Assembly (NCBI GenBank): GCA_025928515.1
Contig: JAICJI010000005.1
Span: 1 to 64,000, forward strand
Reading direction: 5' to 3'
Origin: Thermoleophilia bacterium
GTDB taxonomy: Bacteria > Actinomycetota > Thermoleophilia > Gaiellales > Gaiellaceae
DNA: 64,000 bases
Shown: positions 1-64,000 of the stretch, in pieces
Layout of the letters: every line of letters begins with the position of its first letter
Numbering within the stretch: position 1 is the first letter of the stretch
Notes under the pieces: model-generated
What the model was told of the DNA's origin: nothing
The model's database searches: none
The model's input: only the letters and a program-made list of their open reading frames with translations
Translations under genes and position numbers: made by a program

Positions 1-607
1 CCTCGCCCGAGACGTCGCGCGTGATCGAAGGGTTGTCCGCCTTCCGCGCGATCTTGTCCACCTCGTCGATGTAGATGATTCCGGTCTCGGCCTTCTTGAT
101 GTCGAAGTCGGCGGCTTGGATCAGCTTGAGGAGGATGTTCTCGACGTCCTCGCCGACGTAGCCCGCCTCGGTCAGGGCCGTGGCGTCGGCGATCGCAAAC
201 GGCACATTCAGGATCCGCGCGAGTGTCTGCGCGAGAAGCGTCTTGCCGCAGCCGGTGGGGCCGAGGAGAAGGATGTTCGACTTCTGGAGCTCGACGTCGT
301 CGTCCTCCTGTCCCATCTGCACGCGCTTGTAGTGGTTGTAGACCGCCACGGCGAGCGTGCGCTTCGCCTCCTCCTGCGAGACGACGTAGTCGTTGAGGAC
401 GTCGTAGATGTCGCGCGGGCGCGGCAGGTTGTCGAGGTCGAGCTGGGTCGGAATCGTCAGCTCCTCGTCGATGATCTCGTTGCAGAGATCGATGCACTCG
501 TCGCAGATGTAGACGCCGGGGCCGGCGATGAGCTTCTTCACCTGCCGCTGGCTCTTGCCGCAGAAGCTGCAGAGGAGCTGCTCGTTGCCGTCGGTTGCGC
601 GCGCCAT
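1..607 (-). CDS. clpX: ATP-dependent Clp protease ATPase subunit ClpX (N-terminal part, truncated by window edge)
   Basis: AAA+ unfoldase that recognises substrates and feeds them into the ClpP chamber in the cytoplasm. About 200 residues are visible. An N-terminal zinc-binding domain has Cys13, Cys16, Cys35 and Cys38 in the usual C-x2-C-x18-C-x2-C arrangement. Walker A GPTGCGKT lies at about 116-123 and the Walker B segment [10 protein letters not shown] near 180. The ATG at 607-605 is the natural start because the zinc domain begins directly after it. It lies 43 bp downstream of clpP, completing the order tig-clpP-clpX. The C-terminal half of the AAA+ domain lies outside the window. Confidence 0.97.
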
Positions 608-650
608 TTGTCTCTTCTTCTACCTCGAAAATGTCTTTTCGTCTACGCCG

Positions 651-1247
651 TCAGCGGTGCGCGATGACCTGGTCGACGATTCCGTACTGGTTCGCTTCTT
701 CGGCCGTCATGTAGTAGTCGCGCTCCATGTCCTTCGAGACCTTGTCGACGGGCTGGTTCGTGTGCAGGGCGATGATCTCCTCCAAGCGGCGCTTGAGGCT
801 GATCGTCTCCTTGGCCTGAATCTCGATGTCCGTGCCCTGACCTTGGAAGCCGCCCGAGACCTGGTGGATCAGGATCTTGGCATTCGGCAGGGCGGTGCGC
901 TTTCCCTCCGTGCCGGCCGCGAGAAGCAGCGCGCCCATCGACATCGCGATGCCGACACACGTCGTCGCGACGTCGGGCTTGATGAACTGGATCGTGTCGT
1001 AGATCGCGAGCCCCGAGTAGACGGAGCCACCGGGCGAGTTGATGTAGATGTTGATGTCCTTGTCCGGATCCTCGGACTCGAGGTGGATCATCTGCGCGAC
1101 GACGAGGTTCGCGACCTGGTCGTCGATCGGCGTGCCCAGGAAGATGATCCGCTCGTTGAGCAGGCGCGAGTAGATGTCGAAGAAGCGCTCGCCGCGCGAG
1201 GTCTGCTCGATGACGGACGGGATGACGAGGTTCGACGGCGGGTTCAT
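651..1247 (-). CDS. clpP: ATP-dependent Clp protease proteolytic subunit ClpP
   Basis: Serine peptidase subunit that forms the tetradecameric degradation chamber docked to ClpX. The protein has 198 residues, the family's usual length. The catalytic triad is visible as Ser103 (in GIAMSMGA), His128 (in ILIHQVSGG) and Asp177 (in DMERDYYM). A longer reading frame begins 14 codons earlier, but the ATG at 1247 is preceded by AAGGAG at good spacing and fits the family N-terminus. The start codon overlaps the stop of trigger factor (ATGA), indicating translational coupling in a tig-clpP-clpX operon. Confidence 0.97.
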
Positions 1248-2617
1248 GATCGGGCTCCTTCGCTTTGCTGCGGCTGGTCTGGGGTCCAAAGTTTCGTCTC
1301 GGTCGGGGGATTCTCCTTGTCGGGCGTCCAGATCGCTTCACGCGCCTCGGCCTGCGCGAGCGGAATGCGCTTGACCTCGGCGGCGACACGATCGAGCGCC
1401 CGGCGCAGTCGCAGGTCATCCCGCAGCGACTCGAACCGGCCGCTCTCGCGGAGCGCCACGAGCATCTCGTCGGCGTCGTCGCCGATCGCCTCGGCCTGCT
1501 CGCGCACGAGCTCCTCGACCTCGGAATCCGGAACTTCGAGCGAGAGCTGCTCGGCGACCGCCTCGAGCACGAGCTCGCGCGCGACCGAGCGTTGCGCCTC
1601 ATCCTGGAGGCGGGCGACGAGCTCCTCCGGCGCCTGCCCGGTCATGGCGAGGAACGTCTCGAGCGAGACGCCGCGCGACTCGACCTGCCGCGCGAAGCCG
1701 CGCAGCAGCTCCCGCGTGCGCGACTCGACGAGCGGTCCCGCAGCTTCGACCTTCGAGGCGGCGACGAGCGTGTCGGCCGCGTTCGCGCGGAACTGTGTCT
1801 CGACCTCATCCTCGATCTGCTCGCGCAGGCGCGACTCGACGTCATCCCGCAGCTCCGCGAACGTCTCGAACTCGCTCGCCGAGCGCGCGAGGTCGTCGTC
1901 GAGCGGCGGCAGCACTCTCTCCTTGATCTCCTTCACCGTCGCCGCGAGGGACTGCGTCGACCCGTCCGCGAGCTCGAACGACATCTCCTTCGTCTCGCCG
2001 GCGCTCATCCCGACGAGGTTCTGCTCGATCTCTTCGACGACGGCTCCGCGGCCGAGCTCGACGACGTAGTCGCGCCGCGTCTCGTCCTCGGCGACCAGAT
2101 CGACGACCACCGTGTCGTCGGCCGCGACCGGCCGTCCCTCGACGGGGACGAGCTCGGCGACCGTCGAGCGGAGCGCATCGAGCTCGTGCTGGACGAGCTC
2201 GTCCGGCACCTCGACCTCGGCGATCCCGACCTCGAGCTCCTTCCAGTCGGGCAGCTCCGGCTTCGCCTGCACGGCAACCGTCGCGGTGAACTCCCAGTCC
2301 TCGTCGTCGGAGGCCGGAAGCTCGAAGTCGTACTGCGGTTGCTCGACCGGCCGGACGCGCGTGCGTGCGGCGGCGTTCCAGAACCAGCCGCCGATGTGAC
2401 TCTCGACGGCCTCCGTCATCAGCCGCTCGCGTCCGACGCGCTGCAGCAGCACCTGGCGCGGAACCTTCCCCTTGCGGAAGCCCGGCACCTTGACGCTCGA
2501 CGCGAGGTCGTCGGCGGCATGCTCGACTGCGTGATGGACGTCGTGCGACGGCACCTGCACCGTCAACCGGACGCGGTTCTCCGCCAGCTCCTCGACCTGC
2601 GTCTGCACGCGGTTCAT
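1244..2617 (-). CDS. tig: Trigger factor, ribosome-associated chaperone and peptidyl-prolyl isomerase
   Basis: Binds the ribosomal exit tunnel and shields nascent chains. The 457-residue product has the N-terminal ribosome-binding domain with the signature [10 protein letters not shown] at about 44-53. A central FKBP-like domain follows at about 150-240 ([13 protein letters not shown] region), then a long acidic helical C-terminal chaperone domain. The length is typical of the family. It is the first gene of the tig-clpP-clpX operon and its TGA overlaps the clpP ATG. The long open frames on the opposite strand are codon-bias shadows of this gene. Confidence 0.96.
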
Positions 2618-2659
2618 TCAAGCAGGGAGCAGGCGGGCGAGGTCGAACGTTCGAGGCAC

Positions 2660-2755
2660 GTGAGCGGGTGGATCCTCAGCCTCCTCGGCCTCGCCGGAGC
2701 GATTTGGCTCGCGATGTTCTCGGCCATGGTCTACGCCGTTCGCGTCCGTGCTTGA
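2660..2755 (+). CDS. Possible 31-residue single-pass membrane peptide
   Basis: A short GTG-started frame lies between the divergent trigger factor gene and tRNA-Leu. It encodes one continuous hydrophobic segment (WILSLLGLAGAIWLAMFSAM) followed by a short basic tail, VYAVRVRA. This looks like a single-pass membrane peptide with a cytoplasmic basic end. No strong Shine-Dalgarno sequence is visible. The composition is that of a real membrane helix, but at this length a chance frame in GC-rich DNA cannot be excluded. No function is assigned. Confidence 0.3.
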   Translation: MSGWILSLLGLAGAIWLAMFSAMVYAVRVRA

Positions 2756-2767
2756 GTGGGCGGCAAT

Positions 2768-2850
2768 GCGGGCGGAGGGATTCGAACCCCCAAGCTCCTA
2801 AGAGCACCGGCCCCTAAAACCGGCGTGTTTACCAGTTCCACCACGCCCGC
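2768..2850 (-). tRNA. tRNA-Leu (anticodon UAG)
   Basis: On the minus strand a full cloverleaf folds: acceptor GCGGGCG/CGCCCGC, a class II long variable arm (GCTCTTAGGAGC) and a T-arm with GTTCGAATC. The anticodon stem CCGGT/GCCGG encloses loop TTTAGGG, giving anticodon TAG. CCA is not encoded. Confidence 0.95.
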
Positions 2851-2880
2851 AAGAGCGCCGACAGTCTAGAGTCGCGCGGC

Positions 2881-4851
2881 GTGGCGGGGATGCGGCCTGA
2901 GGATGTCTATGCGCTGACGAGCGTCAGCGACCCGCACATTTCTCCCGACGGAAGCCGCGTCGCCTACGTCGTCAACCGGGTCGACGAGGAGGCGAACGGA
3001 TATCGCACCCGGATCTGGGTAGCGCCGCTCGACGGCTCCGAAGAGCCGAAGCAGTTCACCGCCGGCGGGCGGATGGATCAGTCCCCGCGCTGGTCTCCAG
3101 ACGGACGTTGGCTCGCCTTCGTCTCCAACCGCGACGGCGAGGACGAGAAGGCGCACGGCGAGCTCTACGTGCTCCCGGCAGACGGCGGCGAGCCGCGTCG
3201 CCTGACGGAGGGCAAGCAGAGCGTCGAGTCGATGGCCTGGTCGCCCGACTCCAGCCGGATCGCATTCGCCCGCCGTGTTCCCGACGAGGCGTACGAGGAG
3301 GAGGACGAGCGGCGGCGGCCACCGCGGCGGTTCGACCGCGTCTTCTACAAGCTCGACGGGGTCGGCTGGGTCGGCGACCGCCGCAAGCACATCTTCGCCG
3401 TGGGCCTCGACGGCGATGACGAGCGCCGGCTCACGAGCGGGGACTCCGAGAACGACGAGCCGGCGTGGTCTCCCGACGGCAAGCGCATCGTCTTCACGTC
3501 GATGCGCGGCGACCGCTGGGACGTCGACTTCGTCCAGGCGCTGTGGGAGCTCGACGTCGAGTCCGACGGGGCCGAGCCGAGGCGCCTGACCCAGCCGGAC
3601 GAGTCCGCGGGGCAGGCGTCGTTCTCCCCGGGCGGCTCGCTCATCGCCTACATCCACTCGCCCGAGGACGGCACCTACCCGCACCACAGCCAGATCGCCG
3701 TGATGCGGGCCGACGGCGGCGACCGTCGCATCCTCACGTCCTCGCTCGACCGGCAGTGCGCGCCGTTCCCGTTCTCGCGCGAGCCCGTCTGGGACGGCGA
3801 CCGCATCGCGTTCGGGGTCGAGGACGGCGGCAACGTCCACATCTACGCCGTCGCCTCGGACGGCTCGAGCGAGCCGGAGCTCCTCGTGGGCGGCGAGCAG
3901 TCCACCGGCCTCTACGACGTCGTCGACGGAGCGCTCGTGTACACGGCGAGCACGCACGACCGGCCGCACGAGCTGTTCATCGGCGACGGAACCCGCTTCA
4001 CGTCGGTCTGCGACGAGTTCGTCGCCGGGCGCGAGATCGCCGACGTCGAGCGGTTCACCGCCGTCTCGGCGGACGCGACCGAGGTCGACGCGTGGCTCGT
4101 CCGGCCGCCGGGGTTCGACGAAGGTCGGCGTTATCCCGTGCTACTCACGATCCACGGCGGGCCGTTCTCGCAGTACGGGACGGGCTTCTTCGACGAGGTG
4201 CAGGTGTACGCCGGCGCCGGCTACTGCGTTCTCTTCTCCAACCCGCGCGGCGGCTCAGGCCACAGCGAGGAGTGGGGACGCGCGATCCGCGGTGCGGGTG
4301 ACGGCGCCGGGCCTGGCTGGGGATCGGTCGACTACGAGGACGTGATGGGCGTCGTCGACACCGCGCTCGAGAAGTTCCCGTTCCTCGACGCCGACCGGCT
4401 CGGCGTGCTCGGCGGCTCGTACGGCGGCTACATGACGTCCTGGATCGTCGGCCACACGAAGCGCTTCAAGGCGGCGCTATCGGAGCGCGCCGTCAATCAC
4501 CTCGTCAGCGCGTTCGGCTCGAGCGACCTGTTCTGGATCTTCGAGCGGCAGTTCGGCGGCCCGATGCCGGAGAACGTCGAGGACTGGCTGCGGATGTCGC
4601 CGGCGACCTACGCGTCGGAGATCGAGACGCCGCTGCTGATCGTCCACTCCGAGAACGACCTCCGCTGCAACATCGAGCAGGGCGAGCACCTGTTCACGCT
4701 CCTCCGGCTGCGCGGCAACGAGGTCGAGATGCTCCGCTTCCCGGGCGAGGGCCACGAGCTGTCGCGCTCGGGCTCGCCGGTGCACCGCGTGCAGCGCTTC
4801 GACGCGATCCTCGAGTGGTTCGGGCGGTACCTCTCACCCGGCGAGGGCTGA
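2881..4851 (+). CDS. S9 family (prolyl oligopeptidase/acylaminoacyl-peptidase type) serine peptidase
   Basis: Predicted cytoplasmic peptidase that cleaves short or N-acylated peptides. It has 656 residues. The first ~390 form a TolB-like beta-propeller with recurring SPDG.R/WSPDG blades. The C-terminal alpha/beta-hydrolase domain carries the nucleophile Ser513 in GGSYGGYM, Asp593 in SENDLRCN and His625 in GEGHELSR. All three catalytic residues are present. Start is GTG 2881, with an in-frame ATG at 2890 as alternative. Its stop overlaps by one base the ATG of the small membrane protein that follows, so the two are probably co-translated. Confidence 0.93.
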   Translation: MAGMRPEDVYALTSVSDPHISPDGSRVAYVVNRVDEEANGYRTRIWVAPLDGSEEPKQFTAGGRMDQSPRWSPDGRWLAFVSNRDGEDEKAHGELYVLPADGGEPRRLTEGKQSVESMAWSPDSSRIAFARRVPDEAYEEEDERRRPPRRFDRVFYKLDGVGWVGDRRKHIFAVGLDGDDERRLTSGDSENDEPAWSPDGKRIVFTSMRGDRWDVDFVQALWELDVESDGAEPRRLTQPDESAGQASFSPGGSLIAYIHSPEDGTYPHHSQIAVMRADGGDRRILTSSLDRQCAPFPFSREPVWDGDRIAFGVEDGGNVHIYAVASDGSSEPELLVGGEQSTGLYDVVDGALVYTASTHDRPHELFIGDGTRFTSVCDEFVAGREIADVERFTAVSADATEVDAWLVRPPGFDEGRRYPVLLTIHGGPFSQYGTGFFDEVQVYAGAGYCVLFSNPRGGSGHSEEWGRAIRGAGDGAGPGWGSVDYEDVMGVVDTALEKFPFLDADRLGVLGGSYGGYMTSWIVGHTKRFKAALSERAVNHLVSAFGSSDLFWIFERQFGGPMPENVEDWLRMSPATYASEIETPLLIVHSENDLRCNIEQGEHLFTLLRLRGNEVEMLRFPGEGHELSRSGSPVHRVQRFDAILEWFGRYLSPGEG

Positions 4852-5018
4852 TGCGCACGATCGCCACGGCGATCGGAGCGTTCGCGCTCGTACTCGCGGT
4901 GCTGCTTGCCGCCGTCGGCCAGCTCGGCAAGATCGACAGGCCGACCCTCGTCGTCGTGCTCGCCGCGGCGGCGGTGACAGCCGTGGTCGCGGCCTGGCGT
5001 GCGCGCCGTCACCCCTGA
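4851..5018 (+). CDS. Small two-helix membrane protein of unknown function
   Basis: The 55-residue product has two hydrophobic helices (about residues 3-23 and 31-48), a short polar hairpin (GKIDRPT) and an Arg-rich tail, RARRHP. It is predicted to sit in the inner membrane. Its ATG shares one base with the stop of the preceding S9 peptidase, which supports real co-translation. No family is recognised. It ends three bases before the displaced tRNA-Arg end at 5021, so it is the last gene before the putative island. Confidence 0.6.
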   Translation: MRTIATAIGAFALVLAVLLAAVGQLGKIDRPTLVVVLAAAAVTAVVAAWRARRHP

Positions 5019-5020
5019 GG

Positions 5021-5035
5021 TGGCCCCGGGAGGAA
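5021..5035. repeat. Putative distal attachment site: 15-bp copy of the tRNA-Arg 3' end
   Basis: TGGCCCCGGGAGGAA is identical and in the same orientation to the 3' end of tRNA-Arg(UCG) at 11603-11617. It lies on the side of the island away from the tRNA body. This is the geometry expected when an element inserts into a tRNA 3' end and displaces the original end. The match stops beyond 15 bp on both sides. Confidence 0.65.
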
Positions 5036-5073
5036 GCCAAGCCGCCTGCAAAGAGGCATCTTTCACCCGCCTC

Positions 5074-5095
5074 GGTACCCACCGAGGTACCCACC
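5074..5095 (+). repeat. Tandem 10-bp repeat GGTACCCACC (12-bp period), left island end
   Basis: GGTACCCACC occurs at 5074-5083 and again at 5086-5095. The same arrangement with the same 12-bp period is found at 11494-11515. It lies 38 bp inside the displaced att copy. It could be integrase arm-type sites, or the remnant 3' end of an integrase gene (minus strand reads Val-Gly-Thr twice). Confidence 0.6.
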
Positions 5096-5300
5096 GTACG
5101 AGCCCTAGAGAGGGTTAGCGTGGCAATCGAGGTAGAGGACGCTCGCCCAGCCGAGCCCCTCCGGCCTCGGGACGGCAACGAGCGGGCAGAAACGCCGAAG
5201 CCCGCGAACCGCTTGCGCAGTCCCCGGGCTCCGACGGTGTCTACCCTCGCACAGTCGCCCCAGGCTCGTCAAGTAGCCGCTGAGAGGCGCTCGACGCGGG

Positions 5301-6416
5301 TCATGAGTGCGGCTTGGCGCTGAGGGTGGCGAGGACCGCGTCGGCGGCGGTTCGCGCCGACGCCGGCGTCACCTCGACCCGGAACCGCCGGCCGGCCTGG
5401 CGGAGGATCCGGCCGCTTGCATGCTCGCCCGGCCGCAACTCAGTGAGGACGACGAGGACTCCGGGGCCTCGGAGCTTGATCACGGGGTAGAGGCGTGGCC
5501 TGAGCGCGGCGCGCCAGGTTCCCGGTAGCCGCAGCACCAGGTTGCAACAGCGGAACGTCCACGGCCGCGGGGTCACCGTCAGCGTCGCGAGCAGGCGGTT
5601 CGCCTCGTGCAGGTCGCGCGGCGAGCGAGCGGTGGCGGTGAGGTCGAAGCTGCGCCCGCCGCTGGAGAAGACGAGGCGCGCGAACGGCAGCGGTGGTCGG
5701 CGGAGGACGTTTCGGCGCGTGAGGACGACGGGCAGCGCGAGACGACGGCCGGAGCCGTACGACTCGGCGTACTCGAGCAGTACGACGTGCAGGCCACCGC
5801 GCGATGCGCGCAGCACGAGCCGCGCCCCATAGCGATCTGCGGGGATCTCCATCCACCCCGACCAGCCCGGAAGCAGGCGCACCCCGACTCCGTCCGCCGC
5901 GAGCCGCCCGTTCCGCGGACGCACCACCCTCGGCGGCAGCACGCGTAGCGTGGCGAGCACGGCGTTCACCTTGCGCAGCAAAGATGGGGCGAACGGCTTC
6001 GGGCCAAGGTCGGCCACGACCTCCAGCATCTCGCCGCCGAGCCTGGCGTCGAGGCGCGCGTAGCGGTCATCCCCTGGGAAGCCTTCGAATCCGCCCCGGA
6101 TCAGGTTGCGCCTCCCGAGCGCAAGCGGCGCCCGCGCAGGGCGATGGAACCCCGGCAGGTCCGGCACCCAGGGGCCGTAATTCCAGACGATCAGGTGCAC
6201 GTGCCCGCGCGGCACGCGCACCAGGTTCGCCGAGGAGCGTGCCCGCCGCGGGAGCGGGAAGTCGGCAGCCTGGAACCCTCCGGGGCCGACGAGCCCGTAC
6301 CACCCCGCCGACAGCGAGAGCGTCACTCCGTTGCCGCGCAGCGTGCGGCCGGACGACGCGCTCGCGCCCGTCGCCGCGACGAGGGTCAGCAGCGCAAGGA
6401 ACGCAACGCGCTTCAC
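5301..6416 (-). CDS. Secreted protein with three internal repeats, function unknown
   Basis: The 371-residue product starts at GTG 6416 with a signal peptide (about residues 1-22, KRVAFLALLTLVAATGASAS). The mature part contains three units of about 110 residues. Each begins with an amphipathic strand ending in a Gly-Trp or Thr-Trp turn: VTLSLSAGWYG near 30, VGVRLLPGWSGW near 180 and LVLRLPGTWRAAL near 295. The units close with VLATLRV, LLATLTV and VLATLSA. This is a clear internal triplication of one exported domain. An unpaired CC (FRCCNLV) opens the third unit. No enzyme motif is recognised. It is the first gene inside the left boundary of the putative island. Confidence 0.7.
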   Translation of the reverse strand: MKRVAFLALLTLVAATGASASSGRTLRGNGVTLSLSAGWYGLVGPGGFQAADFPLPRRARSSANLVRVPRGHVHLIVWNYGPWVPDLPGFHRPARAPLALGRRNLIRGGFEGFPGDDRYARLDARLGGEMLEVVADLGPKPFAPSLLRKVNAVLATLRVLPPRVVRPRNGRLAADGVGVRLLPGWSGWMEIPADRYGARLVLRASRGGLHVVLLEYAESYGSGRRLALPVVLTRRNVLRRPPLPFARLVFSSGGRSFDLTATARSPRDLHEANRLLATLTVTPRPWTFRCCNLVLRLPGTWRAALRPRLYPVIKLRGPGVLVVLTELRPGEHASGRILRQAGRRFRVEVTPASARTAADAVLATLSAKPHS

Positions 6417-6463
6417 GCCACCACTACGCGCGTCCCCTCGACAGAGGTCCGGACCTCAGAGGC

Positions 6464-7024
6464 TCATCGGCCCTGGCAGGTCGGTGGGATGACGGTTGGG
6501 GCGTTGGGGTCGTTGGGCGCCTCTACGAACACGAAGAGCGTGTTGGATGTGCGGGTGTCGGCTCCGATGTCCCAGACGATGCTGTCGGCGGGAACGGTCG
6601 CCGGCGCGGTGGCGTAACCACCGGTGACGGCGCCGGGTGAGTTCTTGCCGGCCGCGCGTGCCGTCTGGGCGCCCCAGTACTGGAAGCGCCATTCGATCTG
6701 GTAGCCGCTCTGGTGCAGAGTGTTTTCTGCCTGGCCGGCGGTCTGTCCGATCAGGTTGCAGGCTAGGTCGCTGCTGGCTGCGGTGGTCAGGGTGGGCGGA
6801 TTGGGGCTGATCGAGGCGCCGTGTAGCGGACCGAATGCACCCGCCGTGGCGAGACTGGCGAAGACGAGGATCGCGACGCCGATCGCAGCGGCCGCGACGA
6901 GCCATGGTCGCGAACGGCGGGCAGGAGCGCGGCGGCGCAGGGTGACCGGCTGGACACGCGCAAAGGGCGCGAGCAGTTCGCGAACGATCTCGTCGTCGTG
7001 GTCTAGCTCAAGCACAGGGTTCAT
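6464..7024 (-). CDS. Single-pass membrane protein, probable anti-sigma partner of the adjacent sigma factor
   Basis: The 186-residue product has a charged cytoplasmic N-terminus (about 1-43), one transmembrane helix (about 44-65, WLVAAAAIGVAILVFASLA) and an extracytoplasmic domain. That domain has a PASTA-like stretch, IGQTAGQAENTLHQSGYQIEW, in its first half. The ATG overlaps the stop of the upstream ECF sigma gene by four bases. This coupling and topology are typical of anti-sigma factors, but no zinc-binding HxxxCxxC motif is present, so the role is inferred from position. The extracellular half may sense a ligand. Confidence 0.65.
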   Translation of the reverse strand: MNPVLELDHDDEIVRELLAPFARVQPVTLRRRAPARRSRPWLVAAAAIGVAILVFASLATAGAFGPLHGASISPNPPTLTTAASSDLACNLIGQTAGQAENTLHQSGYQIEWRFQYWGAQTARAAGKNSPGAVTGGYATAPATVPADSIVWDIGADTRTSNTLFVFVEAPNDPNAPTVIPPTCQGR

Positions 7025-7617
7025 GGCTCTCTCTCCTGGTCTGAATCAGTGGGTGTGCGACCGGCGGCGCGAACGAGGCGTCGCTTGGCGCGGGCGAGGC
7101 GTTGGCGAACGGCCTCCGGCGTGCGCCCGGTCATCGCTGCCAACTCGTTCGCGTCGAAGCCGTGCAGATAGCGAAGGAGCAGAAGCGCCCGGTCGTCTGG
7201 GTCGAGGTGCCGCTGAAGCAGGTCGCGCAGTTCGAGCAACTCGAGGTCGTTGCGCTCAGCTGGGTCGGGACGCTGGACGAGCCGTTCGAGCGCACCGCGG
7301 AGACGACGCCGCTTACGCAGTGCCGCGAGCGCACGATTGCGGGCGATCCCGAACAGCCACGCCTCGAGATTGTCGATCTCCGGCAGTTGGTCGCGGCAGC
7401 GGAGCACCTCGTAGAAGCTGTCTTGGAGCAGATCCTCGGCCAGCGCCCGGTTGTCGACCATCTGGGCGAGGAAACGGCCAAGACGGGCCTCAGAGGCGTG
7501 AAAGAGCTGCTCGACAACCTCCGCGGCAGCCCGTTCCGCCAGGCCCTCGGCCGCACGTGTCCGTCCCGGTTCGGAGCCCTCGGGCAAAACGTCGACTTGT
7601 TCAGCGAGTTGCCTCAT
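7021..7617 (-). CDS. ECF-type RNA polymerase sigma factor
   Basis: The 198-residue product has sigma region 2 at about 45-110 (DLLQDSFYEVLR, then NLEAWLFGIARNRALAALRKRRR). Region 4 lies at about 130-185, with the helix-turn-helix LAAMTGRTPEAVRQRLARAKRRL. Both halves needed for -10 and -35 recognition are present. It overlaps by four bases the membrane protein downstream, the probable cognate anti-sigma factor. ATG 7617 is the first start in a 126-bp gap that also holds the hairpin ending the next cassette. Confidence 0.9.
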   Translation of the reverse strand: MRQLAEQVDVLPEGSEPGRTRAAEGLAERAAAEVVEQLFHASEARLGRFLAQMVDNRALAEDLLQDSFYEVLRCRDQLPEIDNLEAWLFGIARNRALAALRKRRRLRGALERLVQRPDPAERNDLELLELRDLLQRHLDPDDRALLLLRYLHGFDANELAAMTGRTPEAVRQRLARAKRRLVRAAGRTPTDSDQEREP

Positions 7618-7692
7618 CTATCCATTGCAGGTGCCGAAACGGCATCTAGCGTGACATCGGCCAATCACCCCGGTACTTCCACACCCGAACAC

Positions 7693-7730
7693 AGCGGTAG
7701 CCCAGCCGCAGCTTCGGCTGGGCTACCGCT
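7693..7730 (-). terminator. Perfect 15-bp hairpin downstream of the second sigma cassette
   Basis: AGCGGTAGCCCAGCC (7693-7707) pairs perfectly with GGCTGGGCTACCGCT (7716-7730) around an 8-nt loop. It lies 14 bp past the stop of the minus-strand gene at 7744. There is no U-tract, so it is either a weak intrinsic terminator or a transcript-end structure. Confidence 0.6.
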
Positions 7731-7743
7731 CGCTCCTGCTCTC

Positions 7744-8457
7744 CTAGTGGGTCTGAATGACGGTGGTGCCGTCGGTGAAGTGGGCGGTGAGGGAGACCAT
7801 CGGGCCGTAGAGGGCGTCGGGGACGTCGGTCCGGTACGTCCAGACGTTGTCCTTCACGGGCACAGTGACCTGCTGGCCGTGCTCGTCGAACGAGACCGAT
7901 GTGACGCCGTCGAGCGCTATCCCGACGAGCGTGTAGGGGGCGCCACCCTCGGTGTAGTCGAAGATCGTTGACGGATGGGAACGGCTGAGCGCATCGTCGC
8001 AGTTCCACTCCGGTTTGGGCGGCCCGACGACGAAGCAGAGGCTGTCCGACTTGGTGGTGATGACGTAGATGTTCTGGCCGCTCGGGATCTGACCGACGAC
8101 ACGAGCCGTGTCGAACAGGAGACCGCCGATGACGGGCATGCAGTGCGGCGGCGGTTGGTCGGGCGAGTGGTTGCAGTTCTGGCCCTCCATGTAGGCCCGC
8201 GTCGCCGGGTCGATCACATCGGCCCCGGTCTGCGGATGCTGCGCCGCGCCGATGCCGTTGAAGGCGCCCAGACCGGCCGCGATCGCGACACCCGCACCCG
8301 CGAGCGCGACCACAGCGACGACCGCCACGAGCACCGGCCGCAAGCGGCGCACTCGGTGCCGTGCCGGCCGCTCGCGGGGACGGTCCGGCCCGGCGTACGT
8401 ATTGAGCACGGAGCGGATCTCCTCCAGCGAGACGAGGCCTTCGCTATGCGTGGTCAT
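7744..8457 (-). CDS. Single-pass membrane protein encoded with an ECF sigma factor
   Basis: The 237-residue product has a basic N-terminal ~50 residues, a transmembrane helix at about 51-74 (RPVLVAVVAVVALAGAGVAI) and a ~160-residue exported domain. Cys residues (QNCNHS, PHCMP, SLCFV, WNCDD) may form disulphides outside the cell. The ATG at 8457 follows GAAAGGAG and overlaps the 3' end of the upstream sigma gene by 14 bases, so the two are coupled. The layout repeats that of the neighbouring sigma/membrane pair, though the exported domains share no obvious sequence. It may be an anti-sigma or an extracytoplasmic sensor. Confidence 0.65.
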   Translation of the reverse strand: MTTHSEGLVSLEEIRSVLNTYAGPDRPRERPARHRVRRLRPVLVAVVAVVALAGAGVAIAAGLGAFNGIGAAQHPQTGADVIDPATRAYMEGQNCNHSPDQPPPHCMPVIGGLLFDTARVVGQIPSGQNIYVITTKSDSLCFVVGPPKPEWNCDDALSRSHPSTIFDYTEGGAPYTLVGIALDGVTSVSFDEHGQQVTVPVKDNVWTYRTDVPDALYGPMVSLTAHFTDGTTVIQTH

Positions 8458-9028
8458 CAGAGCTCTCCTTTCGCTGCTCGACCGTTGGCGCATATCCCGC
8501 CTCGGCGAGCGACAAGGTCAACCGCTTGCGTGCGTCGTGGAGGTTCGACTTCACGGCGCCGACCGAACAGCCAAACGCAGCCGCCGTCTCCTCCTCGCTC
8601 AGCCCTGCCTGCAACCGCAGAACCGCGGTCGCCCGCAGGCGCGGTGGCAGGCGGTCGAACGCCTGCTTGAGCGCGGCTTCACGCCCTTCGGTAGTCGCGC
8701 GCGCCTGCAACTCATCAACGTTGGGAGCGCCGCCAACGCGCAAAAGACGCTCCCGACGCGCAACCTTGAGTGCGCGGCGCGTCGCGATCCGCAGTGCCCA
8801 CGTCCTCACCGCGGCGGGGTCACGCAGCTTGCGGATCCCCCGGCTGATATCGAGGAGCGCTTCTTGCGCTGCATCCTCGGCCGCCCACGATCCGGAGCCG
8901 ACCACCAGCCGCGCCGTCTGCACGACGAACGGGCGCAGCTCGGCGAGTAGCTCGTTAAGCGCGGCGGAGTCACCCGCGTGAGCGCGGCTCGCAAGCGAGA
9001 CGGTGCCCGGTGCCATTTCCATCGTCAC
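8444..9028 (-). CDS. ECF-type RNA polymerase sigma factor
   Basis: The 194-residue product has region 2 at about 20-95 (WAAEDAAQEALLDISRGIRK, VRTWALRIATRRALK). Region 4 lies at about 115-170, with the helix-turn-helix LSEEETAAAFGCSVGAVKSNL. It sits between a truncated sigma gene upstream (4-base overlap) and a membrane protein downstream (14-base overlap), forming a three-gene operon. In-frame starts exist at 9028 and 9022. It is complete and should be functional. Confidence 0.9.
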   Translation of the reverse strand: MTMEMAPGTVSLASRAHAGDSAALNELLAELRPFVVQTARLVVGSGSWAAEDAAQEALLDISRGIRKLRDPAAVRTWALRIATRRALKVARRERLLRVGGAPNVDELQARATTEGREAALKQAFDRLPPRLRATAVLRLQAGLSEEETAAAFGCSVGAVKSNLHDARKRLTLSLAEAGYAPTVEQRKESSDDHA

Positions 9029-9483
9029 CTACATAGAGCGCAGCAACAGAAGAAAGGTTGGGTTCTTGCCCGGGCACGAAATCGAATCCTGCGCCACTCT
9101 TGGAGGTTCGAGGTTCGGAGGAGTGGAAGCGTCATCTCCCTCAGCGGCCGGGGAGACTTTCCGGCGCAATGGGCTGAGTAATGCGGATCGCGCTCGGACG
9201 AGGGAGGCGGAGCCGCGTCGAGCAGCTCCTCCAGCGTCATCTCGTGCCGCCCATTTCTGCGGCTCCGAAGCGCGATCCGAAAGGCGATCCGCCAGACCCA
9301 GGCGGCAAGCGAGCCCTCGCCGCAGTACCGCTCGCGATCGTGCAACGCCTGCGCAAGAGCCTCCTGCACAACATCGGACACCGCCTCGGTGCTTCCCGTC
9401 AGCGCCACTGCGCCAGCCCGAAACGAGGCGTAGCGGCTGACGTACAGCTCCTCGATCTCCTTCGCGCTCGCTGCCGTCGTCAT
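9025..9483 (-). CDS. Truncated sigma-70-like protein lacking region 4
   Basis: The first ~85 of 152 residues match sigma region 2 (VSDVVQEALAQALHDRERY, then GSLAAWVWRIAFRIALRSRR). The remaining part loses sigma character: it is Pro-rich, then ends in an Arg/Cys stretch (FFCCCALCR), and no helix-turn-helix is visible. Such a protein could bind core polymerase but not a -35 element. It therefore looks like a decayed sigma gene or a frameshifted C-terminus. It overlaps the next, intact sigma gene by four bases, which shows the reading frame still drives translational coupling. Confidence 0.6.
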   Translation of the reverse strand: MTTAASAKEIEELYVSRYASFRAGAVALTGSTEAVSDVVQEALAQALHDRERYCGEGSLAAWVWRIAFRIALRSRRNGRHEMTLEELLDAAPPPSSERDPHYSAHCAGKSPRPLREMTLPLLRTSNLQEWRRIRFRARARTQPFFCCCALCR

Positions 9484-9671
9484 CTACCTAGGGTCGCTCG
9501 CCCGCACGTTTCTTTATCGCAGAGAGGGCCGTCCGCCGACTCCGTCAGGGGACAGTTGCGAACCTGGCCCAAGCGAGCGCAGCGGCGAGAGGCTTCGCGC
9601 TAGAGGTGACCGCGAAGCCGGTCGGCTAACTGTGCGATGTCGGACGCGCCGCGAATCTCAGGTCTCCGGTC

Positions 9672-10511
9672 CTACCTGAGCTCCGCCTTCATACGGACAA
9701 CCTCGTCCAGGGCTGCGGTCGACGCTTTGAGGAGGTCCTGCAGCTGCTCTTCGAGGCGTTCGACGACGGGAAACGGTGGATTTCCCTGATCGAACGCGAG
9801 GCCGGCCTCTTCGATGCCGCTGCCCTCGTAGCGCCACGCCGCTGCCGCCGCGGCCGCCACGGCGACCGCGAAGCGCTCGGCCGCCGCCTGTTCGATGCCG
9901 GCGTCGAGCAACAACTCGCCGAACTTTTCGAGGTTGTCCTCGACGACGAACTTCCCCCGGCGAATGGCGTATGCCGCCCAGCGCAGCGCTAGGCCGTCGC
10001 GCGTCTCGTCGGTCAGACTGCGAACCGAGAAGCCATCGGCCAACGCTGCGACGTCGCGCGCGTCGACCATGAAGCAGCGTCGGAGCTCGACGATGGCATG
10101 CTCCGCGTGAACCTCGTCGCTGCGCAGCCCGAAGCGGCCGTAGGTCGGAAGCTCGTCGAGGCTGTCGAGGGTGTCCTGACTAGCTGGAGCGACTGGCGCG
10201 AACAGCAGCCGCCCACTGGGGTCACGGCCATCGCGGCCGAGTGCCGTTTCGATCAAGCAATCGTCGCTGAGAAGAAGCGCCGTCCGCGGTCGGCCGTGCG
10301 CAAGGACATAGCTCTCGTCGGTTGGCCCCAGGGGGACGAAGTACGAGACGGCTTCGTCGATCTGCCACTTCTTTCTTGCAAAAGGGGCGGAGGCCTCCTC
10401 GCGGGTCAACGCACGCGCATCGGCGCGAGCATGAACGTCGTAGAGGAACTCTGCTTCGCAGATGTCGCCGAAACTGAGTAGGTCGCGCGGCGCCGCGGTG
10501 TACGTGCTCAC
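9672..10511 (-). CDS. Protein of unknown function, second gene of an island operon
   Basis: The 279-residue product is soluble, with no signal peptide or membrane segment. The N-terminal half holds a segment TALLLSDDCLIETALGRD followed by GRLLFAPVAPA. This recalls a loosely defined family in which a hydrophobic strand ends in D-C-[DL]-I-[DE], but I would not assign it. The C-terminal third is helical with an Ala-rich run (AVAVAAAAAAAWRYEG) and a probable coiled coil at the end (VERLEEQLQDLLKASTAALDEVV). GTG 10511 overlaps the stop of the upstream regulator-like gene by four bases, so the pair is one translational unit. Confidence 0.65.
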   Translation of the reverse strand: MSTYTAAPRDLLSFGDICEAEFLYDVHARADARALTREEASAPFARKKWQIDEAVSYFVPLGPTDESYVLAHGRPRTALLLSDDCLIETALGRDGRDPSGRLLFAPVAPASQDTLDSLDELPTYGRFGLRSDEVHAEHAIVELRRCFMVDARDVAALADGFSVRSLTDETRDGLALRWAAYAIRRGKFVVEDNLEKFGELLLDAGIEQAAAERFAVAVAAAAAAAWRYEGSGIEEAGLAFDQGNPPFPVVERLEEQLQDLLKASTAALDEVVRMKAELR

Positions 10512-11329
10512 GCCGGCGCGCGCGAGCGCGACGCCATGCTGTTGGCGCCGGCGTACGAGGCCAGCGGCAGATCGACGCGGATGCGGCGGCGCATTCGGAC
10601 GACGTCTCCGCCGTTTGCGTCTGGCTCCGTATCGTCAGCCAGCACCGGGATCACAACCGGTGCCCGATCGACGCCTGCGAACATCTCCGCCCAGATCTCT
10701 TCGGCCGGATCGGTCGCGGCTGTCGTGGTCGTCGGCAGCACGTAGCTCAGTCCTCGCGCACCGACTCTGACCTCCTCGAGCGTCACCACCTCCCCCGCCC
10801 CGACGATGCCGAGCACCTGAGTGGCCGGCAACAGCGTCTGTGCGCCAAAGCCGTCGACGACGCGCAGTGTCGGACCAAGCATCGTCACCGTCGCCGGTCG
10901 ACTTTGGAACGCGATGCCAATCGCCTCGAGCGACTCCTCGGCCGCAGCGAGTTCTTCCTCCAACGGCGCGAGTAGATCTGCCTCGGCAAGGTGGTCAAGG
11001 ACGCCGCGGGTGAGACCGCGGTACTCGACCAGATGCTCCTCGAGCAGACTGGCGACCGACTCGAAGAGCCGCGAGTCGATTAGGCGAGCGCCGATGCGCA
11101 TCGCTTCGCGCACGGCATCCTCGCTCTCCTGGGCATCGACGCCCGCGACAACGCGCGCGAGGAGGATGTCCGGATAGATCCCGAGCCGCTTCTGGAAGCC
11201 CTTGATCCAGCGACCGCGTGGCAGTAAGCCGTCGGCCTCCCACCGCTGGCGGGTCCGCGGCGAGCCGAGCGCCTGATCGAGCTCGACGTTCGTGAGAAAA
11301 CCGGGGACACTCCGGGCGATCTTAGGCAT
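10508..11329 (-). CDS. Putative DNA-binding protein, first gene of an island operon
   Basis: The 273-residue product has an N-terminal part resembling a MerR-like or other winged helix (residues about 10-50: LTNVELDQALGSPRTRQRWEA, then GLLPRGRWIKGFQKRLGIYP). A helical region at about 60-150 is rich in Glu/Leu and could dimerise. The C-terminal half is beta-rich with no recognised fold. ATG 11329 follows AAGGAG at ideal spacing. Two related operator-like repeats flank the promoter just upstream, so autoregulation is likely. It overlaps the downstream 279-residue gene by four bases. Together they may be a two-component island function such as toxin-antitoxin or defence, but no catalytic motif proves that. 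Confidence 0.6.
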   Translation of the reverse strand: MPKIARSVPGFLTNVELDQALGSPRTRQRWEADGLLPRGRWIKGFQKRLGIYPDILLARVVAGVDAQESEDAVREAMRIGARLIDSRLFESVASLLEEHLVEYRGLTRGVLDHLAEADLLAPLEEELAAAEESLEAIGIAFQSRPATVTMLGPTLRVVDGFGAQTLLPATQVLGIVGAGEVVTLEEVRVGARGLSYVLPTTTTAATDPAEEIWAEMFAGVDRAPVVIPVLADDTEPDANGGDVVRMRRRIRVDLPLASYAGANSMASRSRAPA

Positions 11330-11341
11330 CTTGCTCCTTGG

Positions 11342-11387
11342 GCGACACCGTGTCGCTGATGATAGCTCATCGACGCCACCATGTCGC
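11342..11387 (-). promoter_or_regulatory. Promoter with two operator-like repeats 31 bp apart
   Basis: GCGACACCGTGTCGC at 11342-11356 is a perfect interrupted palindrome. A related copy, GCCACCATGTCGC, lies at 11375-11387, exactly 31 bp (about three helical turns) away. On the minus strand GCGACA (-35), a 17-nt spacer and TATCAT (-10) sit so that one repeat covers the -35 and the other the start site. It faces the gene starting at 11329. Confidence 0.6.
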
Positions 11388-11493
11388 TCCTTTAGGCGCA
11401 AACGCGGAGATCGAAAGTTCGAGTCCCTCAAAGTCCTCGGCTTGGATCGAAAGGCCGCGCGAGACGTTGATCGCGGGATCTGTGGCCGCCGGA

Positions 11494-11515
11494 GGTACCC
11501 ACCGGGGTACCCACG
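11494..11515 (+). repeat. Tandem 10-bp repeat GGTACCCAC(C/G) (12-bp period), right island end
   Basis: Copies at 11494-11503 and 11506-11515 match the left-end pair at 5074-5095 in sequence, period and orientation. They lie 87 bp from the tRNA-borne att copy. In a circularised island the two pairs would flank the att core as P and P' arms. Confidence 0.6.
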
Positions 11516-11602
11516 CCGTGCAAGGCGCACTACTTCTCCCCGAACGATGCGGTGCTTCCGAGTCGCTCCAAATCACAAAAACCCTGCAAATCAGTAGATT
11601 CA

Positions 11603-11674
11603 TGGCCCCGGGAGGAATCGAACCTCCGCACGCAGCTTCGAAGGCTGCCGCTCTGTCCGCTGAGCTACGGGGCC
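11603..11674 (-). tRNA. tRNA-Arg (anticodon UCG)
   Basis: The acceptor GGCCCCG/CGGGGCC, the D-arm GCTCAGCGGACAGAGC and the T-arm GGAGGTTCGATTCCTCC fold as expected. The anticodon stem GCAGC/GCTGC encloses loop CTTCGAA, giving anticodon TCG. Its 3' 15 bases are duplicated at 5021-5035, making it the probable insertion site of the island. Confidence 0.95.
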
Positions 11675-11744
11675 GAGCCCCGGAAGGGTAGCCCCGGACG
11701 AGACGAAAATCCGGCGGCGCGACCCGCTACGCTGTCTGCGCTCG

Positions 11745-11817
11745 GTGGCGGTAGCTCAGTTGGTAGAGCTCCGGGTTGTGGTCCCGGTGGCCGCGGGTTC
11801 GAGTCCCGTCCGCCACC
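11745..11817 (+). tRNA. tRNA-His (anticodon GUG)
   Basis: The acceptor GTGGCGG/CCGCCAC has discriminator C, and a G at 11744 could be the encoded -1 G typical of tRNA-His. The anticodon stem CCGGG/CCCGG encloses loop TTGTGGT, giving anticodon GTG. Confidence 0.96.
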
Positions 11818-11871
11818 CTCCCTCGGTCGCGCGAGTGGGGCCGCCGACGCGGCCCCCGCCGCGCTCGTTGC

Positions 11872-12426
11872 TCAGGCCGGCACTCGCTCGCCGGAGAAGA
11901 GCCGCGTCATCTCGCGGTTGAACGCCGGGATGTCGTCCGGCTTCCGGCTCGTCACGAGGTTGCGGTCGACGACGACCTCCTCGTCCACCCAGTCGCCACC
12001 GGCGTTCCGAATGTCGGTCTCGAGCGTCGGCCACGAGGTGATGCGCTTGCCGCGCACCGCGCCGGCCTCGACGAGCACCCACGGGCCGTGGCAGATGACG
12101 GCCATCGGCTTCCCGGCGTCGTGGAACCCACGGACGAACGCGACGGCGTTCTCGTCCCCGCGCAGCTGGTCGGGGTTGCCGACGCCACCCGGAATCAGGA
12201 GGGCGTCGTAGTCGTCGACCGACGCCTCCTCGACCGTCCGGTCGACCTTCGCGGTCTCGGCGGGATCGAAGTGGTCGAAGCCCTTGATCTCGCCACCGTG
12301 GATCGAGACCACCTCGACGTCGGCGCCGGCGTCCTCGAGCGCCTTGCGCGGCTCCTCGAGCTCGACACGCTCGAACATGTCCGCCGCAAGGATCGCGACC
12401 TTCTTGTTTTTCAGTGTCTCAGGCAC
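11872..12426 (-). CDS. DJ-1/PfpI family protein (PfpI/YhbO-type cysteine hydrolase or deglycase)
   Basis: The 184-residue product has the class I glutamine amidotransferase-like fold. The nucleophile elbow AVICHGPW places Cys112 and His113, and Glu19 sits in the position of the conserved acidic partner. Relatives are described as intracellular peptidases, or deglycases repairing methylglyoxal-modified macromolecules; which activity applies here is not visible. The gene stands alone between tRNA-His and the M32 carboxypeptidase, both minus-strand CDSs running away from it or toward it by short gaps. A 57-bp gap separates it from the carboxypeptidase stop. Confidence 0.9.
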   Translation of the reverse strand: MPETLKNKKVAILAADMFERVELEEPRKALEDAGADVEVVSIHGGEIKGFDHFDPAETAKVDRTVEEASVDDYDALLIPGGVGNPDQLRGDENAVAFVRGFHDAGKPMAVICHGPWVLVEAGAVRGKRITSWPTLETDIRNAGGDWVDEEVVVDRNLVTSRKPDDIPAFNREMTRLFSGERVPA

Positions 12427-12483
12427 GTGAGACCCTCCTTGTCCAGTTCGCTGATTCTCGGCGCCTACCCGGCGCGGCGAGAC

Positions 12484-13968
12484 CTATGCGTACGTCTGGC
12501 GGAGGTAGTCGAGGTACGGCTGCGCGGCGATCGGAGAGCCGGTCGCGCGACGCAGCGTCTCCTGCGGCGAGTACTTGCGGCCCTGTGCGTGCACGTGCTC
12601 GCCGAGCCACTCGCGGAGTGGGCCGAACTCGCCGCGGCCGACCTGTTCCTCGAGCTCCGGCAGATCGCGCTGCGCGGCCTGCCAGATCTGGACCGACGCC
12701 ACCGTCCCGATGAGGTACGTCGAGAAGTAGCCGATCGAGCCGCTCGACCAGTGGACGTCCTGGAGGACGCCGTGCCCGTCGTCGGGCACCTCGACGCCGA
12801 GGTATTCCCACATCTTCTCGTTCCACCGCTCCGGTAGGTCGCGCAGCTCGACGCGGCCCTCGACGATGTCCTGCTCGAGTTCGAAGCGGAGCATCACGTG
12901 CATCCCGTAGCAGACCTCGTCGGCCTGGATGCGGATGAGAGCGGGCTTGACCGCGTGGATGCCGGCGTGGAAGCGCTCGAGATCGACGCCGCCGAGCTGC
13001 TCGGGGTACGTCTCCTGCACGCGCGGATAGAAGAGGCGCCAGAACGGGAGACTGCGACCGACGAGGTTCTCCCAGAGACGGCTCTGCGACTCGTGGATCC
13101 CGAGCGAGCACGACTGGCCGATCGGCAGCCGCTCCAGATGCTTGGGCTGCTGGTGGCTGTAGAGGCCGTGGCCGTACTCGTGCATCGTGGAGAAGAGCGA
13201 TTCGAGCGAATCGGGGTGGTAGTTCGTCGTGATCCGGATGTCGTCCGTGCCCGCCCCGGACGCAAAGGGATGCTCGGTCGGGTCGATCCGCCAACTGCCG
13301 GGCCGATGGCCGAAGAGGTCGACCACCTCGTGCGCGATCGCAACCTGGCGGTCGGGTGGGAAGTCACCGTGGAGGAACGAATCGTCGACGTCCTTCTCCC
13401 GGAGCTCGGCGATCAGCTCCACGATCTGCGGCTTGAGCTCGTCGAACAGCGTCCGCACCTCGGCCGTCGTCGTCTGGGGCTCGTAGTCGTCGAGGAGAAC
13501 GTCATACCGCTCGGCGGCACCGTCTGCGACACAGTCGACGTACTCGAGCTTGAGCTCCACGATCCGCTCGAGCGACGGAAGGAACGACGCGAAGTCGGAC
13601 TCGGCCTTCGCCTGCACCCAGACCGGCCGCGCCTCGGCGGAGGCGCGGGCCATCGCCGCGCGCAGCGACGAAGGCACCTTGACCGACTTCTCGTAGTCGC
13701 GACGCGTGAGCCGGATCAGCGCGGCGTCGTCGGAGTCCGGGTCGAGCGAATCCTCGAGCGGCTGCAGCTCGTCGAGCAGCTTGCCGACCTCTGGGTCGGT
13801 GAACCTCTCGTGCTCGAGCCGGAACACCGTCGACATCTGGTCGGCGCGGTGGGACGTGCCGGCCGGCGGCATCATGGTTTGCTGGTCCCACGAGAGGAGG
13901 CGAACGACCTTGGTGAGGTCGAGAACCTCGCCGAGCCGCTCCTTCAGACTCTCGAGCGCGTCAGCCAT
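12484..13968 (-). CDS. M32 family metallocarboxypeptidase (carboxypeptidase Taq type)
   Basis: Cytoplasmic zinc carboxypeptidase that removes C-terminal residues broadly. The 494 residues match the family length. The zinc and catalytic motif HEYGH occupies residues 263-267 and is followed about 30 residues later by the conserved Glu-containing helix HESQSRLWENLVGRS. The signature D-x-R-x-T-like segment DDIRITTNY and the C-terminal YPAQ-type region (GSIGYFSTYLIG) are also recognisable. The start is ATG 13968. No linked genes suggest a specific substrate. Confidence 0.94.
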   Translation of the reverse strand: MADALESLKERLGEVLDLTKVVRLLSWDQQTMMPPAGTSHRADQMSTVFRLEHERFTDPEVGKLLDELQPLEDSLDPDSDDAALIRLTRRDYEKSVKVPSSLRAAMARASAEARPVWVQAKAESDFASFLPSLERIVELKLEYVDCVADGAAERYDVLLDDYEPQTTTAEVRTLFDELKPQIVELIAELREKDVDDSFLHGDFPPDRQVAIAHEVVDLFGHRPGSWRIDPTEHPFASGAGTDDIRITTNYHPDSLESLFSTMHEYGHGLYSHQQPKHLERLPIGQSCSLGIHESQSRLWENLVGRSLPFWRLFYPRVQETYPEQLGGVDLERFHAGIHAVKPALIRIQADEVCYGMHVMLRFELEQDIVEGRVELRDLPERWNEKMWEYLGVEVPDDGHGVLQDVHWSSGSIGYFSTYLIGTVASVQIWQAAQRDLPELEEQVGRGEFGPLREWLGEHVHAQGRKYSPQETLRRATGSPIAAQPYLDYLRQTYA

Positions 13969-14014
13969 CCGCGGGAGCGTATCTACGCCGCCGAGCGCTC
14001 TACGCTGTGTGCCG

Positions 14015-14087
14015 GCGCCCGTAGCTCAGTGGACAGAGCGGCGGACTTCTAATCCGCGGGTCGGAGGTTCGAATCCTCCCGGGCGCA
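14015..14087 (+). tRNA. tRNA-Arg (anticodon UCU)
   Basis: Acceptor GCGCCCG/CGGGCGC with discriminator A, T-arm GGAGGTTCGAATCCTCC, anticodon stem GCGGA/TCCGC and loop CTTCTAA give anticodon TCT. Confidence 0.96.
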
Positions 14088-14119
14088 TCTGTCGTGTCTG
14101 ACGTGGGTAGAAGCGGAGG

Positions 14120-15202
14120 ATGACGCGCCGGGCTCCTCTGCGCGATCGGCGGCGCGGTCCGCTCGGCATTTTGCTCGCGCACCACCGTGAGCAGGAGGCA
14201 CACCACGTCGTGATGCTGATGGTCGTCGCGGCGGCGCTCTCGCTGATCGCGTCGATCCTCGTCGCCGGCACCGCGGGATACGTCGCCGTCGCCTCGCGCA
14301 TCCGGCATGCGAACACGTACTGGTTCCCGTTCGCCATCGCGGGCGCCGTCGCCGCACACGTCGGCTACACGTTCGCCTACCGCGAGATCGCGCACGTCGG
14401 ACGCGGCGTGAAGCTCGGCACGCTGCGCGCAGGCGCGATCGTGGCGGCCGGATTCGGGATGTTCATCCCCCGCGGCGGGTTCGCGGTCGACATCGAGGCG
14501 CTGGAGGATCTCGGCGTCCCGTCGGAGGAGGCGCGGGTCCGGGTGCTCGGGCTCGGCTCGCTCGAATACGCCGTCCTCGCGACCGGGACGCTCGTCTGCG
14601 CGATCTTCCTGCTGCTCAACCATGCGCATGCGCAACGAGCGGTGACGCTCTCGTGGACGATCGGCGTTCCCGTCGGCACCGTGCTGGCCCTCGTCGCGGT
14701 GCGGTACCGGAAGTGGATCTGCCGCGGCAGCCTCCTGAAGAAGGTGCTCGGCCCGCCGCTCGAGGCGATCGGAGTCGTCGGGCAGATCGTCGCGTCACCC
14801 CGCCGGCACGGCGCCGCGGCCTTCACCGGGATGGCGGTCTACTGGGCCGGCGAGGTCTTCGTCCTCTGGGTCTGCCTCGCCGCCTTCGACCGCAACACCC
14901 CGTCGGTGACGGCGGTCGTCGTGGGCTATGCCACGGGATACGCGCTGACGCGACGGACGCTCCCGCTGGCCGGGGCCGGCGCCGTCGAGGCGCTGCTGCC
15001 GTTCGCGCTCACCTGGGTCGGCTACGGCCTCCCGTCTGCGGTCCTCGCAGTCTTCGCGTATCGGATCTTCAACCTCTGGCTGCCCCTCGGGCCCGCGGCC
15101 GTCGGGCTCTGGCACCTCCAGCGCCGGGCGCCGGAGAGAGCGCTAGCGCCGGACGCCGAGGCTGCGGAAGACCCCCGGAGCATCCGGGACGCGAACGGCT
15201 GA
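14120..15202 (+). CDS. YbhN/LPG-synthase-transmembrane-like integral membrane protein
   Basis: The 360-residue product has about eight predicted transmembrane segments, for example 31-56, 70-90, 105-120, 150-167, 176-193, 225-250 and 285-325. The pattern FGMFIPRGGFAVD and the later GYALTRRTLPLAGAGAVEALLPFAL resemble the lysylphosphatidylglycerol synthetase TM region (UPF0104/YbhN). No catalytic C-terminal domain is attached. Homologues are thought to act in lipid handling, but a substrate cannot be named. ATG 14120 follows an AGCGGAGG ribosome site, 32 bp after tRNA-Arg. Confidence 0.7.
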   Translation: MTRRAPLRDRRRGPLGILLAHHREQEAHHVVMLMVVAAALSLIASILVAGTAGYVAVASRIRHANTYWFPFAIAGAVAAHVGYTFAYREIAHVGRGVKLGTLRAGAIVAAGFGMFIPRGGFAVDIEALEDLGVPSEEARVRVLGLGSLEYAVLATGTLVCAIFLLLNHAHAQRAVTLSWTIGVPVGTVLALVAVRYRKWICRGSLLKKVLGPPLEAIGVVGQIVASPRRHGAAAFTGMAVYWAGEVFVLWVCLAAFDRNTPSVTAVVVGYATGYALTRRTLPLAGAGAVEALLPFALTWVGYGLPSAVLAVFAYRIFNLWLPLGPAAVGLWHLQRRAPERALAPDAEAAEDPRSIRDANG

Positions 15203-15330
15203 GATGCCGATCTGGCGCCACTGCGCGGACAGAAGGTTCCGGAGATGCTCGGGGCTCGCGAGCCAGAGCTTCATCGCTCGTCCGGCGCCGCTCGTTTCGA
15301 CCCGAGCCACCTTCGGCAGAATGCCAGCCG

Positions 15331-15636
15331 ATGTCCCTCCGCGGCCAGCCGCTCGAACAGGAGGTGAAGCTGCCGGACGGCCGCGTCGTCGCCGTCCGCG
15401 TGGGCCTCGCCGAGGACTCCTACATCCCGCGCGGCGAGCTCGACACGGTCGTGCTCGAGCTCTGGGACGAGGGTCGCGGCGAGCACCTCGCCGGGGTGTC
15501 GACCATCCTCTCGGCCGACGACGATGGCGCAGCCCGTTCGCTCCTGCTGGAAGTCGTCGCAGGCCTCGGGGACGGCTCGCTCGCACCTACCGCGGGCGCG
15601 CTCGAGCCGCTTGCCGATAGCGTGCCGCCGGAATGA
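15331..15636 (+). CDS. Hypothetical acidic protein coupled to a cyclophilin gene
   Basis: The 101-residue product is rich in Asp/Glu. It has a probable beta-strand core ([33 protein letters not shown]) and a helical second half. It has no membrane segment and no recognised domain. The frame continues upstream without a stop, but the ATG at 15331 begins the region with normal codon use. Its TGA overlaps the ATG of the cyclophilin gene (ATGA), so the two are co-translated and possibly functionally linked. Confidence 0.65.
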
Positions 15637-16082
15637 ACGCGACACTCCAGACGAATCACGGCCCAATCGCGCTCGAGCTGTTCGACGGCGAAGCGCCGAA
15701 CACCGTCGAGAACTTCCGCAAGCTCGCCGAGGACGGCTTCTACGATGGCGTCGTCTTCCATCGCGTGATCCCCGACTTCATGATCCAGGGCGGCGACCCG
15801 ACGGGGACCGGCTCGGGCGGGCCCGGCTACACGTTCGAGGACGAGTTCAACGAGCACCCAGTCGTGCGCGGCGCGCTCGCGATGGCGAACGCCGGCCCGA
15901 ACACGAACGGCAGCCAGTTCTTCATCGTCACGGCCGACGCGTGCCCGTGGCTCGACGGCAAGCACACCGTCTTCGGCCAGGTCACGGACGGGATGGACGT
16001 GGTCGACAAGATCTCGGCACTCGAGACGGACGCGCGCGACCGGCCACGCGAGGACGTCGTCATCGAGCGCGTCGACCTCTGA
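15633..16082 (+). CDS. Cyclophilin-type peptidyl-prolyl cis-trans isomerase
   Basis: The 149-residue single-domain cyclophilin has no signal peptide, so it is predicted to be cytoplasmic. Conserved active-site elements are visible: [14 protein letters not shown] (Arg-Phe-Met-Gln set) near 48-61, NTNGSQFFI near 88-96 and the [10 protein letters not shown] segment near 106-115. It is coupled to the small acidic protein upstream by a four-base overlap. It runs 23 bp into the 3' end of the convergent membrane gene at 16060. Confidence 0.95.
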
Positions 16083-16539
16083 GCTCCGACCAGCCCGCGA
16101 GGCCGTACCAGAAGATCGCGACGACGGCGAGGAGCGAGCCCGCGGCGGCGATCGCCGCCCCGAGCGACAGCACGTAGTCCATCACGAGCAGGACGACCGC
16201 CTCGAGCGAGACGGCCGAGGCGACGATGCCCGCGATCGTGAGCCGGTTCCCGACCTTGACGATGTGCTCCTTGTTGCCCTGTCGGAACCGGAGACGGTGG
16301 TACGAGCTGGGGGCGGTGAGCAAGGCGACGGACACCGCGGTCGCAAGGAACGCGACGACGAAGACGTCCCGCTGGAACGCCGTCGTCCTCGACCAGCCGT
16401 TCGCGAACGGGACGGCGAGCAGGAACGCGAGCAGGACCGTGACGCCCGGCAGCACGACGCGCAGCTCGTTGAGCAGCTCGATCAGCTCGCGGTCGGCCCG
16501 CTCCTTCGGCGTCTCCTCCTGCTCGCGGCGCTCCTCCAT
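16060..16539 (-). CDS. Four-helix membrane protein of the DUF6328 type
   Basis: The 159-residue product has a charged N-terminus ([20 protein letters not shown]) and four predicted transmembrane helices near 33-47, 60-78, 100-120 and 127-150. The segment [21 protein letters not shown] followed by [11 protein letters not shown] matches my memory of the DUF6328 family, whose function is unknown. The 3' end overlaps the convergent cyclophilin gene by 23 bp. Confidence 0.75.
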
Positions 16540-16676
16540 GTCGCGAGACGCTACTGCCCCGCGCCGGTCGAGTTAAAGCTCTGGAGCGGATCGGCCGAAC
16601 CTTGCTTACATCCGGGCTTACAGCCTGCTTTCCGCTCCCTTAGACCCGCCTCATCGATGCTTGCTCTCATGCCCTC

Positions 16677-17675
16677 GTGCCCGGCCTGACGCGAAGCCTC
16701 CTGCTCGCCGTCCTGGCCACGCTGGCGCCGGCCGTAGCCGCCTCTCCGGCCGGCGCCGCCGGGCACACGGCGCATGCCGCGCGGAAGACGCGCCCGAACG
16801 TCGGGATCGTCGACATCTATACGACCCTGGGCTTCCAGAGCGGCGCCGCCGCGGGAACCGGGATGATCGTCTCGCACTCGGGCGAGGTCCTCACCAACAA
16901 CCACGTGATCGCCGGAGCAGCGAAGTTCAAGGTCGTCGACGTCACGACCCACCGCACGTACTCCGCCCGCGTCGTCGGCTACTCCCTCTCGCGTGACGTC
17001 GCCGTGCTGCAGCTCGCGCACGCGTCGGGACTGCGGACGGTCACGCTCGGCGGCGGCGTCCAATTGCGGGTGGGACAGCATGTCGCCGCCCGGGGAAACG
17101 CGCAGGGCCGCGGCGGGCTGCCGAAAGTCGCCCGGGGGCAGATCATCGCCCTGCACCAGCAGATCGTCGCGAAGGACGAGAGCGGAGACACCGAGACGCT
17201 GAACAACACGATCGCGACGAACGCGCCCGTCGTGCCCGGCTACTCCGGCGGCCCGCTGCAGGACGCCCGGCACCGCGTGCTCGGAGTCGTCACCGCAGGC
17301 TCGACCTCCGGCATCCATCGCGGCTTCGCCATCCCGATCAGGCAGGCGCTGGCTCTCGCGCGCAGGATCGAGAACGGCAGGTCGAGCGCCACCGTCCACG
17401 TCGGGCCGACGGCGTTCCTCGGCGTACAGCTGGAGAACGGCGCCGGCGGTGCGAAGATCGCGAAAGTCCTCGCGCACCAGCCCGCGGCGGCCGCCGGTCT
17501 TGTCGCCGGCGACGTCATCACGTCGCTCGGCGGGGTGACCATCTCGTCGCCCGCCGACGTCCGCCACGCCGTCGTCGCCCTCGTTCCCGGGAAGGCCGTC
17601 TCGATCGGCTGGACGGACGCGAGCAACACCGCGCAGACGGGCACCATCACGCCGACGACCGGCCCGCCGCAGTAG
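16677..17675 (+). CDS. Secreted trypsin-like serine protease with PDZ domain (HtrA/DegP type)
   Basis: The 332-residue product has an N-terminal signal peptide (about 1-28). The protease domain contains His76 (TNNHVIAG), Asp107 (SRDVAVLQL) and Ser190 (GYSGGP). Tyr replaces the Asn seen in many homologues before Ser, but the oxyanion Gly is kept. A PDZ domain at about 235-325 (FLGVQLENG, then AGLVAGDVITSLGG) would bind C-termini of misfolded exported proteins. The start is GTG 16677; the nearby ATG at 16669 hits a stop after six codons. It stands alone between a membrane gene and tRNA-Gly. Confidence 0.92.
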   Translation: MPGLTRSLLLAVLATLAPAVAASPAGAAGHTAHAARKTRPNVGIVDIYTTLGFQSGAAAGTGMIVSHSGEVLTNNHVIAGAAKFKVVDVTTHRTYSARVVGYSLSRDVAVLQLAHASGLRTVTLGGGVQLRVGQHVAARGNAQGRGGLPKVARGQIIALHQQIVAKDESGDTETLNNTIATNAPVVPGYSGGPLQDARHRVLGVVTAGSTSGIHRGFAIPIRQALALARRIENGRSSATVHVGPTAFLGVQLENGAGGAKIAKVLAHQPAAAAGLVAGDVITSLGGVTISSPADVRHAVVALVPGKAVSIGWTDASNTAQTGTITPTTGPPQ

Positions 17676-17768
17676 CGGGCGAGCGGACCGGACCGACGCC
17701 CGCGCCCAAGTAAGCGATGCAGCAGGAACCGGCGCCCGAGCCGCGTCTCGGTGAGAGCGTGGAGAGAG

Positions 17769-17839
17769 AGCGGGTGGCGGGAATCGAACCCGCGTAACTA
17801 GCTTGGAAGGCTAGGGCTCTACCATTGAGCTACACCCGC
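17769..17839 (-). tRNA. tRNA-Gly (anticodon UCC)
   Basis: Minus-strand acceptor GCGGGTG/CACCCGC with discriminator T, T-arm GCGGGTTCGATTCCCGC, anticodon stem CTAGC/GCTAG and loop CTTCCAA give anticodon TCC. Confidence 0.96.
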
Positions 17840-17862
17840 GAAGCGCTGGGTACGGTAGCGAG

Positions 17863-18660
17863 ATGCATCCCTCGGCGGAGGCGATCGGGCTAGCGCCGGC
17901 GCTCGCCGCCGGAGTCGCTCTCACAGCTCGCGGCGGCTCCCTCTCGCGCCTGCGTCTTGCCGCCGGAGCGCTCGGCGTGGCGCTCGTCTTCGCCGCCTTC
18001 TCGACGGAGCTCGAGCCGCTCGCGAACCACACCTTCCTCTGGGCGCACCTGCTGCAGAACGTCGTTCTCGCGGAGTGGGCTCCTGTGCTGCTCTTGCTCG
18101 CAATCCCGCCGGGAGTCGCGGAGCGCTTCGCCGGGCTCCCGCTCTTCCGGCCGCTCGTCGCTCTCCCTCTTTGGCTCGTCGCCTATTACACGTGGCATCT
18201 GCCCTGGATCTACGACGCGGCGCTTCGCCACCCGCATTCCCTGCTGCACCTCGAGCACGTCACGTATCTCGTGGCCGGCGTCTGCGTCTGGTGGCCTGTC
18301 GTCCACGGCCGCCATTCGGCCGGAGCGAAGGCGGCCTACCTCTTCGCCGCGTTCGTCCTCGCGTCACCGCTGGGCCTGCTGCTCGCGCTGATCCCGCGGG
18401 CGATCTACCCCTTCTACGTCCATGCTCCGCGCACCTGGGGCCCGAGCCCGCTCGTCGACCAGCAGATCGCCGGGGTGACCATGGCGGCCGAGGAGGCGAT
18501 CGTCTTCTTCGGAGCGTTCGCCGCCTACCTGCGGCGCTTCCTCGCGGACGAGCAGGCGAGCGGATCGTTCAGCCCGAGCCGGAGCGCGACGGAACCAGCA
18601 ACCGGCTCTCGGCCGGTCGGCCTTCGCGCAGCTCCCGGCTCCGCTCGGCCTCGGCATTGA
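17863..18660 (+). CDS. ctaG: Cytochrome c oxidase assembly protein of the CtaG (caa3) family
   Basis: The 265-residue membrane protein has about six helices. The family hallmark histidines and aromatic patches are visible: LWAHLLQNVVLAEWAP near 58-73, YYTWHLPWIYDAALRH near 107-122 and LHLEHVTYLVAGVCVWWPV near 127-145. GVTMAAEEAIVFF lies in the last helix. Relatives deliver copper to or help assemble caa3-type oxidases. No oxidase subunits are nearby. The C-terminal ~25 residues overlap the convergent YihY-type gene by 92 bp. Confidence 0.88.
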   Translation: MHPSAEAIGLAPALAAGVALTARGGSLSRLRLAAGALGVALVFAAFSTELEPLANHTFLWAHLLQNVVLAEWAPVLLLLAIPPGVAERFAGLPLFRPLVALPLWLVAYYTWHLPWIYDAALRHPHSLLHLEHVTYLVAGVCVWWPVVHGRHSAGAKAAYLFAAFVLASPLGLLLALIPRAIYPFYVHAPRTWGPSPLVDQQIAGVTMAAEEAIVFFGAFAAYLRRFLADEQASGSFSPSRSATEPATGSRPVGLRAAPGSARPRH

Positions 18661-19606
18661 TCTCGGCGCCAAGGAGCAGCGCAATCGCGGCGAGCCAGAG
18701 CCAGGTGAGCATGATGATCACCGCGGCGAGCGTTCCCCACGTCTTGTTGTACGAGCCGAAAGCCGCCGTATAGAACGCGAAGGCGCCCGACGCCGCGAGC
18801 CAGACGACGGTCGCGAAGAGCGAGCCGGGGGTGATGAAGCGCCAGCGCGGATGCGCGACGTCCGGGCCGAGATAGAGGAGCGTCGCGAACGCCGCGAGCA
18901 GGCCGGCGACGAGGATGGGCCACTCGGCGATCCACCAGATCCAGCCGACCGCGCCCGAGGCCGGCCCGGCGTGGGCCGCGACGAACCGCTCGATCGGCGG
19001 CCCGAAGATGAGCAATACGGCCACGAGCAGAAAGGCGAAGCCGATCACGGCGACGAGCTCGACCGCGACGATTCGCTTGCGGATGAACGAGCGGCCGTCC
19101 TTGCGCTCGTACGCGAGGTTGATCGCCGTCATGTACGAGGTCATGGCGCCGGTCGTCGACCAGAGCGCGAGCACGAGGCCGACGATGGTCATCACTACGC
19201 CCGTCGAAGGGTTCTGGTCGAGGCGGCGGAGGCTGCCACCCAGCAGGGACGCCGCCTGGCCCGGCATCACGTGCGAGAAGTGCCCCATCAGCGTCGTGAT
19301 GGTCTGCGGGCCCACGAGAAGTGTGAAGACACCTACCACGACGAGCAGGACGGACGGGATCGCGAAGAAGGTCGCGTACGCGAGCGCCGAAGCGAGCATC
19401 GTTCCGTTGTCGGCCAGAAACTCCTTGACGCCGCGGACGAGAATCGCCCGCCAGTCGCGGAAGGAGAGATCGCCCAGGCCGGGATCGACGAGCCGTGGCT
19501 CGTTTTGCTCGGGCTGCGGCTGCGGCGCATCGCTGCCGCCCTGCTCCTCGAACGGCGCCTCGTCGGGCCCCGGCCGCCGCTGGCTCCGCTCCTCGCGCGT
19601 CGTCAT
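18569..19606 (-). CDS. YihY/BrkB family inner-membrane protein
   Basis: The 345-residue product has a disordered N-terminal ~45 residues rich in Pro/Gln/Glu. Six transmembrane helices follow, starting at about 68 (GTMLASALAYATFFAIPSVLL). The family features LSFRDWRAILVRGVKEF, the helix pair around RKRIVAVELVAVIGFAFLL, and WGTLAAVIIMLTWLWLAAIALLLGAEINAEAE near the end are clear. The role of the family is not settled; it is not the RNase its old name suggests. Its 3' end lies inside the 3' end of ctaG. Confidence 0.88.
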   Translation of the reverse strand: MTTREERSQRRPGPDEAPFEEQGGSDAPQPQPEQNEPRLVDPGLGDLSFRDWRAILVRGVKEFLADNGTMLASALAYATFFAIPSVLLVVVGVFTLLVGPQTITTLMGHFSHVMPGQAASLLGGSLRRLDQNPSTGVVMTIVGLVLALWSTTGAMTSYMTAINLAYERKDGRSFIRKRIVAVELVAVIGFAFLLVAVLLIFGPPIERFVAAHAGPASGAVGWIWWIAEWPILVAGLLAAFATLLYLGPDVAHPRWRFITPGSLFATVVWLAASGAFAFYTAAFGSYNKTWGTLAAVIIMLTWLWLAAIALLLGAEINAEAERSRELREGRPAESRLLVPSRSGSG

Positions 19607-19644
19607 GAAGGGGCAACGAAGCTCGCCGCGATCGGGTTGCGGAA

Positions 19645-19719
19645 TCGGGGCGGGCAGATTCGAACTGCCGGCCTCCCGGCCCCAAACCGGGCGCTCTGAC
19701 CAGGCTGAGCTACGCCCCG
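19645..19719 (-). tRNA. tRNA-Pro (anticodon UGG)
   Basis: Acceptor CGGGGCG/CGCCCCG with discriminator A, T-arm GGCAGTTCGAATCTGCC, anticodon stem CCCGG/CCGGG and loop TTTGGGG give anticodon TGG. Confidence 0.96.
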
Positions 19720-19750
19720 ACGAGCTACGCAGTGTAAGCCGCGGCCCGGG

Positions 19751-20245
19751 TTACTCGGACTCGATGAGGCTGCGCAGCTCGGCGAGCTTCTCGCCGCGCA
19801 GCTCGTCGCGCTCTCCGCGGGCGAGGCGGGTGAGCAGCTCGCGCACGAGCGGAGCGAGCTCGAGAGGGTTGAACGGCTTCGTGACGTAGTCGACTCCGCC
19901 GATGTCGAGCCCACGCGCTCGGTCGCGAAACTCGGCACGCGCCGTGAGGAAGATGATCGGGATCCCGCTCGTGAGCTCGTCCTCGAGCAGCTCCTCGGCC
20001 ACGCGCCAGCCGTCGAGGCCCGGCATCATCACGTCGAGGAGCACGACGTCGGGCTGCTCCTCGCGTGCGATGTCGAGGCCTGTCGTGCCGTCCGCGGCCT
20101 CGAGCACCTTGATCCCTTCCGCCTCGAGATTGACCCGGCAGAGCAGGCGGATCGGTGCCTCGTCGTCGATCACGAGCACCCGCGTATCGTCGGCCGAGCT
20201 CACCGGCCGCGTATACCCATCCATGTCTTCACCCATGCTCGTCAC
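19751..20245 (-). CDS. Response regulator receiver protein without output domain
   Basis: The 164-residue product has one CheY-like receiver domain (about 20-145): acidic pair DDE near 27-29, phosphorylation Asp in VVLLDVMMPG near 70, Thr in IFLTARAE and Lys in VTKPFNP. The C-terminal ~25 residues are a charged helix rather than a DNA-binding domain. It probably acts by protein contact or phosphorelay. It overlaps the upstream multi-GAF kinase gene by four bases, so that kinase is the natural partner. Confidence 0.93.
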   Translation of the reverse strand: MTSMGEDMDGYTRPVSSADDTRVLVIDDEAPIRLLCRVNLEAEGIKVLEAADGTTGLDIAREEQPDVVLLDVMMPGLDGWRVAEELLEDELTSGIPIIFLTARAEFRDRARGLDIGGVDYVTKPFNPLELAPLVRELLTRLARGERDELRGEKLAELRSLIESE

Positions 20246-23200
20246 GCGTCTTCCGCTACAGGATCGGCAAGAGCGGCCGGTAGCTCAAATGCGAACCGCG
20301 ATCCCTCGCCCTCCTGCGACGAGACCCAGATCCGGCCACCCATCGCGCTCACGAGGCCACGCGCGATGAAGAGGCCGAGCCCGGTGCCCCCCGCGCCGGC
20401 GCGCAACTCGGCGTCCGAGCCGCGGTAGAACTTGCGGAAGATCTGCTCCTGGTCCGACTGCGGGATGCCGATCCCCTCGTCCGCGATGCTGACCTCGACC
20501 GTGTCCTGACGCCGCGCCGCACCCACCGTCACGGTGCCGCCGTCGGGCGAATAGCGGAGCGCGTTGTCGACGAGGATCGAGCACACCTGCCGCAGCTTCT
20601 CGGGATCCGCCTTAGCCGCGAGCGGCTCCTCCGGCAGGTCGACGACGAAGTGATGTCCGTCGACCTCGGCCGCCCACACCGTGTCGAGCACCTCGCCGAC
20701 GACGTCGCGCACGTCGGTCTCCGCCAGGTTGACCTGGAGGTCGCCGGTGTCGAGACGGGCGACGTTGAGAAGCGTGTCGACGATCGACGTGAGCCGCTGC
20801 GACTCGGAGGCGATGTAACGCAGGAACGTCAGCCGTTCCTCCTCGCCGAACATGACGTCCTGGCGCAGGAGCGTCTCGGCAAAGCCGTAGATCGAGGTGA
20901 GCGGCGTGCGGAGCTCGTGCGAGACGGTGCTCACGAAGTCGGACTTGACCTGCTCGACGAGCCGGTCGCTCGAGATGTCGCGGAAGGCGAAGATGCGACC
21001 GGACACGGCGCCGACCGGATCGCGCATGACCGCTTCCGCGACCGAGAGCCACACCTCCTCACGCCCACGCATGACCGGTACGAGCCCCTCCCCGCGCGCG
21101 CCCGCGTCGGGCGACTCGAGGCTCCGCTGTAGCACGTCGACGGGCGCACGACCGAGGGCAAGCGACGCGGGAACGCCCGTGATCCTCTCGGCAGCGCTGT
21201 TCCAGAGCACCACCTTGCCGTCGCGATCGACGGCGACGATCCCCTCGGCGATGTTCGCGAGGATCGCGACGGAGCGCTCGCGCTCGAGCGCCACGCGCTG
21301 GTAGAGCTCGGCGTTCGAGAGCGCCGCGGACGTGCTGGCGGCCACGGCGAGCAGAGCCTCGATCTCCTCCTCGCGCCATTCGCGCGGCACAGACGCGTAG
21401 ACGGCGAGAACGCCGAGCGTCGCTCCTTCGGCGCCGGCGACCGGCACACCGAGGAAGGCGGCGTAGCCGGCCTGGAGCATCGGGTCGAGGCCGCGCAGGC
21501 GCTCGTCGTCGCCCGCCTGTGCGAGAGCGACCGGCGCGCCCGACTGGATCACGTCGCCTGAGAGCCAACCGCCGGCCGGGCTGCGTGAGCCGAGCGCCGT
21601 CTCCGCGCCCTCCCCGTCGGCCGCCGTCACGACCAACTCCTCGCCGTCGAGCAGCCGGAAGGCTCCGGCCTCGGCGTTCACGAGCTCGGGCGCCTGCTGG
21701 ACAACCTCGTCGAGCACCGCAGCCGGATCGAGCTCGCTCGTGAGCAGGCGGCCGGTGCGTGTCAGCTGCTGCGCAAGGGCGCGCGCGCCGCGCTCCGCCT
21801 CGAATAGCTCGCTGCGCTCGAGTGCGCCGCGCGTCGCGTCGGCGAGATGGCGGGCGAGCTCGAGGTCGTCGTCGCTGAAGGAGCGTTCCTCGGCGAAGAA
21901 GATGAGCACGAGCCCGCGGCCGGCGTCGCGCGGTGCTTCCACGGGCACGGAGATGAGCGAGCGGTAGCGGTTCGTCTCTGCGGCGGCGCGCAGATCGGCC
22001 AGCAGCCGCTCGTCGGCGGCGATCGAGGACGAGACGAGGATGCGTCCCTCGACGGCAGCGCGAAAGAGCGGTCCGTGATGCTCGGCGGCACGTTGCTCGA
22101 AGATGTCGCCGAGATCCGTCGGCAGCTCATACGTCCCGACCGCTTCGAGGCGGCCGCTCGAGGGCACCAGCACTGCGGCCGACGTTCCCCCGAGCGCTTC
22201 GGCGGCCGCCTGCGCGATCGCCTCGAGCGTCGCGGCACGCGACAGGGACTGGCCGAGGACGGACGCGATCCGGTAGAAGCCGCGCTGAATCCGCGCTTGC
22301 CGGGCGCTCTGCGTGAACATCTCGGCGTTCCGCAACGCGAGGGCCGCGAGCCCGGCGAACGCCTCGAGAATCTCGGCGTCCCGCTCGGCGAAGCGGCGGC
22401 CCCCACGCCGGCCGACGCCGAGCACCCCGCGCACCTCGTCGCTCCAGGACATCGGCGCCGTGATCACGTCGGTGAAGCCGTCGTAGGCAGGATGCGGCAC
22501 CGGCGACGGGATCTCGCCGTAGGCGCTCTCGATCAGCGGGCGGCCTTCGCGAACCGCGGCGCCCGCGAGCCCGTGGGCCGCAGGAAACTCGAACCCGAGC
22601 AGGGACTCCCGAAACCCGTGCACCGCCACGCAGCGGAAAAACCCACGCTCGTGGTCGAGGAGGTAGCAGTCGGCGGCGTCCGCGTCGAGGAGCTGCGCGA
22701 GCTGGTCGGCCAGCCGCTGCAGGACGATCGGCAGGTCGAGCTCGCTGCTGAGGACGTGGGCCGCGCGGAGGAGCGCGGTCTGCTGCGCGAGCTGCTCCTC
22801 GTTCGCCTTCACCGCCTCCTCGAGCGCGACACTGGCGCGCAGCCGCTCGAGCGCGACGGCCGCCTCCGAGGCGAGCGTCTGCATCACGGCCACGTCGTCG
22901 GCGCTGAAGACCCGCCGCTCGTCCAGCGTCGCGACGGAGATCACAGCGGTCACGCGCTCTTCCACGAGCAGCGGGACGAACGCGGCGCTCTTCGCGCCGA
23001 CGGCGGTCGCGAGCTGTGGGCTGATGACGCCCGAGCCTTCCGTGTCGTAGACGGTGAACGCAGTCGCCTCGAAGACCGCGCTCGCGATCCCCGACGGCTC
23101 GTGCTCGAGGTCGAGGCGCAATCCGCGCCACCAGTCGAGGTTCTCGCCGCCGGAACGGGCGAGGTAGCCGGCCGCTTCGTGCCCGTCCTCCGAGACGAAG

Positions 23201-23445
23201 GTCAGCGCGACGAAGCCGACGCCGAAGAGCTCTGCGAGCTCGTCGAGCAGCGTGCGCGCGACGCCCTCGACGTCCGCGCTGCGCGTGAGCTCGCCGGCAA
23301 CGCGGCTTACGCTCTCGAACTCCCTCGTCGTGTCGTTTCCACGGCTTTGCCGTGAGCCGCTGCGGCGAAGAATCGCACGCAGGAGCGCCGCTGCGGCCGC
23401 GGCGCGGCCGAGCGCGCGAACCGTCGGGAAACGTGGGGTCGACAC
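20242..23445 (-). CDS. Large soluble sensor histidine kinase with four GAF domains and a PAS domain
   Basis: The product has about 1067 residues from GTG 23445. After a short basic N-terminus come four GAF-like domains (roughly 45-200, 220-385, 390-545 and 555-705). Then follow a PAS domain (about 715-820, AEGIVAVDRDGKVVLWNSAAE), a HisKA helix with FVSTVSHELRTPLTSIYGF (phospho-His near 845) and a HATPase domain with VDNALRYSPDGG, DEGIGIP and GTGLGLF boxes. No transmembrane segment is seen, so it senses cytoplasmic signals. The open frame extends further upstream through a hairpin region. The chosen start is the last one before recognisable protein sequence and has no obvious Shine-Dalgarno. 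Confidence 0.88.
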   Translation of the reverse strand: MSTPRFPTVRALGRAAAAAALLRAILRRSGSRQSRGNDTTREFESVSRVAGELTRSADVEGVARTLLDELAELFGVGFVALTFVSEDGHEAAGYLARSGGENLDWWRGLRLDLEHEPSGIASAVFEATAFTVYDTEGSGVISPQLATAVGAKSAAFVPLLVEERVTAVISVATLDERRVFSADDVAVMQTLASEAAVALERLRASVALEEAVKANEEQLAQQTALLRAAHVLSSELDLPIVLQRLADQLAQLLDADAADCYLLDHERGFFRCVAVHGFRESLLGFEFPAAHGLAGAAVREGRPLIESAYGEIPSPVPHPAYDGFTDVITAPMSWSDEVRGVLGVGRRGGRRFAERDAEILEAFAGLAALALRNAEMFTQSARQARIQRGFYRIASVLGQSLSRAATLEAIAQAAAEALGGTSAAVLVPSSGRLEAVGTYELPTDLGDIFEQRAAEHHGPLFRAAVEGRILVSSSIAADERLLADLRAAAETNRYRSLISVPVEAPRDAGRGLVLIFFAEERSFSDDDLELARHLADATRGALERSELFEAERGARALAQQLTRTGRLLTSELDPAAVLDEVVQQAPELVNAEAGAFRLLDGEELVVTAADGEGAETALGSRSPAGGWLSGDVIQSGAPVALAQAGDDERLRGLDPMLQAGYAAFLGVPVAGAEGATLGVLAVYASVPREWREEEIEALLAVAASTSAALSNAELYQRVALERERSVAILANIAEGIVAVDRDGKVVLWNSAAERITGVPASLALGRAPVDVLQRSLESPDAGARGEGLVPVMRGREEVWLSVAEAVMRDPVGAVSGRIFAFRDISSDRLVEQVKSDFVSTVSHELRTPLTSIYGFAETLLRQDVMFGEEERLTFLRYIASESQRLTSIVDTLLNVARLDTGDLQVNLAETDVRDVVGEVLDTVWAAEVDGHHFVVDLPEEPLAAKADPEKLRQVCSILVDNALRYSPDGGTVTVGAARRQDTVEVSIADEGIGIPQSDQEQIFRKFYRGSDAELRAGAGGTGLGLFIARGLVSAMGGRIWVSSQEGEGSRFAFELPAALADPVAEDA

Positions 23446-23505
23446 TGGGCGCTGGGATTGTACGGAGCCATTCGAGCCGCGGCCAGAAACCGGCTCCAGA
23501 GATGG

Positions 23506-23541
23506 AAAAGCCCGCCGCTCGGGGGGTCGGTGCGGCGGGCT
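23506..23541 (-). terminator. Intrinsic-terminator-like hairpin in the gap between the kinase gene and ispH
   Basis: On the minus strand AGCCCGCCGC pairs perfectly with GCGGCGGGCT around a 13-nt loop containing CCCCCC, and is followed by TTTT. It lies upstream of the kinase start, so it would end a short leader or a small RNA rather than a coding transcript. The 304-bp gap 23446-23749 contains no gene that I can support. Confidence 0.55.
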
Positions 23542-23632
23542 CTCCCGATTGCTCCCCGCATGACGTCCGCAGACGCCCGCGGTTCGCATCGCCCAGTGCG
23601 AGGGAGGGTAGAGACCGTTTGCGAGGCGGACA

Positions 23633-23650
23633 ATGGGCCGTACGGCCCAT
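23633..23650. promoter_or_regulatory. Perfect 18-bp palindrome between divergent kinase and ispH genes
   Basis: ATGGGCCGTACGGCCCAT is self-complementary without a spacer, 100 bp upstream of ispH and about 190 bp upstream of the kinase. It could be a dimeric-regulator operator. No second copy was noticed in the window. Confidence 0.4.
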
Positions 23651-23749
23651 CTTTGCAACGTATATTGCGGCCGTTCGCGCACGCGAAAGACCGCACTGGG
23701 ACGTTCTTCTCACGCGGGTTTGACACGCCCCGGCTATCGTGGCTGCACC

Positions 23750-24690
23750 GTGGTGCAACGCCTCCTCCTCGCGTCGCCGCGAGGCTATTGCGCGGGAGTC
23801 GAACGGGCGGTCGAGACGGTCGAGCGGGCCCTCGCCCTCTACGGAGCGCCGGTCTACGTCCGCAAGCAGATCGTCCACAACTCGCACGTCGTCGAGAACC
23901 TGCGCGCCCGCGGCGCCGTCTTCGTCGATGCGCTGGCGGACGTGCCCGAAGGTGCGACCGTCGTCTTCTCCGCTCACGGCATCGCGCCCGCGGTGCGGCG
24001 GGAGGCCGAGAGCCTGAGCCTGACGACGATCGACGCGACCTGCCCGCTCGTGACCAAGGTGCACGCGCAGGCACGCCGCTACGCGGAGGCGGGCTACGCG
24101 CTCGTGCTGATCGGGCACGAGGGACACGAAGAGGTCGAGGGAACGCTCGGCGAGGCGCCCGAGGCGATCGTCCTGGTCCAGTCCACGGACGACGCCGAAC
24201 GTGTCCCGCTGCCGGATGACAAGCCGCTGGCATACCTCACCCAGACGACGCTCTCGGTCGACGAGACCAACGAGATCGTCGCGGTGCTACGCCGCCGCTT
24301 CCCCCGGATCGAGGGGCCGGCGCGCGAGGACATTTGTTACGCGACCTCGAACCGGCAATGGGCCGTGAAGGAGCTGTTGCGCGCGGTCGACCTCTTGCTC
24401 GTGGTGGGCTCAGAGAACTCGTCGAACTCGGTGCGCCTCGTCGAGGTGGCGCGCGCGGACGGCACCCCCGCTCATCTCGTGGACGACGTCCGGGGGATCG
24501 AGGAGAGCTGGCTCGCCGGCTGCGAGACCGTCGGCCTCACGTCGGGCGCTTCCGCGCCGGAGCGGCTCGTGACCGAGGTCTGCCACTGGTTCCGGGCGCG
24601 CGGGGCCGAGGTGTGCGAGCAGGAGCCCGTCCACGAGGACGTGAGCTTCAAGCTGCCCGTCGAGCTGCGCCGCGCCGAGCGCGCAGCCGC

Positions 24691-24694
<4 letters not shown>
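23750..24694 (+). CDS. ispH: 4-hydroxy-3-methylbut-2-enyl diphosphate reductase
   Basis: Last enzyme of the MEP isoprenoid pathway, reducing HMBPP to IPP and DMAPP with a [4Fe-4S] cluster. The 314-residue product has all three cluster cysteines: in SPRGYCAGVERA near 13, DATCPLVTKVH near 95 and GCETVGLTSGASAPE near 245-250. Substrate-binding histidines are in HNSHVVENL, FSAHGI and GHEGHEEVEGT. GTG 23750 (or 23753) is chosen because family similarity begins immediately after. The 3' end overlaps the convergent ileS by four bases. Confidence 0.95.
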
Positions 24695-27732
<3,038 letters not shown>

Positions 27733-27818
27733 CGGGAAGGCAAGTCTAGGCCGAGGCGTTAAGAGCTATTGGGAGCGTGGGTACAGGTCACGCGTTCCCG
27801 CGACACCGAAAGGAAACG

Positions 27819-28130
27819 ATGGCAAACGACGTCACAAACGCCACCTTCGAAAACGAAGTGCTGCAAGCCGACAAGCCGGTGCTCGTGGATTTCTGGGCCG
27901 AGTGGTGCGGGCCCTGCCACGCGGTCGCGCCCGTCCTCGAGCGGATCGCCGACGAGCACGACCTCAAGCTCGTCAAGGTGAACATCGACGAGAACCAGGA
28001 TCTCGCGATGCGCTACGGGATCCAGTCGATCCCGAACATGATGCTCTTCGAGGGCGGCGCGCCCAAGGCCTCCGCCGTCGGCGCCATGCCGAAGGGCATG
28101 CTCGAGCGCCAACTCGGCTTCGAAAGCTAG
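27819..28130 (+). CDS. trx: Thioredoxin
   Basis: The 103-residue thioredoxin fold has active site WCGPC (Cys30, Cys33), a conserved Asp in VLVDFWAEW, and the cis-Pro loop in IQSIPNMMLFEGG. It is a cytoplasmic disulphide reductant. An in-frame start lies 14 codons upstream, but ATG 27819 follows GAAAGGAAAC at good spacing and gives the standard length. It is transcribed divergently from ileS. Confidence 0.95.
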   Translation: MANDVTNATFENEVLQADKPVLVDFWAEWCGPCHAVAPVLERIADEHDLKLVKVNIDENQDLAMRYGIQSIPNMMLFEGGAPKASAVGAMPKGMLERQLGFES

Positions 28131-28178
28131 GAGGGCGCGGCGACCGGCCGCGCTCTAGCCCTCACGAAAATCGGGAAG

Positions 28179-28340
28179 CTAGTCCGCCGAGGGGGCCGGA
28201 TCACGGCCCTCGACGAAGCGCAAGAAGTCCGCATGCTTGGCGAGGTACGCCTCGAGCTCTCCGAGACCCGCGCCAGCCCAGTCCTCCAGCCACGTCTCGG
28301 CGATGTCGTCCTCGATGCGGTGGAACCCTCGCTCACTCAT
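28179..28340 (-). CDS. Small acidic protein, 53 residues, unknown
   Basis: The product reads as a compact helical protein: FHRIEDDIAETWLEDWAGAG, then LGELEAYLAKHADFLRFVEG. It is amphipathic with a net negative charge and natural-looking composition. No membrane segment or cysteine is present. ATG 28340 lacks a visible Shine-Dalgarno, so it may be leaderless. It lies convergent to thioredoxin and divergent from the next small gene. No family was recognised. Confidence 0.45.
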   Translation of the reverse strand: MSERGFHRIEDDIAETWLEDWAGAGLGELEAYLAKHADFLRFVEGRDPAPSAD

Positions 28341-28441
28341 TGCGGGCATGATCGACACGAAGCCGGGCAATGGCCATGGGCCGTTCGGCTCAACTTCGCG
28401 GACGGCCGGACCTAAGCGATTTCCCACAAAGGAGGTAGGTC

Positions 28442-28579
28442 GTGCACGACAATCCCCGCCCGACCGAAGAGGAGCAGGAGTTGACCCAGACCGAGCGGAT
28501 GAACGAGGAGGAAGAGCAGCGCAGCGGCTACGCGCCGAGCGAAGCCGCCGACAGTGACGAAGACGGGGACGAGGAGTAG
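28442..28579 (+). CDS. Very acidic 45-residue protein with strong ribosome-binding site
   Basis: A GTG-started frame preceded by AAGGAGG at optimal distance encodes 45 residues, about half Asp/Glu/Gln (TEEEQELTQTERMNEEEEQR, then a DSDEDGDEE tail). It has no hydrophobic core and is probably disordered. The excellent ribosome site is the main reason to call it. The cyclic-nucleotide-binding-domain gene follows 59 bp later, so the two may be one transcript. Function unknown. Confidence 0.6.
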   Translation: MHDNPRPTEEEQELTQTERMNEEEEQRSGYAPSEAADSDEDGDEE

Positions 28580-28638
28580 CCTCGCCGCGCCGTTCCGCCA
28601 CCCAGCACGAGCTCACCCGCGTCACGCTGCTTGCCGGC

Positions 28639-28953
28639 TTGCCGGGCCAGACGCTCGCCGAGCTCGCACGACGCCTGGAGCGCGAGGAGGTCACGCCGGG
28701 CACCGTCCTCATCCGGGAGGGCGACTCCGACGACCGCTTCTACGTCCTGCTCTCCGGGATCCTCGCGGTCAGCCAGCGCGACATCGGGGCTCGCAGCCTG
28801 CTGCGCCCCGGTGAGTACTTCGGCGAGGTGACGCCGGCGATGGGAATCCCGCGGACGGCGACCGTATCGGCGATGACTCCCGCGGTCGTCGCGAGCTGCG
28901 ACCGGGCGACGTTCGACGAGCTAGTGCGGCCGCTCTTCGCCGACGACGACTAG
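28639..28953 (+). CDS. Cyclic nucleotide-binding (CRP-like cNMP) domain protein, start uncertain
   Basis: The ~104-residue product is a single cNMP-binding jelly roll: GTVLIREGDSDDRFYVLLSG, then LRPGEYFGEVTPAMGIPRTATVSA. The phosphate-binding cassette region lacks the canonical G-E-L-A-L and Arg, so ligand binding is doubtful. No DNA-binding helix follows. Family-like sequence (HELTRVTLLAGLPGQTLAEL) extends about 11 codons upstream of the first usable start, TTG 28639, up to an in-frame stop at 28555, without ATG/GTG/TTG. The true start may be non-canonical, or an upstream base error may hide it. The 3' end overlaps the convergent hydrolase by four bases. Confidence 0.75.
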   Translation: MPGQTLAELARRLEREEVTPGTVLIREGDSDDRFYVLLSGILAVSQRDIGARSLLRPGEYFGEVTPAMGIPRTATVSAMTPAVVASCDRATFDELVRPLFADDD

Positions 28954-29756
28954 AGGGTCGTCGCAAGCACGGCGTCGCTGAACGGCGGCCACGCCTCCTT
29001 GGCCCAGTCGCCGAACGGCCGGTCCGTGAGCACGGCGCAGGCGAGGCCGGCGGCGGGGTCGACCCAGAGGAACGTTCCGCTGGCGCCGAAGTGGCCGAAC
29101 GTGCGCTCCGAGTTCCGGGAGCCCGTCCAGTGCGGCGACTTCGAGTCGCGCAGCTCGAACGCCAGGCCCCAGTCGTTCGGCTCCATCCGGCCGAGGCCGG
29201 GCAGGACGCCCGTGAGGCCGGGGAACTGGACGGTCGTCGCCTCGGCCAGCGTCTCCGGCGCGACGAGAGTCGGCGCGAGAAGCTCGTGACCCAGCGCCAG
29301 GAGGTCGTCGAGCGGCCCGCGGTAACCGTGGGCCGGCGATCCGCGGAGGCGTCCGACGAGACCGAGCGGTTGGACCACTGCCTGCGCGAAGTAGTCGGCG
29401 AAGGGCATCTCGGCCCGCTCTGCGAGCAGGCGCGCGGCGAGCTCGATGCCGGTGTTCGAATAGATGCGGCGCCGCCCCGGCTCGGTGAGCGGCTGCTCGC
29501 CGTCGATCGGCAGGCCGGAGGCGTGGGAGAGCAGGTGGCGCAGCGTCGACCCGGGCGGGCCGGCCGGCTCGTCGAGGTCGACGGTCCCCTCCTCGGCCGC
29601 GACGAGGAGCGCGAGCCCGGTAAGGAGCTTGGTCACCGAAGCCCACGGAACCTCGGCGTCCCGCAGCCCGTGCGTCGCGACGCCTTCGTGAACGCGAGCG
29701 ACCCCGGCTGCTGCGACGTGGACCTCCCAGTCGTCGATCAGCCGCAGCGCGTCCAC
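28950..29756 (-). CDS. Serine hydrolase of the beta-lactamase / class C penicillin-binding protein family
   Basis: The 268-residue product has the three family motifs: S-x-x-K in ASVTKLLTG (Ser40, Lys43), Y-S-N in RIYSNTG (Tyr99) and the third motif as H-F-G in FGHFGASG near 220. No signal peptide is present, so it is probably an intracellular esterase or peptidase rather than a true beta-lactamase. It is transcribed divergently from the RidA gene, 17 bp away. Confidence 0.88.
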   Translation of the reverse strand: MDALRLIDDWEVHVAAAGVARVHEGVATHGLRDAEVPWASVTKLLTGLALLVAAEEGTVDLDEPAGPPGSTLRHLLSHASGLPIDGEQPLTEPGRRRIYSNTGIELAARLLAERAEMPFADYFAQAVVQPLGLVGRLRGSPAHGYRGPLDDLLALGHELLAPTLVAPETLAEATTVQFPGLTGVLPGLGRMEPNDWGLAFELRDSKSPHWTGSRNSERTFGHFGASGTFLWVDPAAGLACAVLTDRPFGDWAKEAWPPFSDAVLATTL

Positions 29757-29773
29757 GCGGCGATACTAGGGGG

Positions 29774-30148
29774 ATGGAGCGGCGCCGAATCTCGTCAGGC
29801 TCCCCGTACGAGCCGGTAATCGGCTTCTCCCGCGCCGTCCGCGTCGGCGAGCACGTCCACGTCTCTGGAACCGCGCCGGTCGGCACCGACTCCGACGACC
29901 CGTACGAGCAGACCAGACGGTGCCTCGAAATCATCCTCGCGGCACTCGCCGAGGCCGACGCAGGGCCCGAAGACGTCGTGCGGACGCGCATCTACGCCAC
30001 GAGCGCAGACGACTACGAGGAAATCGCCCGCGCGCACGGTGAGGTGTTCGGAGCGATCAGGCCTGCGTCCACCTTCATCGTCGTGAGCGGGTTGCTCGAT
30101 CCGCACTGGGTCGTCGAGCTCGAAGCCGACGCGCTCGTATCCGGGTGA
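29774..30148 (+). CDS. RidA family (YjgF/YER057c) enamine/imine deaminase-like protein
   Basis: The 124-residue product has the RidA trimer fold signatures VSGTAPVG near 32-39 and RTRIYATSADDYEEI near 70-84. The closing segment is RPASTFIVVSGLLDPHWVVELEADAL. The Arg that binds carboxylates in active RidA (in R-P-A-x-T) is present. It would hydrolyse reactive enamines from PLP enzymes. Its stop overlaps the GTG of the membrane protein that follows by four bases. Confidence 0.9.
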   Translation: MERRRISSGSPYEPVIGFSRAVRVGEHVHVSGTAPVGTDSDDPYEQTRRCLEIILAALAEADAGPEDVVRTRIYATSADDYEEIARAHGEVFGAIRPASTFIVVSGLLDPHWVVELEADALVSG

Positions 30149-30759
30149 GGCTCGCAACGCTCGCAGGCCTCTACGTCGCCGTCGTCCTCTCGGCGCAGAT
30201 CGGCGCGAACAAGATCGTCCGTCTCCCGTTCACGCACCTCGAGGCGCCCGGCGGTGTCTACTCGATCGGTGTAGCGCTCGCGCTCGTACAGCTTGCGCAT
30301 CACACCGGCGCGACCCGGCGCGACGGCGCGCTCAACGCGCAGCTGCTGATCGGGCTCGGCTTCGTCGGCTCGGCGCTCTTCGCCGGCTACATCGCCCTCG
30401 TCGCCCACTCGCACCCCGCATTCCCGGGTCAGGAGTTCGACAGCGCCGTCGGCTCGACGTGGCGCATCGTCGGCGCCAGCCTCGCCGCTTTCATCGTCTC
30501 GGAGACCGTGGACAACCTTGTCGGCGCGCCTCTGCGCGGACGTGTCCACGACAGCCTGCGAGTGGTCGTCTCGGCCGGAGCGAGCGCGCCGCTCGACAGC
30601 GTCGTCTTCCTCGTCCTCGCCTTCGGCTCGTCGGGCCTGGACTTCTTCGACGGCCAATTGGTGGGCAAGATCGCGTCGTCCGTCGTGATCGGGATTCCGG
30701 TGGTCGTGCTGGGTCGACGGTTTCTTCCTGCAAACAGGCCGGATATCGTTCCCGCATGA
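30145..30759 (+). CDS. VUT-type (DUF165, YhhQ-like) integral membrane protein, possible queuosine-precursor or vitamin uptake
   Basis: The 204-residue product has five or six helices. Segments APGGVYSIGVALALVQLAHHTGA, ASLAAFIVSETVDNLVGAPLRG and APLDSVVFLVLAFGSSGLDFF follow the order seen in VUT/DUF165 transporters, where the aromatic/Asp-rich region near DTxxx is typical. Substrate cannot be read from sequence; the named members move 7-deazaguanine precursors. GTG 30145 overlaps the RidA stop. Its own stop overlaps the next ATG, making a tight operon. Confidence 0.55.
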   Translation: MRLATLAGLYVAVVLSAQIGANKIVRLPFTHLEAPGGVYSIGVALALVQLAHHTGATRRDGALNAQLLIGLGFVGSALFAGYIALVAHSHPAFPGQEFDSAVGSTWRIVGASLAAFIVSETVDNLVGAPLRGRVHDSLRVVVSAGASAPLDSVVFLVLAFGSSGLDFFDGQLVGKIASSVVIGIPVVVLGRRFLPANRPDIVPA

Positions 30760-32048
30760 CCGATTCGCTCATCCCGCCGTCGATCACGGGCAAGGGCTCG
30801 CAGTTCCCGCCGGGCGGCAGCGTGCTCGACCACGCGTTCGGCACGAGCGACCCGTACACGCTCGGCGTAGAGGAGGAATACATGCTCCTCGACAGCGAGA
30901 CCTTCGACCTCGTCCAGCACATCGACACGGTGCTCGCGGCGGTCGCGGGCCACGAGCTCGAGCCGCGCATCAACTCCGAGCTGATGCAGTCGGTGCTCGA
31001 GGTGGCGACGCCGGTCTGCCACACGCCGGCCGGAGTGCAGCAACAGCTCCTCCGCATTCGCCGCTACGTGACCGACGTCGCGCGCGAGCAGGGATTGCGC
31101 GTCGGCTCGGCCGGAACGCATCCGTTCTCGCTCTTCGAGCGCCAGCGCATCACCGCGAAGGACCGCTACCGGCAGATGGTCGATCAGATGCAGTACATCG
31201 CCCGGCGCGAGCTGATCTTCGGGATGCACGTGCACGTCGCCGTCGACGACCCCGAGAAGGCGATCCAGGTCGTGAACGCGTTGATCGCGCACCTCCACGA
31301 GCTCGTCGCGCTCTCGGCGAGCTCCCCGTTCTGGCGAGGCGAGCCGACCGGCCTCCGCTCGTCACGGCACATGGTCTTCGCCGCCTTCCCGCGCTCGGGG
31401 CCACCACCCCGCTTCCGCGACTACGCCGACTACGCCCAGGTCGTGAACCAGCTCGAGAAGACGGGCTGCATCCAGGACTACACGCACATCTGGTGGGACA
31501 TCCGCCTTCATCCCCGCCTCGGCACGATCGAGATCCGGATCTGCGACGCGGTGACGCGGCTCGACGACGTGATCGCGATCACCGCGTACTGCCAGGCGCT
31601 CGTCAAGCACTACGCAGAGCTCGTCGACCGCGGCGAGGAGATCCCGTCGTTCCACCGCATCCTCACGACCGAGAACAAGTGGCTCGCAGCGCGGTACGGG
31701 CTCTCCGCGCCCGTGATGGACCTCCACACGGGGCGGCGCAACAGGCTCCCGGTGGCGGCGGTCGTCCGGCGAACGCTCAAGACGCTCCGGCCACATGCGC
31801 GCGACCTCGGCTCGGAGGAGGAGCTCGCGGGCGTCGAGGAGATCCTGAGCCGCGGCAACGGCGCCGACCGGCAGCTCCACGTCTTCAACGTGCTCAAGGC
31901 TGCAAGTGCCGGCGGCGAAGCCGCCGGCGCGCGGCCGGGAGACCCCGCCTTCGGCGGCCGGGGCGACGTCGTCGAAGTCGTGCGAGCCATCGCCGAGGCG
32001 ACCGAGGTGGCGCCGGTAACGGAGCCCGAACCGGCCGCCGCCGCGTAG
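30756..32048 (+). CDS. Carboxylate-amine ligase, glutamate-cysteine ligase type 2 (YbdK/EgtA-like)
   Basis: The 430-residue product has the GCS2 core: TLGVEEEYMLLD near 34-45 (metal-binding Glu), the RINSELMQSVLEVATPVC segment near 73, GMHVHVAVDD near 158 and HIWWDIRLHPRLGTIEIRICD near 247-267. Homologues ligate glutamate to cysteine or another amine. A run of about 60 residues at the C-terminus is Ala/Pro-rich and extra. The ATG overlaps the preceding stop (ATGA). It is followed after 10 bp by the selenoprotein gene, so thiol or redox metabolism is a plausible shared theme. Confidence 0.88.
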   Translation: MTDSLIPPSITGKGSQFPPGGSVLDHAFGTSDPYTLGVEEEYMLLDSETFDLVQHIDTVLAAVAGHELEPRINSELMQSVLEVATPVCHTPAGVQQQLLRIRRYVTDVAREQGLRVGSAGTHPFSLFERQRITAKDRYRQMVDQMQYIARRELIFGMHVHVAVDDPEKAIQVVNALIAHLHELVALSASSPFWRGEPTGLRSSRHMVFAAFPRSGPPPRFRDYADYAQVVNQLEKTGCIQDYTHIWWDIRLHPRLGTIEIRICDAVTRLDDVIAITAYCQALVKHYAELVDRGEEIPSFHRILTTENKWLAARYGLSAPVMDLHTGRRNRLPVAAVVRRTLKTLRPHARDLGSEEELAGVEEILSRGNGADRQLHVFNVLKAASAGGEAAGARPGDPAFGGRGDVVEVVRAIAEATEVAPVTEPEPAAAA

Positions 32049-32058
32049 CATCGAGTCG

Positions 32059-32520
32059 ATGCTCGAGACCGGAGAGAGAGCGCCGCTCGAGGCGGTCGTC
32101 TGGACGACACCGCGCGAGCGCGCGAGCATCGGCGACCTCCTGCACGATCGGCCGTTGCTTCTCTTGTTCTACCTCTTCGACTGGTCCTCCACCTGAACGA
32201 CCGAGCTCGAGCTCCTGCGTGACAGGAGAGCGGAGCTGCAGGAGACGGGAGTGCAGCCGTTTGCGATCTCGCGCGACTCGCCGTACACGCACGTCGCGTG
32301 GATGCAGGCGCTCGACCTCGACTTCCCGCTCCTCTCCGATTGGAATGCCGAAGCCACGCACGGATTCGGCGTCGCGTTCGAGCACAACGGGATGCGGGAC
32401 GTCTCCCGCCGCAGCGCGTTTCTCGTCGGCGCCGACGGCGTCGTGCGGGGCGCGTGGGCCTACGAGTCGAGCGAGCTGCCCGATCTCGACGAGCTGATCG
32501 CGGCCGCACGGGCCTTGTAG
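32059..32520 (+). CDS. Peroxiredoxin-like (AhpC/TSA) selenoprotein, Sec at codon 46 (TGA)
   Basis: The full frame from ATG 32059 to TAG 32520 encodes 153 residues with one in-frame TGA at 32194-32196. Translation reads FYLFDWSST-U-TTELELLRD. That is the active-site strand of AhpC/TSA proteins, F-x-x-x-T-x-x-C-T-x-E, with the TGA exactly where the peroxidatic Cys sits. Downstream sequence stays in family (PFAISRDSPYTHVAWMQALD, DFPLLSDWNAEATHGFGV, FLVGADGVVRGAW). A SECIS-like hairpin with GU in its loop begins seven bases after the TGA. Reduction of peroxides by a selenenic intermediate is the likely activity. It follows the YbdK-like gene by 10 bp, so it is probably the last gene of that operon. 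Automatic annotation would leave only a 3' fragment from 32251. Confidence 0.88.
32204..32237 (+). promoter_or_regulatory. Bacterial SECIS-like hairpin inside the selenoprotein gene
   Basis: CTCCTG (32212-32217) pairs with CAGGAG (32223-32228) around loop CGTGA, which carries the G-U seen in bacterial SECIS apical loops. A lower stem (32204-32209 with 32231-32237, one bulged G) closes below a 2x2 internal loop. The loop G at 32219 is 22 nt past the TGA, within the usual distance for SelB recruitment. Confidence 0.8.
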
Positions 32521-32549
32521 TCGTCCGCCGTATCTCGTTTACTCCGCTC

Positions 32550-33140
32550 ATGGATACGACTCCCGTAACGGCCGCTCCGAGCGCCGGCCGCACCTCTGTC
32601 TGGGTCACCGCGGCCGTCGCGCTCGCGCTCGTCGCCGTCGGCCTCACCTTCGCACTGACGACGACGGACGCGCCCACGCATGCGTTTGCGATCTTCAAGC
32701 TCATCCACGTCAGCGTCGCCGTCTTCTGGGTCGGCGGAGGCCTCCTGCTCACGATCCTGGCGCTACGCGCCGAACGGGCCAAAAGCGCGGAAGAGCTGGC
32801 TCACATCGCGCGCCAGGCCGTGTTCGCAGGCGAGAGGCTGTTCGCGCCGGCAGGCATCGTCGTGCTGGCGATGGGGATCACGATGGTCATCAACTCGCCA
32901 GAGATCGGCTTCGGCACGACGTGGGTCGACGTCGGGTTGGTGGGCTACGCGCTCAGCTTCACCACAGGCGTCGGCGTCCTCGCGCCGCGGGCGAGATAGA
33001 TCGTGGCGCTGCTCGACGAGAAGGGACCGAGCGCGCCCGAGACGCAGGCCGCGATCCAGCGGATCCTGCTCATCGCGCGAGTCGACGTCGCAGTCCTCCT
33101 GCTCGTGGTCGCGGACATGCTGCTGAAGCCCTTCAGCTGA
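32550..33140 (+). pseudogene. DUF2269-like four-helix membrane protein interrupted by in-frame TAG
   Basis: From ATG 32550 the frame encodes 149 residues with membrane helices (ICVWV-type start TSVWVTAAVALALVAVGLTF, then FKLIHVSVAVFWVGGGLL near 50-67). It stops at TAG 32997. The same frame continues with typical family C-terminus: IVALLDEKGPSAPETQAAIQ, then RILLIARVDVAVLLLVVADM ending LLKPFS at TGA 33140. The family normally ends in such a helix with D-M-x-x-K-P. The sense continuation shows a single-base lesion or error, or amber read-through. The truncated product would miss its last helix. Confidence 0.7.
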
Positions 33141-33145
33141 TCGAC

Positions 33146-33175
33146 TTGACATGTGACCTTTTGGTCACGTAAGCT
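33146..33175 (+). promoter_or_regulatory. Promoter with built-in operator for the ArsR-SRPBCC operon
   Basis: TTGACA (33146-33151) and TAAGCT (33170-33175) are separated by 18 bp. Within the spacer lies GTGACCTTTTGGTCAC (33153-33168), a perfect 6-bp inverted repeat. A bound ArsR dimer would block polymerase. The start codon is six bases past the -10 box, so the transcript may be nearly leaderless. Confidence 0.8.
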
Positions 33176-33181
33176 CGTCGA

Positions 33182-33499
33182 ATGGACGACGACCAGGTCT
33201 TCAAGGCGCTCGCCGACGCGACGCGGCGCCACCTGCTCGACCGGCTCTACGAGCGCGACGGCCGCACGCTCACGGAGCTCGAGTCCGAGCTCGAGATGTC
33301 TCGTTTCGGCGTCATGAAGCACCTGCGCGTACTCGAGGACGCGGGCCTCGTCGTCACTCGCCGGGAGGGCCGGGAGAAGCTCCACTTCCTGAACCCCGTG
33401 CCGATCCGGCTGATCCACGACCGGTGGATCGACAAGTACACCGAGCACCGCGTCGCGGCGCTCGCGGATCTCAAGCACGAACTGGAGGACACTGCATGA
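33182..33499 (+). CDS. ArsR-family winged-helix transcriptional repressor
   Basis: The 105-residue product has the ArsR/SmtB wing fold: FKALADATRRHLLDRL, then the recognition helix region LTELESELEMSRFGVMKHLRVL and wing LVVTRREGREKLHFLN. There is no metal-binding CxC, so the inducer is not a thiol-bound metal. It sits directly after a promoter whose spacer holds a perfect inverted repeat. It overlaps the SRPBCC gene by four bases; this regulator/SRPBCC pairing is a common arrangement. Confidence 0.92.
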   Translation: MDDDQVFKALADATRRHLLDRLYERDGRTLTELESELEMSRFGVMKHLRVLEDAGLVVTRREGREKLHFLNPVPIRLIHDRWIDKYTEHRVAALADLKHELEDTA

Positions 33500-33933
33500 C
33501 CACCATCACCGCACAAGCGACCCAGGTCTACTCGGTCTTCATCCGCGCCACCCCCGAGCAGATCTGGGAGGCGATCACGATGCCGGAGTTCACCCAGCAG
33601 TACTTCTACGGCGCCCGCATCGAGATGCGCGACGGCCGCCTCTTCTCGGCGGTCGGCGACACCGCGTGGGACGAGGCCGTGCTCGAGGCCGATCCCCCGA
33701 CGAGGCTCGTCCACGGCTGGACTTCTTCCTACGACGCCGATCTGGCCGCCGAAGAGCCAAGCCGCGTGACGTGGGAGATCGAGCCGCAGGACGGCGGCAT
33801 CACGAAGCTCACGGTCGTCCACGACCAGCTCGAGGGCGCGCCGAAGACGGCGGAAAACGTCGCCGGCGGCTGGATGTACATCCTCAGCGGGCTCAAGACG
33901 CTGCTCGAGACCGGCACGCCGCTCGCCGGCTGA
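33496..33933 (+). CDS. SRPBCC (AHSA1/START-like) domain protein
   Basis: The 145-residue product has the helix-grip fold signature: YSVFIRATPEQIWEAITMPEF near 11-31, DEAVLEADPPTRLVHGW and RVTWEIEPQDGGITKLTVVHD. The C-terminal long helix is AGGWMYILSGLKTLLETG. Such proteins hold a hydrophobic ligand in a cavity; the ligand here is unknown. It is co-translated with the ArsR-type repressor (ATGA overlap), so its expression is controlled by that operator. Confidence 0.9.
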   Translation: MTTITAQATQVYSVFIRATPEQIWEAITMPEFTQQYFYGARIEMRDGRLFSAVGDTAWDEAVLEADPPTRLVHGWTSSYDADLAAEEPSRVTWEIEPQDGGITKLTVVHDQLEGAPKTAENVAGGWMYILSGLKTLLETGTPLAG

Positions 33934-34057
33934 ACCGGCCTCGGAGATCGCGGCCGTCGGGAGCGATGAGTTTCCGGCGGCCGCACGGTCTCTTCCCTAG
34001 AGGGTCGCTCGTAGGCGACACTCTCCACCAGTCCCGCGACCGCTGAGGAGCGAATCG

Positions 34058-35131
34058 ATGCCGAAGACATTGCTGACCGTCGCCACACGCAAAGGCGCCT
34101 TCATCTTCGAAAGCGAAGACCGCCGCGACTGGAAGATGCGCGGCCCGTTCTGCGAGGGCTGGCCCGTCTACCATGCCATCTACGACGCGACGACGGGCGA
34201 GATCTACGCCGCCGCCGCGAGCGAATGGCACGGCTCGGCCGTCTGGCGCAGCAAGGACCTCGGCGAGACGTGGGAGCACTCGAGCGAGGGGCTCGCATAC
34301 GGCGACGGCGACGGGCGCAAGATCTCGAAGGTCTCGACGCTCGCGCGCGCGGGCGACCGCCTGCTCGTCGGTGTCGAGGCGCCGGGCATCTTCGAGAGTC
34401 GCGACAACGGCGAGACCTGGTCGCTCTTGTCGACCCTGTCCGGTCAGCACGGCAGCGAGGCCTGGGACGATCCCGCGAACCAGCCGCCCGGTCATCTCGG
34501 CATCTCGGGCTTCGTGACGGAGCCGGACGACTCCGACGCGTTCTTCGCGATCGTGCAGGGAATCGGCGCCTTCGAGACCGAGGACGGCGGATCCTCCTGG
34601 ACGCCCCGCAACAGCGGCCTGCGCCGCGACTGGCCCTCCGACTGGGAGGACGTCGGCTTCTGCGTCCACAAGCTCGTCCGCTCGGCCGACCCGCAGCGGA
34701 TGTACCAGCAGAACCACGTCGGAGTGCATCGCTCCGATGACGCCGGCCAGTCGTGGACGGAGATCACAGAGGGGCTGCCCGGCGACTTCGGCTTCGCCGC
34801 AGCGGCTCACCCGCACGACCGCGACACCTTCTACGTGGCGCCGGTCGACGGCCTCCACGATCGGACGATGCACGAGGGCAAGCTCACCGTCTGGCGCACG
34901 CGCGACGCCGGCTCGAGCTGGCAGCCGATGCGCACCGGCCTGCCGCAGGAGAACGCGTATCTCGGCGTGCTGCGCCAGGGGATGACGAGCGACAGGCACG
35001 ACCAGCCCGGCGTCTACTTCGGCACGAGCACCGGCCAGGTCTTCGCAAGTGCCGACGAGGGCGAGAGCTGGACCGAGGTCGCGAGCTACCTGCCGGCGAT
35101 CTCCTCGGTCGACGTGGCGATACTCGATTGA
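34058..35131 (+). CDS. BNR/Asp-box beta-propeller protein (sialidase-like fold)
   Basis: The 357-residue product contains at least six Asp-box repeats (S/T-x-D-x-G-x-[ST]-W): SKDLGETW, SRDNGETW, TEDGGSSW, SDDAGQSW, TRDAGSSW and SADEGESW. They mark blades of a six- or seven-bladed propeller. No signal peptide or catalytic Arg triad typical of sialidases is apparent, so it is probably not a hydrolase. ATG 34058 follows GAGGAGCG. It is followed after two bases by a MoaD-like gene, suggesting one transcript. Confidence 0.82.
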   Translation: MPKTLLTVATRKGAFIFESEDRRDWKMRGPFCEGWPVYHAIYDATTGEIYAAAASEWHGSAVWRSKDLGETWEHSSEGLAYGDGDGRKISKVSTLARAGDRLLVGVEAPGIFESRDNGETWSLLSTLSGQHGSEAWDDPANQPPGHLGISGFVTEPDDSDAFFAIVQGIGAFETEDGGSSWTPRNSGLRRDWPSDWEDVGFCVHKLVRSADPQRMYQQNHVGVHRSDDAGQSWTEITEGLPGDFGFAAAAHPHDRDTFYVAPVDGLHDRTMHEGKLTVWRTRDAGSSWQPMRTGLPQENAYLGVLRQGMTSDRHDQPGVYFGTSTGQVFASADEGESWTEVASYLPAISSVDVAILD

Positions 35132-35133
35132 CG

Positions 35134-35397
35134 ATGGCGGACGTCAGGCTCCCAGGCACGCTGACGCCGCTCTTCCCCGGGCTGCCGCGACGCGTGGAGG
35201 TCGAGGCCGCCACGGTGCTCGCGGCGATCGACTCCCTCGAGACGAAGTGGCCGGGGCTGCGGGACCGGATCGTCGAGGAGGGGCCGGCAATCCGCCGGCA
35301 CCTCCACGTCTATGTCGACGGCGAACGCGCCGGGCTGGACACACCGGTCGAGGAGCGCTCGCGGCTCGACGTGATCGCCGCGATCAGCGGCGGGTAG
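35134..35397 (+). CDS. MoaD/ThiS family sulfur-carrier-like protein
   Basis: The 87-residue product is ubiquitin-like and ends in Gly-Gly (AISGG), the adenylated/thiocarboxylated tail of the family. The core reads RVEVEAATVLAAIDSLETKW, then HLHVYVDGERAGLDTPVEE and RSRLDVIAAISGG. It could donate sulfur for a cofactor or amino acid. It starts two bases after the propeller gene's stop. No molybdopterin or thiamine gene is adjacent. Confidence 0.82.
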   Translation: MADVRLPGTLTPLFPGLPRRVEVEAATVLAAIDSLETKWPGLRDRIVEEGPAIRRHLHVYVDGERAGLDTPVEERSRLDVIAAISGG

Positions 35398-35405
35398 CCC
35401 AGAGA

Positions 35406-35434
35406 AGCGAAAGGGCGGCTTTCGCCGCCCTTCG
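35406..35434. terminator. Hairpin between convergent genes
   Basis: GCGAAAGGGCGGC pairs with GCCGCCCTTCGC around a short TTTC loop, between the MoaD-like gene and the minus-strand secreted protein. It could serve both strands. No U-tract follows. Confidence 0.65.
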
Positions 35435-35454
35435 CTGGAGCAAGGTCGGGTGGA

Positions 35455-35811
35455 TCAGCGAACCGTGAGCTTCAGATAGTTGTCGTCGGAAGCCTGGCCG
35501 ACCATCATGATCACGTACTTGCCGCGGCCGACCACGATCGACTTGCCGACGGCGATGTGCCGCATCCCGTTCCGGGAGGCGACCTTCAGCCCTGCTTCGT
35601 CGAGGTCGACGAGGCGGACGCGGCCCTTGGCCGTCGCCTTCGTCACGAGCTTGCCGCCGATCTTGAACCAGTGGCAGCCGGGGTCGCTCATCACGATCTT
35701 GAGCGTCTTCGTCGCGGTCTGATGACTGGTGGTGGCCGACGCCTGGCTGGCGCCGAAGGCTCCGGCGAAGATGATCGCAGCCAGAGCAAGAGCGAGCGTC
35801 GAGATCTTCAT
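35455..35811 (-). CDS. Small secreted protein with one Cys-His-Trp-Phe motif
   Basis: The 118-residue product has a signal peptide at about 1-27 (KISTLALALAAIIFAGAFG, cleavage near SQASA). The mature ~90-residue domain is predicted all-beta: KIVMSDPGCHWFKIGGKLVT near 40-60, KGRVRLVDLDEAGL and VGKSIVVGRGKYVIM. The CHWF motif suggests a metal or thiol site but no family is recognised. ATG 35811 follows AAAGGAG. A GAGAACTACG-type site lies 83 bp upstream. Confidence 0.7.
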   Translation of the reverse strand: MKISTLALALAAIIFAGAFGASQASATTSHQTATKTLKIVMSDPGCHWFKIGGKLVTKATAKGRVRLVDLDEAGLKVASRNGMRHIAVGKSIVVGRGKYVIMMVGQASDDNYLKLTVR

Positions 35812-35893
35812 GGTTGCTCCTTTGGGTGTCCGTGGCATGTCCGAATCCTCGGGCCCCGGGGCAACGCCGGAATCAGGGGACACCGCGTACACG

Positions 35894-35911
35894 TTGCGTA
35901 GTTCTCCGTAA
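35894..35911 (-). promoter_or_regulatory. Putative operator, member of the GAACTACG motif set
   Basis: The minus strand reads TTACGGAGAACTACGCAA, an imperfect inverted repeat (TTACG/CGCAA). It lies 83 bp upstream of the secreted protein. See the related sites at 39162, 40896, 48838, 53541, 54080 and 57066. Confidence 0.5.
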
Positions 35912-35954
35912 GCCTAGAGCCGAGAAGTCCCGGATCGGCGCGTTGTGCGCTCGC

Positions 35955-38603
35955 CTACCAGCTCTTCGTGCGGCGAGCCTGACCGCGGTCCGCGACGCGC
36001 ACTCTCGCGTCGACGGCGAAGCACCTGTCCGGCAGCGCGAGCACCGGGTTCAGGTCGAGCTCGACGACCTCGGGGAGATCGTCGGCAAGCAAAGAGAGGC
36101 GCACGAGCAGATCGATGAGCGCGTCCTCGTCGGCGGGAGGAGCTCCCCTGAAGCCGGCGACGAGGCGACCCGTCTTGCCGGAGCGAACGAGCTCGGCCGC
36201 GTCGAGGTCGGTGAGCGGCGCAAGCCGGAACTGCGCCTCGTCGATGAGCTCGGCCAGGACTCCACCGGGGCCGAACGCGACGAGAGGCCCGAAGACGGGA
36301 TCCTGCACAACGCCGGCCAAGAGCTCGGCGCCGCCGCGGACGAACGGCTGCACGAGGAGCGGCGCGCCGATTCGCTCCGCCGCCTCGAGAACGGCTGCCT
36401 CGTCGGCCAGGTCGAGCGCGATGCCGCCCTGCTCGGTCTTGTGCGCACCGGGCGCTGCGGTCTTGAGCACGACGGGAAAGCCGAGCTCGTGCGACGCGTC
36501 CACCGCGGCGACCTTCGTAGGCACGACACGCTCGGGCACGAGCGGGACCGCGTACGCCTCGAGCAGGGCCCGCGTCGCCTCTGGGTCGAGCCATCCTCCG
36601 CCGGCGGCGACCGCCGCCCGCACGACGGCCTGGGCCCCGTCGCGATCGCACTCGAGCTCGGGCGTCGAGCCGGTCGGCCGTCGCAGCCACTCGCCGCGCT
36701 CGGCAGCGCGCCCGAGAGCGCGCGCCGCGGCCTCGGGGTACGCGAACGAGGGAACGTCTGCAGCGCTCCGCAGGGTCAGCGGGGCGCCCTTCGCGCTGAC
36801 GAACGTGCAGAGGACGGGCTTGTCGACCGCGCCGTCCGCGGCGCGGCTGATCGCAGCACCGACCTCGTCCTCGTCCGCCCCGACCGTCGGGACGAAGAGG
36901 GCGATCACCGCGTCGAACGCGGGATCCGCGATCACCGGTGGAAGGGCGGCGGCGAAGCTCTCGGCCGTCGCGCCCCCCAGGAGGTCGATCGGGTTCGCGC
37001 TCGATCCCTCGGCGGGCATGACCTCGGCCAGGGCGGCGCGCGTCTCGTCGCTCGGCAGCGGCAGCTCGAGGCCGGCCGCTTCACAGGCGTCCGCAGCGAG
37101 GATGCCGAGTCCGCCGGCGTTCGTGACGAGCGCCACCCGGCGTCCGCGCGGCACCGGCTGCGCGGAGAGGAGCGTCGCGACGTCGATGAGCTCGTCGAGC
37201 GTCCGCGCCCGGATCACGCCGGCCTGGCGGAACAGCGCGTCGACGGCGACGTCCGAGCCCGCGAGCGCCGCGGTGTGCGAGCCGGCGGCGCGGCTTCCGG
37301 CCCGAGTGCTCCCGCCCTTCAGCGCCAGGATCGGCTTGCGGCGGGCGAGCCTCCGAGCGATCCGAGAGAACGCGCGCGGGTTGCCGAACGACTCGAGGTA
37401 GAGGACGACCATCTCGGTCGCCTCGTCGTCCTCCCACCACTCGAGGAGGTCGTTCGACGAGACGTCCGCCTTGTTGCCGACCGACACGAACGACGTGACG
37501 CCCAGGCCTGTCGCTTCTGCCCCCTCGAGCAACGCGAGCCCGAGCGCGCCGCTCTGCGAGGAGAAGCCGATCTTGCCGGGCGGGAAGCTGCGCGGGGCGA
37601 AGGTCGCGTTGAGCCCGACCGCCGTCGAGGCGATGCCGAGACAGTTCGGGCCGAGGAGGCGTGCGCCGTGCTCGCGGACGAGCGCGAGCAGCCGATCCTG
37701 CCGCTCGGTTCCCTCGCTGCCGGTCTCGGCGAAGCCTGCGGAGATGACGACGAGCGCGCGAACGCCGGCGGCCAGCGCTTCCTCGGCCGCAGCGAGCACC
37801 TGCTCGCCCGGCACGCAGATGACCGCCAGATCGACGCCATCCGCGATCTCCCCCACCGTGCCGTAGCCGTGGACGCCGGCGACGGAGTCGCCCTTTCGGT
37901 TGACCGGATAGATCGAGCCGGAGAAGTCGGCGGCGAGGACATTCCGGAACAGCTCGCCGCCGATCGAGCCGCGGCGCTTCGAGGCTCCGACGACAGCGAC
38001 CGAGCGCGGCCGGAAGAAGGGCTCGAGCGAAGCCTGCACCGCGGCGTGGTCGCGCGCTGCCACCTCGTCGCGATAGCCGGTCGTCGCGGCGATCGGGAAC
38101 CGGATCTCCAGCTCGCCGCCTCCGCCGGCGCGCGTCACCGTGAAGCCGGCATCGCGGAAGACGTTGAGCATCGCAGAGTTCTCATGCAGCACCTCGGCGA
38201 CGAACTCCTCGATCCCTGCGTCTGCGCCCCGCGCCGCGAGCTGCTCGAGCAGCCGCATGCCGATGCCGCGCCGCTGGTACGCGTCGCCGACCGTGAAGGC
38301 GACCTCGGCTGCGCGCGGATCGCGGAGCCGGACCCAGTTCGCGACGGCCGCGATGCCGCCGTCGAGCGACGCGAGCAGGGCGCCACGATCCCGCCAGTCC
38401 GGCTCGAGCACGGGCTCGACGAGCTTCGGCCCGAGCGCGGGGAAGCCGTGGAACCGCAGATAGCGGCTCTGCTCCGAGAGGCTGGAGAAGAACGCGAGGA
38501 GCGCGTCGGCGTCCTCCGCGGTCGGCGGTCTCAGCCGCAGGGTCGATCCGTCGCGAAGGATGACGTCGGCAGCGTCGACCGCTTGCGCGGCAGTGGCACT
38601 CAC
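35955..38603 (-). CDS. GNAT-acyl-CoA ligase fusion (ADP-forming acetate-CoA ligase type)
   Basis: The 882-residue product starts at GTG 38603. It has a GNAT acetyltransferase domain (about 1-165; V-F-T-V-GDAYQRRGIGMRLLEQ acetyl-CoA loop), a CoA-binding Rossmann domain (about 190-310), a succinyl-CoA-ligase-like domain (330-640) and an ATP-grasp domain (about 660-882). The phosphohistidine loop GSHTAALAGSD is intact. The chain resembles enzymes that make acetyl-CoA or ATP from acyl-CoA, or Pat-type lysine acetyltransferases. It overlaps the upstream USP gene by four bases, so the two are one operon. This fits energy conservation by substrate-level phosphorylation. Confidence 0.88.
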   Translation of the reverse strand: MSATAAQAVDAADVILRDGSTLRLRPPTAEDADALLAFFSSLSEQSRYLRFHGFPALGPKLVEPVLEPDWRDRGALLASLDGGIAAVANWVRLRDPRAAEVAFTVGDAYQRRGIGMRLLEQLAARGADAGIEEFVAEVLHENSAMLNVFRDAGFTVTRAGGGGELEIRFPIAATTGYRDEVAARDHAAVQASLEPFFRPRSVAVVGASKRRGSIGGELFRNVLAADFSGSIYPVNRKGDSVAGVHGYGTVGEIADGVDLAVICVPGEQVLAAAEEALAAGVRALVVISAGFAETGSEGTERQDRLLALVREHGARLLGPNCLGIASTAVGLNATFAPRSFPPGKIGFSSQSGALGLALLEGAEATGLGVTSFVSVGNKADVSSNDLLEWWEDDEATEMVVLYLESFGNPRAFSRIARRLARRKPILALKGGSTRAGSRAAGSHTAALAGSDVAVDALFRQAGVIRARTLDELIDVATLLSAQPVPRGRRVALVTNAGGLGILAADACEAAGLELPLPSDETRAALAEVMPAEGSSANPIDLLGGATAESFAAALPPVIADPAFDAVIALFVPTVGADEDEVGAAISRAADGAVDKPVLCTFVSAKGAPLTLRSAADVPSFAYPEAAARALGRAAERGEWLRRPTGSTPELECDRDGAQAVVRAAVAAGGGWLDPEATRALLEAYAVPLVPERVVPTKVAAVDASHELGFPVVLKTAAPGAHKTEQGGIALDLADEAAVLEAAERIGAPLLVQPFVRGGAELLAGVVQDPVFGPLVAFGPGGVLAELIDEAQFRLAPLTDLDAAELVRSGKTGRLVAGFRGAPPADEDALIDLLVRLSLLADDLPEVVELDLNPVLALPDRCFAVDARVRVADRGQARRTKSW

Positions 38604-39079
38604 GCGGCGGCCGCGTGCTCGAGGGCGTTCTCCCGACCGCGGACGACGAGCACCGGGCACGGCGCCGAGTGTACGAGCCCGGTCGAGACGCTGCCGGAGA
38701 AGAACCGGCGTGCGGCGCCCCAGCCGTGAGAGCCGACGACGATCAGCTGCGCGTCGAGCTCGCCGGCTATCCGGCAGATCTCCTCGACCGCGAGACCGTC
38801 GGCCGTGACCGTCGAACAGGACACGCCGGCGGCGCACGCGGCGGTTGCGATCGTGGCGAGCAGCTCCGTCACCCGACGGTGCTCAGCCTGGGTGAGCTCG
38901 GCGACGATGTTGGAGTAGCCATAGCCGCTGTACCCGACGGCTGGGAGCGCCGGATGCGCGACGGAGACGGCGACGAGCGGTGCCTCGAGACGGCGGGCGA
39001 GCTCGAACGCATCCTTTTGAGCCTCCTGCGCCGAGGGCGAGCCGTCTGTCGCAAACAGGATTGGTCTGTTGTCGGTCAT
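38600..39079 (-). CDS. Universal stress protein (UspA family)
   Basis: The 159-residue single-domain USP has a nucleotide-binding loop G-x2-G-x9-G-[ST] in VVGSHGWGAARRFFSGSVST. The N-terminal ILFATDGSPSAQEA region is conserved. A frame opens 16 codons earlier, but ATG 39079 has AAGGAGG at proper distance. The last residues overlap the GTG of the acyl-CoA ligase fusion. It is divergent from the second USP gene with a shared 173-bp control region. Confidence 0.94.
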   Translation of the reverse strand: MTDNRPILFATDGSPSAQEAQKDAFELARRLEAPLVAVSVAHPALPAVGYSGYGYSNIVAELTQAEHRRVTELLATIATAACAAGVSCSTVTADGLAVEEICRIAGELDAQLIVVGSHGWGAARRFFSGSVSTGLVHSAPCPVLVVRGRENALEHAAAA

Positions 39080-39161
39080 CTCGATTCCTCCTTGCTGGAA
39101 GCCGTGAATGCAGTGTCCGCTGCGCACGACCGCACGTCATCCGGGCGGGGCCGCCACGCGC

Positions 39162-39177
39162 TGCGGGAAACCACGCA
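39162..39177 (+). promoter_or_regulatory. Putative operator in the control region shared by two USP genes
   Basis: TGCGGGAAACCACGCA matches TGCGCGGAACTACGCA (site at 53542) in 13 of 16 positions. It is central between the divergent USP genes, so one site could serve both. Confidence 0.45.
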
Positions 39178-39252
39178 CGCGTCTTCGGGGCGGCCTCCGA
39201 TGCGATCGCGCCGCGCCGGGCTGACGATCGTGCCAAGGAAAGGAGGCACACC

Positions 39253-39720
39253 ATGTTCGAGACGATCGCGTGGGCGACCGACGGCTCGGAGCTCGCCGAC
39301 AGCGCGCTCGAGCGCGTGCAGGAGCTCGCCCGGATCCACGGCTCCGAAATCGTGGCCGTGCACGCCAACGAGCTCCTGAAGGGACGCTTCGGCGGGGCCC
39401 CACTCCTCGCCGACGAGCCCGACATCCGGGCAAAGATCGAAGCGCAGGTCACGGGGCTCCGTTCGGCGGGGTTCGACGCGAGGCTCGAGGTCCTCTCCGG
39501 CGGCGACGACGTCGCGAGGCTCATCGAGCGTGCGGCCGAGGAGGCCGGCGCCGACCTCGTCGTCGTGGGCACGCACGGAAGGGGCGGCGTCACCGCCACG
39601 CTGCTGGGCAGCGTCGCGCGTGCGCTCTGCCACACCTCGCGGCGACCCGTGCTCGTCGTGCCGCCGGCCGACCGGGCCGAGCACTCGAGTGACGACTCGG
39701 CGCAGCTGACGACCGCGTAG
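39253..39720 (+). CDS. Universal stress protein (UspA family)
   Basis: The 155-residue product has the USP fold with TIAWATDGSELADSALERV at the start and VVGTHGRGGVTATLLGSVAR carrying the ATP-binding G-x2-G-x9-G pattern. ATG 39253 follows AAAGGAGG. It is divergent from the USP/acyl-CoA-ligase operon and ends at a strong hairpin. In actinobacterial dormancy regulons such USPs are DevR targets; the nearby DevS/DevR-like pair makes that plausible here. Confidence 0.94.
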   Translation: MFETIAWATDGSELADSALERVQELARIHGSEIVAVHANELLKGRFGGAPLLADEPDIRAKIEAQVTGLRSAGFDARLEVLSGGDDVARLIERAAEEAGADLVVVGTHGRGGVTATLLGSVARALCHTSRRPVLVVPPADRAEHSSDDSAQLTTA

Positions 39721-39730
39721 CCGGACGAAC

Positions 39731-39769
39731 GAAGAGGGCGGTGCCCGAACCTGCGGCACCGCCCTCTTC
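39731..39769. terminator. Bidirectional intrinsic-terminator-like hairpin
   Basis: GAAGAGGGCGGTGCC (39731-39745) and GGCACCGCCCTCTTC (39755-39769) form a perfect 15-bp stem with a 9-nt loop, between convergent USP and alcohol dehydrogenase genes. Confidence 0.85.
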
Positions 39770-39777
39770 ATGTGCTG

Positions 39778-40869
39778 CTACGCGGTGACGGGAACCTCGT
39801 GTCGCTCGACGAGGTCGTGGCTCACTCTGCCGGCCTCGAGCACGACCTTCAGCGCGTGGGTCTCGGCAGCTGCGCCGAACACGTCGTACGCCTCCTCCAC
39901 ATCGTCCAGGGCGAAGTGGTGGGTGGCGAACGGCGTCGGATCGAGCCGCCCGGCCTCGATCAGCTTGAGGAGCTTCGGCGTCGTGGTCGTGTCGACGAGA
40001 CCCGTCGTGATCATGACGTCGCGGATCCACAGCTTCTCGAGGTGGAGAGTGGCGGAGCAGCCGTGCACGCCGACGTTGGCCACGCGGCCGCCCGGCCGGA
40101 TCAGGTCGGTGCAGAGCTCGAACGTCTCCGGGATGCCGACCGCCTCGATGGCGACGTCGGCCCCGAGGCCGCCGGTGAGCGCCATCACCCTCGCGATCGC
40201 ATCCACCCGGCTGTTGTCGATCGCGACGTCGGCCCCGAACTCGATCGCTTTGTCGAGCCGCGAGGTGTTGGGATCGATCGCCACGATGCAACCGGGTGTG
40301 TGGAGCTGTGCGGTCATGATCGCGGCGAGGCCGATCGGCCCGGCGCCGACGATCGCGACCGTGTCGCCCGGCTCGACGCCTCCGTTGAGGACGCCGACCT
40401 CGTACGCGGTCGGGAGGATGTCCGCGAGGAACAAGACCTGCTCGTCCGAGAGCTCCTCCGGCACCTTGTAGACCGACGTGTCGGCGAACGGGACGCGGGC
40501 GAGCTCGGCCTGCAGGCCGTCGATCAGGTGGCCGAAGATCCAGCCTCCGCCGCCGGTGCAGAGCCCGTAGTGGCCCTCCTTGCAGAAGCGGCAGCGACCG
40601 CACGAGGTGATGCACGAGACGAGCACGCGGTCGCCCGGCTCGAGCGTCGTGACGGCGCTCCCGATCTCGACCACGGTGCCCACGGCCTCGTGACCGAGGA
40701 TGGTTCCGGGGCTCACCTCCGGCACGTCTCCCTTGAGGATGTGGAGGTCTGTCCCGCAGATCGTCGACGAGTCGATCCGCACGATCGCGTCAGTGGGTTC
40801 CTTGATTGCCGGGTCGGGCGCGTCCTCCCAGGCTCGCTGCCCTGGCCCGTGGTACACGAGCGCTTTCAT
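39778..40869 (-). CDS. Zinc-dependent medium-chain alcohol dehydrogenase
   Basis: The 363-residue MDR enzyme has a catalytic zinc site (Cys in STICGTDLHI, His-Glu in GHEAVG). Its structural zinc lobe has four cysteines (CITSCGRCRFCKEGHYGLC region). The Rossmann motif VAIVGAGPIGLAA is present, with an acidic residue after the second strand (IDPNTSRLD) suggesting NAD use. It could reoxidise NADH by reducing an aldehyde during oxygen limitation. ATG 40869 follows AAAGGAGG. A GGGAAACTGCG-type site lies about 30 bp upstream. Confidence 0.93.
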   Translation of the reverse strand: MKALVYHGPGQRAWEDAPDPAIKEPTDAIVRIDSSTICGTDLHILKGDVPEVSPGTILGHEAVGTVVEIGSAVTTLEPGDRVLVSCITSCGRCRFCKEGHYGLCTGGGGWIFGHLIDGLQAELARVPFADTSVYKVPEELSDEQVLFLADILPTAYEVGVLNGGVEPGDTVAIVGAGPIGLAAIMTAQLHTPGCIVAIDPNTSRLDKAIEFGADVAIDNSRVDAIARVMALTGGLGADVAIEAVGIPETFELCTDLIRPGGRVANVGVHGCSATLHLEKLWIRDVMITTGLVDTTTTPKLLKLIEAGRLDPTPFATHHFALDDVEEAYDVFGAAAETHALKVVLEAGRVSHDLVERHEVPVTA

Positions 40870-40895
40870 CTGGCGCCTCCTTTTCTCTCGAGTCT

Positions 40896-40911
40896 CGTGG
40901 GAAACTGCGCC
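40896..40911 (+). promoter_or_regulatory. Putative operator upstream of the alcohol dehydrogenase gene
   Basis: CGTGGGAAACTGCGCC aligns on its AAACTnCGC core with the other sites of the set. It is weaker than those at 35894 and 53541. It ends about 27-42 bp before the start codon. Confidence 0.35.
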
Positions 40912-40985
40912 GGCCGCATCGGCGGCACCACGGACCGCGGTTGCGGCCTTTTCCTTAGAGCTGCCAAGGGTTACCCTGCGCGCAC

Positions 40986-42632
40986 ATGGACGCACTGTCC
41001 GTGAGCGAAGGGCGCCTGCGCGCGCTGATTGCGGCGGGTCTGGCGGTCACTTCGGAGCTGTCGCTGGAGGCGCTGCTGCACCGCGTCGTCGAGACGGCGG
41101 CCGAGCTGACCGGTGCTCGCTATGCCGCGCTCGGCGTGATCGACGCGAGCGGCTCCGAGCTCGAGCAATTCCTGACCCACGGGATCGACGCGGATGCACG
41201 CGCCGAGATCGGCCCGCTCCCCCGCGGCCGCGGCATCCTCGGGATATTGATCCACGAGGCGAAGCCGCTGCGCCTGCACAACCTCGCCGAGGATCCGCGC
41301 TCGGTCGGCTTCCCGCCTGCGCATCCGGCGATGCACAGCTTCCTCGGTGTCCCGATCATGCTGCGCGGCGTCGCCTACGGGAACCTCTATCTGACGGAGA
41401 AGGAGGGCGACGGCGACTTCACCGAGGAGGACGAGGAGCTGCTCACGCTGCTCGCCGGCCAGGCGGCCGTGGCAATCGAGAACGCCCGTCTGTACGAGGC
41501 CTCGACCCGCTGGTCACGCCAGCTGCAATCGCTCGAGGAGGTCGGGAACGCGCTGGCCACCGAGACCAACCTCGACCGCTTGCTCGACCTCGTCGTGCGC
41601 CGGCTCCGCGAGCTGGTCGGTGCACGGGTCGTCGCGCTCGCCTTGCCGAGCGGAAGCGAGGATCTCCGGTTCGCCGCCGTTGCCGGTATCGGGGTCGAAG
41701 ACCTGCTGGGCACGACGATTCCACGCGCCGAGTCGAAGAGCGGGGCGGTGCTCGCGCGCAGGCGAAGCGAGCGCATCGACTCGGTGATGGACGATCCGGA
41801 GGTCCATCAGGAAGTCTCGAGGAGACTCAGCGCCCGCACGGGCATGTGGGTACCTCTGCTCGCACGCGACAAGGCGATCGGCGTCTTGGAGATCCACGAC
41901 AAGGAAGGCCCCGACGCCCGCTTCAACCACGACGACTTCCGGCTCGCCGAGACGTTCGCAGCACGGGCGGCGGTCGCGGTCGAGTTGTCGCAGCGCGTGG
42001 CGCGCGATACGGTGCGCCGCGTCGTCGGCGCGCAGGAGTCGGAACGCAAGCGCCTCGCCCGAGAGCTCCACGACGAGACCGGCCAGGCCCTGACCTCGAT
42101 CCTGCTCGGGTTGAAGCCCCTCGAGGTCTCGATGGCCGACGATCAGTCGCGTGCGGCCCTGGCCGAGCTGCGCGAGCACGTGGTCGCTGCCTTGCAAGAC
42201 GTGCGCCGCCTCGCAGTCGAGCTCCGCCCAGCGGTGCTGGACGACTTCGGCCTCGTCCCCGCGCTCGAACGGTTGACGGATGCGTTCGCCGAGCAGACGA
42301 ACATCCGCGTCGACTTCCACTCGGCGCTCGGAGACACGCGACTGCCCAATGAGGTAGAGACTGCGCTGTACCGAGTCGTGCAGGAATCGCTCACCAACAT
42401 CGTCAAGCACGCGAACGCGCAGCGCGTGAGCGTCTCCATCGCCAGGCGGCCATCCGGCGCGGCGGCCGTGGTCGAGGACGACGGCAAGGGCTTCGACCAG
42501 CGCACCTTGCGCGAGGACGGGCTGGGGCTTCTCGGCATGCGGGAACGGCTCGGCTTGATCGACGGCCGGCTCGAAATCGAATCGCGTCCCGGGGCCGGAA
42601 CGACCGTCGTCGCGGAAGTGCCTCTCCGATGA
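40986..42632 (+). CDS. DevS/DosT-like GAF-GAF sensor histidine kinase
   Basis: The 548-residue cytoplasmic kinase has two GAF domains (about 20-175 and 190-345), a HisKA_3 dimerisation domain (ESERKRLARELHDETGQAL, phospho-His near 365) and a HATPase_c (ESLTNIVKHA, DDGKGFD, GLLGMRERL). The first GAF keeps the GFPPAHPAMHSFLGVPIM segment that resembles the heme-binding GAF of mycobacterial DevS/DosT. Heme, and therefore O2/NO sensing, is a reasonable inference, not proven. It overlaps the following response regulator by four bases. Confidence 0.9.
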   Translation: MDALSVSEGRLRALIAAGLAVTSELSLEALLHRVVETAAELTGARYAALGVIDASGSELEQFLTHGIDADARAEIGPLPRGRGILGILIHEAKPLRLHNLAEDPRSVGFPPAHPAMHSFLGVPIMLRGVAYGNLYLTEKEGDGDFTEEDEELLTLLAGQAAVAIENARLYEASTRWSRQLQSLEEVGNALATETNLDRLLDLVVRRLRELVGARVVALALPSGSEDLRFAAVAGIGVEDLLGTTIPRAESKSGAVLARRRSERIDSVMDDPEVHQEVSRRLSARTGMWVPLLARDKAIGVLEIHDKEGPDARFNHDDFRLAETFAARAAVAVELSQRVARDTVRRVVGAQESERKRLARELHDETGQALTSILLGLKPLEVSMADDQSRAALAELREHVVAALQDVRRLAVELRPAVLDDFGLVPALERLTDAFAEQTNIRVDFHSALGDTRLPNEVETALYRVVQESLTNIVKHANAQRVSVSIARRPSGAAAVVEDDGKGFDQRTLREDGLGLLGMRERLGLIDGRLEIESRPGAGTTVVAEVPLR

Positions 42633-43270
42633 GCATCAGAGTCCTGATCGTCGACGACCACGCCGTCGTGCGAAGCGGGCTGCGCCTGCTGCTCGAAGCG
42701 GCAGGCGACCTCGAGCCGGTCGGCGAAGCGGGCAACGCCCGCGACGCGGTGTTCCAGGCTCGTGCCCTGAAGCCCGACGTGATCCTCCTCGACATCGTCA
42801 TGCCCGACCAGACCGGCCTGGAGGCGCTTCCGCAGCTGAAACACGAGAACCCCGACGCGAGAGTGCTGATCCTCTCAATGCAGGACGAGCCTCGCTACGT
42901 ACGCGAGGCGTTCGCGGCCGGCGCGAGCGGCTACGTCCTCAAGGAGGCAGCAGACACCGAGGTCGTCGCAGCCGTGCGGGAGGTCGCGGGCGGCGGCCGG
43001 TACGTCAACCCCGAGCTCGGCGCGCGGCTCGTTGCCGCCGATGCCGAGGCGGCGAAGCTCGCCGACGAGGATCCGCTCTCCGACCGTGAGCGCGAAGTGC
43101 TGCGTCTGCTCGCCCTCGGCCACACGAACCAGGAGATTGCAAAGCAGCTCTACATCTCGGTGCGCACGGCCGAGACGCACCGCGCCCACATCATGCAGAA
43201 GCTGCGGTTACAGACCAGGGCCGACCTCGTCGCCTATGCGCTCGACCGCGGCCTGCTCGAGCCCGAGTGA
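42629..43270 (+). CDS. NarL/DevR-type response regulator with LuxR-like DNA-binding domain
   Basis: The 213-residue product has a receiver domain (VDDH near 8-11, phospho-Asp in VILLDIVMP near 54, Lys in GYVLKEA). The C-terminal LuxR/NarL helix-turn-helix reads LSDREREVLRLLALGHTNQE, with recognition helix SVRTAETHRAHIMQKL. It is coupled to the DevS-like kinase. It is the best local candidate to bind the repeated GAACTACG elements upstream of the neighbouring USP, adh, nifJ, M23 and CBS genes. Confidence 0.94.
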   Translation: MSIRVLIVDDHAVVRSGLRLLLEAAGDLEPVGEAGNARDAVFQARALKPDVILLDIVMPDQTGLEALPQLKHENPDARVLILSMQDEPRYVREAFAAGASGYVLKEAADTEVVAAVREVAGGGRYVNPELGARLVAADAEAAKLADEDPLSDREREVLRLLALGHTNQEIAKQLYISVRTAETHRAHIMQKLRLQTRADLVAYALDRGLLEPE

Positions 43271-43285
43271 CCGTTCGACCGGGTC

Positions 43286-43558
43286 CTACTCGTTCGAGTC
43301 GTTGAGCAAGTGATGGAAGGCGCTGCGGAGGACGCGCTCCTCGTCGGCCGAACTCGTGGCTTCGAGCCGCCCGCGGATCTCGAGCAACCAGGACGCCAGC
43401 CGGGCATCGGCTGAGAGGCCGAGCCGTTCGAATGCGCAGCGACCGCTCAGCGCCGCACCGCCCGGCTCCCAGAACGGACAGGCGCTCTCCGGGCAGGCTT
43501 CCGTCTTGCCCACTACGGCTTCGAGCGAGCAGAGCCGTGTCGTGTGCAACGTGGCCAT
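43286..43558 (-). CDS. Small cysteine-rich protein, possible metal or Fe-S binder
   Basis: The 90-residue product has four cysteines: Cys10, Cys22, Cys27 and Cys41 (RLCSLEAV, EACPESACPFWEPGG, GRCAFERL). Spacing C-x11-C-x4-C-x13-C suggests a zinc or iron-sulfur site. The C-terminal half is helical (ASWLLEIRGRLEATSSADEE). ATG 43558 has a GGAGGATGG upstream; an earlier in-frame ATG at 43573 is weaker. It is convergent with the DevR-like gene, 15 bp apart. No named family. Confidence 0.65.
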   Translation of the reverse strand: MATLHTTRLCSLEAVVGKTEACPESACPFWEPGGAALSGRCAFERLGLSADARLASWLLEIRGRLEATSSADEERVLRSAFHHLLNDSNE

Positions 43559-43637
43559 GCCACCATCCTCCACCCGGGTGGCCCGGCATGGCGTCGGGTC
43601 GGGCGCGGATCTGACGTCGGGGCTTTCCCGTAATACA

Positions 43638-43663
43638 CGAGGGCCGCCTTGCGGCGGCCCTCG
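43638..43663 (-). terminator. Hairpin ending the membrane-protein gene at 43688
   Basis: ACGAGGGCCGCC pairs with GGCGGCCCTCGT around TTGC, 25 bp past the stop of the minus-strand gene. A weak T-rich stretch follows on the minus strand (GTGTATTACG). Confidence 0.7.
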
Positions 43664-43687
43664 TCGTCCAGCGGTGGAGTCGGGGCA

Positions 43688-44356
43688 CTATGCCACTGGC
43701 ACCGCAGGAGCCTTGGTGGTCGACCGCAGGAGGAAGGTGAGAGCGGTCGCCGGATTCCGGAGCGCCCCGCCGATCGCGAGGATCGCGAACCCGAACCCAC
43801 TGAGCAGGAGGGCGATCCCGACGACGATCCCGAACAGCCCGAGCTGCGAAGCCATGTAGCTCGTGTTCAGCGCGGTCGTGAGGGCCGTCTCCGTGACCCA
43901 GATCTGCCGGGCGCCGTTCTGCACCGGCTGCTTCGTCTGGGGGTCGATCGCGGCGAACTCGGAATTGTCAGTGCCCCCGCCCGGCATGATCTGCGCCTTG
44001 GGCGTTCCGGGCTTCGCCGTGTAGATGCCCATCTGCGAGTACGTGAAGCCGTGCGTGGCCTCGAGTGTGTGGATCCGCATGTACTCGCCCATCAGGCGGG
44101 CCTTGGCGCCTGTGTCGATCTTCTGGTTGGCGACGCTCTTGGTCGGCCACACCGTGACCGAGGAAGCGACGCCCGCCTTCTGCGCCTCGGCCTTGATCGC
44201 CGACGGCGTCATGTCGGGTGAACCGACGATGTACTCGTTCGCGAGGCTCTTGTTGACCGTGTGCCGGCCGTTGACGCCCATCGAGATGGCAACTGCGCCG
44301 AACACGATGAGGACGACCGCTGCAACGAGCCCTCCGATCTCGAAAAACTTGCGCAT
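43688..44356 (-). CDS. Two-pass membrane protein with central exported domain, unknown
   Basis: The 222-residue product has a first helix at about 6-27 (FEIGGLVAAVVLIVFGAVAI) and a second at about 170-195 (LGLFGIVVGIALLLSGFGFA). A ~135-residue domain between them probably faces outward. The exported domain is Thr/Ala-rich (SSVTVWPTKSVANQKIDTG, EATHGFTYSQMGIYT) with no recognised fold. ATG 44356 follows GGAAAGGAG. A GAACTAC stretch lies 27 bp upstream on the minus strand. Confidence 0.65.
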   Translation of the reverse strand: MRKFFEIGGLVAAVVLIVFGAVAISMGVNGRHTVNKSLANEYIVGSPDMTPSAIKAEAQKAGVASSVTVWPTKSVANQKIDTGAKARLMGEYMRIHTLEATHGFTYSQMGIYTAKPGTPKAQIMPGGGTDNSEFAAIDPQTKQPVQNGARQIWVTETALTTALNTSYMASQLGLFGIVVGIALLLSGFGFAILAIGGALRNPATALTFLLRSTTKAPAVPVA

Positions 44357-44489
44357 GTCCCGACTCCTTTCCATACCGTGGTAGTTCGTCTTGGCGCAGT
44401 GTCGGGCGTTGGGGCGCACCCGGAATCCGGGTAGCTACCGAAGCTGGCGGCGGATCTTCCTCGGCTCGGTTGCGGAAAATCCCCGAGGC

Positions 44490-47147
44490 TCACGCAAGCG
44501 CGAGATCGGCGAATGTGGGCTCGGACGCGACACGCGGGCTCGGTCGTCCGTAGAAATAGCCCTGGCCGTACTCGATGTTCCGCGTACCGAGTAGGCGCAC
44601 CGTGTCGTGTGTCTCGATGCCCTCGGCGATCACCTTCATCGACAGGGCGTGGGCGGTGTTGACGATGCCTTCGAGGATCGCTTCGCTGACCGGATCCGAC
44701 TTGACCGCGTCGACGAATCGGGCGTCGACCTTGACGAAGTGGGCCGGCAGCCGGCGGAGATGCTCGAAGGAGGAGAAGCCGGTGCCGAAGTCGTCGATCG
44801 CGACCAGGCAGCCAAGCCCTCTGAGCGTCGTAAGGCGTTGCTGAGCGCGGTCGTAGTCGCACAGCGGCGCGCGCTCGGTGATCTCGATCCCTAGACGGCC
44901 GGCCAGATGCGGCCTTCTCGTGAAGACGCCCTCGAGGCCGTCGAGCAGCGTTTCGTTGTAGAAGCTCTGTGTGTCGAGGTTGACGAAGATCCGCAGCTCG
45001 GGGTCGCGTTCAAGGAGCTCGATCGCACGATCGATCGCGTTCTGGTCGATCTGGTCGATCACGCCGAGGTCCGCCGCGTGCGGAAGAAACTCGGCCGGGC
45101 TCACGAGTTTGCCGTTCTCGTCGGTCATCCGGGTGAGCGCCTCGTGGTAGGCGATCCTGCCCACCCTGAGGTCGACGATGGGCTGGAGATGGATCACGAA
45201 TCGCTCGTCGCGAAGTGCATCCTTGATCCGGGTCGACCAACCGCGACGCACCGAGAGCTGCTGGATCTCGGCGAGCGTGGGAGTCCAGACCGCGCTCCGG
45301 TTCCGGCCCCTTGCCTTCGCTTCGTAGAGTGCGAGGTCTGCATGGAGGAGCACGGTTTCCGCGCAGCTTTCGGCGTTGGGGCCGGGCTTGATCGGAGACA
45401 GCCCGATGCTGAGCGTGATGTCGAGGGTTCCATGCGCGGAATCGAGAGGGAGCCGGTAGTCGCGAACGGCGGTCAGGATCCGCTCGCCGACGCTGACAGC
45501 GTCAGCGATCGATGCGCCGCGAAGCAGTAACGCGAACTCGTCGCCGCTGAGGCGGGCGCAGATGTCGTCGGGCCGCAGCTTGCCTGCGATCAGCCCTGCG
45601 AGATCGCAGAGCATCCGGTCGCCTGCGGCGTGGCCGGCGGTGTCGTTGATCTCCTTGAAATGGTCGAGGTCGGCGATCGCCACGACGAAGGGGGTTCCGC
45701 TGGCGTCCGCGGCGACGATCTCTTCGAGTAGGCACTCCGAGAAGCGGCGCCGGTTCAGGAGCCCCGTCAGGGGATCGTGGTCGGCGAGATAGCGAACCTC
45801 GTCCTCATGCCGCCGCTCCTCGGTGACATCGTCGAAAACTGCGATCACGGCGTCGGGAGCCTCGCGCGGACCGACGGGCGCCGTAGAGACCTCGACGCGG
45901 CGAGCGGCCCCGTCGTTGCGGCGCAGAGCCAACTCGACGTGGTCCAGACGCTCTCCGGCCAGCGCACGTCGCTCGATTCCGCCGGCGCGCTGCTCGCCCG
46001 GCGCCGCGTGCATGTGCCAGGGTCTCCCGACCACGTCCTCGACCCGCCAGCCCGAGATCGCCTCTGCTGCCTCGTTCCATCGTTCGACGTTGCCGTTCGC
46101 GTCGACGACCGCAATCGGCAACGGCGAGGCGTCGAGGACCGCCTCCAGGCGCGAGGCAGACTCGAGCGCGTCCTTGCTGAGTCGCCGGGCGGTCAGCGCT
46201 AGATCGAGCAGCCGGTAGATCACCAGCACCGGGATCAGGGTCGCGGCCGCCCCGAACAGGATGCGATCGTCGAGGTCGAACCTGCCGGGCCGGGAGAGCG
46301 CGACGACGGGAACCGTTGCGAGCGCCCCGCCCAGCAGCATCAGCCGCCGGACCGGCATCACGCGCGCCTCGTCGACCTCGATCGCGGTCAGCAACCGCAT
46401 CGACGGGTGCAACGCCGCAGCCCCGATCAGCGCATAGCTCAGGTAGTAGCTCGCGTTGACCCAGATGCTCTGGTAACTGGTCGTCTCGAGAAACCCGCGC
46501 CAGATGAGGTCGCCGAGGAAGCCGAAGCCGATACCCGCCGTCAGCAGGCCGAACGACGGGAGCCGGGCCGCTCCGGTGAGGAACAGACGTGCGCCAAGAG
46601 CCAGCAAGAGGAGATCGAACGTGGGGAAGGCACCGACGAGGATCCGACTGTTAGCGGACAACCCCAAGCCGTCGAACTGCTCGTTGAAGACCAGGAACCA
46701 CAAGAGGAGGAACGAGCCGAGGAACACCGGTATCGCGTCGACGAGCACCATCCGGCCCGCCCAGCGGGAGTGCCGGGGGCGGCATCCGAACCAGGCCAGG
46801 GCAACGGCCATCGCGACGTAGCCCGCGAGATAGAGCCAGTCACCGACGGAGAAGAGCGCGAGCGTTCCGCCGGTCGCATCCGCCTCGTACGCGATGTCTC
46901 CCGAGGCGAGGAGCAAGATCCCCAACCCCACGAGTGTCCAGGGCGCCAGCGGCCGTGGGCGGTACCACGCGATGCCGACCCCTATCGCCGCCGCCGCGGA
47001 TACTCCCGACACGTCGTGCAGCACCGAGGAGGCGACGCCGTTGGAAAGCGCGAGCGAGCCCGTGCCCGCCGCCAGGTTGCCGACGATGAAAGCCGCCGCC
47101 CACCAGACCGGCCGTACGCGGGAGATCGACTGCCGCAGAAACATCAT
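44490..47147 (-). CDS. Membrane-bound GGDEF-EAL protein with PAS domain
   Basis: The 885-residue product has nine or so membrane helices (about 10-310), a PAS domain (about 350-460) and GGDEF (about 470-625). An EAL domain follows (about 645-885). The GGDEF signature reads LSGDEFALL (Ser for first Gly, tolerated in active cyclases). The EAL side keeps YHEALTR, the catalytic Asn in VNLDTQSF, EITERA, IDDFGTG, VKVDARF and EGIET, so phosphodiesterase residues are complete. It probably both makes and breaks c-di-GMP in response to a membrane signal. The start near 47147 follows GATCC and lacks a strong ribosome site. Confidence 0.9.
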   Translation of the reverse strand: MMFLRQSISRVRPVWWAAAFIVGNLAAGTGSLALSNGVASSVLHDVSGVSAAAAIGVGIAWYRPRPLAPWTLVGLGILLLASGDIAYEADATGGTLALFSVGDWLYLAGYVAMAVALAWFGCRPRHSRWAGRMVLVDAIPVFLGSFLLLWFLVFNEQFDGLGLSANSRILVGAFPTFDLLLLALGARLFLTGAARLPSFGLLTAGIGFGFLGDLIWRGFLETTSYQSIWVNASYYLSYALIGAAALHPSMRLLTAIEVDEARVMPVRRLMLLGGALATVPVVALSRPGRFDLDDRILFGAAATLIPVLVIYRLLDLALTARRLSKDALESASRLEAVLDASPLPIAVVDANGNVERWNEAAEAISGWRVEDVVGRPWHMHAAPGEQRAGGIERRALAGERLDHVELALRRNDGAARRVEVSTAPVGPREAPDAVIAVFDDVTEERRHEDEVRYLADHDPLTGLLNRRRFSECLLEEIVAADASGTPFVVAIADLDHFKEINDTAGHAAGDRMLCDLAGLIAGKLRPDDICARLSGDEFALLLRGASIADAVSVGERILTAVRDYRLPLDSAHGTLDITLSIGLSPIKPGPNAESCAETVLLHADLALYEAKARGRNRSAVWTPTLAEIQQLSVRRGWSTRIKDALRDERFVIHLQPIVDLRVGRIAYHEALTRMTDENGKLVSPAEFLPHAADLGVIDQIDQNAIDRAIELLERDPELRIFVNLDTQSFYNETLLDGLEGVFTRRPHLAGRLGIEITERAPLCDYDRAQQRLTTLRGLGCLVAIDDFGTGFSSFEHLRRLPAHFVKVDARFVDAVKSDPVSEAILEGIVNTAHALSMKVIAEGIETHDTVRLLGTRNIEYGQGYFYGRPSPRVASEPTFADLALA

Positions 47148-47226
47148 CGCATCGTCGGGGTCCCAGCCCGGCTCGAAAACCGGGAAAGCCCACCGACCAT
47201 GCTCCGTAGAAGCCCGCGCCCGTTCC

Positions 47227-47637
47227 CTACGAAACGACGACCGCAACACCGCTCACCTGGCCGGCGTCGATCGTGTCCGAGCTCGGGTCGATGGGAATGG
47301 ACTCGGCCGTACCCGCTGCGGGCAGCGTGACGGCGACCTCCGACCCAATGGCGTGGTCGCCGGCAAAGAAAGTCGCAATCAGACTCTTGCGAAGGCACCC
47401 GACAGGGATGTTCGACAGCGCGATCCCGTTGACGGCGTAGCCCGAGATGGCCGGGTCGAAGGTCGTCGTGTAACCGAAGGTCAGGCCGCTCCCGCAGGCA
47501 CCGACGATCTTGCTCGTCGCACCGAGGCCTCCGGTGCCCGTGCCGAGCGAAGCGGCGAAGCCTTGATTGACACCGCCGGCGAGGCCTGCCGCGACAGCCG
47601 TAACGGCCAGCTTCCTCGCCCACGCCGCAGACATCAT
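47227..47637 (-). CDS. Small secreted protein of unknown function
   Basis: The 136-residue product has a signal peptide at about 1-30 (ARKLAVTAVAAGLAGGVNQGFA). The mature part is beta-rich with two Cys (VGACGSGLTF and VGCLRKSL) that could pair: IVGACGSGLTFGYTTTFDPA, then VGCLRKSLIATFFAGDHAI and VAVTLPAAGTAES. No enzymatic motif. ATG 47637 (ATGATG) lacks a clear ribosome site; TTG 47655 is an alternative. It lies divergent to the HAD gene and upstream of the GGDEF-EAL gene. Confidence 0.6.
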   Translation of the reverse strand: MMSAAWARKLAVTAVAAGLAGGVNQGFAASLGTGTGGLGATSKIVGACGSGLTFGYTTTFDPAISGYAVNGIALSNIPVGCLRKSLIATFFAGDHAIGSEVAVTLPAAGTAESIPIDPSSDTIDAGQVSGVAVVVS

Positions 47638-47785
47638 GAGAGGTAAGAACGGCAACCACTGCGCGGGTCACGACAGGATGTTCTACGTGGAGCACAGCGG
47701 ACGACTACTGAGCCTGCCGCCGACGCCGCGCGGCGGCAACCCACGTCGGTAGTCGCGGGCAGCCACGGTCCGGAACCTCGCGGAT

Positions 47786-48829
47786 GTGCAGCCGCCGGGC
47801 ACGGCGCATCGTGGGGTCGTGCCCTACTCGGAAGCCGATCGCGCCGAGCTCGACGTACTCCGCTCGGAGTGGCGGGAGGCGCTGCTCGCGGCTCGGGCCG
47901 CGCTCCGCGCCGACGAGGGCGTGCTCAAGCCAGAGGAGCTCGAGTCGCACGAGCGCCATCTCCACGACGAGTTCGCGGGCGCAGCGGCGAAGCTCCGTCG
48001 CTTCGCTCGCGACAAGGGTCTTTCACCAGAGCTCGCCGAGCCGTTCCTGCCACGCGGCCTCGCCCAGCGGGCACTCGCTCTGCCGGCCACCGTTCGGTCG
48101 TGTGTATTCGAGCTGGACGACGTGCTCGTCGGCAGCGCTGCGTTGCACCGAGAAGCCTGGACACACACGCTGAACGAGCTGGTTGAGTCTCGACCCGACA
48201 CGACGTACGGACGATTGACGGCCCCTTTCGACTCGCAGATCGACTATGCGAAGCACATCGCCGGACGGACGCGACTCGAGGGAGTGCGTACGTTCCTCGC
48301 CAGCCGCGGCATCCGTCTGCCGGAAGGACACCCTGCCGACCGGCCGGGTACGAGGACGGTGCACGGACTCGCCAACCGCAAGAACGAGTGGTTGGGCCTG
48401 CTCCTCGAGCAGCGCGGAGTCGACGCCTTCGACGGCGTACGCCATTACCTCGAGCTCGCTCACGATGCGGGCATCAGCTGCGCAGTCGTTTCGGCGAGCG
48501 CGCATGCCGCCGAGATGCTCGAGAGGAGCAACCTCGCCGAGTTAGTGGACGGCAGCGTCGACGCCGAGACCATCGCGACCGAGCAGTTGCGAAGCCGGCC
48601 TGCCCCCGACAGGTTGCTCGCTGCATGCCGGAGGCTCAACGTCGAGCCGTCTCGGGCTGCGGCATTCGAGACGACCCCGGCCGGCGTGGCGGCGGCCAGG
48701 GCAGCCGGCTTTGCGTGGGTCGTCGCCGTTGAGCCCACTAACGACCCCGACCGCTTTCGCGAACTTCGGCACGCAGGCGCCGACGTCACTGTCCGCGGTT
48801 TGGCCGACATCCTCCAGCGCTTCGCCTGA
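47786..48829 (+). CDS. HAD-superfamily protein with degenerate catalytic residues
   Basis: The ~347-residue product has a helical N-terminal ~100 residues and a HAD-type domain similar to beta-phosphoglucomutase. Motif I reads VFELDDVLV, where the nucleophilic Asp is Glu. Motif II Ser is kept (AVVSASAHA). Motif III reads RSRPAPD with Arg for Lys, and motif IV FETTPAGV instead of F-E-D. Several key residues are thus replaced, so phosphotransfer is unlikely, while the fold appears intact. It may bind a sugar phosphate or act as a regulator. GTG 47786 is the first start; GTG 47819 also fits. Confidence 0.75.
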   Translation: MQPPGTAHRGVVPYSEADRAELDVLRSEWREALLAARAALRADEGVLKPEELESHERHLHDEFAGAAAKLRRFARDKGLSPELAEPFLPRGLAQRALALPATVRSCVFELDDVLVGSAALHREAWTHTLNELVESRPDTTYGRLTAPFDSQIDYAKHIAGRTRLEGVRTFLASRGIRLPEGHPADRPGTRTVHGLANRKNEWLGLLLEQRGVDAFDGVRHYLELAHDAGISCAVVSASAHAAEMLERSNLAELVDGSVDAETIATEQLRSRPAPDRLLAACRRLNVEPSRAAAFETTPAGVAAARAAGFAWVVAVEPTNDPDRFRELRHAGADVTVRGLADILQRFA

Positions 48830-48837
48830 CGCGCCGC

Positions 48838-48856
48838 GAAACGTAGTTCTCACGCG
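48838..48856 (-). promoter_or_regulatory. Putative operator upstream of nifJ
   Basis: The minus strand reads CGCGTGAGAACTACGTTT. The core GAGAACTACG is identical to the site at 35894. It lies about 57-75 bp before the preferred nifJ start. Confidence 0.5.
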
Positions 48857-48912
48857 GAGATCCGCGGTTTATCCCGATGAGCGCAGGCTTGTCCGCTCCT
48901 AGCCTGCGAGGC

Positions 48913-51900
48913 ATGTCTCCGCACTCGCAGCCGGAGCGCCTGGTGGTCGACGGGAACGAAGCGGCGGCCCGGGTTGCGCACAAGCTGGCCGAGGTGATCG
49001 CGATCTACCCGATCACGCCGGCCAGCCCAATGGGCGAGCTGGCCGACGCCTGGTCGGCTGCGGGCGCGCGGAACCTCTGGGGTCAGGTGCCGGAGATCGT
49101 CGAGATGCAATCCGAAGCCGGTGCTGCCGGGGCCGTCCACGGCGCGCTGCAAGGCGGTGCACTTGCGACGACCTTCACCGCCAGCCAGGGGCTGCTGCTG
49201 ATGCTCCCGGAGATGTTCAAGATCGCCGGCGAGCTGCAGCCGTGCGTCGTCCACGTCGCCGCGCGAGCCGTCGCGGGCCACGCGCTTTCGATCTTCGGTG
49301 ACCATTCCGACGTCTACGCAGCCCGACCCACCGGCTTCGCCATCCTCGCGGGAGCCTCTGTGCAGGAGGCGCAGGACATGGCGGCGCTGGCGTTCATGAC
49401 CAGCCTCGCGAGTCGCGTGCCGTTCCTGCATTTCTTCGACGGCTTCCGCACGTCGCACGAGATCAACGTGATCGACGCTCTCTCGGACGACGACCTGCGA
49501 GCGCTGGTGGACGAGGAACAGGTCGCGGCGCTGAAGAGCCGGGCGCTCTCGCCCGACCGTCCCAGCCTGCGCGGCTCGGCTCAGAACCCCGACGTCTTCT
49601 TCCAGGCCCGCGAGGCGGCCAGTCCGTTCTATGCGGCGGTGCCACGGCTGCTCGACGAGGCAATGGTCCGCTTTGCGAGCTGCACGGGCCGGAGCTACCG
49701 GCCCTTCGAGTACGTCGGTCATCCGTACGCGGAGCGCGTAGTCGTCGCGATGGGCTCGGCGACCTCGACACTCGAGGCGGCGGTACGCCGGCTGAACGGC
49801 GAGGGCGAGCGTGTCGGCCTCGTCATCGTGCGGCTCTACCGCCCCTTCTCCAGCCGCCACCTGGCCGCCGAGCTCCCGTTCTCGACCGAGGCCGTCGCCG
49901 TGCTCGACCGGGCCAAGGACTCCGCGGCCGTCGGCGAGCCACTCTACGAGGACGTCGTCTCGGCCCTCCACGAGGAGGGACGCCTGCCGCAGACGGTCAT
50001 CGGCGGCCGCTACGGGCTGGCCTCGAAGGAGTTCACGCCGGCCATGGCCTGCGCGGTGTTCGAGGAGCTTGCCTCCGCGCAGGAGCACGAGCTCGAGCAC
50101 GTCCACCGCGACCTCGATCTGCGACCGCACCGGCACTTCACGGTTGGCATCGACGACGACGTCTCGGGCACCAGCCTCCCCTACGACCCGGCGTGGCGCG
50201 TTCCCCGGCAGGACATCAGCTGTCTGTTCTACGGGCTGGGCTCGGACGGCACGGTCGGCGCGAACAAGAATTCGGCCAAGATCATCGCCGGCGAAGCGGG
50301 CCACTACGTGCAGGCGTATTTCGTCTACGACTCGAAGAAGTCGGGGGCGGTGACGGTCTCGCACCTGCGTTTCGGCGACGACCCGATCGAAGCGCCGTAC
50401 CTGATCGAAGAGGCCGACTTCGTCGCCTGTCATCAGTTCCGGCTGCTCGAGCGTGTCGACGTGCTCGAGCACGCACGCCCAGGCGCGACGTTCCTGCTGT
50501 CGAGCCCGCACGGCGTCGACACCTGGCGGCACCTGCCCCGCTCCGTGCAGGAGCAGATCACGAGCAAGCAGATCCACCTCCATGTGGTCGACGCAAAGCG
50601 TGTCGCCCGCGAGGCCGGGCTGGCCGGGCGCGTGAACACGGTCCTCCAGACATGCTTCTTCGCGCTCTCGGGCGTGCTGCCCGTCGAGGAGGCGATCGCT
50701 GCGATCAAGCACAAGATCGAGAAGAGCTACGGCCGCAAGGGCGAGGAGATGGTGAAGCGCAACTTCGCCGCGGTGGACGGAGCCCTCGCCGAGCTCCGCG
50801 AGATCGAGCCGAGCTCCCCGAACGGGTCGCGCGTTCCGGAGCTCCATGCCGACGCGCCCGCCTTCCTGCAGACGCTGCTCGAGGGTCACGGCGATGCGTT
50901 ACCCGTGTCCGCCTTCGACCCCGCCGGCGTCTTCCCGACCGGGACCGCCCGGTACGAGCGGCGTGGCCTGGCCGACGAGCTGCCGCTCTGGGATCCGTCC
51001 ATCTGCATCGACTGCGCCAAGTGCACGCTCGTCTGTCCGCACGCCGCGATCCGGATGAAGGTGTGCGAGCCCAAGCTCCTTGCCACCGCTCCGTACGGGT
51101 TCAAGAGCAAGCCGTGGCGCGGCAAGGACCTTCCCGGGATGCAACTGACGATCGCCGTCTCGCCGCTCGACTGCACCGGCTGCAAGCTCTGCGCGACCGC
51201 CTGCCCCGCATTCTCGAAGGTCGAGCCGGAGCACCGCTCCCTCGAGATGCGCCCGGCCGAGGCCGAGCGCCAGCATGCCGAGCGGGATTGGGAATTCTTC
51301 AGCTCGCTGCCGGAGCTCGACAGGACGCTCGTCGACCCGGCGTCGATCAAGGGCTCGCAGCTGCTCGAACCGCTGTTCGAATTCTCGGGCGCTTGTTCCG
51401 GCTGCGGCGAAACCCCGTACCTGAAGCTGCTGACCCAGCTCGTCGGCGATCGGCTCCTCGTCGCGAACGCGACGGGCTGCTCCTCGATCTACGGCGGCAA
51501 CCTGCCGACGACACCATGGGCCTCGAATGCGTCGGGCCGCGGCCCTGCCTGGGCGAACTCGCTCTTCGAGGACAACGCCGAGTTCGGCCTTGGACTGCGT
51601 CTCAGTCTCGACCAGCAGCGACACGAAGCCCTCGCCCTGCTCGACCGGGTTCACTTGCCTACCGAGCTCAAGGCCGGCCTGCGCGAGCCGCAGCCGGACG
51701 AGCCGGCGGTGCAGCGAGCGCGGGCGCTCGTCGACGAGCTGAAGACGCTGCTCGCCGAACGGACGGATGCCGCCTCGCGCCGGTGGGCTCTGCTCGCGGA
51801 CGCGCTCGTCGAAAAGAGCGTCTGGCTTGTCGGAGGCGACGGCTGGGCGTACGACATCGGCTTCGGCGGGCTCGATCACGTGCTCGCATCCGGCCGCAAC

Positions 51901-52473
51901 GTCAAGGTGCTCGTCCTCGACACGGAGGTCTACTCGAACACCGGCGGACAGGCGTCGAAGGCGACTCCGCGCGGCGCGGTGGCGAAGTTCGCGTCCGCCG
52001 GCAAGCGGACGCGAAAGAAGGACCTCGGGGCGATCGCCATGGGCTACGGCGACGTCTATGTCGCCCAGGTCGCCCTCGGCGGCGACAACGCACAGGCCGT
52101 GCGCGCGCTGTGGGAAGCGGAGCAGTATCCCGGCCCCGCGCTCGTGATCGCCTACAGCCATTGCATCGAGCACGGCATCGAGATGGAGCACGGGATGCTG
52201 CACCAGAAGGACGCGGTCGACGTGGGCTACTGGCCGCTCTACCGTTACGACCCTCGCGCAGAGAAGCCGCTGCGTGTCGACTCCAAGCGCAAGCGCCCGC
52301 TCTCGGAGTTCCTCGCCGAGGAGAACCGCTTCGCCTCACTCCAGCGCAGCAGCCCCGAGACGGCGGCGGAGCTCGACGCGCTCGAGCAGTCGGACCTCGA
52401 CGACCGCTGGAGTCATCTCGAACTGTTGCTCGCCGCGCAGGAAGCAGCCTCCGCAGCCGCCGCCGCAGGCTAG
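48913..52473 (+). CDS. nifJ: Pyruvate:ferredoxin (flavodoxin) oxidoreductase, single-chain
   Basis: The 1186-residue homodimer subunit converts pyruvate and CoA to acetyl-CoA, CO2 and reduced ferredoxin. Domains are in NifJ order: N-terminal pyrimidine-binding domain (VDGNEAAARVAHKLAEVIAI), CoA-related and ferredoxin domains, then TPP domain. Two 4Fe-4S motifs start at Cys698 (CIDCAKCTLVCP) and Cys754 (CTGCKLCATACP). The proximal-cluster cysteines include CSGCGETPYL. TPP motif GDGWAYDIGFGGLDH is intact. ATG 48913 fits the family N-terminus; ATG 48877 adds 12 residues. It points to oxygen-limited pyruvate use, coupled to the local DevS/DevR-like signalling. Confidence 0.95.
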   Translation: MSPHSQPERLVVDGNEAAARVAHKLAEVIAIYPITPASPMGELADAWSAAGARNLWGQVPEIVEMQSEAGAAGAVHGALQGGALATTFTASQGLLLMLPEMFKIAGELQPCVVHVAARAVAGHALSIFGDHSDVYAARPTGFAILAGASVQEAQDMAALAFMTSLASRVPFLHFFDGFRTSHEINVIDALSDDDLRALVDEEQVAALKSRALSPDRPSLRGSAQNPDVFFQAREAASPFYAAVPRLLDEAMVRFASCTGRSYRPFEYVGHPYAERVVVAMGSATSTLEAAVRRLNGEGERVGLVIVRLYRPFSSRHLAAELPFSTEAVAVLDRAKDSAAVGEPLYEDVVSALHEEGRLPQTVIGGRYGLASKEFTPAMACAVFEELASAQEHELEHVHRDLDLRPHRHFTVGIDDDVSGTSLPYDPAWRVPRQDISCLFYGLGSDGTVGANKNSAKIIAGEAGHYVQAYFVYDSKKSGAVTVSHLRFGDDPIEAPYLIEEADFVACHQFRLLERVDVLEHARPGATFLLSSPHGVDTWRHLPRSVQEQITSKQIHLHVVDAKRVAREAGLAGRVNTVLQTCFFALSGVLPVEEAIAAIKHKIEKSYGRKGEEMVKRNFAAVDGALAELREIEPSSPNGSRVPELHADAPAFLQTLLEGHGDALPVSAFDPAGVFPTGTARYERRGLADELPLWDPSICIDCAKCTLVCPHAAIRMKVCEPKLLATAPYGFKSKPWRGKDLPGMQLTIAVSPLDCTGCKLCATACPAFSKVEPEHRSLEMRPAEAERQHAERDWEFFSSLPELDRTLVDPASIKGSQLLEPLFEFSGACSGCGETPYLKLLTQLVGDRLLVANATGCSSIYGGNLPTTPWASNASGRGPAWANSLFEDNAEFGLGLRLSLDQQRHEALALLDRVHLPTELKAGLREPQPDEPAVQRARALVDELKTLLAERTDAASRRWALLADALVEKSVWLVGGDGWAYDIGFGGLDHVLASGRNVKVLVLDTEVYSNTGGQASKATPRGAVAKFASAGKRTRKKDLGAIAMGYGDVYVAQVALGGDNAQAVRALWEAEQYPGPALVIAYSHCIEHGIEMEHGMLHQKDAVDVGYWPLYRYDPRAEKPLRVDSKRKRPLSEFLAEENRFASLQRSSPETAAELDALEQSDLDDRWSHLELLLAAQEAASAAAAAG

Positions 52474-53469
52474 TCAGCTGGTCACGAGTCGAATCCGCCA
52501 CGAGGCGGTCGAGGAGTTCCCGCGGACGTCGGCGACCCGCACCTCGAACCGGTAGTGCCCGACGCGGAAACGGCTCCGGTCGAGATCGACGCGGAACAGG
52601 TAACGACCGGGCGTGCCGTTGAAAAGCCGCTGGTCGAAAACGGGGCAGTTCTGGTAGGTGCCCGGGGCGTAGACGTTCCAGAAATCTCGCGGCGGGGGCT
52701 CGGTCTGCCGGAAGTCGGCTGCGACACGCCAGGGCGTGCGGGTCGGCCAGTGCACGAGTCGCCACTCGACCAGGGCCGGAGTCTGTGGGAGCCCGGCGTA
52801 CGGGGCCTGCAGGGGCCGAGCCGGCGGATCGACTGCGGCGACCACGAGCCGGTCGTGGGGTGCGACCGGACGATCGCCGACCGGACGAACGCTGTGGCCG
52901 TTGTCGATGTACAGACCCTTGGCGGAGGGCCTCGTCCAGTCACGGTAGGGCTCGAGGTGTCCCGGGGCGAGCGGGTTCTGGATACGGCCGTCGTCGATCT
53001 CCGCGAGGTGGACATGGGAGCGCCTCTCCGTGACCCGGCCGAGGACCGTCCGCCCGGCCACAGCGGTCTCGCCGCGATGCACGGCTCGGGCGAGGTGGTC
53101 GTACTGGAAAGCGCGTCCGTCGGCGGTCCGGACGACGATCTTGCCCTCGGTGGCTGCGACGACCAAGCCGGAGACAACCGGATAGACCCGCGTCCCGGGC
53201 TCGGCTGCGACGTCGACGCCGTTGTGGAAGGAGTGGGCGCCGTCGACCCACGGGCCCGTCCTGCCGAAGGGCTGGCTCTTGCCGATCGTTCGCGGATCGC
53301 CGAAGGCCGCCTGCAGCGGATGCTGCTGGTTGAAGGGCTTGATCGGCCAGTGGTAGGGCGGCCACGCCGATGTGACGGCCGGAGCGCCGCGAACCCAGCC
53401 GCCGCCCGCCTGCAGGCCGAGTACCAGCAGAATTGCGAGGGACAACCTCGCTGCCCGGAGGCGTCTCAT
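52474..53469 (-). CDS. Exported M23-family metallopeptidase-like protein
   Basis: The 331-residue product has a signal peptide (1-28, LSLAILLVLGLQAGGGW). The LytM/M23 domain is at about 70-170: H-x3-D in FHNGVDVA and H-x-H in SHVHLAE, the zinc ligands. Beta-barrel turns G-T-R-V-Y-P and A-G-R-T-V-L-G-R are typical. A C-terminal Ig-like domain (residues about 235-331, FRVDLDRSRFRVGHYRFEVR) may bind the cell wall. It would trim peptidoglycan. It converges with nifJ by zero bases (stop codons abut). A strong GAACTACG site lies 72 bp upstream. Confidence 0.88.
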   Translation of the reverse strand: MRRLRAARLSLAILLVLGLQAGGGWVRGAPAVTSAWPPYHWPIKPFNQQHPLQAAFGDPRTIGKSQPFGRTGPWVDGAHSFHNGVDVAAEPGTRVYPVVSGLVVAATEGKIVVRTADGRAFQYDHLARAVHRGETAVAGRTVLGRVTERRSHVHLAEIDDGRIQNPLAPGHLEPYRDWTRPSAKGLYIDNGHSVRPVGDRPVAPHDRLVVAAVDPPARPLQAPYAGLPQTPALVEWRLVHWPTRTPWRVAADFRQTEPPPRDFWNVYAPGTYQNCPVFDQRLFNGTPGRYLFRVDLDRSRFRVGHYRFEVRVADVRGNSSTASWRIRLVTS

Positions 53470-53540
53470 CGTCCCTCACCTCCACTCGAATGGTTGCGCG
53501 AAGTGACGCGCACGGCATCCGCAGCGACCCCGAACTCAAG

Positions 53541-53558
53541 TTGCGCGGAACTACGCAG
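53541..53558 (+). promoter_or_regulatory. Putative operator upstream of the M23 peptidase gene
   Basis: TTGCGCGGAACTACGCAG is a near palindrome (TTGCG/CGCAG) and the best match to the site at 35894. It sits between the CBS and M23 genes, both on the minus strand. Confidence 0.5.
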
Positions 53559-53572
53559 TACCGCAGACAAGC

Positions 53573-54046
53573 TCAGGCCGAGGCGAAGACCTCCCGCGGG
53601 CCGTGACCTGCGGCGATCGCCCGCGCGATGTCGAGCGACGAGATGACACCGATCGGGCGGCGCGAGGTGGGCTCGGTGACCGCGAGGTGCGCAATGCCGT
53701 ACTGCGCCATCAGGCTGCCTGCCTCGGCGATCGAGCTGCTGGCCTTCACGCTGACGAGCGGCGTCACGGCAGTGGCGCCCGCCGTGAGCTCGTCGAGGTC
53801 GAGCTCGGTGGCCGCGACGAGGTCCAGGTCGGACACGACTGCCCACAACCTGCGTTCCTCGTCGTCCTCGTCCGTGTGCTCGAAGACGAAGATCGCGTGC
53901 ACTCCGTGGGTTGCCATCATCCGCGCCACGACTCGCAGCGGAGTCTCGGGCGGGCAGCTGATGACGCCGCGGCTCATCGCGTCGGCGACGGCCGCCACCT
54001 CGAATGGGACGGGCAACTCCTCGGACCGATGTCGAACCTTGATCAT
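53573..54046 (-). CDS. CBS-domain pair protein
   Basis: The 157-residue product consists of two CBS motifs (about 22-85 and 98-150): VADAMSRGVISCPPETPLRV, then FVFEHTDEDDEERRLWAVVS and SSSIAEAGSLMAQYGIAHLA. The second ends RRPIGVISSLDIARAIA. Such pairs bind adenine nucleotides and often couple energy state to function. An upstream frame extends, but ATG 54046 begins the CBS region. A site of the GAGAACTAC set lies about 35-50 bp upstream. CBS proteins of this type are common in actinobacterial dormancy regulons. Confidence 0.9.
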   Translation of the reverse strand: MIKVRHRSEELPVPFEVAAVADAMSRGVISCPPETPLRVVARMMATHGVHAIFVFEHTDEDDEERRLWAVVSDLDLVAATELDLDELTAGATAVTPLVSVKASSSIAEAGSLMAQYGIAHLAVTEPTSRRPIGVISSLDIARAIAAGHGPREVFASA

Positions 54047-54079
54047 GCTTCGATCCTCGCCGCAGGCACGCTGAGCCGC

Positions 54080-54097
54080 ATCGGGAGAACTACTGAA
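54080..54097 (+). promoter_or_regulatory. Putative operator upstream of the CBS gene
   Basis: ATCGGGAGAACTACTGAA shares the core GAGAACTAC with the sites at 35894 and 48838. It is the only set member facing the gene in this orientation at about 34 bp distance. Confidence 0.45.
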
Positions 54098-54135
54098 CGT
54101 CGCAGAGTGATGCGCACGGACGGACGGCGTGAGGA

Positions 54136-56768
<2,633 letters not shown>

Positions 56769-56774
56769 GACTCG

Positions 56775-57047
56775 CTAAGCCTCGAAGCGGCCGACGAGCT
56801 CCGTCACCTGCGGCCGGCTCTTGTGCCCGGCTTCCTGCATGATCGGCGGCACCTCGGGGTCGGAGGCGAAACTCTGCCAGCCCTCGAGGTCCCAGTCGAA
56901 GATCGCCCAGACGCGATCTTCCTCGTTCGGGTCGCGAAAGACCGTCGAGCCCTTCGAGCCGTGCAGCTTCCGCTTCTCGGCGCCCGCCGCCGAGTAGACC
57001 TCCACGAACCTGTCGATGTCCTCGACCGTCGTCGTTGCCAGGATCAT
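56775..57047 (-). CDS. Small dimeric alpha/beta-barrel-like protein
   Basis: The 90-residue product starts at ATG 57047 after GGAGGAC; an earlier ATG at 57086 lacks this site. The pattern VEDIDRFVEVYSAAGAEKRK, GSKGSTVFRDPNEEDRVWAI and FDWDLEGWQSFASDPEVPPI resembles ABM/EthD-type dimeric ferredoxin-like domains. No oxygenase evidence. It is followed by the SnoaL-like gene. A TTGCGCG...CAACTGACGC element sits just upstream. Confidence 0.6.
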   Translation of the reverse strand: MILATTTVEDIDRFVEVYSAAGAEKRKLHGSKGSTVFRDPNEEDRVWAIFDWDLEGWQSFASDPEVPPIMQEAGHKSRPQVTELVGRFEA

Positions 57048-57065
57048 TTCGTCCTCCTTCTCGAG

Positions 57066-57083
57066 TTGCGCGTCAACTGACGC
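57066..57083 (+). promoter_or_regulatory. Putative operator, variant of the GAACTACG set
   Basis: TTGCGCGTCAACTGACGC shares the TTGCGCG half and the AACT core with the site at 53541, with one extra base between halves. It lies 19-36 bp upstream of the start at 57047. Confidence 0.35.
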
Positions 57084-57143
57084 CATCGAGGACGAGTCTG
57101 GCCCCGGCGGGCCGGAGCCCGCATCGGGCGAACGCCCTATGGG

Positions 57144-58718
57144 CTACGAGCTGTGCACGAGGTCGTGCTCGAAGGCCCAGACCGTCGCAGCGGCGCGGCT
57201 GCGGACGCCCGCCTTGCGGTAGACGTGCTGGACGTGATGCCCGACGGTCTTGGCGGAGATGCCGAGGTCGTCGGCAATCGCCTGGTTCGACTGGCCGAGC
57301 ACGAGCGCGAGCAAGACCTCGAGCTCGCGCTGCGTCAACCCCGCCGGCAGCTCGCGTGGCCGCTTGGGGACGCGGTGGCCGGCCGCGGCGAGCACCGCGT
57401 CGACCGCCTCCGCGTCGAGGCGTCCCTCCTCGACCTCTCCTCGCAGCTCCGCCTCGGCAGCCGCCGGCTCGAGCGCCGCCCGGTGCGGCCTCTCCGCCCG
57501 CATCGCCGAGTAGCAGTCCGCGGCGGCGAGGATCCGTCCGGCCTTGTCGAGAGCCGACCCGCGCAGGCCGCGGTGGTAGCCGGACCCGTCGAGCCGCTCG
57601 TGGTGGGAACCGGCGAGCAGACCGACCGCCGCGAGAGCCTGCGACTGGGCGAATGCGCGCTCGGTGAAGTGCGGATGCAGCCGCACGCGTTCCCACTCGC
57701 CGAAACCCAGCGGCCCGGGCTTCTCCCAGATCGCGTTCGAGACGCCGACGCTCCCGAGGTCGGCAGCGAGCGCCGCGCGCCGCAGCAGCGCGACGTTCTC
57801 CGCCGGCAGGCCGAGGCGCCAGGCCGCTGCCTCGGCGAGGTCGGCGACCGCGGTCGAGTGCTCACGGAGCCACGGCGACTTGAGGCCGGTGAGCGCCGCA
57901 AAGGCCGAGAAGCCGGCGTCGATCGCGTCTCCCGAGAGGCTCACGTGAGGAAACGGCTCGGTCTCGAGCGCGTGCTCCCAGATGCGCGTGTCGTCGAGGT
58001 CGGCGCACACGTCGTCGAAGTGGCTCGAGCCGAGCTCGGCCAGGCGCGGGTCGTACGCGGTACCGGCTCGGCTCTCGAGAACGGCGCGCGCGTCGTCCGC
58101 GCCGGCTGCGGAGAGGAAGAGCGAGTAGTCCCGCGCCACGTGGAGGAGGCGCGCCGGCAGCGGCAGCGCCTCTCCGCCGACCCCACCTCCCGGGCCCTTG
58201 CCGTCCCAGCGCGCGAAGACGTACTCGAGGGCCGCCTCCACTCCCGGGCCGAGGTCCAGCCAACCGGCGAACCGCTGCGCCACCTCGCACATCGCGGCGA
58301 ACGACTCGCGTGCCCGCTCCGGGCTCGACAGCGCCGCCTCGATCATCCGCTCGCGCACCTCGGTCGGTCGCCCAGGCCCCACGTGGGTGCGGTAGAACGC
58401 GAGCACCTGCTCGGGATCGGCCGGGTCGATCAGGAAGAAGGCTGCCCGGTGCATGATGTCCTCCCCGAACAGCTGAGTCGCCTCGTGGCTGTTCGAGGTG
58501 CAGCCGGAGCCGTGGAGGAGGGCTACGTAGTAGGTGTCCGCGAGCTCCTCGGCCGACGCTTCCGCGAGTTCGCCGAGCCGAACCGCGAGCACCGCCGTGC
58601 GCAGTGCATGCTCGAGCGGCTGCCCGGTGCCGAGATCTGTTGCCAGAGAGAGCGCACCGACCAGCTCGGCCGCGCGGATCGACTGCCCAACCCCCCGCTC
58701 GGCCTGAGCCGCGTGCAT
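57144..58718 (-). CDS. HD-GYP-type phosphohydrolase domain protein with C-terminal LuxR helix-turn-helix
   Basis: The 524-residue product has an N-terminal HD-like repeat (about 25-200) that lacks a clear HD pair. An HD-GYP-like domain follows (about 270-410: LREHSTAVADLAEAAAWRLG, AALAADLGSVGV, HHERLDGSGYHRGL), then a LuxR-type helix-turn-helix (LTQRELEVLLALVLGQSNQA, GISAKTVGHHVQHVYRKAGV). The last segment of HD-GYP, with H-H-E-x-x-D-G-S-G-Y, is close to the c-di-GMP phosphodiesterase pattern. A cyclic-nucleotide-responsive regulator is the natural reading. Its start abuts the fabI stop. Confidence 0.82.
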   Translation of the reverse strand: MHAAQAERGVGQSIRAAELVGALSLATDLGTGQPLEHALRTAVLAVRLGELAEASAEELADTYYVALLHGSGCTSNSHEATQLFGEDIMHRAAFFLIDPADPEQVLAFYRTHVGPGRPTEVRERMIEAALSSPERARESFAAMCEVAQRFAGWLDLGPGVEAALEYVFARWDGKGPGGGVGGEALPLPARLLHVARDYSLFLSAAGADDARAVLESRAGTAYDPRLAELGSSHFDDVCADLDDTRIWEHALETEPFPHVSLSGDAIDAGFSAFAALTGLKSPWLREHSTAVADLAEAAAWRLGLPAENVALLRRAALAADLGSVGVSNAIWEKPGPLGFGEWERVRLHPHFTERAFAQSQALAAVGLLAGSHHERLDGSGYHRGLRGSALDKAGRILAAADCYSAMRAERPHRAALEPAAAEAELRGEVEEGRLDAEAVDAVLAAAGHRVPKRPRELPAGLTQRELEVLLALVLGQSNQAIADDLGISAKTVGHHVQHVYRKAGVRSRAAATVWAFEHDLVHSS

Positions 58719-59498
58719 CTACATGCCCATCGCGTGGTAACCGCTGTCGACGTAGAGGGTCGTCCCTGTCACGTTGCCCGCGCCGTCGCCGAGCAGGTAG
58801 GCGGCCGCAGCGCCGACGTCGTCGGCCGTGATGTGCCGCCGGAGCGGGGAGCGCTCCTCGACGATGTCCTCCATCGTCGTGAAGCCCGCGATCGAGCGGG
58901 CCGCCAGCGTCCGCACCGGACCGGCCGAAATCGCGTTCACGCGGATGTTCTTCTGACCGAGATCCCACGCGAGGTAGCGCACCGACGCGTCGAGGGTCGC
59001 CTTCGCCACGCCCATCACGTTGTAGTGCGGCACCGCGCGCTCGCCGCCGAGATAGGTCATCGTCACGATCGAGCCGCCGCCGGCCTTCTCCATCAGCGGC
59101 TCCGCCGCGCGGGCGCAGGCGACGAGCGAGTACGCGCTGACGTCGATCGCGAGCCAGAACCGGTCGCGCGGGGTGTCGGTGAAGCGGCCCTCCAGGTCTT
59201 CTGCCGCCGCGAAGGCCACCGAATGGACGAGCAGGTCGAGCTCACCCCCGAACGCATCCTCCACTTCGCCGAAGACGCGGGCCACGTCCTCGTCCGAGCG
59301 GACGTCGCACTCCGTGACGAGGGGGGAATCGATCGAGGCGGCGAGCTCGCGCACCGTCTTCTCGATCCGCTCTCCCTGGTAGGTGAAGGCGAGGCTCGCA
59401 CCGCCCGCCGCGAGCTCGCGCGCGATCGCCCACGCGATCGAGCGGCGGTTGGCCACGCCGAGCACGAGCCCGCGCTTGCCCTCGAACGATCCGGCCAT
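58719..59498 (-). CDS. fabI: Enoyl-[acyl-carrier-protein] reductase (NADH), FabI type
   Basis: Final reductive step of type II fatty-acid elongation. The 259-residue SDR has the FabI nucleotide motif LVLGVANRRSIAWAIA and ACP/NAD segments LLVHSVAFA. The catalytic pair is Tyr159-x6-Lys166 (YNVMGVAKA), with Tyr149 in MTYLGG. Substrate-loop GPVRTLAARSIAGF is clear. ATG 59498 is divergent from the SDR gene at 59530. Confidence 0.95.
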   Translation of the reverse strand: MAGSFEGKRGLVLGVANRRSIAWAIARELAAGGASLAFTYQGERIEKTVRELAASIDSPLVTECDVRSDEDVARVFGEVEDAFGGELDLLVHSVAFAAAEDLEGRFTDTPRDRFWLAIDVSAYSLVACARAAEPLMEKAGGGSIVTMTYLGGERAVPHYNVMGVAKATLDASVRYLAWDLGQKNIRVNAISAGPVRTLAARSIAGFTTMEDIVEERSPLRRHITADDVGAAAAYLLGDGAGNVTGTTLYVDSGYHAMGM

Positions 59499-59529
59499 GG
59501 CTGACGATCCTAGAGATAGCCTGTCCGCC

Positions 59530-60279
59530 GTGGGCCGGGTCGTGGTCGTCACGGGGGCTTCCTCGGGCATCGGCGCCGAGATCGCCCGCGTGCTTTCGGC
59601 CCGCGGCGACCTGTGCGTCCTGCTCGCGCGCCGCCTCGACCGCCTGCAGGCGCTCGCGAACGAGCTCGGCGGGGAGGCCGAGCAGTGCGACGTCTCCGAC
59701 CGCGCCGCCGTCGAGGCCGTCGCGGCGCGCGTCCTCGCACGGCACCCGAAGATCGACGTGCTCGTGAACAACGCCGGCATCCCGGGACGGGCGCGCTTTC
59801 TCGACGGCGACCCCGACGTGATCGAGCGCCTGATCCGGATCAACTACCTCGGCGGGATCTGGTGTCTCCGCGCCTTCCTGCCGGGCCTCCGCGCCGCCGC
59901 GCCGTCGGACGTCGTCAACATCGTCTCGGTGTCGGGGGTCATCGCCGGACCGCCGAGCGGCCCCTACTCCGCCTCGAAGCACGCCCAGCTCGCCTTCTCC
60001 CGGACGGCGGCCGCCGAGCTGCGCACAGAGGGGATCCGGGTGCACACGGTCAAGCCAGGCTTCGCCCGGACGGAGGGCTTCCCGCAGAAATGGCTACCCC
60101 GGCACGTGCAGCGGATCGTGATCGGGCCGGACGACGTTGCGGCCCATGTTCTCCGCTCACTCGAGCAAGGTCGCGGCGAGACGACGGTGCCCTGGTTCTA
60201 CGGCCCGCTCGCCCCGCTGCAGGATGCGATGCCGAATCTCTTCACTCGTGTCCTTTCGCGCGTGCCGAAAGCGCCCTAG
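59530..60279 (+). CDS. Short-chain dehydrogenase/reductase
   Basis: The 249-residue Rossmann enzyme has TGASSGIGAEIARVL, the active-site NNAG (LVNNAGIPG) and S-Y-x3-K (SVSGV, YSASKHAQ). The C-terminal helix region RVHTVKPGFARTEGF is typical. Substrate unknown. GTG 59530 is preferred over ATG 59497 because the latter would overlap the start of the divergent fabI gene. A TAGAGAT-like -10 box precedes it. It is followed by a MarR gene 9 bp later. Confidence 0.9.
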   Translation: MGRVVVVTGASSGIGAEIARVLSARGDLCVLLARRLDRLQALANELGGEAEQCDVSDRAAVEAVAARVLARHPKIDVLVNNAGIPGRARFLDGDPDVIERLIRINYLGGIWCLRAFLPGLRAAAPSDVVNIVSVSGVIAGPPSGPYSASKHAQLAFSRTAAAELRTEGIRVHTVKPGFARTEGFPQKWLPRHVQRIVIGPDDVAAHVLRSLEQGRGETTVPWFYGPLAPLQDAMPNLFTRVLSRVPKAP

Positions 60280-60288
60280 AATCGACGC

Positions 60289-60711
60289 ATGGCCACTCAG
60301 ACGGACGCGACCATCGCCGATGTGATCGCCGTCGCCGAGTTCCGCTCGGCGCTTCGGCACTTCCTGCGGCGCAGCGAGAAGATCGCCCGCCAGTCGGGAC
60401 TCACTCCCCAGCGCTACACGCTGCTGATGATGATCAAGGGAGCAGCCGACGGCAGCGAGCAGTCGACAGTGACCGAGCTGGCCGACCGGATGCAGCTCGC
60501 GCAGAGCACCGTCACCGAGCTCGTGCGCCGCGCCGAGAGCGCAGGGCTCATCGACCGCGAGCAGTCGCAGCGGGACGCGAGGGTCGCGCACCTCCGCCTG
60601 ACCGCCGAAGGCGAGCGGCGCCTGATGCTCTCCTTCACCGAGCTCGACAAGGAACGTGCGCAGCTGCGCGAGGCGTTCGTCAACCTCGACGGCGGCGTCA
60701 CCGGGCACTGA
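60289..60711 (+). CDS. MarR-family transcriptional regulator
   Basis: The 140-residue product has the MarR winged helix: FLRRSEKIARQSGLTPQRYT, then QSTVTELADRMQLAQSTVTELVRR as the recognition region, wing LIDREQSQRDARVAHLRLT. It is downstream of the SDR gene by 9 bp, so it may regulate that operon. Its 3' end overlaps the convergent methyltransferase by 14 bp. Confidence 0.93.
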   Translation: MATQTDATIADVIAVAEFRSALRHFLRRSEKIARQSGLTPQRYTLLMMIKGAADGSEQSTVTELADRMQLAQSTVTELVRRAESAGLIDREQSQRDARVAHLRLTAEGERRLMLSFTELDKERAQLREAFVNLDGGVTGH

Positions 60712-61390
60712 GCAGGTACCAGCCGACGCTCTCGACGAGCACCCGCGGGTTGGCGCCGGCGAGCGCCTCGGCTCGAGCGCGACTCTCTCCCTCGGATCCG
60801 GCGAGGTCGAGGTAGGCGGCGAGCTCACGGGGCTTCTCCTCCAGGCGCTCCCGGAGGACTGAGAGGCCGTTCGCCGCGAAGAGCTCCCGCAGCTCTTCGT
60901 CGGTGAGGAGGCGTGTGTGCGAGCGATCGCGGGTCGTCTCGAACTCGTGGAGCACGGCGGCCGCATCCTCGTCCCCGGGCGCGAGCTGGTCGACGACGAG
61001 CACGTGACCGCCGGCGCACGTGACACGAGCCATCTCGGCGACGACGAGGTCGGGCCGCTCGACGTGATGGAGCGTGCGATGCGTTCCCGCTAGGTCGAAC
61101 GCGCCGTCCGCGAACGACATGGCCGTCCCGTCGCCCTCGGTGAACTCGGTGTTCGGGAGAGCTCGAGCACGGGCGAGTTCGAGCAGCTCCGGCACCGGAT
61201 CGAGCCCGACGACTTCCCGCACGAGCGGCGCCAGGGCGAACGCCAGCGCGCCGGCGCCGGTGCCGACGTCGAGCGCGCGCTCGTCTCCGTTCGGCTGCCC
61301 GAATTCGCGTACGTCATCTGCGAGCTGCGCCGCGCGAGCGTCCTGTCGTGCCGCAACCCGCTCGGCCGTGCGCGCGAAGCGGTCAGTCAT
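60698..61390 (-). CDS. SAM-dependent class I methyltransferase
   Basis: The 230-residue product has the SAM motif ALDVGTGAGALAFALAPLV near 41-58, with acidic binding residue in VGLDPVPELLE and post I FTEGDGTAMSFADGAFDLAG. Substrate unknown; UbiE/MenG-like arrangement is absent. Overlaps the alr stop by eight bases, so it is co-translated with alr. The longer upstream frame is antisense to other genes and not used. Confidence 0.9.
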   Translation of the reverse strand: MTDRFARTAERVAARQDARAAQLADDVREFGQPNGDERALDVGTGAGALAFALAPLVREVVGLDPVPELLELARARALPNTEFTEGDGTAMSFADGAFDLAGTHRTLHHVERPDLVVAEMARVTCAGGHVLVVDQLAPGDEDAAAVLHEFETTRDRSHTRLLTDEELRELFAANGLSVLRERLEEKPRELAAYLDLAGSEGESRARAEALAGANPRVLVESVGWYLLSAR

Positions 61391-62402
61391 GGACGATGCG
61401 GCGGGCGCGGGCGGAGCCGGCGTTGATCCCGCACGCGATCTCGTAGCCGATGGTGCCGGCGACAGCCGCATGGCTCTCGATCAGCACACCGTCGCCGATG
61501 ATGGTGACGGGAGTCCCGACCGGCAGCTCGGGGTCGAGCTCGACCGCGACCGCGTCCATCGAGACCGTGCCCACCGCGCGCCGCCGCTCGCCGTCCACGA
61601 GCACCTCGGTGCCGGTCATGTCCCGCCGGAACCCGTCCTCGTAGCCGACGGGAACGATCCCGACCCACGTCGGCCGCTCGGCAACGAACCGCCGGCCGTA
61701 GCCGGTGCTCTCTCCCGGGTGGAGGAGGTGCACCTGGGCGAGCCGGCTCCGCCACGAGAGTGCCGGCCGGAGCCCATCCTCGGCGGGATCCGTCCCGAAC
61801 GCAGAGATCCCGTACAGCGCGATGCCGCAGCGGGCCGCGTCGAAGCGAGTTCCGGGCAGCCGCAGCGCCGCAGCGCTGTTTGCGAGGTGGCGGGTCAGGT
61901 GCGCGTGCGGCGCCGTCGCCTCGGTGAACCGCTCGACCTGCTGCTGAACGAAGGCCGGGTCGGAGTCGGAGGTGGCGAGATGGCTCATCAAGCCAACGAC
62001 GTTCGCCGGCGGCTCCGGCAGCTCGGAGAGCCCCCACCGGCCCATGCCGGTGTCGAGCTTCAGATGAACCGGGATGTCATCAGGGATCTCGCCGCCCGAG
62101 ACGACGAGCTCCAGCCTCGCGTCCCGCGCCGCGGCGACGTCGCGCGGATCGTTCGGCGGGCCCATGATGAGGATGCGCGCGTCCGGCTCGCCTTGCCGGA
62201 GCTCGAGCCCCTCGTCGACGGTGGCCACGCACAGCGCGGTGGCGCCGGCACTCAGCGCGGCGCGTGCGACGTCGCTTGCGCCGTGCCCGTAACCGTTCGC
62301 CTTCACGACGGCCCAGAGCTCTGCGCCGTCGAGCACGTCGAGGAGCCGACGTGCGTTGTCGCGAATCGCGCCGAGGTCGATCGTGATCTCGCTCCGGTGC
62401 AT
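61383..62402 (-). CDS. alr: Alanine racemase
   Basis: PLP enzyme giving D-Ala for peptidoglycan. The 339 residues hold the PLP Lys34 in AVVKANGYGHG and the catalytic Tyr in GYEDGFRR near 250, with HLKLDTGMGRWG and ARCGIALYG typical of the barrel. It is slightly short of the usual ~365 but complete. It starts opposite the divergent large membrane protein. It is followed by the methyltransferase with an eight-base overlap. Confidence 0.94.
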   Translation of the reverse strand: MHRSEITIDLGAIRDNARRLLDVLDGAELWAVVKANGYGHGASDVARAALSAGATALCVATVDEGLELRQGEPDARILIMGPPNDPRDVAAARDARLELVVSGGEIPDDIPVHLKLDTGMGRWGLSELPEPPANVVGLMSHLATSDSDPAFVQQQVERFTEATAPHAHLTRHLANSAAALRLPGTRFDAARCGIALYGISAFGTDPAEDGLRPALSWRSRLAQVHLLHPGESTGYGRRFVAERPTWVGIVPVGYEDGFRRDMTGTEVLVDGERRRAVGTVSMDAVAVELDPELPVGTPVTIIGDGVLIESHAAVAGTIGYEIACGINAGSARARRIVHD

Positions 62403-62451
62403 GCGGCGGCAGCCTAGTCGGCGCCCGGGACGAGGAGTAAATTGCGGTGCG

Positions 62452-64000
62452 ATGAGGGAACGGCGTTTCGCGCTCTTCACCCTCCTGGTCAGCACGCTGA
62501 CATTCCTCACCAGCTTGTTCCTGCCGTGGAGGCAGATGCACGTAGCCGGCGGCAATGGCTCGTTCGGACTGCCCGGGGTGTTCTCCGATGACGGCTTCGA
62601 CGGATGGATCGGCGGGGTCGGAGACGTCGCCGTGCTTCTCGCGGTCGCCTCCGTCTTTGCGTGTCTTGGAGCCCTCGTGCGGCCGCGGCTCGCCGAGAGG
62701 CTTCCCCTCGGTGGGCTCGGTGTGGGCCTTGGCTACCTCGCCGCGGCCGTGGCCGTGCAGGTTCACGCGTATACCGTGCTGATCGAGGTCGGGATCAGGA
62801 CCAACCCGAGGAGCTCGGCCCGCTCTGCGAGTCACGTCCATTCGGTCTGGGCGTACGGGTTCTATCTCGGGGTTGTCTGCGGCGCGGTCGCTGGGCTTTG
62901 CGGACTTTTCCTGCGCAGACGTGAGCTGTTGGTCCGGAGGCCTCCGGCCGACGTCGTCTTCAGGGCGGTCGGCGTCGGACTGCTCGTCTCCTTCCTCCTG
63001 CCGTGGGCGCGGCAAGAACCTGTGCCCGGCGTGACCTTCCCGTGGGTCGGAGATTCCCCCGCAGCGATCTCTGCTCTCGGCCTCCTTCTCGGGGCAGGCT
63101 GGCTGCTGAGCTCCAGGGGCAAGGGGTTGCGCCTGGCGACGGCAGTAGCGGTCGCCGTCCTCACCGGCGCAGCGGCGAGTTCGATTCCTGTCTTCGCGGC
63201 CCGCGCCTACGGGGCGTGGATCGGCATCGGTTTTGCCGTGGCCCTCGTCGCGATCGAGGCCGCTCGAGTTCGCAGTGTGCGCCTACCTCGGCTGCCGAGA
63301 GGATGGATTGCGGTGCGTGCGACCGCGGCGCTGCTGCTTCTGATCGCCTTCTTCCTGCCGTGGGAGCATCTCAGTGCTGCACCAGAGCATTTCGCCGGAC
63401 GCGCAAACGGCTGGTCGATCTTTCCCGGCGGAGTCGCGGGCGCCCTCGCGCTTTTGGTCCTGCTTGCCGCGATCCTGCTGCCCGAGCTCGAGGCCCACGC
63501 CGTGACGGGCGTCGTCGCCGTGGCTCTCCTCGTGTCGATCATGGGAACGTTTGTCGCCGTAGGCGGCGAGTCGCGCATCTTTGCCTTGGACTATGGGTCG
63601 TATGTCGGCTTCGCGGCGACCGCCGCCCTCGTGCTGAGTGTGCTCGGGGCCCTCCGTCCCGTGCCTGTCGACCCGAACAGGGCACTCGTGCGAGCGCGTC
63701 CGCTGGCTGCCTCGCTCGCGTGCCTGGCTGCCGTCGTCCTGCCGCTGTGGGAAGTTCTGCCTCGAGACTGGACCCAGGCGGACGCCGTGACGGGTGAGCT
63801 GTCTGCCGTTGCGCTGCTGCTCGCGCTCTACCTGATTCGCGCTTGGATTCTCTCGACCGGGCGACGGCCGCTGGGACGCACGTTGACGGTCCTGCCGCTC
63901 GGGCTCCTCGTGCTCCCGACGCTCGAGCTCATCCTCTTGCGCTCGGAGCCGATCAGATGGGGCGGCGTGATCCTCATCGTCCTTTCCGTAGTGCTTGCGG
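62452..64000 (+). CDS. Large polytopic membrane protein with repeated FLPW modules, 3' end outside window
   Basis: At least 516 residues are visible without a stop. Hydrophobic helices alternate with short polar loops; the segment L-x-L-P-W recurs as SLFLPWRQMH, SFLLPWARQE, AFFLPWEHLS and AVVLPLWEVLP, about 130-170 residues apart. Each module seems to have three to four helices. The repeats suggest internal duplication of a membrane unit. No known family or motif. ATG 62452 follows GCGATGAGG; no strong ribosome site. It is divergent to alr. Confidence 0.6.
   Translation, partial: MRERRFALFTLLVSTLTFLTSLFLPWRQMHVAGGNGSFGLPGVFSDDGFDGWIGGVGDVAVLLAVASVFACLGALVRPRLAERLPLGGLGVGLGYLAAAVAVQVHAYTVLIEVGIRTNPRSSARSASHVHSVWAYGFYLGVVCGAVAGLCGLFLRRRELLVRRPPADVVFRAVGVGLLVSFLLPWARQEPVPGVTFPWVGDSPAAISALGLLLGAGWLLSSRGKGLRLATAVAVAVLTGAAASSIPVFAARAYGAWIGIGFAVALVAIEAARVRSVRLPRLPRGWIAVRATAALLLLIAFFLPWEHLSAAPEHFAGRANGWSIFPGGVAGALALLVLLAAILLPELEAHAVTGVVAVALLVSIMGTFVAVGGESRIFALDYGSYVGFAATAALVLSVLGALRPVPVDPNRALVRARPLAASLACLAAVVLPLWEVLPRDWTQADAVTGELSAVALLLALYLIRAWILSTGRRPLGRTLTVLPLGLLVLPTLELILLRSEPIRWGGVILIVLSVVLA

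Follow-up and report, generated by a model that had tools for sequence, protein, structure and literature searches.

The gene and its in-frame TGA

A peroxiredoxin-like reading frame that is interrupted by a TGA raises the question of whether this codon ends the protein or is read as selenocysteine (Sec) and, if it is, what kind of enzyme is made. We analysed such a frame in a stretch of 64,000 nucleotides (the window) from a Gaiella-like Thermoleophilia bacterium. Judged from sequence comparisons and a structural model, we predict that the gene is a bona fide selenoprotein gene encoding a one-selenocysteine peroxiredoxin, and we hold this with high confidence. The features of the locus are as follows.

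30756..32048, + strand: GCS2/YbdK-type carboxylate-amine (glutamate-cysteine) ligase, upstream neighbour (Pfam GCS2, E=5.7e-60; NF010039 and TIGR02050 over cut-off)
32059..32520, + strand: predicted peroxiredoxin-like selenoprotein gene, 153 aa, Sec at 46, stop TAG (translation with TGA=U)
32194..32196, + strand: TGA (predicted Sec) codon 46, peroxidatic position (alignment with the Cys of the 2cx3 and 4gqc Bcp)
32204..32237, + strand: bSECIS-type hairpin, conserved upper stem 32212-32217 / 32223-32228, apical loop CGTGA 32218-32222 (fold, frozen codons, pair count)

The frame starts with an ATG at 32059, has its sole in-frame TGA at codon 46 and then runs for 107 codons to a TAG at 32518-32520. 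With the TGA read as Sec, Pfam AhpC-TSA matched residues 23-130 of the product (E=4.3e-22; 78.8 bits against a gathering score of 26), and alignment to the solved structures of Aeropyrum Bcp/PrxQ (2cx3 and 4gqc) placed residue 46 in their Cys column (SPVCTKEL compared to SSTUTTEL). Translation and Pfam match bear out an earlier note, made from the letters of this DNA, which had described a single in-frame TGA followed by 107 codons with family features. The position that it gave for the TGA, the peroxidatic Cys of the AhpC/TSA family, agrees with this alignment and with the existence of Cys homologues among the relatives.

The predicted protein

The AlphaFold model of the protein had a pLDDT of 93.4, and its structure matches were peroxiredoxins, namely Sulfolobus Bcp4 (3hjp, TM 0.92), M. 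tuberculosis AhpE (4x0x, TM 0.88) and Prx6. The protein keeps two residues of the usual catalytic set, Ser43 and Arg118 (the latter invariant), while the Pro of the PxxxT/SxxC(U) motif is replaced by Leu39; a Leu seven positions before Sec is found in nearly all Sec forms and a Pro in the outgroup. Cysteine is absent from the window protein and from 19 of the 20 Sec forms counted.

On these sequence features, the protein is most likely a '1-Sec' peroxidase. Since the Sec forms almost always lack Cys, an outside thiol must regenerate them, and the change of the motif Pro to Leu means that full peroxiredoxin activity cannot be assumed. Sec could also be inserted into a protein whose main role is redox relay, sensing or the reduction of thiol conjugates, which differs from the peroxidase in the last step only. 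Such a role would suit the Leu found in place of the outgroup Pro, the absence of Cys and the co-located GCS2-type ligase; we nevertheless consider it unlikely because the protein retains the peroxiredoxin fold, a peroxidatic Sec, Ser43 and Arg118, and its best structural matches include the one-Cys peroxidases AhpE and Prx6.

The hairpin downstream of the TGA

The outer stem of the hairpin starts 7 nt past the TGA, and its upper stem (CTCCTG/CAGGAG) carries the loop CGTGA, with an MFE of -18 kcal/mol. Published limits for bSECIS elements are a loop of 3-9 nt, a stem of 4-16 bp, a G in the first two loop positions and a UGA-to-loop distance of 16-37 nt (PMC13188914). The window hairpin, with a distance of 21 nt and the loop CGUGA, lies within them, and the fold agrees with the stem-loop at SelB-type spacing, seven bases past the TGA, that had been proposed from the letters.

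The features named in the earlier note are thus real, but as proof of a selenoprotein the hairpin and the open frame by themselves are weak, and we rejected them in that role. The fold z-score of the hairpin against shuffles was -1.7, and among all TGAs in the window, 105 of 532 (+ strand) and 120 of 514 (- strand) were followed by a hairpin of the same type (about 20% overall). The chance of 107 open codons at 69% GC was p ~0.12, so that neither feature is beyond chance. Base-pair covariation, also considered as proof of a SECIS element, was set aside as weak: the pair count showed it to be slight because the hairpin sequence is nearly invariant. With hairpin and open frame alone near chance, comparison with relatives had to decide.

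Comparison with relatives

What had to be decided was whether the TGA is a true stop, as an ordinary gene caller would see it, or a sequencing error, in which case the locus would hold the remnant of a peroxiredoxin gene or a pair of separate short ORFs, the second perhaps encoding 89 aa from an inner GTG at 32251. A hairpin and an open stretch that are not beyond chance leave room for this reading.

One GTDB genome scan gave 27 loci, 22 with a TGA at the aligned codon, four with TGC or TGT and one fragment beginning only after this codon. Strong matches in 399 genomes of the class comprised the TGA form in 72 genomes (about 40 distinct sequences) and a form without a stop in six, all of which have Cys at the codon-46 position at the sequence level. 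Because dozens of separately assembled genomes share the TGA, sequencing error is excluded in practice; a Cys codon mistaken for TGA, which the earlier note had named as grounds for refutation, was not what the genomes showed. Substitutions in the gene fall mainly at the third positions of codons, before as well as after the TGA, and coding conservation among the relatives compared spans the stretch from the TGA to the inner GTG and continues beyond it, which argues against a stop or a decayed gene.

Codon use in the hairpin distinguished the two forms further. The hairpin encodes the peptide LLRDR, and its codons in 37 distinct Sec forms were CTC (36/37), CTG (37/37), CGT (34/37), GAC (37/37) and AGG (36/37), while elsewhere in the Sec-form genes CGT and AGG make up 4.0% and 3.7% of the Arg codons, respectively. 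For this peptide, the six Cys forms mostly have CTG CTG CGC GAC CGC, with CGT in none of the six and AGG in one. Codons at other invariant residues of the Sec genes, e.g. Arg118, are free to vary. The related sequences are not independent and no p-value is attached to these counts; the test lies in how the hairpin codons differ from the other codons of these genes and from the Cys forms. By this contrast, they are frozen with TGA only, as expected of a SECIS element embedded in coding sequence, and selection on the hairpin is shown in codon use. A covariance model of the hairpin, built from the Sec sites, scored Sec sites at 53-86 bits (39 bits for the divergent locus L091) and Cys sites at 22-47 bits.

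A TGA at one codon in 72 genomes, frozen hairpin codons in the TGA forms and the full Sec machinery described below make a true stop or an error very improbable, and they support the claim that this is a bona fide selenoprotein gene.

Cys forms stood at three separate places among the Sec forms in the tree, and the hairpin codons were released in each. This placement indicates that switches between the two, whether from Sec to Cys or from Cys to Sec, happened more than once, as far as can be told from a rapidly built tree in which many forks are open. Two Cys forms (L079 and L080, genomes G141 and G153) have the motif Pro where their Sec relatives have Leu. Three other, closely related Cys forms (L032, L033 and L038) have a second Cys in SCDSP, where the Sec forms have SRDSP; it is possibly a compensating thiol after a switch from Sec to Cys. 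One genome has a second copy of the gene with an in-frame TAA (G215:C105, 2825-3223), which is probably a broken copy.

Selenocysteine machinery

The earlier note had reasoned that the host must carry SelA, SelB, SelD and tRNA-Sec, and had named their absence as a refutation; all four were found in the genome of the window, which is 79% complete. The tRNA-Sec with anticodon UCA (59.2 bits), selB (349 bits) and selA (518 bits) are on the same contig, and selD (322 bits) is on another. Decoding of the TGA as a different amino acid, e.g. Trp, through a code change or suppression is scarcely credible, as nothing specific speaks for it, Cys is the only replacement among relatives, the gene has a conserved SECIS-type hairpin and the genome a tRNA-Sec(UCA), and selA, selB and GCS2 of this genome read normally under table 11. 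When selenoproteins of the same genome were sought by named families, a formate-dehydrogenase-like gene was seen on contig C10 (L098, about 25113-27953) with an in-frame TGA in ARIUHSS; it scored below the TIGR01591 cut-off and is a probable second selenoprotein gene.

Searches of the 72 genomes with the TGA form detected selB in 50 and one or more of the three genes selB, selA and tRNA-Sec in 59; for the 24 of these that are at least 90% complete, the numbers were 20 and 22, respectively. None of selB, selA and tRNA-Sec was found in 13 of the 72, two of which (G091 and G179) are at 91% completeness. These gaps are likely due to incomplete assemblies.

Relation to known peroxiredoxins

Sec-containing peroxiredoxins with a T/SxxU motif (PF00578 / COG1225 Bcp) are already known as selenoproteins, one example being the selenoperoxiredoxin of Eubacterium acidaminophilum (PMC1794560, PMC9312934, PMC13188914). 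The window protein shares with them the peroxidatic Sec, the AhpC/TSA fold and the SxxU motif (S43-x-x-U46), but it differs in having Leu for the Pro of PxxxT/SxxU, in having no Cys and in its Thermoleophilia host. It scored 43.9 bits against the PrxU equivalog model NF040737, whose cut-off is 270, and no curated NCBIfam model covers the group, all cut-offs being far above its scores. On sequence grounds, we regard the group as a new subfamily of the known Sec-containing peroxiredoxins.

AhpE and Prx6 are one-Cys peroxiredoxins. The window protein resembles them in the absence of a resolving Cys and resembles AhpE and archaeal Bcp4 in fold, whereas Sec in place of Cys and Leu in place of the motif Pro set it apart from all three, and identity to AhpE and Bcp4 is about 28-29%. 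Peroxiredoxin-like selenoproteins with UxxC/UxxU, UGC or UxxS share an AhpC/TSA-type domain with Sec; in these, Sec is followed by another redox residue or by Ser, where the window protein has T-x-E.

Two further kinds of gene were seen. In another family of the class, peroxiredoxin genes with a TGA in FYPLDWTPVU and the motif Pro kept (L087, 2270-2707, and L088, 2054-2491; genomes G004 and G016) look like classical Sec-peroxiredoxins by sequence. A divergent peroxiredoxin-like gene has an in-frame TGA in FDFTGS.EGGU-Q, shifted from the usual site (L084, 1847-2338, and L085, 1613-2104; genomes G171 and G177), and possibly represents another group of selenoproteins. Our literature search found no paper on a selenoprotein peroxiredoxin in Thermoleophilia, nor a selenoprotein study of the lineage.

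Gene neighbourhood and proposed mechanism

The ligase gene stops 10 nt before the start of the peroxiredoxin gene, and its ATG (30756) overlaps the stop of a Vut_1 transporter gene (30145-30759); a scan for promoters and terminators found none. The order thioredoxin, beta-lactamase-like (opposite strand), RidA-like, GCS2-type ligase and peroxiredoxin is found again in many genomes, whether they have the Sec or the Cys form, the first three labels being given by the look of the sequences. The adjacency of the ligase, from which the earlier note had drawn a link to thiol metabolism, therefore holds in many genomes, while the thiol link itself is a lead only. MshC, sought for mycothiol as the resolving thiol, had no match that reached the curated cut-off in 61 genomes.

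Given the genes present, SelD would supply selenophosphate, with which SelA would convert Ser-tRNA-Sec to Sec-tRNA-Sec. SelB, docked on the hairpin immediately 3' of UGA46, would then bring the charged tRNA to the UGA. By analogy with the peroxiredoxin family, Sec46, at the start of the long helix of the fold and assisted by Ser43 and Arg118, would attack the peroxide and be oxidized to a selenenic acid. Resolution would come from outside, through a low-molecular-weight thiol or a thioredoxin/mycoredoxin-type protein, and we speculate that the neighbouring ligase may serve the pathway of that thiol. A broader proposal, that this is a Cys-free '1-Sec' lineage in which selenium allowed the loss of the near-universal motif Pro and which is regenerated by a dedicated thiol tied to the GCS2-type ligase, is tentative, and we would not expect it to hold in full.

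Significance

As this comparison shows, a SECIS element that folding by itself leaves unproven can be proved from codon choice. With its Cys forms at three places among the Sec forms, the family is a natural experiment in which Sec and Cys can be compared cleanly within a single enzyme. The predicted Sec peroxiredoxin gene is common to many uncultured Gaiella-like soil actinobacteria, and annotations likely truncate it across this widespread lineage.
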